A stretch of DNA of 30,354 nt. Origin: a virus. Below, one piece after another: positions 1 to 30,354 of the stretch. A program made the position numbers and the translations under genes. The notes beneath the pieces are model-generated. The model searched no databases and was not told the origin of the DNA. It saw only the letters and a list, made by a program, of their open reading frames with translations. The stretch lies in IMG/VR virus record IMGVR_UViG_3300032220_000291, positions 1-30,354 of that record. One strand, given 5' to 3'. The stretch's first letter is position 1; each line of letters begins with the position of its first letter.

Positions 1-389
1 AGGGCCTTAAACCCTAGAAGTTTGAGTAATTTATGGTGCATATGGTTCCTAGAGTCTGCTAGGTTCCACAGAAGCCTGTACTCCTTCTCCACCCCAGAAA
101 GCCACTTACGGGCACGGCGTACAAAAGTGTGCGGGTTCAGTTGGATAGCAGGCGTACATAGCATCCAGATTTGACCTACGCTGTCATCTAGACGAACTAC
201 GCCAGCAATACCAGCCAAGTCCCCTTCCTCATTAAAGAAGGAGACTGACTGCTCACTATGTAGAACCCCAAATGGAATGTGAAGGGGGGTAAATCCAATA
301 CCCTCCACTTCCTCTCGGTCCTCCTTGCGTAGATTGCTGATCAGCGTAAAGCCATCCTTAAAAGTAGCAGGACGGAGATAGGGGGACAT
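1..389 (-). CDS. Internal virion protein, T7 gp13-like (partial, cut by window edge)
   Basis: An open frame runs from an ATG at 389 off the left edge, giving 129 readable residues beginning MSPYLRPATFKDGF. The segment LWNLADSRNHMHHKLLKLLGF resembles the LWN...NKSH..FLK..GA segment of T7 gp13, a small internal virion protein with an acetyltransferase-like fold. It starts 2 nt after the tail tubular protein B stop, exactly where gene 13 follows gene 12 in T7. In T7, gp13 is needed for correct assembly of the internal core proteins. The 3' end is missing, so length and completeness cannot be judged. Family assignment rests on position plus the short similarity; a stand-alone GNAT acetyltransferase is the main alternative. 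Confidence 0.7.
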   Translation of the reverse strand, partial: MSPYLRPATFKDGFTLISNLRKEDREEVEGIGFTPLHIPFGVLHSEQSVSFFNEEGDLAGIAGVVRLDDSVGQIWMLCTPAIQLNPHTFVRRARKWLSGVEKEYRLLWNLADSRNHMHHKLLKLLGFKA

Positions 390-391
390 AG

Positions 392-3300
392 TTAGCGAAT
401 GTTTGAAATACCTCTATTGCTGTAATGACCTTCCCAGCTGTAGCTGGTTATAGAGGCTGGCAGCGGGTCTGGGGCATCAATGGTGATGCTCACAAAGTCC
501 CCACGGCTAAATACAGGGATAGCCTTTGAGGTGGTCTCCTGGAGAGCCGCCTGGTTGGCCATGTAAATGTCTGAAGGGGTTACGTCCAGATCAATTGTTA
601 CTGCATCGTATCCAGTCTTAGCAACGGTAACGGTGTATCTACCTGAGTAATAAAGATCAAGGTAGGCAGTCTCAACGATTGGTATGTTCTTCCTATCTGA
701 CCGCTTATCGGAGTTTACCCAGAAAGATGGGAGGGTAATGCTCATGTTGTACTCAAGACCCAATATAAAATCTCTATCTGCAATATCCTTAGCTACAACT
801 ACATAATAGCCGGTAGCATCAGATTGGATAGATGGGCGCTGGAATACTGTAGATACACCATCAACTGTAAGGATGATGTTAGGTACCGCACCTGCAACGT
901 AGCTGCCAGCTGGGAAGCGCACCTTAGTGAAGCCCCCAGTGGTACTGGTTGTAACCTTTGACTTAATAAGGTAGTTGTCAAGCCTAGGCACAAACTTACT
1001 ACCAAAAGCATTGATAGGTGAGGTGTCTGGATCATCCAACATCTCCAACCTAGAGAGTGTATAGTCAGTACCGTTCAAGAGTACGATGTAGCCAGAATCA
1101 TGTACATAGTCAAAGAGACGTACAGGCGCTGGCAGAATCCACTTACACCACCCAGCCAAAGACCGTTCATTACCTGAGTTGAAGAACTTAAAGATCCACA
1201 ACGTATTACTATCGTTGCCAAAAGCAACCAAGCTATTGTTGGGACTGCTACAGGCAAAGGTGAGATCTGGTGGGATGTATTCAGGAGCAATCCTTGTATT
1301 ATCAGCCACCAGCGGACGATTATCGATAGAGTCCACTGCCATCTCAAACACCTTACTGAAGGTATTAGCTTCAGTACTAAACATCACCGATACGCCGGTC
1401 TCCAGCGGTTTAATGTTGGAGGTATAGGCATAGTTAGAGATCTCCGTCATCTTGACAGTAGAAGGACCGAAGGCGGACTCAGTAGTTGCCAGTAGAAACT
1501 GACTGTTTTCAGCGAAGAGCAGAAGACCTTTTGAAGTCCCAATAGCCGCTTTAAGTATTGCTGGCTTTGTAGCTGATGCTGTCATGTCAATTGGATCAGC
1601 ATCCGAAACAGCAATGGCGCTGCCTACAAAGAAGTTAAAGTAATCTCCTGGTTGACTAAGGATTACTGCATCATCAGCCAAGAATCCAAGCCGATTCATA
1701 AAGAAGAAAACTTCCTTGATCTTGCGGCCAACAAAAGATGGGTTGGGGTTAGTCTTGGTATCACCAACAACTCTACCAGCCCAGAAAAGGGAATCATTGT
1801 AGGTACTACTTAAGGGCCTAACCGTAAATTGACCATTGGCTTCACGTATCAAAGCGTGAGGCATAGTTGAGTTATTTAGGTCAGTGGTAATACCAGGTTT
1901 AACTGTCTCTTCCCACGAGCCTGCGCCAGGTATATTGCCGCTACTGGGAACGAACTTAACGTAGTAGTCATCTGCCTCAGCGTCTGCTGTGTTGCGAACC
2001 TTCAACACCACCCCAGCGACGCACTGTGCAGGTAGAAGGCTTACATCGTTGACCTGACCCTTAATACCAGCCAGGGCATTATTCGCAGTACCGCCCCTGG
2101 TCATGATATTAAATTCCCTACTGTCGTCACGCTTGATGTAGACAACGTTACCAACAGGAGTTGCCGAATACTCAGCCAGTGCGTTAATTGATGCTGCTAA
2201 GGTTGAGACGATTGAACTTACACTTAAAGCTCCTCCAGTTTGATCCAGCGGAGTAGTAAAGGAGATCTGTTGCTCAGAGGCGTAGGAGAAAGTGAAATCT
2301 TCCTCTTCAACTGTAATCCTATAAGTTTTACCGTTAAGAGTAACTTCAACAGAGTCTCCCCTCCTCCAGTTCTGTCCACCATTGTTAAGGGTGACCCTAC
2401 TAGAATAAACGGATTTATAAGTATAGACAGGGGTAGAGGGGGCCTGTTGAACTGTGGCCACCCTAAATACAAGACCAAAGGTACTGCCAGCTGGGGTTAC
2501 AAAACCAGTTGAATGCGTAAGGTTAGACGCAAGAGTGCCGGTATCTAGCACCCTTATCTCTTTTGCCCAAGGAGTACCAGATACAGAAGTATAAGAAGAG
2601 ATAGTAGCGTTGACATTGGTAGAGTAGTGATTATGAGCAGGATCGGCTGATTTCTCTACTCTTGTCTCAACTCTTGCCGTTATTGCACCGGCACTTGTAG
2701 TGTAGGTAAAGTTCCTGTACAAGTAAGAGCCTACAGCATAATTGTCAGCAGGACCAAAGTGAAAAGTACCCCAGGTCTGAACACCAGGATACTGAACTTC
2801 AGGCACCGGACCATTAAAGGGACTTAACCATTCTAGCTGAGTTGGGTATGTCGCTCCTTCTTGCTTATCAGTTACTAGCGTGGGGCTACAGCTAGTGGTA
2901 ACAGTAAAGCCTAAGCCGGTCTTACCACCACTTGACTGATTAAAGCTCTGAGTACCAGCAAACGCACAGTTACCGCTATCTGAGTCCTCAAAGGAACCTG
3001 GAGAGATAGAAAGCTTAGACGCTTGCCATACTTTCTGCTGGGTTGTAGTTTGACCATCCTTCAGGAAGTCGACTGAATAGGTAGTGTTGTAGGAGACCTG
3101 GTTCACCACTACCAATGCTTCCTGCACGGGAGTAGAGGGGGTGGACTGCGACATCGACACAGTCTTCTCTGAGTTGCAGAGAATTGTATAGTCGTTAATA
3201 GTCAGAGGCTTTAGGTTTTCAACCTTACTAACCGCCAAATAATTAGCAGCATCACCCAAGATTGATACGGTGCGCTCAACACCAGTATCAGCCTCCCATA

Positions 3301-3574
3301 CCCTTAGGATAGTTTGTCCAGTCGTAGCACTCTTATAAATAGCTGTGATATACCGCTCATTCTCATCCCTGAAAATCGGGAACCATCTAGCTGTTTTAGG
3401 AATATCACTAGCCAGCTTAGCAATAAATTCAGTTGGAGGTCTTTTACGGCATCCAAAAGTGGGGTCGAGTAGAACGTTCTTTGCCTCTCTAACCTGCCCA
3501 GGCAGCTTAAGGGGATCAGGTTGTTGACTTACCCCCCCGAGTAGGTTTGGAATGACCTGGGAGATTGCAGACAT
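392..3574 (-). CDS. Tail tubular protein B (T7 gp12-like tail nozzle)
   Basis: 1060 residues. The N-terminus (ISQVIPNLLGGVSQQPDPLK, then an N-V-L-L-D-P-T-F-G-x-R-K-R-P stretch) is the characteristic opening of gp12-type nozzle proteins. Further matches to the family are the FFMNRLGFLADDAVILSQPGDYFNFF region and the DPIDMTASATKPAIL region in the middle of the protein. gp12 forms the distal tail nozzle below gp11. The gene begins 2 nt after the gp11 homologue stop and ends 2 nt before the gp13-like gene, a T7-like late order. It is clearly longer than T7 gp12 (794 residues); the extra length appears to lie in the Ser/Thr/Gly-rich section at roughly residues 150-400. The start at 3574 is the first methionine of the conserved opening. 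Confidence 0.93.
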   Translation of the reverse strand: MSAISQVIPNLLGGVSQQPDPLKLPGQVREAKNVLLDPTFGCRKRPPTEFIAKLASDIPKTARWFPIFRDENERYITAIYKSATTGQTILRVWEADTGVERTVSILGDAANYLAVSKVENLKPLTINDYTILCNSEKTVSMSQSTPSTPVQEALVVVNQVSYNTTYSVDFLKDGQTTTQQKVWQASKLSISPGSFEDSDSGNCAFAGTQSFNQSSGGKTGLGFTVTTSCSPTLVTDKQEGATYPTQLEWLSPFNGPVPEVQYPGVQTWGTFHFGPADNYAVGSYLYRNFTYTTSAGAITARVETRVEKSADPAHNHYSTNVNATISSYTSVSGTPWAKEIRVLDTGTLASNLTHSTGFVTPAGSTFGLVFRVATVQQAPSTPVYTYKSVYSSRVTLNNGGQNWRRGDSVEVTLNGKTYRITVEEEDFTFSYASEQQISFTTPLDQTGGALSVSSIVSTLAASINALAEYSATPVGNVVYIKRDDSREFNIMTRGGTANNALAGIKGQVNDVSLLPAQCVAGVVLKVRNTADAEADDYYVKFVPSSGNIPGAGSWEETVKPGITTDLNNSTMPHALIREANGQFTVRPLSSTYNDSLFWAGRVVGDTKTNPNPSFVGRKIKEVFFFMNRLGFLADDAVILSQPGDYFNFFVGSAIAVSDADPIDMTASATKPAILKAAIGTSKGLLLFAENSQFLLATTESAFGPSTVKMTEISNYAYTSNIKPLETGVSVMFSTEANTFSKVFEMAVDSIDNRPLVADNTRIAPEYIPPDLTFACSSPNNSLVAFGNDSNTLWIFKFFNSGNERSLAGWCKWILPAPVRLFDYVHDSGYIVLLNGTDYTLSRLEMLDDPDTSPINAFGSKFVPRLDNYLIKSKVTTSTTGGFTKVRFPAGSYVAGAVPNIILTVDGVSTVFQRPSIQSDATGYYVVVAKDIADRDFILGLEYNMSITLPSFWVNSDKRSDRKNIPIVETAYLDLYYSGRYTVTVAKTGYDAVTIDLDVTPSDIYMANQAALQETTSKAIPVFSRGDFVSITIDAPDPLPASITSYSWEGHYSNRGISNIR

Positions 3575-3576
3575 AA

Positions 3577-4170
3577 TTAGTATCTATAAAGAGGATTTAC
3601 TGGCCTATAATTGAGGAAAGGTACAACCTCCTCCGAATCAGAGAAGACGTTGTAATCTCCCTGCTGTGTGTCGTACTCCAGGGCCCCAGAGCGGGCCATG
3701 ATCTCTTCACGCTCACCGAACCGAACCGCTTCTACAGAGCCAACAGAGCGCCCAGCAAAGACATTGGCAGCTCTAATGGTGATGTAGTTCTTAAAGGCTT
3801 CAGGGATATCCTCAAAGTCAAGAAGCCATACAACATCCAGCTTTTGAATGCCTTCAAAAGTGTAGGTATGGGCAACCCTGTCGTAGAGCTTTCCACTACG
3901 AATAGTAGCCTTGATCTGTGAGTAGGGGTTCGTATCCAAAGATAGAACGTTATCTGGGATAGTAATCTCTTTGCTGGGATTAGGGGTAAAAGGGAAGCTG
4001 CGCTCCGTATTAAATACCCATCCTTCCGCCTGTACTGAGCGGGTAATCTCATCAAGTATCTGCTCTGCCATCTCAACCAGTGGGTTACCAGACTGCAACG
4101 TAGTTACTGGAGCCTGCCCGATATTTGAGATGATAGTATTAACTGCTGCTAGTTTAGTCGCTTTAGCCAT
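3577..4170 (-). CDS. Tail tubular protein A (T7 gp11-like)
   Basis: 197 residues, almost exactly the length of T7 gp11 (196). The opening (KLAAVNTIISNIGQAPV) and the following AEQILDEITRSVQAEGWVFN are the standard N-terminal signature of this adaptor protein. The later FEDIPEAFKNYITIRAA stretch also fits. gp11 forms the ring that joins the portal to the gp12 nozzle. The gene lies downstream of the capsid gene across a Rho-independent terminator and is followed 2 nt later by tail tubular protein B, as in T7. No clear Shine-Dalgarno sequence is visible upstream of the ATG at 4170. Confidence 0.93.
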   Translation of the reverse strand: MAKATKLAAVNTIISNIGQAPVTTLQSGNPLVEMAEQILDEITRSVQAEGWVFNTERSFPFTPNPSKEITIPDNVLSLDTNPYSQIKATIRSGKLYDRVAHTYTFEGIQKLDVVWLLDFEDIPEAFKNYITIRAANVFAGRSVGSVEAVRFGEREEIMARSGALEYDTQQGDYNVFSDSEEVVPFLNYRPVNPLYRY

Positions 4171-4200
4171 TTGTATTTCTAGGGGAATGGTAAGCCCCCG

Positions 4201-4221
4201 AGAAAGGGGGCCGAAGCCCCC
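4201..4221 (-). terminator. Rho-independent terminator after the capsid gene
   Basis: On the minus strand GGGGGC-TTCG-GCCCCC forms a 6-bp GC stem with a UUCG tetraloop, followed by TTTCT. It sits 16 nt after the capsid stop codon and before tail tubular protein A, the same place as the T7 terminator T-phi between genes 10 and 11. It probably lowers tail gene expression relative to capsid. Confidence 0.85.
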
Positions 4222-4236
4222 AGTCGGGGAGAATTA

Positions 4237-5226
4237 TCAGGCTTTAGCCTGGAAGGAACCAGCAACGCTGGTACGCAGGGAACCTGCACCGATGGCCAGC
4301 TTGCCGACGATCAGATCGCCTTGGTACTGGACATGGAAGTCACCTGAAGTGGTCTCGATGCTGGGTCCGATTGCGGACACAACACCCGCAGCTTCGCGGT
4401 GGAAGATCAGACCAGCACAGGTAGCATTAGCATCTGCATAGTCGTTGTTCTCACCAGTTACAGCGGTGTTGTAAGCCGCCATGAAGGGGAGGTTGTTCGA
4501 CTTGTAGATACGAATACCAGCGATGCTGTAGAGGCCCTTGCCACTGTTCATATCGCCTTGGCTGTTTCCGATCTCGCGGTTGAGAATCTGTGTGTCCACA
4601 GAGGAAACGAGACTGTAGTACTGACGAGGAGAAAGTACACAGACACGGCCATCCTGGGGAGCAGCCCGCTCATCCAACACAGCTGCAGCTTCAAAGAAGC
4701 CGTCAACAATGGACTGTGCGTTGTACTCATTACCAGCGCCAAGCTTCACTTCAAAGCCACCAGGCTCGCCGGTGACGACAGAAGCTTCACGAGAGGCAAT
4801 GTCAAGGACGCGCCAAATGCGCTGGTCATAATGTTTGGCCAAAGCCTCACCGATCTGCTTCGAGATCTCCGACCGTGTGGAGTACTGCGAAAGTACCTCA
4901 TCGAGGTCGTAAACAAACTGGCTAGAGACCAGCAGATCATCCATGAGGATGGTCTTTTCGTTAGCCTTCAGTGCAGTATCACCGAGGATAGGTGTGCCGG
5001 GTGTATGATATCCAGCGCCGAGTTTTCCGGTCAGCAAAAATTGTTTTGATTTGCCACCACGCAGGGTGTAGGAGCGAACCAGGCCCTGGGCAATAGAAGC
5101 GTTGTTGAAGGCAGTGAAGACTTCGCCAGAGAACAGCTTAAGCGCGGTTGAATACTTGTCGGCGTAAGCGTTGGACTGGCTACCGTTCACGGCATTGGGC
5201 CGTGAGATGTTAGCAATGTTAGTCAT
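4237..5226 (-). CDS. Major capsid protein (T7 gp10-like)
   Basis: 329 residues from the ATG at 5226 (MTNIANISRPNAVNG). The family pattern is clear: ADKYSTALKLFSGEVFTAF, then LTGKLGAGYHTPGTPILGD, the EKTILMDDLLVSSQFVYDLDE helix, LSPRQYYSLV, and a C-terminal AAGVVSAIGPS...YQGDLIVGKLAIGAG. This is the HK97-fold shell protein of T7-like phages. An upstream in-frame ATG at 5274 would add 16 hydrophobic residues (MDLIGRPTNSIFLLLQ) not expected in the family, so I prefer 5226; neither start has a clear Shine-Dalgarno sequence. The gene is preceded by a comparatively long gap and followed by a terminator, so it is probably its own strongly expressed unit. Confidence 0.95.
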   Translation of the reverse strand: MTNIANISRPNAVNGSQSNAYADKYSTALKLFSGEVFTAFNNASIAQGLVRSYTLRGGKSKQFLLTGKLGAGYHTPGTPILGDTALKANEKTILMDDLLVSSQFVYDLDEVLSQYSTRSEISKQIGEALAKHYDQRIWRVLDIASREASVVTGEPGGFEVKLGAGNEYNAQSIVDGFFEAAAVLDERAAPQDGRVCVLSPRQYYSLVSSVDTQILNREIGNSQGDMNSGKGLYSIAGIRIYKSNNLPFMAAYNTAVTGENNDYADANATCAGLIFHREAAGVVSAIGPSIETTSGDFHVQYQGDLIVGKLAIGAGSLRTSVAGSFQAKA

Positions 5227-5274
5227 TTGAAGAAGGAGAAAGATTGAATTGGTCGGTCTTCCGATCAAATCCAT

Positions 5275-5398
5275 TTCAGTGAAAGTTATCCGTCGTAACG
5301 GGCTTCCTCCTACTAGTAGATTCTTATCTGTATAGACCTAGGTTGTGAACCCTTGCAAGGTTTGCCGTTACTAAGCCACGGACACGGGCATCAGGACC
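5275..5398. promoter_or_regulatory. Leader gap between scaffold and capsid genes, probable late promoter region
   Basis: This is one of the few real gaps inside the late region (172 bp if the capsid starts at 5226). It contains a perfect palindrome CCTTGCAAGG at 5351-5360. On the minus strand an AGGAGG lies near 5302, too far from either capsid start to be its ribosome site. In T7 the strongest promoter lies before gene 10, so a phage promoter is expected here, but I cannot recognise its sequence. Confidence 0.3.
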
Positions 5399-6244
5399 TC
5401 AGAGGAGATCCTTACTTCTAGCCAACCTGTCCTCCACATCAGCGCGAAAGGCTGGATCGTTGTGGTACATGGGATTAGCAATATCCCGAGCCAGCTCTGC
5501 CTGGCTGCGGTATGGCTTAGGACCACTAGAACCCTTGCGGCCAGTTACCAGAGGAGCCTCATAGCCCTCCGCTGAGCGGAAGCGATTAGACATCGCCTCC
5601 ACTGCGAACTTGATAGCTACAGGATTGCCGCTGTTGGTGATGGCGTTGTAATCCTCGATCTCTGCAGGAGAAAGGTTCTCAGCTGCCCAAGAGGTCATCT
5701 CTGCATAGGCTGCATCACCACCTACTGATTGCTTGATCGCATTGATCTGCTCAGCCTGTAGGGATGCCTGTTGGTTGGTTGAAGATACCTGCTGCTGATA
5801 CTGAAGGTAGGACTTAATAAGCTCCTTCTGATCCATCTGGCTGAGACGCTCGATGGCCTCTTCAGGAAGCTCTCCAGTTTGATCGTATTGACGACCAAGC
5901 TCCAACATATAGTTGACCGTTTCAGATGATTCCTCAACTTGCGGAACATCATCTGTAGAGGGGCTAGGAGGCTCTTCAGTATCCTCTCCATCCTCTTCGT
6001 TGGTATTCTTGCCTAGCTTAGATTCAAGCTCCTTGTAGGCCCGCAGGAGATCATCCTGGGATTTGAACTTACCCCCAATAAGGGATAGGTTTTCATTCTC
6101 GCTATCCTGCTGATTAAACAGGCGTTGCCGATCCTCTTCAGCTGCTTGAGCAAGCTTCTCACCCTGTTCAAGGGCAGCAGTCTCGACTTGAAGCTGCTCA
6201 GCTGTCGGCTGATCACTGGATGGGTCAAAGGTAAGCGTGGGCAT
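5399..6244 (-). CDS. Scaffold / capsid assembly protein (T7 gp9-like)
   Basis: 281 residues, very acidic and rich in Gln and Glu. An ordered N-terminal part includes SLIGGKFKSQDDLLRAYKELESKLG (about residues 54-78), the typical segment of T7-like scaffolds that links to the acidic linker. A Glu/Asp/Pro/Ser-rich stretch follows at about residues 84-105, then helical segments. The C-terminus is charged (DPAFRADVEDRLARSKDLL), as expected for the capsid-binding end. Scaffolds direct capsid shell assembly and leave before maturation. Position between portal and capsid is that of T7 gene 9. It starts 2 nt after the stop of the small gene to the right. Confidence 0.85.
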   Translation of the reverse strand: MPTLTFDPSSDQPTAEQLQVETAALEQGEKLAQAAEEDRQRLFNQQDSENENLSLIGGKFKSQDDLLRAYKELESKLGKNTNEEDGEDTEEPPSPSTDDVPQVEESSETVNYMLELGRQYDQTGELPEEAIERLSQMDQKELIKSYLQYQQQVSSTNQQASLQAEQINAIKQSVGGDAAYAEMTSWAAENLSPAEIEDYNAITNSGNPVAIKFAVEAMSNRFRSAEGYEAPLVTGRKGSSGPKPYRSQAELARDIANPMYHNDPAFRADVEDRLARSKDLL

Positions 6245-6246
6245 AT

Positions 6247-6519
6247 TTAGTAGAAATTGGTGGATATGGTGCCAAAGGTGGGCCTTACGCTATTCGCCTG
6301 TTTGTTGCTGTACTTACCAGCATCTTCCTGGGCTTTAGTCTGGCCTGTTACCTTTGGTTTTACGGAATACTTACCCGCCGACTTCTCAGCAGGTGCTAGT
6401 TCCACGGGCTCCCATGCTTCATTCACATCAGGAACTGTGGGGTTATCGCCCTTAAACTGACCGTCAGGCTGGCGGGCCCTCCGGCGTGGTTGGTCCGGGC
6501 TGTTGTTGGTTGTTGGCAT
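6247..6519 (-). CDS. Small virion-module protein of unknown function, 90 aa
   Basis: 90 residues, hydrophilic, with a basic Arg-rich N-terminus (PRRRARQPDGQFKG) and a Lys/Tyr-rich middle (GKYSVKPKVTGQ, then GKYSNKQAN). It ends in TFGTISTNFY. It overlaps the 3' end of the portal gene by 56 nt in another frame and ends 2 nt before the scaffold gene, so it is almost certainly co-expressed with head genes. I do not recognise a family. Low complexity, the repeated GKYS and the aromatic C-terminus suggest a minor structural or assembly peptide, but that is inference. The start at 6519 is the only ATG covering the whole frame. Confidence 0.6.
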   Translation of the reverse strand: MPTTNNSPDQPRRRARQPDGQFKGDNPTVPDVNEAWEPVELAPAEKSAGKYSVKPKVTGQTKAQEDAGKYSNKQANSVRPTFGTISTNFY

Positions 6520-8080
6520 TGATTAGTTGTTCTCCAATTGGTGACTTAGCAAGCTGACCCACCTGTCCCATAATTTGTGATTGGGCGGCCTGTTGCTGTG
6601 CTAGCTGCTGTTCTTGTGCCATCTGCTCCTCATCCTTCACGAGGCCCAAGGTGTCGATGCCACTAGCAGCTGCTAGACGCTTGAGTAGCTCAGTTGGGTT
6701 GATATAAGTAGCCAGGGCCTCTGGACCCATTGACTGCCCAACGGTTGCGAGGAACTCCATAAGAGCTTGGCGGTCCTGACCACGGCCAATGCCGTTAAGA
6801 CCAGCTACCACGGTGGGAAGTACCAGGCCCTTAGGCAGCTGTGGAATAGCCTTGTTCCGGCTCAGTAAATAGAGCTTGCGGTTTAGGTAAGGCTGCAGTA
6901 GTTCAGTTGTAAGATTCCCGTAAATTCCACCGAGTTGCTCATTGAGCTCCTGTTGGACGGCGGCGATTTCGGTTGCGGTTGTGCGTTCTGAATTCCTAGG
7001 ATTAAGTATCAGGAAGGCATCAGCCAGACGTTGAGTAAGGCTTTGGATCATCTCCTGAACAGTACGGAAGTCTGCGGTCTTACCAACCTGCACAACTCCG
7101 ACATCATCTGGACGACCTTGAATAATTGCCCCATTGGCAGCATTAGCCAAGCTCTGAGGCTTGGTAGTAGCCGAAGGGGAGACCAGGAATACAACCTTTG
7201 CAGCCGCTGCTGATCCCTCAACCATGCTCTGCATCAGCCCTTCCAGGCTCCGCAGATCGCCCATGAACTCTTCCACCCGACCGCGCCCGTAGTCTTCACC
7301 TGAGACGACATTCCAGCGCAGGGGGAGCCAGGGGGTTAGGGACTTAGGAGCATTGGACTCAGAGCCAGTAAGCAGCTTTCCATCTACTTCCTGATGCCAC
7401 CGCCACTGGCCATCTACAAGTTTGGCCCAGGTATAGACATCGACACTTTCAATGTCATTTGTACCAGCGGTACCAAACTTAGGACCATCCTCTCCAGGTG
7501 AATTGGAATCCTTACCACCCAATAGAGGCTTCTGGAACTCCTTAGGCAGGAGAGAACGATGAGTATTTTCTTTTGTGAGGAGTTCAATGGCATTACCATC
7601 TCCGTCCCTATTAACTACAAAACTATCTAAAGGGTAGATTCGGAGGGCTTTCTTCCCGGCAAATACTAATACATTGCCTGTGACGACCAGATGTTTCATC
7701 GCATTATGCAGCATCACACGGTCACTGGTCTCCGCGATCTGTTGCATGATCATCCTCTCCATCTTGGATAGGGAGAGATCGATCTCTGAGCGTATCTGAG
7801 GGCTTACCTCTGGAATAGAGGCAACCTCAGCATCATTGATCTGCAGCTTAAAGAAGCTGGTATTGACGGGGAAGAGGCTGAGCATCAATTTAGATGCCAG
7901 CACGTTGACGCCCTTGGCTCCCACGGATTGCCACGGAACAGGAAGCATCCCACCTGAGGCCACACCAACGTCAGTAACGAGGTATGGAAGTGTCAAGCGG
8001 GAAGCATCACGTCCAGTGTCAAGGAAAGCCTGCCGATCTGTCGCTAAGAATTGATAGCGAGATTGGGCTAGTTCTTTCAT
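6464..8080 (-). CDS. Portal (head-tail connector) protein, T7 gp8-like
   Basis: 538 residues, matching T7 gp8 (536). The N-terminus (a YQFLATDRQAFLDTGRDASRLTLPYL-type segment, written here in part) is the family opening. LPLRWNVVSGEDYGRGRVEE and the FLILNPRNSERTTATEIAAV stretch are conserved portal signatures, and LGGIYGNLTTELLQPYLNRKL follows. The last 50 residues are Gln-rich low complexity (AQEQQLAQQQAAQ, then NNQQQPGPTTPEGPPA). The dodecameric portal nucleates head assembly, is the packaging channel and binds gp11. The gene starts 8 nt downstream of the Pro-rich protein's stop and overlaps the next small gene. Confidence 0.95.
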   Translation of the reverse strand: MKELAQSRYQFLATDRQAFLDTGRDASRLTLPYLVTDVGVASGGMLPVPWQSVGAKGVNVLASKLMLSLFPVNTSFFKLQINDAEVASIPEVSPQIRSEIDLSLSKMERMIMQQIAETSDRVMLHNAMKHLVVTGNVLVFAGKKALRIYPLDSFVVNRDGDGNAIELLTKENTHRSLLPKEFQKPLLGGKDSNSPGEDGPKFGTAGTNDIESVDVYTWAKLVDGQWRWHQEVDGKLLTGSESNAPKSLTPWLPLRWNVVSGEDYGRGRVEEFMGDLRSLEGLMQSMVEGSAAAAKVVFLVSPSATTKPQSLANAANGAIIQGRPDDVGVVQVGKTADFRTVQEMIQSLTQRLADAFLILNPRNSERTTATEIAAVQQELNEQLGGIYGNLTTELLQPYLNRKLYLLSRNKAIPQLPKGLVLPTVVAGLNGIGRGQDRQALMEFLATVGQSMGPEALATYINPTELLKRLAAASGIDTLGLVKDEEQMAQEQQLAQQQAAQSQIMGQVGQLAKSPIGEQLINANNQQQPGPTTPEGPPA

Positions 8081-8088
8081 TACTTAAA

Positions 8089-8457
8089 TCACTTAGGAAT
8101 ATTCAAACCGGTATTAGATGAATTGCTATCTCCAGAAGCCTGTCCAATAGCATTAGAAGACGGGATACGAAGTCCGCTTGTACCACTGTTAGCCTGTTGA
8201 AGTTCTCCACGCTTAGACTTAAGACGCTTAATAGTTGCGTCTTCAGCACTACTCTGCGCTGACACCAATACAGGAGGAGGTGCCGCACCTGGGGAAGATG
8301 CCATCGGAGGCGGCATCGGCGCAGCGGGGGTTGGATTGAATGCTGCAGGAGCTGGCATTACCGGAGGCGTTGGAGCCTGCTGCGGCGTAGGCAGCGGTGC
8401 CGGTGGCTCGATAGGAGCCGGAGCTGGCATCGCAGGGATCTTAGGGGAGGAGCACAT
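8089..8457 (-). CDS. Proline/alanine-rich tail-assembly-type protein (gp7.3-like position)
   Basis: 122 residues. The first 65 are a Pro/Ala-rich low-complexity stretch (APAPIEPPAPLPTPQQAP and similar). After a charged spacer (DATIKRLKSKRGELQQ), the C-terminus carries GLRIPSS and ends TGLNIPK. A Gly/Ser-rich tail ending in such a motif is reminiscent of T7 gp7.3 (ending GGGINI), a small virion/tail assembly protein encoded just before the portal. Position here is the same. Function in this phage is inferred; the Pro-rich part may be flexible and poorly conserved. It overlaps the previous gene's 3' end by 17 nt. A cysteine at position 2 is present but there is no hydrophobic signal, so a lipoprotein is unlikely. 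Confidence 0.6.
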   Translation of the reverse strand: MCSSPKIPAMPAPAPIEPPAPLPTPQQAPTPPVMPAPAAFNPTPAAPMPPPMASSPGAAPPPVLVSAQSSAEDATIKRLKSKRGELQQANSGTSGLRIPSSNAIGQASGDSNSSNTGLNIPK

Positions 8458-8635
8458 TATCTGTTAATGAATAAAGGTAATCAATGACGTTACGCTGTCC
8501 AGCCTCAAACATTAGCTTCGACAATGAATCGTCAGGTGTGGGAGTTCGCTGTGGGAAGACTTCATCTAAGTCAGCAAGGAGCTTAATTAAAAGGTCTTCA
8601 CCACCGAATACATCCTGTACGGATAGTTCAGCCAT
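8441..8635 (-). CDS. Conserved small protein before the portal region, 64 aa
   Basis: 64 residues, acidic and probably helical: VQDVFGGEDLLIKLLADLDE, then FPQRTPTPDDSLSKLMFEAGQRNVIDYL. Proteins of this shape (FGG opening, TPTPxD middle, GQRxVxxYL end) occur in cyanopodoviruses just before the portal gene as far as I recall, with no known function. It overlaps the RNR small subunit gene by 8 nt and the Pro-rich gene by 17 nt, so it is translationally coupled in the same transcript. A minor virion or assembly role is likely from context only. Confidence 0.6.
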   Translation of the reverse strand: MAELSVQDVFGGEDLLIKLLADLDEVFPQRTPTPDDSLSKLMFEAGQRNVIDYLYSLTDNVLLP

Positions 8636-9350
8636 ATGCGGGTAGGTTTACATTGCTTGCCTCAAAGAACGCAGGCATCCGTGCTCGTTGTGTATCGGCT
8701 AGGCCTTCGGCTTTGCCATTCGCATATAGCGAATCCGATTGCTTTAACCAGAACTCTTTATCGAGCCACTTGTTCTCTACGTTTGCTTTAAGGGGTTCCA
8801 TCACCCAGGACACTGTGGCCCTACGGAGACGGTTAAGGTTAGTGGTTGTCTTTAGCCCAAGGTCATGGCAGACCATGCCGTGGAGGGCAACATGGGTCTG
8901 CTCATCCCGCGAGATATCGGCCGCCAATGTTCTAATTCCAACGTCCCCATTGAAGCGGAAGAAGGGCAATAGAACGAAGAAGACTGACCTCTCAAGGATT
9001 GACGCTTTAAGCAAAGGATGCTCTGGAGCGGCAAGCCACGTTGACTTGATCTTCTCAGCTTCCCTTTCAGATTTGCTGTCACTGCCATGAGCAGCAACAA
9101 CGTAATTAAGGCCCAGGTCGTGCTTATCTTCATCCAGTTGGTTTGACATAAGAGCTTCGGCTACCCCTGCAATTGGGGGCAGCTCCTTCTCTAGACCCTG
9201 CTGAAGGAACTCCTTCACAGGGATCTCCAAACACCGGAGAGATAAGGCACGATACAGGGCCTCTTCTGATCCATCTACCAGGCTGCCTTTATCGACAGCT
9301 ACTGGCGTCCATTTACGCTTTCTTGATACAATTTCTAGATACTTTGACAT
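8628..9350 (-). CDS. nrdB: Class I ribonucleotide reductase, small (beta) subunit, tyrosine-radical residue replaced
   Basis: 240 residues, a compact ferritin-like R2 protein (cellular forms are about 320-375). The metal-ligand pattern is visible: E74-x-x-H77 (LDEDKH), E120 (SILERSVFF) and E150-x-x-H153 (RDEQTH), with an acidic first ligand near E42/E47. In E. coli NrdB the radical tyrosine lies seven residues after the E of the first ExxH; here that residue is L81, and the nearest tyrosine is Y83. This suggests a tyrosine-independent (for example dimanganese) cofactor. The subunit generates the radical used by NrdA to make deoxynucleotides. It overlaps the nrdA stop by 1 nt, so the subunits are co-translated. 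Confidence 0.88.
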   Translation of the reverse strand: MSKYLEIVSRKRKWTPVAVDKGSLVDGSEEALYRALSLRCLEIPVKEFLQQGLEKELPPIAGVAEALMSNQLDEDKHDLGLNYVVAAHGSDSKSEREAEKIKSTWLAAPEHPLLKASILERSVFFVLLPFFRFNGDVGIRTLAADISRDEQTHVALHGMVCHDLGLKTTTNLNRLRRATVSWVMEPLKANVENKWLDKEFWLKQSDSLYANGKAEGLADTQRARMPAFFEASNVNLPAYG

Positions 9351-10726
9351 TACTCAGCGCACGATACACAGTATTCATCGTCCTCTTCAAATGCGAAGAT
9401 GTCTTTATATTCGTCATCCAGGATAGAGGACACATCATCTTTACGGAGGGTGTCCGGCATAACTTGGAGCGAATAGTAGAGGGACGTTTGTGGCGACTTA
9501 AGCCACTCCTCTACAAATGCTTCGTCATAAGTGACGACATCGGACCAACTGTTAAAGCTGTATCCATGCAGCAGACCAGTGCGATCAAGCATCCGAACGA
9601 TGCCATCTGCCACTGACTTGTAGGCTTTCCACCCGACCTCTGCAGCAATCTCGACGTTTCCATAGTCGAAGCTCTCCACACCAAAGGTACCGCTGTCGCG
9701 GTCAACATGACGGGAAATAGGAGGAGCAATCTCCGGGCAAGTAGTAAACCCATCCAGATCCTTATAGCGATAGCTACAGGAAGCTGTAGGGGCAATGGCA
9801 AAGGCCCGCTCCATACCAGCCGCCCTAGCTACCTGGGCAGCAGCTTGGACACCACGCTCAAACTCATTGGCCAGGACTAGAGCAGGTGTCCTTTCGTAAG
9901 AAACACCAGAGTTGATGATCTCCAAAGCCTCTCCAAACACCTCATAAGAAACACCGTACCTAGCCAGTAAGTTTGCTAAGCCAAGCATCCCAAGACCAAC
10001 CTGCCGGTCTACTTCTGGGGCAAGATATTCGCCACTCTCTCCAACGCCTGTTTTAGCGTGGAGAGCACATAAGTCTGACATCCCTCCGACAAAGGCCCTT
10101 TGTATATCGTCAATATCGCAGGCTCCAAGATTGATGTGCTCAAGGAGGCAGGTACCTCTACTCGGAAGATACACTTCAAGGCAGACATTTCCGTAGATTC
10201 GATTTCCATTTACATCCACCTTTGATTTGTTGAGCCAAATGTCCCCACGGGCAATACCTGCCAGCACTGCAGCTTTCACTTCGGGGGTAGCTTCACCCCA
10301 CATATGAGTAGTTAGATTGACGCAGCGCTTGACCCAAGGCAACTCGGAACGACTCGCATTAACAAACTCCAGGATGTCTGCATGGTCGAGGGAAAGATGT
10401 AAAACACATGCACCGTTCTTGTATACCCCACCTCTACGTAGGATCTCATTGAGGGCAGAGTAGATCTTTCCAAAAGATACCGGCCCTGAAGCCACAAGGC
10501 CTTTACCATTTTCGGCTCCCCTAGGCCTAAGCTTTGAAAGATGAACGGCACACCCTGCTCCAAAGCGGAGAGCGTGGCTAACAAAGCGCCAGCTCGCCTC
10601 AATGCCATTGGGCCCCGTCATCTCATCTTCCACCACAAAAACAGTGCAGGAGACAGGGAGACGAGAAGTTGGATCATCAATCCATGATTGAACCCGTCCG
10701 GTACGGGCAATAAATGATTTATTCAT
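9350..10726 (-). CDS. nrdA: Class I ribonucleotide reductase, large (alpha) subunit, minimal form
   Basis: 458 residues, much shorter than cellular NrdA; the N-terminal ATP-cone is absent, so dATP feedback through that domain should be missing. Catalytic landmarks by eye: C27 (PVSC, equivalent to E. coli C225), N180-x-C182-x-E184 (GNVCLEVY; N437/C439/E441), C193 (C462), the radical-transfer pair Y417-Y418 (SLYYSL; Y730/Y731) and the C-terminal redox pair C453/C456 (YCVSCAE). The tyrosine pair and the adjacent nrdB indicate class I rather than class II. It reduces ribonucleotides for phage DNA synthesis, probably with the nearby thioredoxin-like protein or host thioredoxin as reductant. It overlaps the preceding 46-aa gene by 8 nt. 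Confidence 0.92.
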   Translation of the reverse strand: MNKSFIARTGRVQSWIDDPTSRLPVSCTVFVVEDEMTGPNGIEASWRFVSHALRFGAGCAVHLSKLRPRGAENGKGLVASGPVSFGKIYSALNEILRRGGVYKNGACVLHLSLDHADILEFVNASRSELPWVKRCVNLTTHMWGEATPEVKAAVLAGIARGDIWLNKSKVDVNGNRIYGNVCLEVYLPSRGTCLLEHINLGACDIDDIQRAFVGGMSDLCALHAKTGVGESGEYLAPEVDRQVGLGMLGLANLLARYGVSYEVFGEALEIINSGVSYERTPALVLANEFERGVQAAAQVARAAGMERAFAIAPTASCSYRYKDLDGFTTCPEIAPPISRHVDRDSGTFGVESFDYGNVEIAAEVGWKAYKSVADGIVRMLDRTGLLHGYSFNSWSDVVTYDEAFVEEWLKSPQTSLYYSLQVMPDTLRKDDVSSILDDEYKDIFAFEEDDEYCVSCAE

Positions 10727-10859
10727 TAGTAGTTAGTGGTGGATTAGTCAGTACATAGTCAGAGATCGTTGTATAACACAGCAGACTCTCTTCCAAATCA
10801 AGCCCACCGTTAGCTAGGTCAACAGCTGCAGCTAATGCCGCTTTCTGTTCGTCGGTCAT
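10719..10859 (-). CDS. Small acidic protein, unknown, 46 aa
   Basis: A 46-residue frame from the ATG at 10859 (MTDEQKAALAAAVDLANGG) to TAA at 10719. It overlaps the MazG-like gene's 3' end by 4 nt (ATGA) and the nrdA start by 8 nt. This tight coupling, and the exact filling of the gap between two certain genes, is the main evidence that it is translated. The sequence is acidic and helical in its first half, then LEESLLCYTTISDYVLTNPP. No family recognised. It could contribute to RNR regulation given its place, but nothing in the sequence shows it. Confidence 0.5.
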   Translation of the reverse strand: MTDEQKAALAAAVDLANGGLDLEESLLCYTTISDYVLTNPPLTTNE

Positions 10860-11239
10860 ACAAGATCGCTCAGGTAAGGCGGTTGATAGTTAGGCCCCTT
10901 CAGGCATTTACCATCTTCTCGATACAGAGGCTTACCATCAACTAATTTGGACAGGTTACTCTTGTGAACCCGGTCTAGGGCTTCATCTAGTTCCCATCCA
11001 AGGGCAGCTGCAAACTGAAAACATACATAAACAAGATCAGACAATTCCTTCAGAGCATCAGCCCTAGCATTGTCATTCTGTGGATTTACTTGAGCAATAT
11101 CGAAGGCATCGAAGAACTCATACATCTCCTCCCAAATCAGATCAGACTGCAGGCCTATGACTGATGGATCTGTTGTACCGATGGGCTGCCCCATCAGGGT
11201 ACGGAATTCAATGGCCTGAGTTAGCAGGGTGCTGGTCAT
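10856..11239 (-). CDS. MazG-like / PRA-PH type nucleotide pyrophosphohydrolase
   Basis: 127 residues. The all-alpha NTP-pyrophosphohydrolase pattern is visible: E37-E38-x-x-E41 (LIWEEMYEFFDAF) followed by E65-x-x-D68 (LKELSDLVYV), the metal-binding residues. Then comes VHKSNLSKLVDGK...DGKCLKGPNYQPPYL, typical of phage members of this superfamily. These enzymes hydrolyse nucleoside triphosphates or related nucleotides. Cyanophage MazG proteins have been proposed to act on alarmones or to recycle GC-rich host nucleotides. Its neighbours (RNR, DUF3310 protein) place it in the nucleotide supply module. The start at 11239 is followed upstream by a GTTGG...GGTAATT stretch resembling a degenerate copy of the intercistronic motif. 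Confidence 0.85.
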   Translation of the reverse strand: MTSTLLTQAIEFRTLMGQPIGTTDPSVIGLQSDLIWEEMYEFFDAFDIAQVNPQNDNARADALKELSDLVYVCFQFAAALGWELDEALDRVHKSNLSKLVDGKPLYREDGKCLKGPNYQPPYLSDLV

Positions 11240-11253
11240 GTTGGTTGCGGTAA

Positions 11254-11463
11254 TTAAATAGTTTTGATAAGTAGATCAATACGCTTGTCGATGTACTGCT
11301 TAGCTTTAAGGAGATCATCAATCTCTTCTTCTCCAGGCTTCTTACCAGCTCGGACTACATACTTGACAACGTTGCCAAGAAAGAAGTCCAGCTTCTGATC
11401 AGCGATGAAGTCCCAGGTTTCAATCACACCAGTTTGATAGTGATCAGGTGAATACTTGCTCAT
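11254..11463 (-). CDS. DUF3310 family protein (related to a T7 gp1.7 domain)
   Basis: 69 residues with the DUF3310 signature almost end to end: SPDHYQTGVIETWDFIADQ, then LDFFLGNVVKYVVRAGKK, then DDLLKAKQYIDKRIDLL. This domain is common in phages and forms part of the T7 gp1.7 nucleotide kinase, but stand-alone short forms like this have no established activity. The start ATG at 11463 overlaps the previous stop (ATGA). The gene lies between the exonuclease block and the MazG-like gene, so a role in nucleotide metabolism is plausible. Confidence 0.85.
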   Translation of the reverse strand: MSKYSPDHYQTGVIETWDFIADQKLDFFLGNVVKYVVRAGKKPGEEEIDDLLKAKQYIDKRIDLLIKTI

Positions 11464-11612
11464 GGATTAAGTTCGTCGGTAAGTTTTTGAATGGTGGAAT
11501 CCATCCAGTCCTGCCAGACCGGATAGCCAAGTATTTGACCGCAAGGTTTGTATTGCCTGCGGTTCTGCAGGTAATGCAAAAATAGCTTGATTTCGGTGTC
11601 AGTCAGCTTCAT
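11460..11612 (-). CDS. Small protein, unknown, 50 aa
   Basis: A 50-residue frame starting MKLTDTEIKLFLHYLQNRR and ending QKLTDELNP. Its ATG at 11612 overlaps the 3' end of the upstream membrane-protein gene by 14 nt, and its stop overlaps the DUF3310 start (ATGA), so it fits the compact chain of coupled genes. The middle part (YKPCGQILGYPVWQDWMDST) is aromatic-rich. No family recognised. Evidence is the fit between neighbours and ordinary amino-acid composition. Confidence 0.55.
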   Translation of the reverse strand: MKLTDTEIKLFLHYLQNRRQYKPCGQILGYPVWQDWMDSTIQKLTDELNP

Positions 11613-11829
11613 CGATTCCTAGATCTTTACGAAGGTTCTTAGCCATTTCCATGTACTTATCCATATCCTTGAAGTCCTTACGGATCTGGTACTCAAGGTG
11701 TACACGGAATACAAACATCTCCACAGAAAGCCCCAGCATCTGTACCTGTAGGATTGACCATCGGACTAGGTTTTGGTCAATGATTGCTAGAGCTACTACT
11801 GTAAAAAAGAATAGGTAGTAGAAGTTCAT
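11599..11829 (-). CDS. Small membrane-anchored protein, unknown, 76 aa
   Basis: 76 residues. The N-terminus NFYYLFFFTVVALAIIDQNL is a clear hydrophobic segment; a second, weaker hydrophobic stretch lies around residues 26-41 (LQVQMLGLSVEMFVF). The C-terminal half is charged and probably helical (RKDFKDMDKYMEMAKNLRKDLGIDEAD), likely cytoplasmic. The start shares one nucleotide region with the exonuclease stop at 11829, so translation is coupled. Function is unknown; possibilities include a membrane anchor for DNA metabolism proteins or a host-takeover factor. Confidence 0.65.
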   Translation of the reverse strand: MNFYYLFFFTVVALAIIDQNLVRWSILQVQMLGLSVEMFVFRVHLEYQIRKDFKDMDKYMEMAKNLRKDLGIDEAD

Positions 11830-12560
11830 TAGGGTTGATAAAGAATTGGCACCTGACCTTCTGAATCCCAGTCTTCAGCCTGCAAAATCCGAGCCAGACG
11901 CAAGTTCCGTAGGGCAGCTTCGTAGCCTTGCCCTGATTGCTCATAGGCTTCAACTACAGCTGGCCAGTACTCCTGGTTCTTACATTTATCCAGGATCTGT
12001 TCAGCCCGCTTCGGGCCTACACCTACGCAGCCGCTGTAACCATCGGTCTGGTCACCAGTCAGGCACTGCTCAAAGAGCTTCCGTCGAGCCGCTTCGGGGC
12101 TCTGGTCAAACTCATCCTTTAGGTCGTAGATACGGCAAGCAACCTGCTGCATGTCCTTATCAGGTGAGATAAGAACAAAGCTGGGGAGGCTGCCATTGGT
12201 GGCCAGGATTCCGCAGACATCATCAGCCTCCAGGCCAGGCTTCATGATTGAGGGAAAGGTCTCTATCCCCCACTCCTTGAGCCGCAGGTAGCCGCACGGT
12301 TTGCGCTTGACCCGATTGCCCTTGTAAGAGGGGTCAATGGTCTTGCGGAAGTTGACCCTATCGGTAAAGGTCAGCAGGAGATCCTTGGTATCGAAACGGT
12401 CCTGGAGCCTGGACAGCTCCTGTTGGACGATCTTCTTCCCCCTCTTGAAGTCCCCAACGATGACGGTTAGTTCCTCGTTGTAGTCGTGCTCTTCCTCGCT
12501 GGCTGAAGCCGCTCGGTAAAAGAAGTAGTCAGCATCAATCAGAAGCTTTAGTGGTTGCAT
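11829..12560 (-). CDS. 5'-3' exonuclease (T7 gp6-like, FEN family)
   Basis: 243 residues (T7 gp6 is 300). FEN/PIN-type acidic residues in order: D9-x-D11 (LLIDADYFF), E111-x-D113-D114 (LEADDVCGIL), D134-x-D136 (SPDKDM) and D170-x-x-D173 (TGDQTDGY), followed by a helix-hairpin-like GVGPKRAEQIL at 180-190 for DNA binding. The KGNR basic segment near residue 80 fits the helical arch. gp6-type enzymes remove RNA primers and degrade host DNA. A perfect copy of the intercistronic motif core directly abuts the ATG at 12560. It overlaps the upstream endonuclease VII-like gene by 26 nt. Confidence 0.9.
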   Translation of the reverse strand: MQPLKLLIDADYFFYRAASASEEEHDYNEELTVIVGDFKRGKKIVQQELSRLQDRFDTKDLLLTFTDRVNFRKTIDPSYKGNRVKRKPCGYLRLKEWGIETFPSIMKPGLEADDVCGILATNGSLPSFVLISPDKDMQQVACRIYDLKDEFDQSPEAARRKLFEQCLTGDQTDGYSGCVGVGPKRAEQILDKCKNQEYWPAVVEAYEQSGQGYEAALRNLRLARILQAEDWDSEGQVPILYQP

Positions 12561-12972
12561 TTGGTTGAGTGGAATTGATTAAATAATATAAGGCCCGCTT
12601 TAGTACAGCCGGGTCGTCATGAAGCAAGCCAATCCCTGAGTTACAGGAAGTACAGACATAGCCACGGAAAGTCCCACCCGTATGGCAGTGATCTAATACC
12701 CATTTGTCAGTCTGATACAAGCAGATTGGACATTCCCCAGGAGGTGGGGGAGGGTTCTGTAGACGCAGCTGGCGGCGGATCTCAGACTGTTCTGTTGCAC
12801 ACGCCTTACAGCGGTTGCGGGTTGCTCTATGTTGCCCATCTGCCTTGATAAAAGCAGAGTCTGGCTTTTCTATTCCGCAAGTCTTACAGCATTTAGTGAA
12901 CTTGGCTCCAGTCGTCTCCTGATTTGGGATCGCAATCGAGAGGACATCTAAAACTGAAAGCTGTTTCCACAT
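12535..12972 (-). CDS. Recombination endonuclease VII-like (zinc/HNH) protein, uncertain start
   Basis: About 145 residues if it starts at the in-frame ATG at 12972. Two zinc-knuckle pairs (C29-x-x-C32, C55-x-x-C58) precede the endonuclease VII core: C81-x-x-C84, then D94-H95-C96-H97, then R-G-Y-V-C107-x-x-C110-N111, ending in GIGLLHDDPAVLKRALYYL. This family resolves branched DNA; the position matches where T7-like phages may carry nucleases. Oddly, the only ATG lies 80 nt inside the DNA polymerase gene, in the +1 frame, and no ATG, GTG or TTG exists nearer the first zinc cysteines. A non-standard start or a +1 frameshift from the polymerase is possible. Confidence 0.75.
   Translation of the reverse strand: MWKQLSVLDVLSIAIPNQETTGAKFTKCCKTCGIEKPDSAFIKADGQHRATRNRCKACATEQSEIRRQLRLQNPPPPPGECPICLYQTDKWVLDHCHTGGTFRGYVCTSCNSGIGLLHDDPAVLKRALYYLINSTQPNATTKASD
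12561..12576 (-). promoter_or_regulatory. Intercistronic motif copy before the exonuclease gene
   Basis: Coding strand reads AATTCCACTCAACCAA immediately before ATG. The CCACTNNNCCAA core is perfect. It lies inside the 3' end of the endonuclease VII-like gene. This is the only exact copy outside the early region and the 18.3 kb site. No Shine-Dalgarno sequence is present. Confidence 0.7.
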
Positions 12973-14656
12973 CCTTAATAGCAGCGGTAATACAATAGAG
13001 AGCCTTATCAACATCTTCTGGAGCAACACTCCAACTCATCTGGTCATGGACAAACTCCACAGGCCAGTAGTCAAAGCCAGCCTCCTTAGCCAACTCGTTA
13101 GCCCTAATTACCCAGCCTTTACAGAGAATTGCTCCGGCTGATTGAAGTAGGTAATTGAGAGCTGCATGTGGCTTCTTAATACGGATAGGTCTCCCATCTA
13201 AGCCAGTAATCACTCCAGACTCAGCTCGCCCAGTTACAGCCTCAGAGAGCTGCTTAAAACCATCCAGGTTGGCTAGAACTTTGGACCGGATCTGTTTACC
13301 ACGCCTGGCAGCATCATCCTTAGTAGCACCAGCAGAGATGCCTAACTTGGTATCTCCACCGCCATAGATCATGCAATAGGTCACTGTCTTACCAGTTGAT
13401 CTATCAGTGCCATAGATCTTGGCTAGGTGGGTGTGGATGTCACCCTCCAGTAGTTCCTTACCAAACTTGCCCTGGTCCCACCGGCTGAGATAATGCGCTA
13501 AGCATCTCAGCTCAAGGCCAGCAGCATCAGCAGATACAAGCTTCCGTCCAGCACCTGCATGAAAGAGTTCCCGGTATTCATGATCTGAGGGGACCTGGGC
13601 CAGGTTAGGCTTCATGTGGGCCATACGGCCCGTGGCTGTATTGAGGATGCAGGAGTGATGGATACGACCATCCTTCCCCACCTTTTTCAGCCAGGCATTA
13701 GCCCCCTCGCTCAGCTGACCTAGGTGCTTCTGTAGCTCCAAGATCCGGCCAAACTTAAGTGACTCCTCGGTGCCCAACTCTTTGAGCACCGTCTCGTCGA
13801 TCTTCGGGGTTCCGGTCTCCGTGAACTCAGTAGGCTCCCATCCTCTGAACCATTTGAAAGCAAAGGCAATGTGGTGCCTGGAGGTTGGGTTGAACTCTTT
13901 GAGGCGGCAGAACTCAGCGCCGGTCACATACCCTCGTGTTTGATTGGGGCGGGCCGGTGTGAAGTTACCTCCATCCACAAAATGGAATGTGGATCGCATC
14001 TCGTCTGAGAGCTGTTCAAGTTCTACCCGTAGCTTTCCTTCCAGCTGGTGGGCCTTCTGTTCATCAAATGGGAATCCCTCCCGTTCCTGCCAAGACATGA
14101 GCCTGGCGATCTCATGCTCAGTCCTGATGCAGTCGGCATACTTCTCCAGTTTGGGCTGAAAAAGTTGGCTTAGTGCAACTGATACTTCAACGTCTTGAGC
14201 GCAGTAGTCGAGCATCTCAGGGGTGTAGGTAGACCAGTCACCTTTGAGCTGCTTGCCGTACTCACTCTTCAGGCAGCCGAGGCGGTAGCCCCAACTCTCC
14301 AAGCTGTGCCGCCCATAAAGCTGGGATGGCATGTTGGGTGGCTTGCTCCGAAAATCCCGATCCAGGATGTCCGTAAAGAACAGGCGGGACAGGATCAAGG
14401 TGTCATAGACCCGCTGCTTTGGATTGAAGAAGGGATACACTTCGCGGATGGCCTCAAAGTCATAGCCGACCACGTTATGGCCCCATAGTTCATCAGCCTC
14501 AGCCAGGATGTTGATTCCTGTGGTGACTGATTCATGGGCTCCGGTATCGTCATAGCGACACACTTGGCCACTATCAAGATCCTGTGTAACTAGGCAGTGG
14601 ACCGTGGATAGTTCCCGAAGGAGTCCATCAGTCTCAACGTCAAATGCTAATCTCAT
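12893..14656 (-). CDS. DNA polymerase, family A (T7 gp5-like) with 3'-5' exonuclease
   Basis: 587 residues (T7 gp5 is 704). Exonuclease motifs: D6-x-E8 (FDVETDG), D66 (VVGYDFEA) and D155 (YCAQDVEV), all intact, so proofreading is expected. Polymerase motifs: A around D377 (LVSADAAGLELRCLAHYL), B with K423 and Y427 (STGKTVTYCMIYGGG), and C at H537-D538 (VEFVHDQMSW). Y427 is equivalent to T7 Y526. Replicates phage DNA, in T7 with thioredoxin as processivity factor; a thioredoxin-like gene lies just upstream here. The shorter length suggests a reduced thumb region, so whether the T7-type thioredoxin-binding loop exists is unclear. Start 14656 gives the standard opening MRLAFDVETDG. Confidence 0.95.
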   Translation of the reverse strand: MRLAFDVETDGLLRELSTVHCLVTQDLDSGQVCRYDDTGAHESVTTGINILAEADELWGHNVVGYDFEAIREVYPFFNPKQRVYDTLILSRLFFTDILDRDFRSKPPNMPSQLYGRHSLESWGYRLGCLKSEYGKQLKGDWSTYTPEMLDYCAQDVEVSVALSQLFQPKLEKYADCIRTEHEIARLMSWQEREGFPFDEQKAHQLEGKLRVELEQLSDEMRSTFHFVDGGNFTPARPNQTRGYVTGAEFCRLKEFNPTSRHHIAFAFKWFRGWEPTEFTETGTPKIDETVLKELGTEESLKFGRILELQKHLGQLSEGANAWLKKVGKDGRIHHSCILNTATGRMAHMKPNLAQVPSDHEYRELFHAGAGRKLVSADAAGLELRCLAHYLSRWDQGKFGKELLEGDIHTHLAKIYGTDRSTGKTVTYCMIYGGGDTKLGISAGATKDDAARRGKQIRSKVLANLDGFKQLSEAVTGRAESGVITGLDGRPIRIKKPHAALNYLLQSAGAILCKGWVIRANELAKEAGFDYWPVEFVHDQMSWSVAPEDVDKALYCITAAIKDVETAFSFRCPLDCDPKSGDDWSQVH

Positions 14657-14659
14657 AAG

Positions 14660-14761
14660 CTACCAGTGGTGAATAACCCCTGCAACAATGAAGAGGTTGG
14701 TGATAAAGATGAGTCCATCAAATAGCGTGTTGAGTCTACTTAGTACTCTCTTCTCCCTCAT
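14660..14761 (-). CDS. Very short hydrophobic peptide, 33 aa (tentative)
   Basis: A 33-residue frame (MREKRVLSRLNTLFDGLIFI, then TNLFIVAGVIHHW) with a positively charged N-terminus and one hydrophobic stretch long enough to cross a membrane. It overlaps the last 26 nt of the thioredoxin-like gene and ends 3 nt before the polymerase ATG, so it exactly fills an otherwise unexplained 79-nt gap. There is a GGATGAGGGAG context around the start but no proper Shine-Dalgarno. Evidence is position and a plausible membrane-peptide layout only. Confidence 0.4.
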   Translation of the reverse strand: MREKRVLSRLNTLFDGLIFITNLFIVAGVIHHW

Positions 14762-15062
14762 CCCTGCGGCGGCTATGGATTGCATATAAAGCGGAAGACC
14801 ACCAATCAACTGTAAGAAACTTACCGCCAACCTTTCGGGCTAGCTCGTTGGTCTCCTTGTCAAAGATGATTGCCGTGGGATAGAGGCTCAACTCATAGGC
14901 GGCCACCAGAGCTGGGTGATTCTCCTTTTGGAATACAGTTACGATGTAATGGTATTCAGGATGGGCAGCTAAGACTGTCTTAAGGGCCTCCAGTGCATTG
15001 GCACAGGGGGCACAGTCTGCTTTCTTGAAGAGGCAGATCTTGTGTGGATTAGAAGTCGTCAT
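14736..15062 (-). CDS. Thioredoxin-like protein
   Basis: 108 residues with a C17-A-P-C20 active site (FKKADCAPCANALEAL), a following helix, then AAYELSLYPTAIIFD, where the cis-proline of the fold is the P in YPT, and VGGKFLTVDWW. This is a complete small thioredoxin fold with a CAPC rather than CGPC centre. It probably donates electrons to the phage RNR encoded downstream. In T7 host thioredoxin is the polymerase clamp, so a phage copy adjacent to the polymerase could serve that role instead; this is inference. It overlaps the primase-helicase gene by 14 nt. Confidence 0.85.
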   Translation of the reverse strand: MTTSNPHKICLFKKADCAPCANALEALKTVLAAHPEYHYIVTVFQKENHPALVAAYELSLYPTAIIFDKETNELARKVGGKFLTVDWWSSALYAIHSRRRDEGEESTK

Positions 15063-16641
15063 AGGTGATGGGTGCGGTAGTGGAAGCTGACTCTCCTTCG
15101 ATCAGGCGGCCCGTTTCTTTGTCATAGGAAAGGAACCCAGCTGATCCGGTTTGACCAGTGAATCGATTCTTGAGAACCACAACTTCAGCTAAGCATTCGC
15201 CTTCAGTGATGGATCTTTGGATGGCGATGACCTGATCGCTAAGTTGCACAATGCTGTGGCTACCCCTAAGCATTTGCAGGCTGATAGCTGATCCATCCTC
15301 AGGTCCTTTGTCGCTATGACTGCGGCGTAGGTGGGAGATCAGAACCATGCCGATGCCTGTCTCCTCTACAAACGAGCGGAGTTTGGTCATCGTTACATCG
15401 ATCATCTTCCGCTCATCGCCTGAGTCGTTTCCGCTCAGCAGGATGGAGAGGTGATCAAGGATGACGAACTTGACATCCCTGGCCTTGACCATGAAGCGGA
15501 TGTCATTGAGGATCACATCGGGATCCACAGAACCAAAGCCATCCCGCAGGTAGACCCGACCACTACCAATAGACGCACTAAAGGCAGCAGCGAACTCCTC
15601 CTCTGGGATGTCATTGGATAGGTGCAGAGGTTTGTTGGCTGAGACGGTCATCAGCCTGAGGGCTGTCCGCTTCAGTGATTCCTCCAAGGCGATGTAGCCC
15701 ACGGCTATGCCCTGGTTGACCAGAGCCATCGCCAGCTCACCACAGAAGGTGCTCTTGCCCACACCGCTACCAGCCGTCACGGTCACCAGCTCGCCCAGCC
15801 TGAGGCCCGAGGTCACCTCATTGAGGGCCTGATAGGGGTAGTCCGCATCCTTACCCTTGAGTGGGGAAGACACCAACGCATACAGGTCACGGCCATCCAC
15901 GATGGTTTGCGGGGTATAACTCCGCTTGTTCCATACGGCCTGTCTGATGGCCTCAGGATCGTTGGCCTGTAAAGCCTCTGAGGCGTCCTTGTAAGACCCT
16001 AGAGAGGCCATGAAGACGCGATCAGGGGGGAACAGACTGGCTGCCTCTTGGGCTGCCTTCTGGCCGGGCTCATCCCCATCAAACATGAGGATAATTTCAT
16101 CGAACCCCAGTAACCAGGGGATCTGATGCTTGAGGTCCTTGGCTGCTGCGCTCGCGCCGTTCGGGACGCTAACGACTGGCCAAGTGGGCCTGGCTTGATA
16201 GATGCTCAAGGCATCCATCTCGCCCTCTGAAATAACAATCGACTTACCCGAACCCCAGAGGTGTTGACCGAACAGTTGATGTTCAGTGTTCTTACCATTC
16301 CAGCGGAAGTTCTTCTCCTTATCTCGCTCCTTGTAGCCCACCACGTTGCGGTTGGAATCGTAGTAAGGAAAGCGAATCACAGCAGGGCCGGAGTCAACTC
16401 TTACATTGAACTTCCGACAGGTCTCTTCGGTTAGGCGTCGGCTTTTGATGGGGGCAAAGTCCCCTTCATAGTTCATAAAGCGGGTGCGGTTGGTGGGTTG
16501 GTGGATAGATCCGTCGCCCTTGATGTGATGCCCACAGGAAAAGCAAAAGGCTGACCCGTCGTTATAACGGGCCAGGGCATCAGATGATGGACAGTTCGGA
16601 CAGGGCTCATGCCCTATAAACTGATTCTCATCAGAGGACAT
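15049..16641 (-). CDS. Primase-helicase (T7 gp4-like)
   Basis: 530 residues (T7 gp4A is 566). An N-terminal zinc-binding domain has C14-x-x-C17 and C33-x-x-C36. A TOPRIM primase fold has E139 (VISEGEMDAL) and D188-x-D190 (MFDGDEPG). The linker leads to a RecA-type helicase with Walker A at 291-298 (GSGVGKST), Walker B at D396 (KFVILDHLSIL) and the sensor H437 (LISHLRR). It unwinds the fork and makes primers for the family A polymerase. Both halves are intact, so this is the full-length bifunctional form. The start at 16641 overlaps the preceding 49-aa gene by 11 nt. Confidence 0.96.
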   Translation of the reverse strand: MSSDENQFIGHEPCPNCPSSDALARYNDGSAFCFSCGHHIKGDGSIHQPTNRTRFMNYEGDFAPIKSRRLTEETCRKFNVRVDSGPAVIRFPYYDSNRNVVGYKERDKEKNFRWNGKNTEHQLFGQHLWGSGKSIVISEGEMDALSIYQARPTWPVVSVPNGASAAAKDLKHQIPWLLGFDEIILMFDGDEPGQKAAQEAASLFPPDRVFMASLGSYKDASEALQANDPEAIRQAVWNKRSYTPQTIVDGRDLYALVSSPLKGKDADYPYQALNEVTSGLRLGELVTVTAGSGVGKSTFCGELAMALVNQGIAVGYIALEESLKRTALRLMTVSANKPLHLSNDIPEEEFAAAFSASIGSGRVYLRDGFGSVDPDVILNDIRFMVKARDVKFVILDHLSILLSGNDSGDERKMIDVTMTKLRSFVEETGIGMVLISHLRRSHSDKGPEDGSAISLQMLRGSHSIVQLSDQVIAIQRSITEGECLAEVVVLKNRFTGQTGSAGFLSYDKETGRLIEGESASTTAPITYDDF

Positions 16642-16780
16642 AATCGTCAGCTAGTTCGATGTAGTCACGCAGAATGTTGACAATGAAGTCGAAGGCATAG
16701 CCCTCATCCTCAAGCGATTCAACGAAGCCATCTAGGCGAACGAATACCGCATCAGAAGCGTTGGTCTGTTCATCAGTCAT
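16631..16780 (-). CDS. Small acidic protein, unknown, 49 aa
   Basis: A 49-residue, strongly acidic frame (MTDEQTNASDAVFVRLDGFV, then ESLEDEGYAFDFIVNILRDY, ending IELADDYVL). It overlaps the endonuclease gene by 8 nt and the primase-helicase gene by 11 nt, filling the interval between two certain genes. Predicted mostly helical by eye. Not recognised. Acidity and place between two DNA enzymes would fit a DNA-mimic or partner protein, but there is no direct evidence. Confidence 0.55.
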   Translation of the reverse strand: MTDEQTNASDAVFVRLDGFVESLEDEGYAFDFIVNILRDYIELADDYVL

Positions 16781-17135
16781 TGGGGGTGAACCAATCAGTG
16801 GGGATATTTGGAAAGACACACCAAGGGAAGCCGTGCTTATCTGCCCAGCCCCCGTAGGTAGTCGTACTGTTTTTAGAGATCGTGTTATTACGCTGGAATA
16901 CAAATCGGATATCAAGCTCTGGATGCTGGTCTTTAACCGCCAACATCTTCCGCCTATCGGTAGGTTTGAAGAAGCCCTTAGCTTCAATGATGACACCGTT
17001 CGGCAAGAAGAAATCTGGCGTATATTTCGACTCAGTTGTATAAGAGTACTTAGAACACTCAAAGAGATAAGGTACGTTTAGTTTCTCCAGATGCTTTGAC
17101 AACCGATCCTCTAGGCCGGATCGGAAGGCAGGCAT
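16773..17135 (-). CDS. Endonuclease I, Holliday-junction resolvase (T7 gp3-like)
   Basis: 120 residues (T7 gp3 is 149). Close to T7 gp3 along most of its length: AFRSGLEDRLSKHLEK, SKYTPDFFLPNGVIIEAKGF, DRRKMLAVKDQHPELDIRFV, TTYGGWADKHG. Catalytic residues equivalent to T7 E20, D55, E65 and K67 are present as E9, D41, E51 and K53. The enzyme resolves four-way junctions and degrades host DNA. The basic C-terminal tail of T7 gp3 is missing. A TTG three bases upstream could also start the frame, but the ATG at 17135 matches the TGATG coupling with the preceding gene's stop. Confidence 0.95.
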   Translation of the reverse strand: MPAFRSGLEDRLSKHLEKLNVPYLFECSKYSYTTESKYTPDFFLPNGVIIEAKGFFKPTDRRKMLAVKDQHPELDIRFVFQRNNTISKNSTTTYGGWADKHGFPWCVFPNIPTDWFTPND

Positions 17136-17281
17136 CAATCAGTAGCCTCAGTCAGATCAAACAGGTAGGCCTCTAGGGCCTCCATCTCCCGGTCCAATTC
17201 CGCCTTGAGGGCGAGGGACTCGGTGATGTCGTACTGCTCGGCTAACTCATCGAGCCGCCGCATAGCGTCGGGATAGGTCAT
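17135..17281 (-). CDS. Small helical acidic protein, unknown, 48 aa
   Basis: A 48-residue frame, MTYPDAMRRLDELAEQYDIT then ESLALKAELDREMEALEAYL, a probable coiled coil or helical hairpin, ending FDLTEATD. It is linked at both ends by TGATG overlaps: its ATG shares a base with the SSB stop and its stop shares a base with the endonuclease I start. That double coupling strongly suggests it is translated. Function unknown. Confidence 0.6.
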   Translation of the reverse strand: MTYPDAMRRLDELAEQYDITESLALKAELDREMEALEAYLFDLTEATD

Positions 17282-17850
17282 CAGAACTCGTAGTACTCGC
17301 TGTCCTCAGTGGAAGGGGCGCGGCGCACAGCAGGATCAGAGGCCTTGAAGCCCTTGACCTCGCCAAACAGGGCTGCCACGTCCTCCGCCGTCAGATCACC
17401 CGAATCCACAGCCCCGTTGCCGGTGGCCAGCTCGACGATCTGCACACCCAGCACCTTGAGAGTGGTCCCCATTGCTGGCTTGGTGTAGGGGGTCTGCTGC
17501 ACGATCAAGCGCACCTTGGTCCCCTTGCGGACCTCTTTAAGGACAGCCTTCTCCACCGGCTGACCAGCCGTATCGACGTAGACCGGATCTGGGCGGCCGG
17601 TATCCCCGCCGTAGGAGAACTTCACGAAGCCTTCGTCATCCCACTTGGCTGGGTTGAGGGCAATGCGGTTGGGGTTATCCACCTTGGTCTTGGCCCAGGT
17701 CAGCAGCTCATCGCGGTCTGCTTCGGCCTGCTCCAGCACGTCAGCAGGAAGGCGGAAGGCGAAGCAGCAGTTGTTGAACTTGCCAGAGGGTTCGTAGACG
17801 TTGATGAAGCCTTCGAGGACAGCATCAAACACGTAGCGGTTTTTAGACAT
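17281..17850 (-). CDS. Single-stranded DNA-binding protein (T7 gp2.5-like)
   Basis: 189 residues. Length, place directly before endonuclease I, an OB-fold-like central region (about residues 60-135, including KFSYGGDTGRPDPVYVD and GTKVRLIVQQTPYTKP) and an acidic C-terminus ending in phenylalanine (STEDSEYYEF) match T7 gp2.5. In T7, gp2.5's acidic tail and terminal Phe contact the polymerase and primase-helicase. A helical insertion, VLEQAEADRDELLTWAKTKV, lies near residues 34-54. The overall sequence has diverged far from T7, so the call leans on tail, size and position. Confidence 0.85.
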   Translation of the reverse strand: MSKNRYVFDAVLEGFINVYEPSGKFNNCCFAFRLPADVLEQAEADRDELLTWAKTKVDNPNRIALNPAKWDDEGFVKFSYGGDTGRPDPVYVDTAGQPVEKAVLKEVRKGTKVRLIVQQTPYTKPAMGTTLKVLGVQIVELATGNGAVDSGDLTAEDVAALFGEVKGFKASDPAVRRAPSTEDSEYYEF

Positions 17851-17878
17851 TAGTTAGAGATGGATGGTGGGTTGAGAG

Positions 17879-18007
17879 TTACTTGCCTTGGCCCCGGCTT
17901 AACTTCTTGCCCGGCTTGGGCAGACTGCGGAGACCTTGACCTTGGTGGGTTTTCTTAGGCTTACCCGGTACAAAAAAGTTACCGGACAGACTCTTCTTTG
18001 TCTTCAT
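17879..18007 (-). CDS. Small basic protein, unknown, 42 aa
   Basis: A 42-residue frame (MKTKKSLSGNFFVPGKPKKT, then HQGQGLRSLPKPGKKLSRGQ, GK), very rich in Lys, Arg, Gly and Pro. It overlaps the preceding 51-aa gene by 29 nt and ends 28 nt before the SSB start. It is probably unstructured and nucleic-acid binding. Regular composition and gap-filling position support it; there is no family assignment. Confidence 0.5.
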   Translation of the reverse strand: MKTKKSLSGNFFVPGKPKKTHQGQGLRSLPKPGKKLSRGQGK

Positions 18008-18134
18008 AGTATTGACCTAGGCGGCTGGGATTTGGGTAGCGAATGGGGATTTCCTCTAGCTGTTCTTCGATGTGATCGATCTGACGTTGAAGCTCAGCCA
18101 AGGTCACCTTTCCAGCAAGCTTTACGTGATTCAC
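17979..18134 (-). CDS. Small coiled-coil-type protein with GTG start, 51 aa
   Basis: A 51-residue frame starting at a GTG that overlaps the previous stop (GTGA, 4 nt): MNHVKLAGKVTLAELQRQID, then HIEEQLEEIPIRYPNPSRLG, then QYYEDKEESVR. Residues 10-30 form a clear amphipathic helix. There is no ATG in this frame near the 5' end, so the GTG start is decided by the 4-nt overlap typical of coupled genes. Unknown function. Confidence 0.5.
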   Translation of the reverse strand: MNHVKLAGKVTLAELQRQIDHIEEQLEEIPIRYPNPSRLGQYYEDKEESVR

Positions 18135-18280
18135 AGGTCGAACTCAATGTTGGACAGCAAGTACTCTTCGTACTCCGCTTCAGTTAGCTCAGGTTGAACC
18201 AATGTGGAGCCGTAAGCGAGAAAGTTGGAGTACAAATCAGCGTCGAGTTGTTCAATCTCGAACTGCGTTAGATCAGGCAT
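18131..18280 (-). CDS. Small acidic protein, unknown, 49 aa
   Basis: A 49-residue acidic frame (MPDLTQFEIEQLDADLYSNF, then LAYGSTLVQPELTEAEYEEY, then LLSNIEFDL). It is the first gene after the terminator and attP, so it opens the replication transcription unit. A perfect copy of the CCACTNNNCCAA motif core lies 8 nt before the ATG at 18280. Its stop overlaps the GTG start of the next gene by 4 nt. No family recognised. Confidence 0.55.
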   Translation of the reverse strand: MPDLTQFEIEQLDADLYSNFLAYGSTLVQPELTEAEYEEYLLSNIEFDL

Positions 18281-18288
18281 TTACGTGG

Positions 18289-18304
18289 TTGGCGTAGTGG
18301 AAAT
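18289..18304 (-). promoter_or_regulatory. Intercistronic motif copy before the 49-aa gene at 18280
   Basis: Coding strand ATTTCCACTACGCCAA, 8 nt before ATG. This copy stands just downstream of a terminator rather than a stop codon, so it must act on a transcript started nearby or reading through. If the motif were a promoter, this would be the most natural place for one. Confidence 0.7.
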
Positions 18305-18318
18305 GACGAGAAGCCAAT

Positions 18319-18340
18319 AAAAAAGGGGGCTTATGCCCCC
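18319..18340 (-). terminator. Strong Rho-independent terminator between attP and the replication genes
   Basis: Minus strand GGGGGC-ATAA-GCCCCC followed by TTTTTTATT: a perfect 6-bp GC stem and a six-T run. It lies 41 nt past attP, so transcription through the RNA polymerase, winged-helix and integrase genes should stop here. Confidence 0.9.
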
Positions 18341-18380
18341 AAGTTCATGTCCAGTTGTCGGAGTGACAAGCTGATTAGTG

Positions 18381-18422
18381 AGAACCTGAAACTAGCGCGT
18401 CTACCAATTCCGCCACATCCGC
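18381..18422 (-). other. Probable attP core: 5' half of a tRNA-Leu gene
   Basis: On the minus strand the 42 bp begin GCGGATGTGGCGGAATTGGT and run through the D-arm into the anticodon loop, TTCAGGT, which gives a CAG anticodon in register. This is the 5' half of a cyanobacterial-type tRNA-Leu; past the loop the sequence no longer pairs (TCTCA instead of a matching stem), so it is not a complete tRNA gene. It lies 83 nt after the integrase stop. P-SSP7 carries, as I recall, a 42-bp match to host tRNA-Leu in the same position, making this the likely recombination core. The exact boundary with host identity was not tested. Confidence 0.85.
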
Positions 18423-18505
18423 ATTGGCTTTTGGGCCGAGGCCCAGTGGCTGTTTGGAGCGTAGCAGGCGGTCAAAAGGGCCAAATTTCAGGAGTGGTAG
18501 TCCCA

Positions 18506-19348
18506 TTAGATAGCCGAAATGGCGGATCTGATGGCCTTGTCGGTGGGCTTGACGTAGCGCAGCGAGGTCTCGATTTGCTGGTGGCCCATCAACGCCATGA
18601 TCTGGCGCGGGTGGGTCTGTTCGCCCAGCCAGGTCCCGAAGGAGTGGCGCAGCGAATGCCAGACGTGATCCTCGGTAATGCCGCAGTAATCCCGAACCTT
18701 TTTGAACGCTCCGTAGAGCTGATCTTTGTTGTTCCAGTCGTCGCCAAAGACGTAGCGACCAGACAAGCGGTTCTGAAGGATTGGAGCCACGAGGGTGTGG
18801 ATCGGCACGGTGCGGACGTTTTTGCCCTTGGTCTCGCGTCCCGGTTTCCCTCCTACCCAAATGGTGTCGAGGGAAAGGTCGATGTCTTCTGGCTTGAGTA
18901 CCAGCAGCTCGCCCTGACGCAGGCCCGTGTAGGCCGAAAAGACCATGGCATCGGCCAGGTCCTGCCGATCAAAGATGTCCACCGCCACGTGGGCCATCTT
19001 GGCCACCTGCTCCTTGGTGAAGTAGGTGAGACGGTGTTCGCCCTCTTTGAGGCGATCCACCTTGGGCCAGAGCACCGGATGGAGCTCCGCCTTGGCGGTC
19101 CATTGAATGGCGGTCGAGCCGACCGAAATGATTCGGTTGATCGTGGAACTGGAGCGGCCCTGGTCCTGCAGGTGGGCAATGAACTCCTGCCACCAACCCA
19201 CCTTGCCCATTCGGCTGAGTGGAAGTGACTTCCCCCCGTAGGTGGTGATGTGGGAGCCATTGATGGAATTGGTCTTGGCCGAGGCCAGCCGCTTCCATTT
19301 GGTCCTGTAGGTGTAGTCGTATGCCTGGCCCCATGTGAAGGCAGTCAT
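18506..19348 (-). CDS. int: Tyrosine recombinase integrase
   Basis: 280 residues. An N-terminal SAM-like core-binding part (about 45-90, WWQEFIAHLQDQGRSSSTINR) precedes a complete catalytic domain: R144 (YTGLRQGEL), a beta-hairpin lysine near K174/K176, H231-x-x-R234 (WHSLRHSFGTWL), H256 (LMGHQQ) and the nucleophile Y265 (SLRYVKP). All catalytic residues are intact, so the enzyme should be active. It lies next to the tRNA-Leu attP core. The start overlaps the stop of the winged-helix gene (ATGA). Integrases sit at this place in several cyanopodoviruses, although stable lysogeny has rarely been seen. Confidence 0.95.
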   Translation of the reverse strand: MTAFTWGQAYDYTYRTKWKRLASAKTNSINGSHITTYGGKSLPLSRMGKVGWWQEFIAHLQDQGRSSSTINRIISVGSTAIQWTAKAELHPVLWPKVDRLKEGEHRLTYFTKEQVAKMAHVAVDIFDRQDLADAMVFSAYTGLRQGELLVLKPEDIDLSLDTIWVGGKPGRETKGKNVRTVPIHTLVAPILQNRLSGRYVFGDDWNNKDQLYGAFKKVRDYCGITEDHVWHSLRHSFGTWLGEQTHPRQIMALMGHQQIETSLRYVKPTDKAIRSAISAI

Positions 19349-19716
19349 AGGTTGAGTGGTCCTGTGAGTTGTTTTTCAATCAGGCGGGAAAAGAGAACAC
19401 CCTTGGGTGTGAGGTAGAGCCTCCACCGTTTGGGATCCTCAGGGTCTTTTTCTCGCCGCACGAGCCGCAATCCCTCCTTACCGGTTCGATGCTGGGGCCC
19501 CAGCCAGGTGACATTCCGCGACACAGAGGAAGCGGACATGCTGGTGGCTGCGATCAGATCCTCTTGACGGCAGCCGTCATGGGCTGCAATCCAGAGGAAG
19601 GTACTCGCCAGTTGCATGGGGAACTCGCGCTCCCCGGTAGACCTGAGCACCTCCACCATGAGGTAGGCCCTGAACAGGTCCTCACTCGTTAGCTTGGCAG
19701 GTCGTGGGGTAGGCAT
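19345..19716 (-). CDS. MarR-like winged helix-turn-helix protein
   Basis: 123 residues. The segment QLASTFLWIAAHDGCRQEDL, then IAATSMSASSVSRNVTWLG (about 35-73), is a helix-turn-helix with the recognition helix around SASSVSRNV. LRLVRREKDPEDPKRWRLYLTPKG (about 83-106) is a typical wing followed by the MarR-type LTxxG end. MarR-family proteins usually repress promoters and respond to ligands. It lies between the RNA polymerase and integrase genes and overlaps integrase by 4 nt, so it may control integrase or the early-to-middle switch. A perfect motif core lies 1 nt before its ATG. Confidence 0.75.
   Translation of the reverse strand: MPTPRPAKLTSEDLFRAYLMVEVLRSTGEREFPMQLASTFLWIAAHDGCRQEDLIAATSMSASSVSRNVTWLGPQHRTGKEGLRLVRREKDPEDPKRWRLYLTPKGVLFSRLIEKQLTGPLNL
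19348..19363 (-). promoter_or_regulatory. Intercistronic motif copy before the integrase gene (one core mismatch)
   Basis: Coding strand AGGACCACTCAACCTA abutting the integrase ATG; the core has CCTA instead of CCAA. It lies inside the 3' end of the winged-helix gene. It is weaker than other copies but has the same orientation and place. Confidence 0.45.
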
Positions 19717-19717
19717 T

Positions 19718-19733
19718 TTGGCGGAGTGGGAAT
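19718..19733 (-). promoter_or_regulatory. Intercistronic motif copy before the winged-helix gene
   Basis: Coding strand ATTCCCACTCCGCCAA, 1 nt before the ATG; 7 nt after the stop of the 51-aa gene. Core perfect. Confidence 0.7.
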
Positions 19734-19740
19734 GGGGCCG

Positions 19741-19896
19741 CTAGGCAAGACCCTCAGTAAATTCTATATCCCATTCAAAGCATTCCTCCAGGTAATCGCC
19801 CAGCTGTGCTAGGGCTTTGGCCTTTCGGTTCTCATCGAATTGGACGTAGAACTGGATGCGTTCCACGAGGGTGGCGTTCTCGGAAAGCTTCGGCAT
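19741..19896 (-). CDS. Small acidic protein, unknown, 51 aa
   Basis: A 51-residue frame (MPKLSENATLVERIQFYVQF, then DENRKAKALAQLGDYLEECF, then EWDIEFTEGLA), well formed and helical. It occupies the gap between the RNA polymerase stop and the winged-helix gene. A motif copy lies 14 nt before the ATG and another 7 nt beyond its stop, so it is one unit of the repeated gene-motif-gene pattern. By analogy with small T7 proteins it might bind a polymerase or nuclease, but no evidence shows this. Confidence 0.6.
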   Translation of the reverse strand: MPKLSENATLVERIQFYVQFDENRKAKALAQLGDYLEECFEWDIEFTEGLA

Positions 19897-19910
19897 GGTA
19901 GCAGGATCAA

Positions 19911-19926
19911 TTGGCTTAGTGAGATC
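19911..19926 (-). promoter_or_regulatory. Intercistronic motif copy after the RNA polymerase gene (one core mismatch)
   Basis: Coding strand GATCTCACTAAGCCAA; TCACT instead of CCACT. It overlaps the RNA polymerase stop codon by 2 nt and lies 14 nt before the next ATG. Confidence 0.6.
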
Positions 19927-22264
19927 AACAGAAGAAATAGGGGGAGTCGGTCACGGCCCCAGGGTCAAAGTCGTAGACCATCGGTGGATCACTCTCCGCC
20001 CCAATGCTCTCGGCTAGGTCATGCAGCAGGCTGTGTTCGGTAAAGCACTCGGCATAGGCCGAACGCACCGCTGCATTGAGGTCATCCATATGGTTGGCCA
20101 GGCAGAGCACCGAGTCGTGGATCACCGTGAAGGGGGTGGCGAACTGCTTGAGACCGATGGCCAAAATCGAAGCATCGGCGCTGTGGATCAGATTCGGTGC
20201 CCCCGCATTGGCGTGGTGTTTGATGTCAGGAGCACCCTCTGAGACACCGATATTGAGATCCACTCGACCCAGCAGATGGGTTTTGATCCGCTCGGTTTCG
20301 ATGTGCCTGAGGTCCTGCTTGACCTTGAAGCCACTGGGGGTGGTCCACTCGATGTGGGGGAGGCCCCGCTTGATGGCCCCTTTGATCTCCTTATTGAGCC
20401 AATCCATCACCTGCATGGGACCAGGGACGATCTCGCGCATGGCGGCGCGGGTCAAGCTGACAATCAAGGTCAGCTGCTCGGGGGTGATCTCCGCTCCCCG
20501 CTTGGCCAGGGCTTCTCGGATGTAACTCCGATTGGATAGGGCCTTGGCGTTGTAGGGGATGGTCATCACCACCCGTTTGACATCGGATCGGCTCAGCTCA
20601 ATGCCCCACTCCTTGGGCAGGTTGGGGTTGACCGCATTGGCCACTGCTTTGTAGGCATCGCTGGGTCGATCACCAGGCGAAACATTCACAAGGGCTGCGG
20701 TTGAACGGTCATGACTCAGGCCCGCGAGCACCTGAAGGCCCGAGCACGTGGCGTCCACGGCCACTGGCAAGTGGGTATGGCTGCGGCTTTTGGCCACCAC
20801 CAGAGCGTGGTATTCCTCGCAAGCAGCCAGGAAAAGGAAGGGCTCATCGACCCCCTCCCACTCACTCAGTTGGCCTAGTGGATCCATAGCGATCCGAGAG
20901 AACAGGCTCTCATGAGCTAGGGCCCACTCCTGCCGCTCCTCCATTGAGGCCTTATCCAGGCCCGCCGTGGTGGCCAGCTGGAAGCGCAGCCAGTAGAGAC
21001 CACGCTCACTCAGGGGCTCACCCTCAGCAAACTGGATCAGGCTCTTGGCGAAGCACGTATCCTGAGGCGTTAAGAACGAGGGGATGGGGTAGACCCTGCC
21101 CCTGTAATCGAAAGACCACGGCAGGTAGTACCGCTCCTCATTGGCAAACATCCGAGCCATGCTCAAGGTGAGCTTGGTTCTAATGCTGCGCTTGAGGCTT
21201 GTGCTGTTGTGGTCATAGGCCGCAGCTGCTTCCTTTCGATAGTTAAACCGTGCCTCCTTATTGGTGGCGATGTCGTGGGGTTTGCTAGGCAAAGCCCTGC
21301 GATCCTCAGGAATAAACTTGGCTCCCTCAATCTTGTAGCTGTCCTCCTCTAGGCGGTTGGCCACCTCCAGGATGAAGGGGTTGATCCGATAGGCCACCTT
21401 CTGGAGGTGGTTGAGGAAGGCCAGGGGTGTTTCTCCCTGTAGACATGCGACTCCAAAAGTTCGGACCAGTTTGTTACCCCTGCGCACCTCATTGGTGAGG
21501 TAACCCCCGGCACGGTCATTGGACCAATCATTGGGCTCCACCAGCATGGGCAGGTTGAGTGGTGCAAACAGCTCTGCCCGCTCCATCAGGCCAGCGATGA
21601 TCTCCAGCATCTGGGGTGTGGGCATCAGGTAGATGGACCTCAACTTGCCCTTCATCCGCAGCTCCTTAGACCACCAGCCGGTGACCTGACAGGCAGCCTC
21701 GGCAAAGGCAGCGCCGATCTTGACCCGTGACAGGCGGGGCCAGGCAGCCCAGTGGATGCCCTTCTCCTTGAAGCGGCGGGTGGCGTCATAGTCGCGGTAG
21801 TGCAGGCCCTTACCGGAGTGGTGGGCCCGGTTGATCCAACTGATCAGCTCGGGGTCCTGCTCGTTGAAGTAGCGCCATTTGGCCTCCTGCTCCACGGCAA
21901 TGCCGACCTTATCGATGACGTTATTCACGAGGCCTGCTCGATCCTTGGGATCGGTGCAGACATCAAACAACGTCTTGAGGGTGATCATGGCCAGCACCTC
22001 AGGCTCTAGGCCCAGGGTGTACTGAACCAAAGGGGCGAGGGCTGGGCCTGCAGCGCCACGCAGTAAGCGGGTATTGCGCAACCGCACGATCTCCTTAGCC
22101 ACCGCAGGGATGGCGTCTTTGAGCATCCGCTGGGCATAGACCGTGCTGGATGCGTAGGCGTTCTGCTCGGCCTTTTTGGTGTTGGACCTGAGCTTCTGGA
22201 TTCCGTCATAGACAGCTTGGGTCTCCAGCTTGATCTGTCGTTCGATCTGCTGTGGTGTTGCCAT
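19925..22264 (-). CDS. Single-subunit phage RNA polymerase (T7 gp1-like)
   Basis: 779 residues (T7 is 883), shortened mainly before residue 380. The catalytic domain is complete: LPWSFDYRGRVYPIPSFLTP at about 381-400, motif A with D504 (VDATCSGLQVLAGL), motif B with K563 and Y571 (DVKRVVMTIPYNAKAL), and motif C with H716-D717 (FTVIHDSVL). The C-terminus is SPYFFC, whereas T7 ends in FAFA; an aromatic foot is kept but a Cys is last. It transcribes middle and late genes from phage promoters. Its gene lies well downstream of thyX and many small early genes. A perfect motif core lies 22 nt before the ATG. Residues about 269-279 are encoded by one copy of the 27-bp repeat. Confidence 0.97.
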   Translation of the reverse strand: MATPQQIERQIKLETQAVYDGIQKLRSNTKKAEQNAYASSTVYAQRMLKDAIPAVAKEIVRLRNTRLLRGAAGPALAPLVQYTLGLEPEVLAMITLKTLFDVCTDPKDRAGLVNNVIDKVGIAVEQEAKWRYFNEQDPELISWINRAHHSGKGLHYRDYDATRRFKEKGIHWAAWPRLSRVKIGAAFAEAACQVTGWWSKELRMKGKLRSIYLMPTPQMLEIIAGLMERAELFAPLNLPMLVEPNDWSNDRAGGYLTNEVRRGNKLVRTFGVACLQGETPLAFLNHLQKVAYRINPFILEVANRLEEDSYKIEGAKFIPEDRRALPSKPHDIATNKEARFNYRKEAAAAYDHNSTSLKRSIRTKLTLSMARMFANEERYYLPWSFDYRGRVYPIPSFLTPQDTCFAKSLIQFAEGEPLSERGLYWLRFQLATTAGLDKASMEERQEWALAHESLFSRIAMDPLGQLSEWEGVDEPFLFLAACEEYHALVVAKSRSHTHLPVAVDATCSGLQVLAGLSHDRSTAALVNVSPGDRPSDAYKAVANAVNPNLPKEWGIELSRSDVKRVVMTIPYNAKALSNRSYIREALAKRGAEITPEQLTLIVSLTRAAMREIVPGPMQVMDWLNKEIKGAIKRGLPHIEWTTPSGFKVKQDLRHIETERIKTHLLGRVDLNIGVSEGAPDIKHHANAGAPNLIHSADASILAIGLKQFATPFTVIHDSVLCLANHMDDLNAAVRSAYAECFTEHSLLHDLAESIGAESDPPMVYDFDPGAVTDSPYFFC
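21431..21457. repeat. 27-bp repeat, copy inside the RNA polymerase gene
   Basis: A 17-bp identical core (21436-21452, CCTGTAGACATGCGACT) with matching flanks recurs at 26238-26263 at the end of the terminase gene; 25 of 27 aligned positions agree with one 1-nt gap. Here it is coding sequence (TFGVACLQGET). Both copies have the same orientation. Confidence 0.8.
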
Positions 22265-22286
22265 AGGCGCTCTAGCAGGGGTTTAG

Positions 22287-22302
22287 TTGGTCTAGTGGTA
22301 CT
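22287..22302 (-). promoter_or_regulatory. Intercistronic motif copy before the RNA polymerase gene
   Basis: Coding strand AGTACCACTAGACCAA, 22 nt before ATG and 5 nt after the stop of the 60-aa gene. Core perfect. Confidence 0.7.
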
Positions 22303-22307
22303 GAGCG

Positions 22308-22490
22308 TTACCAATCAAAATCCTGCGCTTCCCGCCGGATAGAGACGATGGCCTCGGGCTGGTCCTGGATGGTCTGCACAAGCTCAACGGCCTGCAGCCT
22401 GGCTTGGTATGCGTCATCTGCATAGCAGCAGAACTCACGCAGCTTCTCGGTCTGATCCCTGTAGAGGACTGAATAGGGTGCGATGGCCAT
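22308..22490 (-). CDS. Small protein, unknown, 60 aa
   Basis: A 60-residue frame (MAIAPYSVLYRDQTEKLREF, then CCYADDAYQARLQAVELVQT, then IQDQPEAIVSIRREAQDFDW). Mixed helical, with a CCYADDAY stretch and a charged C-terminus. It lies directly before the RNA polymerase gene with a motif copy between. Upstream of its ATG there is only a degenerate motif copy (CTTTCCATTAGTACACC). No family recognised. Confidence 0.55.
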   Translation of the reverse strand: MAIAPYSVLYRDQTEKLREFCCYADDAYQARLQAVELVQTIQDQPEAIVSIRREAQDFDW

Positions 22491-22539
22491 AATACGGGTG
22501 TACTAATGGAAAGGGTACAGCGGATGGGGCGGTCCTGCA

Positions 22540-22689
22540 TCAACAGTGCAGCAGCTTGCTGCGCTCCAATGCAGCTTTCGCATGACGCTCGAACTGGGCT
22601 AGCTGGGCCAAAGCGGCTGTGCTAACTGGCTGGCCATCCCGTAGGCGGGCAGCAGTAACGGCGGGGCTGTAATCAGTGAGGAAGGCCAT
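22540..22689 (-). CDS. Small protein, unknown, 49 aa
   Basis: A 49-residue frame, MAFLTDYSPAVTAARLRDGQ then PVSTAALAQLAQFERHAKAA, ending LERSKLLHC. Alanine-rich, helical, mildly basic. A perfect motif copy lies 19 nt before the ATG and directly touches the stop codon of the next upstream gene, which supports both ORFs as units of the small-gene array. Not recognised. Confidence 0.55.
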   Translation of the reverse strand: MAFLTDYSPAVTAARLRDGQPVSTAALAQLAQFERHAKAALERSKLLHC

Positions 22690-22708
22690 GGGGATTCACG
22701 AGGCTTAG

Positions 22709-22724
22709 TTGGTTAAGTGGAAGT
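22709..22724 (-). promoter_or_regulatory. Intercistronic motif copy before the 49-aa gene at 22689
   Basis: Coding strand ACTTCCACTTAACCAA, a full consensus match. It overlaps the upstream stop codon by one base and lies 19 nt before ATG. Confidence 0.75.
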
Positions 22725-22873
22725 CAAACGGCGGGGAAACAGTGGGTCACCTTGCGGACCTGGTAGCCCAGGGTTCCAAGGTCAGCCACGGCTTGAACGG
22801 CGGAGGTGCTGATGACAGGCAGCGTCTGCTCCTGACCATCGACCCCCTTGAAGGTGATCTGGTAGCAAGTCAT
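22724..22873 (-). CDS. Small protein, unknown, 49 aa
   Basis: A 49-residue frame: MTCYQITFKGVDGQEQTLPV, then ISTSAVQAVADLGTLGYQVR, then KVTHCFPAV. The alternating pattern at the start and the central helix suggest a small beta-alpha-beta fold. There are cysteines at positions 3 and 45 but no signal peptide. A perfect motif copy lies 5 nt before the ATG. No family recognised; early position suggests host takeover or regulation. Confidence 0.55.
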   Translation of the reverse strand: MTCYQITFKGVDGQEQTLPVISTSAVQAVADLGTLGYQVRKVTHCFPAV

Positions 22874-22878
22874 TGAGA

Positions 22879-22894
22879 TTGGTGTAGTGGAATC
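22879..22894 (-). promoter_or_regulatory. Intercistronic motif copy before the 49-aa gene at 22873
   Basis: Coding strand GATTCCACTACACCAA, 5 nt before ATG and 5 nt after the stop of the 63-aa gene. Core perfect. Confidence 0.75.
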
Positions 22895-22899
22895 AGGAA

Positions 22900-23091
22900 C
22901 TAAATCAGGGACCAGCGCTTGGCAGTCGAGGGGGCACAGCCCAGGCGGTCAGCAATGACAGCCCAGGTCTGGCCATTGCGGCGCCAACGCTGGATTCGGG
23001 TGTGCCGGGATTCGGTGGCCCACAGGAGGACCAGGGCAGGCAGGAGCAGCAGAGCAGCGGCCCATGCCAACAGACAGGCAGTAGTAGCCAT
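22900..23091 (-). CDS. Membrane-anchored helix-turn-helix-like small protein, 63 aa
   Basis: 63 residues from the ATG at 23091. Residues about 4-23 (TACLLAWAAALLLLPALVLL) form one clear transmembrane segment; the rest is basic (RHTRIQRWRRNGQTW) and ends in WAVIADRLGCAPSTAKRW, which has the spacing of a resolvase/sigma-type helix-turn-helix. A protein holding a DNA-binding motif at the membrane is unusual for a phage. An upstream ATG at 23112 would add seven residues but lies inside the motif copy, so I prefer 23091. It could be a transcriptional regulator, or the helices may bind a protein partner instead. Confidence 0.6.
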   Translation of the reverse strand: MATTACLLAWAAALLLLPALVLLWATESRHTRIQRWRRNGQTWAVIADRLGCAPSTAKRWSLI

Positions 23092-23098
23092 TGGTTGC

Positions 23099-23114
23099 TT
23101 GGTGTAGTGCAAGT
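23099..23114 (-). promoter_or_regulatory. Intercistronic motif copy before the 63-aa gene (one core mismatch)
   Basis: Coding strand ACTTGCACTACACCAA; GCACT instead of CCACT. It lies 7 nt before the ATG at 23091 and 1 nt after the stop of the tentative 76-aa frame. Confidence 0.6.
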
Positions 23115-23115
23115 G

Positions 23116-23346
23116 TTAGGGCCCAAAAAGGGCCAGACCAACAGGTGGATTCGATCCACAGCCCACGGTCTTGCGGCTGCCTGCTGGTGTTGGTATCACT
23201 AGTACGTCGGATGGAATCCTGCTGGCCTCTCGCTTCAGGCAGTGATTCGGGTCGGTTGTCTGGTCCGATCTCGATGCAGCAATGATGCCTCCATTTGTCG
23301 TACTGCAACTGATGCAGTGGACAGCTGCATAACCGCACACAATCAC
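23116..23346 (-). CDS. Tentative small ORF with GTG start, 76 aa
   Basis: A 76-residue frame from a GTG at 23346 (MIVCGYAAVHCISCSTTNGG, ending PVGLALFGP), with five cysteines and no recognised family. Composition is unremarkable and there is no Shine-Dalgarno. The argument for it is that the stop codon lies 1 nt from a motif copy, as the stops of neighbouring real genes do. Against it, the 5' part overlaps a cluster of TGCA-rich palindromes. It may instead be an untranslated regulatory stretch. Confidence 0.35.
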   Translation of the reverse strand: MIVCGYAAVHCISCSTTNGGIIAASRSDQTTDPNHCLKREASRIPSDVLVIPTPAGSRKTVGCGSNPPVGLALFGP

Positions 23347-23385
23347 TGCATCTGTGCAGCTAATGTGCAGTGGCCTGCATGGCTT
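23300..23385. promoter_or_regulatory. Cluster of TGCA-centred palindromes after the terminator
   Basis: About 85 bp hold repeated, partly inverted ACTGCA/TGCAGT words: for example ACTGCA-TCAGT-TGCAGT on the minus strand (6-bp stem) and CACTGCA...TGCAGTG (7-bp arms, longer loop). The cluster lies just downstream of the 23427-23452 terminator, where a new promoter would be expected, so operator sites or a structured RNA leader are possible. I see no recognisable -10/-35 pair. Confidence 0.35.
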
Positions 23386-23426
23386 TGCTGGCCCATCTCC
23401 TAGAGGTGGCCGAATAGCAGCCCATT

Positions 23427-23452
23427 AAAAAACCCCCCGCCTGAGCGAGGGG
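23427..23452 (-). terminator. Strong Rho-independent terminator in the early region
   Basis: Minus strand CCCCTCGC-TCAG-GCGGGGGG (8-bp stem with one G-T pair) followed by TTTTTT. It lies 28 nt after the stop of the cysteine-rich peptide gene and separates the first block of early genes from the RNA polymerase block. Confidence 0.9.
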
Positions 23453-23480
23453 TCCTAAATCACGAGGCCTTTGGCCCGAT

Positions 23481-23606
23481 CTATTGGCATGTGGTGGAGC
23501 AGTAGCCAAACCCATTGCAATAGGTCGAGCAGGTCTCAGCTGTAGCTGGCCCATCACCCCAGGAGCCAAGGGCAACAAGGGCTAGGGCAAGGAGGAAGCG
23601 CTTCAT
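23481..23606 (-). CDS. Secreted cysteine-rich micropeptide, 41 aa
   Basis: A 41-residue frame. Residues 1-23 are a textbook signal peptide: charged start MKR, hydrophobic FLLALALVALG, then a small-residue end PATA. Cleavage after ATA would leave ETCSTYCNGFGYCSTTCQ, 18 residues with four cysteines spaced C-x3-C-x5-C-x3-C, well suited to two disulfides in the periplasm. It has a perfect full-length motif copy 12 nt before the ATG and is followed by a strong terminator, so it is the last gene of the first early block. No family recognised. A toxin-like, receptor-blocking or superinfection-exclusion peptide are possible roles, all inferred. Confidence 0.65.
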   Translation of the reverse strand: MKRFLLALALVALGSWGDGPATAETCSTYCNGFGYCSTTCQ

Positions 23607-23618
23607 GGTGTTAAGTGG

Positions 23619-23634
23619 TTGGCTTAGTGGAAGT
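23619..23634 (-). promoter_or_regulatory. Intercistronic motif copy before the cysteine-rich peptide gene
   Basis: Coding strand ACTTCCACTAAGCCAA, full consensus; 12 nt before ATG, 6 nt from the stop of the 77-aa gene. Confidence 0.75.
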
Positions 23635-23640
23635 GATGAT

Positions 23641-23874
23641 TCAAATAGAGGGCACAGCTGGATCGAAGATCAAAAGATCCTCGATGTCTGCCTCATCCCT
23701 GAGTTGCTCGGTGAAGCGTCTCAGGGTGTCGGTGTCTAGGTAGGTGATCAGTGACTTGGCATACAGCTCCCAATCGAGAGCCTCTGCGATGTCATGCTGC
23801 ATCCCACGGATGTCCCCAGGGAATGAGGTCAGCTCAGGCTGGAAATCAGAAGGTCGTAGGTCGGTGCTTGTCAT
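23641..23874 (-). CDS. Small acidic protein, unknown, 77 aa
   Basis: A 77-residue acidic frame: MTSTDLRPSDFQPELTSFPG, a helical middle (MQHDIAEALDWELYAKSLIT) and an acidic C-terminal helix (RRFTEQLRDEADIEDLLIFD). Just before the ATG is a degenerate motif copy (GATCCACCACCACAG on the coding strand). It follows the 59-aa gene by 15 nt. Not recognised. Acidic early proteins of this size in T7-like phages often bind host enzymes, which is only an analogy. Confidence 0.6.
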   Translation of the reverse strand: MTSTDLRPSDFQPELTSFPGDIRGMQHDIAEALDWELYAKSLITYLDTDTLRRFTEQLRDEADIEDLLIFDPAVPSI

Positions 23875-23889
23875 GGCTGTGGTGGTGGA

Positions 23890-24069
23890 TCAGGAGTTAG
23901 CAGCGAGGAATCGATCAACCGCTTCAGTGCGTATCCATTCCTTGCCGTGGTCAGGAGCCTTCAACGTGATGCCATGCTCAATACAGAACAAGACAAAGCG
24001 GCTGTAATCCAAGCCCTTCTGCCGAAGCAGGATCTGGACGTGGGTGTGGTAGGTGACTGGGGTGGTCAT
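23890..24069 (-). CDS. Small protein, unknown, 59 aa
   Basis: 59 residues from the ATG at 24069: MTTPVTYHTHVQILLRQKGL, then DYSRFVLFCIEHGITLKAPD, then HGKEWIRTEAVDRFLAANS. The layout (helix, helix, short turn, WIRTEAVDRFLAAN helix) resembles an excisionase or other small winged-helix DNA-binding protein, but the similarity is only in shape. An in-frame ATG at 24144 would add 25 residues overlapping the previous gene; I prefer 24069. If it is an excisionase-type protein it would pair with the integrase. Confidence 0.55.
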   Translation of the reverse strand: MTTPVTYHTHVQILLRQKGLDYSRFVLFCIEHGITLKAPDHGKEWIRTEAVDRFLAANS

Positions 24070-24094
24070 GGGATTTACCCGTGAACTAATGACA

Positions 24095-24319
24095 TCATCG
24101 ATCCTCAGTTGGCTGAGTGGCAGTGAGTTGTGACACTTCGTCACACGTCACACCAACCCGCTCGCAGGCATCCCTCAACATGGCCACCCACTGCTCCACG
24201 CTCCAGTCGTTGATGCCCAGCTCAATAGCCCTGGGATCGGTCTCATCCCACTCGATGATCAGGTCACCGTTCTCTGCCTCATGGGTGTGCAGCTGCAATA
24301 GCCCTAGGTCATCGGTCAT
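24095..24319 (-). CDS. Small acidic protein with a good Shine-Dalgarno, 74 aa
   Basis: 74 residues from the ATG at 24319 (MTDDLGLLQLHTHEAENGDL, then IIEWDETDPRAIELGINDWS, then VEQWVAMLRDACERVG). The coding strand has AGGAGG 5 nt before this ATG, the clearest ribosome-binding site of the early region, so this start is chosen over an in-frame ATG 69 nt upstream. It overlaps the signal-peptide gene by 11 nt. Strongly acidic; unknown function. Its last codons contain a perfect copy of the intercistronic motif core. Confidence 0.65.
   Translation of the reverse strand: MTDDLGLLQLHTHEAENGDLIIEWDETDPRAIELGINDWSVEQWVAMLRDACERVGVTCDEVSQLTATQPTEDR
24109..24124 (-). promoter_or_regulatory. Intercistronic motif copy inside the end of the 74-aa gene
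   Basis: Coding strand ACTGCCACTCAGCCAA, core perfect. Exceptionally it lies within a coding sequence (encoding TATQP) and 39 nt before the next ATG at 24069. Confidence 0.55.
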
Positions 24320-24539
24320 GGATTCCTCCTTGGTTGTTGAAACAGCTAGCCGTGATGTAGATGGCCTCCTCCTCCCGCAGCTCACCACGCTGCACAGCTG
24401 CTAGCACCCGCCGATGCACAGCCACGCAATCCACGAGGGTTTTCTCGCTAGCCGCAATGGCCCGCATTGATCCGATCAGGGACACCAATGCAACAGGTAG
24501 CAGCAGAAGTGGTGATGATCTAATTCTTTTATTCTTCAT
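24309..24539 (-). CDS. Small exported or membrane-anchored protein, 76 aa
   Basis: 76 residues. The N-terminus MKNKRIRSSPLLLLPVALVS followed by LIGSMRAIAAS is a signal peptide or uncleaved anchor, with possible cleavage after AIA or AIAA. The rest (EKTLVDCVAVHRRVLAAVQR, then GELREEEAIYITASCFNNQG) is helical with two cysteines that could form one disulfide outside the cytoplasm. It overlaps the upstream gene by 11 nt and the downstream gene by 11 nt. Together with the cysteine-rich peptide it makes two exported proteins in the first early block. Confidence 0.6.
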   Translation of the reverse strand: MKNKRIRSSPLLLLPVALVSLIGSMRAIAASEKTLVDCVAVHRRVLAAVQRGELREEEAIYITASCFNNQGGIHDR

Positions 24540-24771
24540 CTATGCATTGAAGGAGTGATAGCTCTTCTCGTAGATCCTCATCGAGAATCCATTCCTCCTC
24601 AATAGCCCAGAGGTTGAGAGCGTGGTCTTGCGCATCATGATCAGTTGTGAGGTCAATGCCCTCTGGTACACGGTCAGCTAGCCAGACCATGCGTTCATAC
24701 ATCTCAGTGAGTGAGTGCTTCAGCATGTCGTGGCCATTGCCCTTGAACCTGGGCCTTCTCTGTCTAGTCAT
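24529..24771 (-). CDS. Small acidic protein, unknown, 80 aa
   Basis: 80 residues with a basic start (MTRQRRPRFKGNGHD) followed by an acidic helical body (LTEMYERMVWLADRVPEGID, then a Trp/Glu-rich WAIEEEWILDEDLREELSLL). It is the first gene downstream of the 301-bp non-coding stretch and so probably opens a transcription unit. Upstream of its ATG the DNA is AT-rich and contains one arm of an inverted repeat. Unknown function. Confidence 0.55.
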   Translation of the reverse strand: MTRQRRPRFKGNGHDMLKHSLTEMYERMVWLADRVPEGIDLTTDHDAQDHALNLWAIEEEWILDEDLREELSLLQCIDEE

Positions 24772-24776
24772 TATCT

Positions 24777-24892
24777 ATTCTCAATAAAGTAATAATTAAA
24801 GGTGCACAGATATGTTGAGAATTGAGGATGGATGCTGGAGCTGCCCCCGTTCCCTGGACTATCGACTCTCATTTGCAATTACTATTGAGAAT
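24777..24892. repeat. Inverted repeat arms flanking an AT-rich stretch upstream of the 80-aa gene
   Basis: ATTCTCAATAAAGTAAT at 24777-24793 and ATTACTATTGAGAAT at 24878-24892 are inverted copies apart from a 2-nt indel, 84 nt apart; a third related word TTGAGAAT lies near 24815. Placed between the G-rich tract and the first small gene, they could be operator sites around an early promoter. No convincing -35/-10 pair was found. Confidence 0.4.
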
Positions 24893-24970
24893 CCAATCCT
24901 CATCAGATACCTGATCTAATGAGATCCCTAGTCATAGCAAGGGTTCTGACCCCCACAGCCGCATCAAAAT

Positions 24971-25018
24971 GGGGTAGGGGGGCCTGGGTTTTAGAGGGGG
25001 TGGGGGGTACCGGGGGGG
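24971..25018. other. Long G-rich tract with quadruplex-forming potential in a 301-bp non-coding stretch
   Basis: Between the 54-aa gene and the 80-aa gene (24772-25072) there is no credible coding frame. It holds GGGG-TA-GGGGGG, then GGG, GGGGG-T-GGGGGG and TACC-GGGGGGG within 48 bp on the plus strand, followed by a GC-rich palindromic run (GCGGCCGC) and a TTTTGGCCAAAA palindrome near 25058. The G-rich strand is the template for leftward transcription, so it could stall polymerase; it could also be an origin-type element. Confidence 0.5.
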
Positions 25019-25072
25019 ATCGGCGCGGCCGCCCTCCCGTATGTCCCTTCAGAGATTTTGGCCAAAATACTC

Positions 25073-25237
25073 CTAGAGGCTCCTGTCCTGATAAGGAGGG
25101 TGTTTCCTATACTCATCCCTAAGCTCCTTCAAGGCCGACCTGATGTTCTGGGCCATGAATGTATTGCCAGCAGCTTCAGCAGCCTTTACAGCCGCTTCTA
25201 GGCGGCTCCTACGGCCTTCATAGGTTAGATCAGTCAT
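25073..25237 (-). CDS. Small helical protein after thyX, 54 aa
   Basis: 54 residues (MTDLTYEGRRSRLEAAVKAA, then EAAGNTFMAQNIRSALKELR, then DEYRKHPPYQDRSL), highly helical and charged. Its ATG at 25237 overlaps the thyX stop by 8 nt, so the two are coupled. No family recognised. A coiled-coil partner or regulator is possible. Confidence 0.6.
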   Translation of the reverse strand: MTDLTYEGRRSRLEAAVKAAEAAGNTFMAQNIRSALKELRDEYRKHPPYQDRSL

Positions 25238-25877
25238 TGGGCCACATAGCCTGGGTAATGGTGGGTAGTTCTTGGCACAGGATCTCCTTGACCTGAAGGG
25301 CAATCTGTTGATGCTCCAACTGGGTTCCATTACCTGATCGGAGATCGACGTAATGCAGCCAGGAGCGCACACTGCCTGCCATGTAGAGGCGTGTCGGCGT
25401 AGCAAGGGGCAGCACCTCACGGGCACACTCCTTAGCGACACCAACCTTCAGCAGCTCCTCATAGAGCTGGCGGCTTTGATCAAACAGCAGCTGGGTCTTG
25501 AGTTGACAGTCAATAACAAGTTCATCATCGAGATCATCGATGCTGTTCTGACGGTTCTTAAGGTCCTGACTGCGAAAGGCCGGGGGACTAGCAAAGGCCA
25601 TCAGGCCTACCTCGGCATACCGCTGGGAGAACTCCTGAAAGGAGAAGCTCCGATGGCGGAGGATCTGAGCAGCGATAGAGCGGGTTGTGTTGATCTCCAG
25701 AACTAGGTGGGCTAGTTCAAAGGGAGACCAATGGTCATGGGTGATGAGGTATCGGACCAGTCGCTCATTGTCTGGATTATCCTGGGCATTAGGATTACTA
25801 ACCCGAGCACAGTAAGCAATGAGTTGCTCTGCATTAGGAGTGACTGATACTAACGATACGGTTGGTGATAGTGGCAT
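25230..25877 (-). CDS. thyX: Flavin-dependent thymidylate synthase ThyX
   Basis: 215 residues, the usual ThyX length. The ThyX signature is present as R74-H-R-S-F-S-F-Q-E-F-S-Q-R-Y87, with Q in place of the common N. The C-terminal GSVRSWLHYVDLRSGNGTQLEHQQIALQ is the nucleotide-binding and activation helix. An upstream W-x-P-F-E (HWSPFELAH) also matches. The enzyme makes dTMP from dUMP using FAD, NADPH and methylene-tetrahydrofolate, supplying dTTP for phage DNA together with the phage RNR. It is the first gene after the probable genome-end region, so it is likely among the earliest transcribed, unlike the RNR genes far downstream. Confidence 0.95.
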   Translation of the reverse strand: MPLSPTVSLVSVTPNAEQLIAYCARVSNPNAQDNPDNERLVRYLITHDHWSPFELAHLVLEINTTRSIAAQILRHRSFSFQEFSQRYAEVGLMAFASPPAFRSQDLKNRQNSIDDLDDELVIDCQLKTQLLFDQSRQLYEELLKVGVAKECAREVLPLATPTRLYMAGSVRSWLHYVDLRSGNGTQLEHQQIALQVKEILCQELPTITQAMWPND

Positions 25878-25897
25878 ACGTCGGTAATAACGGTAGT

Positions 25898-25917
25898 AGC
25901 CGGTTACAGCCGGTTAC
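25898..25917. repeat. Tandem 10-bp repeat before thyX
   Basis: AGCCGGTTAC occurs twice in direct succession; looser relatives (CGGTAATA, CGGTAGTAG) lie just to the left. It is 20 nt upstream of the thyX ATG, in the 5' leader, and could bind a repressor. Confidence 0.5.
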
Positions 25918-26178
25918 CAGATGGTTTTAAGAAGGTTTATAGAATCATTGATGATGATCTATAGAACGATATAAAAGCGATTGATAGTGTTGATCCTCAA
26001 CTAATCAATAGGTTATAACTAGTATTAGAAGACGGCCTGCGGCCTGTACACTTTTTGTGTTCCTTAAAGGGCCGCCTGACACCCGTTAAAGGCAGTGTTG
26101 CTAACTCACTGCTCGGTCAATTGTTTGTGTGTCCCCTTAAGGGGTCTTTGGTTGTGTTGATAAGGGGGTGTTAGGGGA

Positions 26179-26202
26179 AGACCCCCTGTAACTCGGGGGT
26201 CT
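26179..26202 (-). terminator. Hairpin after terminase, possible late terminator
   Basis: AGACCCCC-(8 nt)-GGGGGTCT, a perfect 8-bp stem, followed on the minus strand by TCCCCTAACACC, which is not T-rich. It lies 56 nt after the terminase stop, where T7-like late transcripts end. It may be a terminator for the phage polymerase or a packaging-site structure. Confidence 0.45.
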
Positions 26203-26222
26203 AACAATTACCGCATATCCAC

Positions 26223-26246
26223 ACAGGAGAGCACCACTTCTCCTGT
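26223..26246. other. Hairpin at the terminase 3' end
   Basis: ACAGGAGA-(8 nt)-TCTCCTGT, a perfect 8-bp stem, starting 12 nt past the terminase stop. Its right arm is part of the 26-bp repeat shared with the RNA polymerase gene. Not followed by T residues on the minus strand. Confidence 0.5.
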
Positions 26247-26263
26247 AGACATGCGACTTCAAA
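26238..26263. repeat. 26-bp repeat, copy at the terminase stop codon
   Basis: Second copy of the repeat found at 21431-21457. The 17-bp identical core is 26242-26258, ending directly at the terminase stop codon (26259-26261). One arm of the adjacent hairpin lies inside it. Confidence 0.8.
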
Positions 26264-27998
26264 CCTGAATACGGCTAGGAGTCCAGTCATAGACTGGCTT
26301 TGAGGCTGTCTTGATACCCCGAAAGGAGAGTCCCAGGACTAGGGCATCAGTGGCCTGATGGGGGGTGTTTTCAAAGGCGGCCATCATGGCGTTCCACTCT
26401 TCGTGTTTCCGCATGGCTTGGGCCTTGTGGGCGGATTGGGCGAGGGCATCGATGAACCATTGGACGCCTTGGGCGAGGGCATCGATACGGTCATCGTGTT
26501 TGATGGCCCCCTTCTCCCGGCACATACGGGACATCTGGTAGCCCAGCATGTATTCGAGGCGTTTCTCCGGGGGAGCCTCGGGGTTGGACTTGTAGTCGTA
26601 CTCAAAGACCTTTGGATCGATGATCAACTTGTGCTGGTTCATCACCGGTTCTAAGGTATCGATGATGCGTTCTTCTTTACGGACAGAGGCCCGGATCTCT
26701 TCAATGCCTACAGCTGCTTGCATCTGGATGCAGTGACGTTTGAAGAGTTCGCAGATCATGCCATCACCGAAGTTAGATTCAATCAGCAGTCTTGAAGCCT
26801 TATAGCGTTTAGCCAGAGCGACAATGCTGGAGAGTGTTTCATCGGAGTAGCCGTCTTTATAGGCACGGAGATCTCGAACGAAGACATAGCCATTAGCTTG
26901 GCTAAGGACAACGGCCACAGTTTCATCAGTGCCTCGTCCTGACGGGTCAACCGATACAATCGTTTCATCGAAAGGTACGAAGCCTTCGTCAATGAACATG
27001 GGGCCATAGAAGCGATCTCCAGGTAGGCCCACAGCAGCGAGTTCTTTAAGGCAGTAGCGAGGATCACTTGACCAAGCATATCTTTCAGCACACTCCTCTC
27101 CAATTGGTGTAACGATAAGGTCTTGGAATTTGAGGGGGAACTTCTCCGCATCAGAGAGGCTGGTATCCAGCATGAACTGAAGCATGAAATTGGAGCGGCC
27201 CATAGCAGCTTCCCGTTCGATCAAGTCATGATCTGAGAAGCGGCTATCTGTTGGTGTCCAGGGTTCGATGCCTTTCTCAATATCAGAGACGAGCTGGGGC
27301 GCTAGGAGGCCTTCATACTTACCTGTGTCCTTGGGATACCTAGCAGGCCAGACAAAGGGCCTGTAGGACCGCTCAGCAAGCTTCCTGTAGATCGTCCAAG
27401 TGGACTGGGGTGTGCCTAGGAAGAGGATTCGAGAGGACTCATCTGGGGTAAGGATAGATTCAGCTTCTGTGACGAGCTGCAGGAGTTTCTCCCGTTGCAT
27501 GTCAGTGGCTGAGTTACCGGGGACCTCCACGTCATCGAAGATCATCAGGTGGGCACGAGAGCCAGTCATCTGTCCGGTGACACCGACAGACTTCACAGAG
27601 GGCGCCTGGTGGGGCTTGGCGGGGCCTACGTCAAAGGAGATCCGAGACCAACGCTGGTCGTCGTTCTTGGGGCCTAGGTGACCGAGCCAGCTGATATCCA
27701 GGATCAGCTTCTGACAGAAGATAGAGAAGTTGTCGGCCCGTTCCTTGGAGGCCGAGATCACCATGATCTTTTTATCTGGATCCTTGAATAGGGTCCATAG
27801 CACGAAAGCGGCTGTGATCCAGGATTTACCTACTCCTCGGAAAGCTGAGATCTGCAGACGCTTGGGTCCATGCTGAAGGTAGTCAGCAATAGCTAGTTGT
27901 GCCCTAGTGGGCTGTGGGAGATCAAGCTCCCGCCAAATGAGAGTCAGGAAAACACGGAAGTCCTCCCGAATCTTGGCTTCTAGTTCTTTAGTGTTCAT
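26259..27998 (-). CDS. terL: Terminase large subunit (T7 gp19-like)
   Basis: 579 residues from the ATG at 27998 (T7 gp19 is 586). The ATPase domain has Walker A around G57-K58-S59 (SAFRGVGKSW) and Walker B D155-D156 (LMIFDDVEV), then the ILFLGTPQS coupling motif. The nuclease domain has D351 (IVSVDPSGRGTDE), E407 (LLIESNFGDG) and D502-D503 (KHDDRIDAL). It pumps DNA into the prohead through the portal and cuts the concatemer. A TTG six codons upstream would also be in frame; I chose the ATG, which overlaps the stop of the putative small terminase by 11 nt. The stop touches the 26-bp repeat. Confidence 0.95.
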   Translation of the reverse strand: MNTKELEAKIREDFRVFLTLIWRELDLPQPTRAQLAIADYLQHGPKRLQISAFRGVGKSWITAAFVLWTLFKDPDKKIMVISASKERADNFSIFCQKLILDISWLGHLGPKNDDQRWSRISFDVGPAKPHQAPSVKSVGVTGQMTGSRAHLMIFDDVEVPGNSATDMQREKLLQLVTEAESILTPDESSRILFLGTPQSTWTIYRKLAERSYRPFVWPARYPKDTGKYEGLLAPQLVSDIEKGIEPWTPTDSRFSDHDLIEREAAMGRSNFMLQFMLDTSLSDAEKFPLKFQDLIVTPIGEECAERYAWSSDPRYCLKELAAVGLPGDRFYGPMFIDEGFVPFDETIVSVDPSGRGTDETVAVVLSQANGYVFVRDLRAYKDGYSDETLSSIVALAKRYKASRLLIESNFGDGMICELFKRHCIQMQAAVGIEEIRASVRKEERIIDTLEPVMNQHKLIIDPKVFEYDYKSNPEAPPEKRLEYMLGYQMSRMCREKGAIKHDDRIDALAQGVQWFIDALAQSAHKAQAMRKHEEWNAMMAAFENTPHQATDALVLGLSFRGIKTASKPVYDWTPSRIQV

Positions 27999-28269
27999 AG
28001 GGGGCTCTAATACCAATCGTTGGGAGGCCCTCTACGCCGGACTCCTCTTCATAGAATTCAGGGGATTTCACCAGCGGCTCCTCAGCGGCGCTGTAAGCGG
28101 CTATAGCTTCATCGACGCTAGATTGCACCTTTACGTCTATATAACGCTCCTCCAGGGCCATTAACAGGCCTTTCAGGATGAATGCAAAGGGAAGCGGTAG
28201 GTTGTGATCCAACCACTTCCCAATAGCCTTGAATTCTTGGAGCCGGAAGTTAATCTCCGGCGTACTCAT
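27988..28269 (-). CDS. Putative terminase small subunit (T7 gp18-like)
   Basis: 93 residues, close to T7 gp18 (89). An N-terminal helical region (INFRLQEFKAIGKWLDHNLP, LPFAFILKGLLMALEERY) is followed by an acidic stretch (EEPLVKSPEFYEEESGVEG). Sequence similarity to gp18 is not obvious by eye; the call rests on size, helical character and the 11-nt overlap with the large subunit directly downstream. Small subunits bind the packaging site and recruit the large subunit. Confidence 0.55.
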   Translation of the reverse strand: MSTPEINFRLQEFKAIGKWLDHNLPLPFAFILKGLLMALEERYIDVKVQSSVDEAIAAYSAAEEPLVKSPEFYEEESGVEGLPTIGIRAPYEH

Positions 28270-28270
28270 A

Positions 28271-28645
28271 TCAGTACTGAACTGAAGTAGCTAGTCCGGT
28301 CTTTGGTGAGCTAGCTGTACCACGGGAGGCGTAAGTTTTCCACGCAGCACGGAGAGCTGTTACGATTTGGCGGTAGGTCTTACCAGCTGCGATAGCGGTA
28401 CCTGACGGGTAGATAACTACATCACCAAAGGAGGTATCGAAGCGGCGGAACCGATCCACACGGCGAGTACGGTTAGTGAAAGTAGGATAAAGAGTATCGT
28501 GCATCAGGTCCAACAACTTATTGACAGTAAGGTTGGTAGGTGGGTTATAAGCCAGTGCAATTACAAGCGAGTCGCCACGAACTGGCTCACTGATGTTATC
28601 GGCTAGTGTGTCCCACTGTTGAAGCTGACAAGGATAGAAAGTCAT
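28271..28645 (-). CDS. Unknown protein of the late region, 124 aa
   Basis: 124 residues. MTFYPCQLQQWDTLADNISE, then a likely alpha/beta body (SLVIALAYNPPTNLTVNKLL, RRVDRFRRFDTSFGDVVIYP) and an IVTALRAAWKTYASRG helix. It begins 5 nt past the HNH gene stop and ends 1 nt before the terminase small-subunit start, so it is part of the lysis/packaging block. Charge pattern and aromatic content would fit a small virion protein such as a tail or head completion protein. No family recognised. Confidence 0.6.
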   Translation of the reverse strand: MTFYPCQLQQWDTLADNISEPVRGDSLVIALAYNPPTNLTVNKLLDLMHDTLYPTFTNRTRRVDRFRRFDTSFGDVVIYPSGTAIAAGKTYRQIVTALRAAWKTYASRGTASSPKTGLATSVQY

Positions 28646-28650
28646 GGTAT

Positions 28651-28917
28651 CTAAACAAGTTTTAGGGATAGAAAAGCATCTACAGGCAATGAACCTTTTT
28701 CATGGTTACAAGCACGACAAGCCGTAACACAATTAGAAGCTGTTGTAGGACCACCTTTCGAGCGTGGCCTAATATGATCAATGGTCAGGTTGTCAGTAGA
28801 GCCGCAGTAGACGCAGCGGTTCCCATCTCGTCTCTTAATTTCTTCTCTCCACATTCTCCTGGCATCACCAGCTCTGAATGTGAGTAGATCAAACATGAGG
28901 CTTCGGGGAGTTTCCAT
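28651..28917 (-). CDS. HNH endonuclease
   Basis: 88 residues. A complete HNH fold: C35-x-x-C38 (RCVYCGS), the D47-H48 catalytic pair (LTIDHIRPRSKGG), N62 (SNCV), and C67-x-x-C70 followed by N71-H72. The domain occupies residues 30-80. In phages such proteins are either free-standing homing endonucleases or packaging partners of the large terminase; its place two genes upstream of terS/terL fits the packaging role, but a homing enzyme cannot be excluded. Just upstream of the ATG is a partial motif-like TTGGCTCATTGG on the plus strand. Confidence 0.88.
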   Translation of the reverse strand: METPRSLMFDLLTFRAGDARRMWREEIKRRDGNRCVYCGSTDNLTIDHIRPRSKGGPTTASNCVTACRACNHEKGSLPVDAFLSLKLV

Positions 28918-28956
28918 TGGCTCATTGGGGGCTGTCGTTAAGAGGGTGTGATTGGG

Positions 28957-29262
28957 TTACTTTTTGGTGGAACGTCCGTTCTTTCCGTTGCGGCCACGGT
29001 TAGCCGTTTTGTTTTCTGGGACCATGCGTCCTGATTTGGTATGGCTCATATCAGGTCCGCCTTTACCAGCAATGCCGCGACGCTTGCGTTCTGCCCAGCG
29101 CTCAGCACCAACCTTGTTGAGCCGGTCTTTTTTGGGACCATCAGGGGCCAGGGATCCCTTCTCTTTTTTCCGATAATCAGCGTCGTACTTACGCTTCTTG
29201 GCTGCAGCTGCGCTGTTTCCTTTGTAGTACTTACTAGATTTACTAGGTCCAGCGTGTGCCAT
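28957..29262 (-). CDS. Very basic small protein, unknown, 101 aa
   Basis: 101 residues, very rich in Lys, Arg and Gly: SSKYYKGNSAAAAKKRKYDA, then DYRKKEKGSLAPDGPKKDRL, then GGPDMSHTKSGRMVPENKTA, NRGRNGKNGRSTKK. The pattern YxxxYRK...NRxxR...DMSHTKxGxxV...NRxRN occurs in small cyanophage proteins as far as I remember, without known function. Probably DNA binding and possibly packaged in the virion. It overlaps the start of its upstream neighbour by 1 nt and is followed by a 39-bp gap before the HNH gene. Confidence 0.65.
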   Translation of the reverse strand: MAHAGPSKSSKYYKGNSAAAAKKRKYDADYRKKEKGSLAPDGPKKDRLNKVGAERWAERKRRGIAGKGGPDMSHTKSGRMVPENKTANRGRNGKNGRSTKK

Positions 29263-29492
29263 TAAAGGTGCCTCTGAACGTCTTCGAACGTGAGCTCAGG
29301 GATCAGGCCAGCCAAACCGGCCAGAGGAGAACCCTCAATAGAAACACCAGTAATGTCATTTGCCTTGAGCCAGTCGATAGCAGCACGAAGGTCAGCTGTA
29401 GTAGCCTCACCTGATTTAATACGCGCTGCAATCTCATTGGTAAGGATTGCATGAAGCTCCTCAAAAGCTTCTTCGCTTGCTCGCTTAGTCAT
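29262..29492 (-). CDS. Small helical protein, unknown, 76 aa
   Basis: 76 residues: EEAFEELHAILTNEIAARIK, SGEATTADLRAAIDWLKAND, ITGVSIEGSPLAGLAGLIPE. Helix-turn-helix-like layout (residues 10-50), similar in shape to small terminase subunits or phage proteins of the type ending LPEL-F; this makes it an alternative candidate for the terminase small subunit. It is tightly coupled at both ends (1-nt gaps or overlap). No firm assignment. Confidence 0.6.
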   Translation of the reverse strand: MTKRASEEAFEELHAILTNEIAARIKSGEATTADLRAAIDWLKANDITGVSIEGSPLAGLAGLIPELTFEDVQRHL

Positions 29493-29493
29493 G

Positions 29494-29745
29494 TCAACTA
29501 TTGCGGAGGGCTATTTGATCAAGTTTGTTCTCAATGCGGATCATGTGATCCTCCATCTTTTGGAGAGCATTGGAGAGTTCATTACGTGGGACGTACTTCT
29601 CAGCAATGCGTAGCTCCATCTGGTCGATGCGGCGATCTAGATCTGACACTCTTGTATTGGTACGTGAATGTACGGCTGCCATGCCACCACTAGCTCCAAT
29701 AACTAGTGAGACAACGCCAGTAAGAATTGCTTCAATCATTGTCAT
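29494..29745 (-). CDS. Membrane plus coiled-coil protein, holin or spanin candidate
   Basis: 83 residues. One N-terminal transmembrane segment (IEAILTGVVSLVIGASGGMA, about 4-23), followed by a long coiled-coil-type region (VSDLDRRIDQMELRIAEKYV ... MEDHMIRIENKLDQIALRN). It overlaps the lysin gene by 14 nt directly downstream of it, the usual place of a holin or inner-membrane spanin. One transmembrane segment plus coiled coil fits an i-spanin or a XhlA-like membrane lysis protein better than a classic holin. The call is inferred from layout and neighbours. Confidence 0.6.
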   Translation of the reverse strand: MTMIEAILTGVVSLVIGASGGMAAVHSRTNTRVSDLDRRIDQMELRIAEKYVPRNELSNALQKMEDHMIRIENKLDQIALRNS

Positions 29746-30313
29746 TCATGATCTTGATTAACTTCTGGCTATACACAGGATCTGTTGCGTAGCCTTCCTG
29801 CTTGAGGAGACGGGCACACTCTTCACGAGAGCGGGCACGGTTGACACCCCGGTAGCCCTTGTAGTCCTTGTACCACTGGGTTACGAGGTGATCAACACAG
29901 TCGTAGGGGGTAGCAAAGTCTTTGAAGGCTGCTTGGATAATTACGGGACCGTTGCCGTAGTCTTCCCAGGTGGTCTTAACAGTGCCCTGACCTTTAATAC
30001 CAAAGAAGTTATTACGACCTGAAAGGATGGTGCCACGAGCAGACTCAAGAGCCCACTGAGCTGCTACGACTTCGGGGAACTTGGCACCGGCACGGGCGGC
30101 ACAGGCCTTCATCCCATCCCAAGAGTTATCGAATTTAGTGGACTGCACACCAGGCTTCTGTACGGCCTTCTGTGGTGTCCGCCAGAGCTTGACCCACTTC
30201 TGATCATCAGCCAAGAAATAAGGCCCCAGAGTCTCCTCCAGAGCCTTTAGAGCTGCATCTTGATGTGGCAAACCTTTATAGCTTTTAACTACGTCAAGGA
30301 TGCTGATAGTCAT
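29732..30313 (-). CDS. Glucosaminidase-type peptidoglycan hydrolase (lysin)
   Basis: 193 residues. A short N-terminal module (about 1-45, VVKSYKGLPHQDAALKALEE) precedes a FlgJ/LytG-like glucosaminidase domain: VVAAQWALESARGT with the catalytic Glu at E90, NNFFGIKGQG, AAFKDFATPYDCVDHLVTQW, then YATDPVYSQKLIKIM at the C-terminus. It cleaves the glycan strand of peptidoglycan. No signal peptide is seen, so release through a holin, or use as part of the virion, is expected. It is unlike T7's amidase gp3.5 and lies in the late region rather than the middle region. Confidence 0.88.
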   Translation of the reverse strand: MTISILDVVKSYKGLPHQDAALKALEETLGPYFLADDQKWVKLWRTPQKAVQKPGVQSTKFDNSWDGMKACAARAGAKFPEVVAAQWALESARGTILSGRNNFFGIKGQGTVKTTWEDYGNGPVIIQAAFKDFATPYDCVDHLVTQWYKDYKGYRGVNRARSREECARLLKQEGYATDPVYSQKLIKIMNDND

Positions 30314-30315
30314 GT

Positions 30316-30354
30316 CTACCGACCGCCGATGATACGACGGATAGCATCAATCTG
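30316..30354 (-). CDS. 3' end of an unidentified upstream gene (partial)
   Basis: The right edge contains an open frame ending in TAG at 30316-30318, two bases before the lysin ATG; only the last 12 residues are visible (QIDAIRRIIGGR). The close spacing fits the compact late gene order. Too short to identify; a tail fibre or virion gene is likely from position. Confidence 0.5.
   Translation of the reverse strand, partial: QIDAIRRIIGGR

Follow-up and report, generated by a model that had tools for sequence, protein, structure and literature searches.

A minimal class Ø ribonucleotide reductase in a T7-like cyanopodovirus, with a probable metal-centred oxidant

Results

A ribonucleotide reductase gene pair in a cyanopodovirus record

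The window analysed here, a 30,354-base IMG/VR virus record (IMGVR_UViG_3300032220_000291), carries the genes of a T7-like cyanopodovirus, nearly all of them on the minus strand. A block of structural genes (positions 392–8080) is followed by a ribonucleotide reductase (RNR) pair, MazG, DUF3310, an exonuclease, DNA polymerase A and a thioredoxin-like protein, and further on by a primase-helicase, endonuclease I, a gp2.5-like ssDNA-binding protein, an integrase, RNA polymerase, ThyX and a large terminase-like ORF. The structural genes, the RNA polymerase and the terminase gave no family match. We take the structural genes to encode tail tubular proteins, capsid, scaffold and portal, names that fit the gene order of Syn5, with which the presumed RNA polymerase and terminase are likewise consistent. 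The two RNR genes, encoding NrdA (alpha) and NrdB (beta), are intact and adjacent, the NrdA stop overlapping the NrdB start by one base (Table 1). The corresponding region is annotated in Syn5 as MazG, alpha, beta, two small ORFs and portal, and SS120-1 has the same RNR order with a hypothetical protein replacing MazG.

Table 1. Features of the RNR locus and its neighbours, in window coordinates
Feature	Position	Strand	Basis
NrdB-like beta, ferritin-like radical-generating subunit, 240 aa	8628–9350	−	ORF; PHROG 6799; AlphaFold2; structural matches
Y239, C-terminal, probable Y356 equivalent, in disordered tail 222–240	8634–8636	−	Alignment; AlphaFold2; published clade role
E150-x-x-H153, metal ligands; preceding D149 at E. 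coli D237 position	8892–8903	−	Alignments; published code
E120, metal ligand	8991–8993	−	Alignment; published code
Tyr83 (TAC), alternative tyrosine, not conserved as Tyr	9102–9104	−	Alignment; 80-row tree
Leu81 (CTT), site of E. coli Tyr122	9108–9110	−	H77+4 in one unbroken predicted helix; alignment
E74-x-x-H77, metal ligands; preceding D73 is the second-sphere residue	9120–9131	−	Alignment; published code
E42, first metal ligand	9225–9227	−	Homologue alignment; published ligand code
W14, probable E. coli W48 equivalent	9309–9311	−	178/178; low-significance profile alignment
NrdA-like alpha, catalytic subunit, 458 aa, minimal	9350–10726	−	ORF; PDB 7urg; Pfam PF02867 only
C453-x-x-C456, C-terminal reductase tail	9359–9370	−	Alpha alignment
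Y417-Y418, radical-relay dyad (E. coli Y730/Y731; S-CBP4 Y420/Y421)	9473–9478	−	Alignment; Burnim 2022
C193, active-site disulfide partner (S-CBP4 C196; E. coli C462)	10148–10150	−	Alignment; Burnim 2022
NVCLE finger loop (N180–E184), catalytic C182, class Ø signature	10175–10189	−	Alignment; PMC9669993
C27, active-site cysteine (S-CBP4 C30; E. coli C225)	10646–10648	−	Alpha alignment; Burnim 2022
MazG-like nucleotide pyrophosphohydrolase	10856–11239	−	dNTP-module neighbour; same order in Syn5 and S-CBP4
Thioredoxin-like protein, CAPC motif	14736–15062	−	45% identical to Syn5 gp25; candidate electron donor (inferred)

Two further features lie outside the RNR module. The upstream part of an endonuclease VII-like ORF (12535–13029, minus strand; PHROG 2633, 5.4e-24) runs into the 3′ end of the gene for DNA polymerase. 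A 42-base stretch at 18381–18422 (minus strand), 84 bases past the integrase stop, may be a candidate attP core; it resembles the 5′ half of a tRNA-Leu, and Prochlorococcus phage P-SSP7 has a 42-base tRNA-Leu match near its own integrase. ARAGORN found no tRNA in the window, the stretch had no match within 3 mismatches in two Prochlorococcus genomes of unstated completeness, and an exact 23-mer taken from it was absent from our set of RNR loci.

The assignment of the pair to RNR is far beyond chance, since the match of beta to PHROG 6799 is full-length (3.9e-114) and alpha matches PDB 7urg with an E-value of 2.3e-233. The latter, a cryo-EM structure and the only close one solved for alpha, was confirmed as the gene product of Synechococcus phage S-CBP4, to which the window alpha is about 76% identical (tblastn). 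Neither Pfam nor NCBIfam recognised beta. Beta matches occur in 56 of the 50,697 records of a phage collection, all of them from cyanophages or uncultured phages, and alpha matches in the same number. The best named beta relatives are Cyanophage SS120-1 (69.6%) and then Syn5 (67.1%), and the closest IMG/VR contig among the matches listed shows 96% beta identity. Banchanvirus SS120-1 and Voetvirus Syn5, the closest named relatives, share the RNR gene order with the window, which falls on their side of the beta tree, unlike P-SSP7; SS120-1 has Phe81 where the window has Leu81.

Some relatives are unusual in arrangement or annotation. Microcystis phage Mic1 (locus L086 of our set), which among the named members is the least similar to the window (beta 34%, alpha 43%), has its alpha and beta genes about 12 kb apart (61630–62367 and 74712–76049) rather than as the adjacent pair seen elsewhere, and its beta extends five residues beyond the C-terminal Tyr. 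One beta match (L102:3001–3942) is 942 bases long, against the usual length of about 710, possibly owing to an insertion, an intron-like element or a frameshift. Prochlorococcus phage P-RSP2 (HQ332139.1, 33324–35399) matches alpha and beta in two pieces each, unannotated, for which frameshifts are possible. In many phage records alpha still goes under 'class II' or nrdJ, while beta is entered as a 'hypothetical protein' or as 'class Ia', and MK016662 has a periplasmic thiol:disulfide oxidoreductase annotated under the beta match.

The catalytic subunit is minimal and carries a class I-like radical relay

Sequence and predicted fold together describe alpha as a minimal barrel with a tyrosine dyad, three active-site cysteines and a tail bearing a cysteine pair. 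The tyrosine relay and terminal cysteines named in a preliminary description of this DNA are both present, as Y417-Y418 and C453-x-x-C456. Alpha was obtained from 237 loci, which yielded 169 distinct sequences; 33 of these, under 430 aa, were dropped, and the remaining 136 were aligned with that of the window. N180, V181, C182 and Y417 are found in all 137 rows, E184 and Y418 in 136 each (with one ambiguous residue), the finger-loop Leu in 132, and C27 in 135 (one ambiguous, one gap); C193 belongs to the columns conserved at 99% or more. The loss of an active-site cysteine at C203 in some alphas was considered and rejected: C203 is an extra cysteine, replaced in 6/137 alphas (three Leu, two Asn, one ambiguous), and the true partner is the conserved C193, matching C196 of 7urg. 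The C-terminal motif is CXXC in 68 alphas including that of the window, CXC in another 68, and neither in one (L264). CXXC-tailed members are regarded as more ancestral by Burnim 2022 (PMC9531940).

The nrdJ or class II label carried by phage records implies a B12-dependent enzyme, and the best NCBIfam partial match of alpha is indeed NrdJ_Z, at 68.6 bits, far below the cut-off of 399.95. Class II enzymes are distinguished by an NPCXE finger loop and by having no beta, whereas the window has NVCLE, the Y417-Y418 dyad and an adjacent beta gene with a complete dimetal site. The dyad of 7urg is stacked beside the catalytic cysteine (PMC9531940), and a class II identity of the window pair is extremely improbable.

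The Pfam search of alpha returned PF02867 only and no ATP cone, in agreement with the preliminary description. Since the ATP cone is missing, overall activity control is absent. The broader earlier claim of reduced allosteric control holds for this level of regulation, but the substrate-specificity site is very probably kept, because the S-CBP4 alpha of 7urg, about three-quarters identical to that of the window, binds TTP at its specificity site and dimerises with TTP (PMC9531940).

The beta subunit keeps all metal ligands

Betas were collected from four viral-contig scans, one genome-contig scan and named phage records. The viral scans, whose queries were three single betas and one alignment, were taken nearest first with the best 80 per scan, so the viral loci are not a random sample. 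Beta was obtained from 266 of 269 loci (L087, L088 and L089 were skipped before searching), giving 184 distinct sequences; seven under 225 aa were dropped, and the remaining 177 were aligned with the window sequence. All six metal ligands (E42, E74, H77, E120, E150 and H153) are present in NrdB, so that the E/H pattern described earlier is borne out. W14, E42, D73, E74, H77, E120, D149 and E150 are invariant across the 178 distinct betas, H153 occurs in 177 with the remaining row (L101) ambiguous, and Y239 occupies every one of the 177 rows with a residue at that position.

According to Burnim 2022, clade Ø betas are about 240 aa long and carry either Phe or Leu in place of the radical Tyr; their C-terminal Y239 is followed by one residue, they have no docking tail, and they can be unstable without metals (PMC9531940). 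The window beta ends accordingly in Y239-G240. Among the 177 betas, 26 (L046–L083 and relatives) deviate from a single residue after the C-terminal Tyr: 14 have three, six have two and five have five, while L208 ends before the Tyr. The published one-residue rule is therefore not universal.

No core tyrosine is indispensable in the sampled betas

The preliminary description had stated that NrdB lacks the usual radical tyrosine, with Leu81 in its place, and the homologues uphold this: position 81 is Leu in 170 of the 178 distinct betas, Phe in 8 and Tyr in none. The equation of position 81 with E. coli Tyr122 is based on the ExxH+4 spacing in a predicted helix and on published comparisons, since the sequence alignment itself is non-significant.

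A tyrosyl-radical class I enzyme could instead hold its stable radical on Y83, which is Tyr in 168/178 distinct betas and lies on the same predicted helix as the first ExxH motif. The other 10 betas have Phe at this position; the residue pairs at 81/83 are L/Y in 160, L/F in 10 and F/Y in 8. The Phe83 rows keep every ligand and are scattered over clearly different clades of the beta tree. This tree comprised 80 rows after 90% clustering, with the named phages and the F81/F83 rows kept first, and neither L101 nor columns 81 and 83 entered its construction. It requires at least 2 changes at site 81 and at least 10 at site 83, although the figure of ten separate losses is approximate, because this was a quick tree with 20 of its 77 inner branches starred. 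Helical geometry, as distinct from coordinates, also places H77+6 well round the unbroken helix from H77+4. Since Y83 has been replaced by Phe about ten times across the tree, it appears dispensable and was rejected as the radical site; a stable tyrosyl radical there is very unlikely.

The other core tyrosines are not invariant either. Y4 is excluded as a radical site because it is replaced by Phe in five betas, and the C-terminal Tyr239 is the sole tyrosine without substitution in the alignment. As no core tyrosine seems indispensable across the sampled betas, the metal site most likely stores the oxidant. Leu81 and the tyrosine census favour a metal-centred oxidant feeding W14 and Y239; a Trp-based intermediate involving the invariant W105 and W182 is possible. 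The tyrosine counts in 178 distinct betas are an addition of the present analysis, a class-wide exclusion of beta tyrosines being absent from the portions consulted of the published accounts of the clade.

The predicted beta fold is that of class I R2 proteins

The AlphaFold2 model of beta (35 sequences) has a pLDDT of 89.4, with low confidence in the tail 222–240. A predicted helix spanning residues 63–88 carries E74, H77, L81 and Y83 without a break, and the other ligands lie on predicted helices 29–54 (E42), 112–134 (E120) and 137–163 (E150 and H153). This order of helices and ligands is that of class I R2. All 50 matches listed by VIA-align are R2 proteins of RNR or putative class I RNRs. 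The best Z is that of 4m1i, the Mn/Fe class Ic NrdB of Chlamydia (Z 19.8, rmsd 3.2, 226 aligned), with other class I R2 proteins scoring equally well, and the list includes 6sf4 (Leeuwenhoekiella NrdB; Z 19.7, rmsd 2.9, 216 aligned), 5ci1 (a Y122-variant R2; Z 19.4, rmsd 3.3, 227 aligned) and 8rah (class Ie; Z 18.8, rmsd 3.1, 218 aligned). At E ≤ 0.001 Foldseek gave four matches, each annotated as a ribonucleotide reductase. The structure-based comparison yielded R2 folds only, but Ia, Ib, Ic, Id and Ie proteins score equally or nearly so, and no subclass or cofactor type is singled out. Taken with the sequence, the model points to a ferritin-like beta whose dimetal site is complete and has no neighbouring tyrosine.

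Sequence searches are less informative at this distance. A single-protein PDB search with beta returned nothing at E up to 1, and a profile search of PDB gave only matches at E 0.26–0.36. The hhalign comparison with class Ia beta was not significant (probability about 2%); W14 and the second metal half were the only parts in register, and the E74–H77 helix was out of register. It set W14 opposite E. coli W49 (Met counted) and E120, E150 and H153 opposite E205, E239 and H242. PF00268 class I beta genes were found in none of three genomes with class Ø loci, a count of little weight, since the contigs concerned may well stem from phage DNA binned into MAGs.

Discussion

The window RNR is an ordinary member of the group already described as class Ø or Cyano SP (proposed If), a placement based on alpha homology to 7urg and on the position of beta within the clade. 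It shows every published sequence hallmark covered by the analysis, namely NVCLE, the Tyr dyad, a minimal alpha without ATP cone, the ligand code, Leu81 and a beta of about 240 aa with a C-terminal Tyr; NVCLE has been published for 30 of 35 class Ø alphas (Protein Science 2022, PMC9669993). The window alpha resembles that of S-CBP4 in being minimal and without an ATP cone, in NVCLE and in the Tyr dyad, with the active-site cysteines offset by 3, but ends in CXXC (CVSC) where S-CBP4 has CXC (CNC). P-SSP7 shares with the window the E-E-H-E-E-H code with D/D second sphere, which is the published Cyano SP code, as well as the missing Tyr122 and a beta directly after alpha; its beta is 51% identical to that of the window, and its tail is CXC rather than CXXC. 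The P-SSP7 reanalysis mentioned in the preliminary description is Harrison 2019, in which the hidden P-SSP7 beta was found, Tyr122 noted as missing and a novel class I subclass 'If' (Cyano SP) proposed (PMC6370689). Since the group has been described for many cyanophages, the contig extends it by a new member but not by a new type. The formal place of the group is disputed: against the class I subclass of that proposal, Burnim 2022 sets up a clade of its own, clade Ø, at the base of classes I and II (PMC9531940).

Comparison with the established subclasses sets the window beta apart from each of them. The first ligand is Glu in classes Ic and Id and Asp in Ia/Ib (PMC6370689); the window has Glu42 and, at H+4, Leu81, in contrast to Ia/Ib. 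Class Id keeps the Tyr and has C/S in the second sphere, where the window has Leu81 and Asp73, and class Ie has lost metal-binding carboxylates, whereas all six ligands are kept here. An alternative is a true class Ic enzyme of the Chlamydia type with a Mn(IV)/Fe(III) cofactor: its first-sphere code, including the Glu first ligand, is identical, the radical Tyr is missing in both, the R2 fold is common to both with 4m1i among the best structural matches, and the weak PDB profile matches include Chlamydia NrdB entries. Class Ic nevertheless has a second-sphere Glu (E119 in C. trachomatis) where Asp73 is found in 178/178 betas, the C. trachomatis NrdB has 346 aa against 240, and the window alpha is without ATP cones. 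The structural scores tie with non-Ic R2 proteins, and the beta trees of Harrison 2019 all place the group away from Ic (PMC6370689). A class Ic identity is accordingly unlikely.

We therefore read the window pair as a class Ø RNR of a T7-like cyanopodovirus with a metal-centred oxidant, at a probability of roughly 0.8, the mechanism being modelled on class I enzymology. The dimetal centre, after reaction with O2 (or superoxide), would itself be the oxidant. From this centre the hole would travel by way of D149/W14 to Y239, which lies in the mobile beta tail, and from there through Y418/Y417 of alpha to C182, whose thiyl radical would reduce ribonucleotides. The C453/C456 tail would reset the resulting C27–C193 disulfide together with a thioredoxin-like donor, for which the thioredoxin-like protein of the window is the likely candidate; its Syn5 homologue is annotated merely as gp25. 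The outcome would be an O2-using, B12-independent dNTP supply for phage replication. A more specific proposal is tentative and rather doubtful: the class Ø beta may form an oxidant type unseen in Ia–Ie, set by Asp73, pass the hole directly to W14/Y239, and dock without the C-terminal anchor of about ten residues, Y239 serving as both relay and contact. A 2026 preprint on virioplankton RNRs describes the group as yet to be biochemically characterised (PMC12918982), and our literature search, which reached few subscription journals, found no biochemical data on the cofactor or activity of the clade.

The window provides one more member of a group that has been called the most minimal RNR known and that one published phylogeny places basal to classes I and II. 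Many phage records still carry class Ø genes as class II or hypothetical. The homologue counts give a simple rule, that no core tyrosine is indispensable, and this rule sharpens the questions of which metals are used and how so short a beta docks to alpha.
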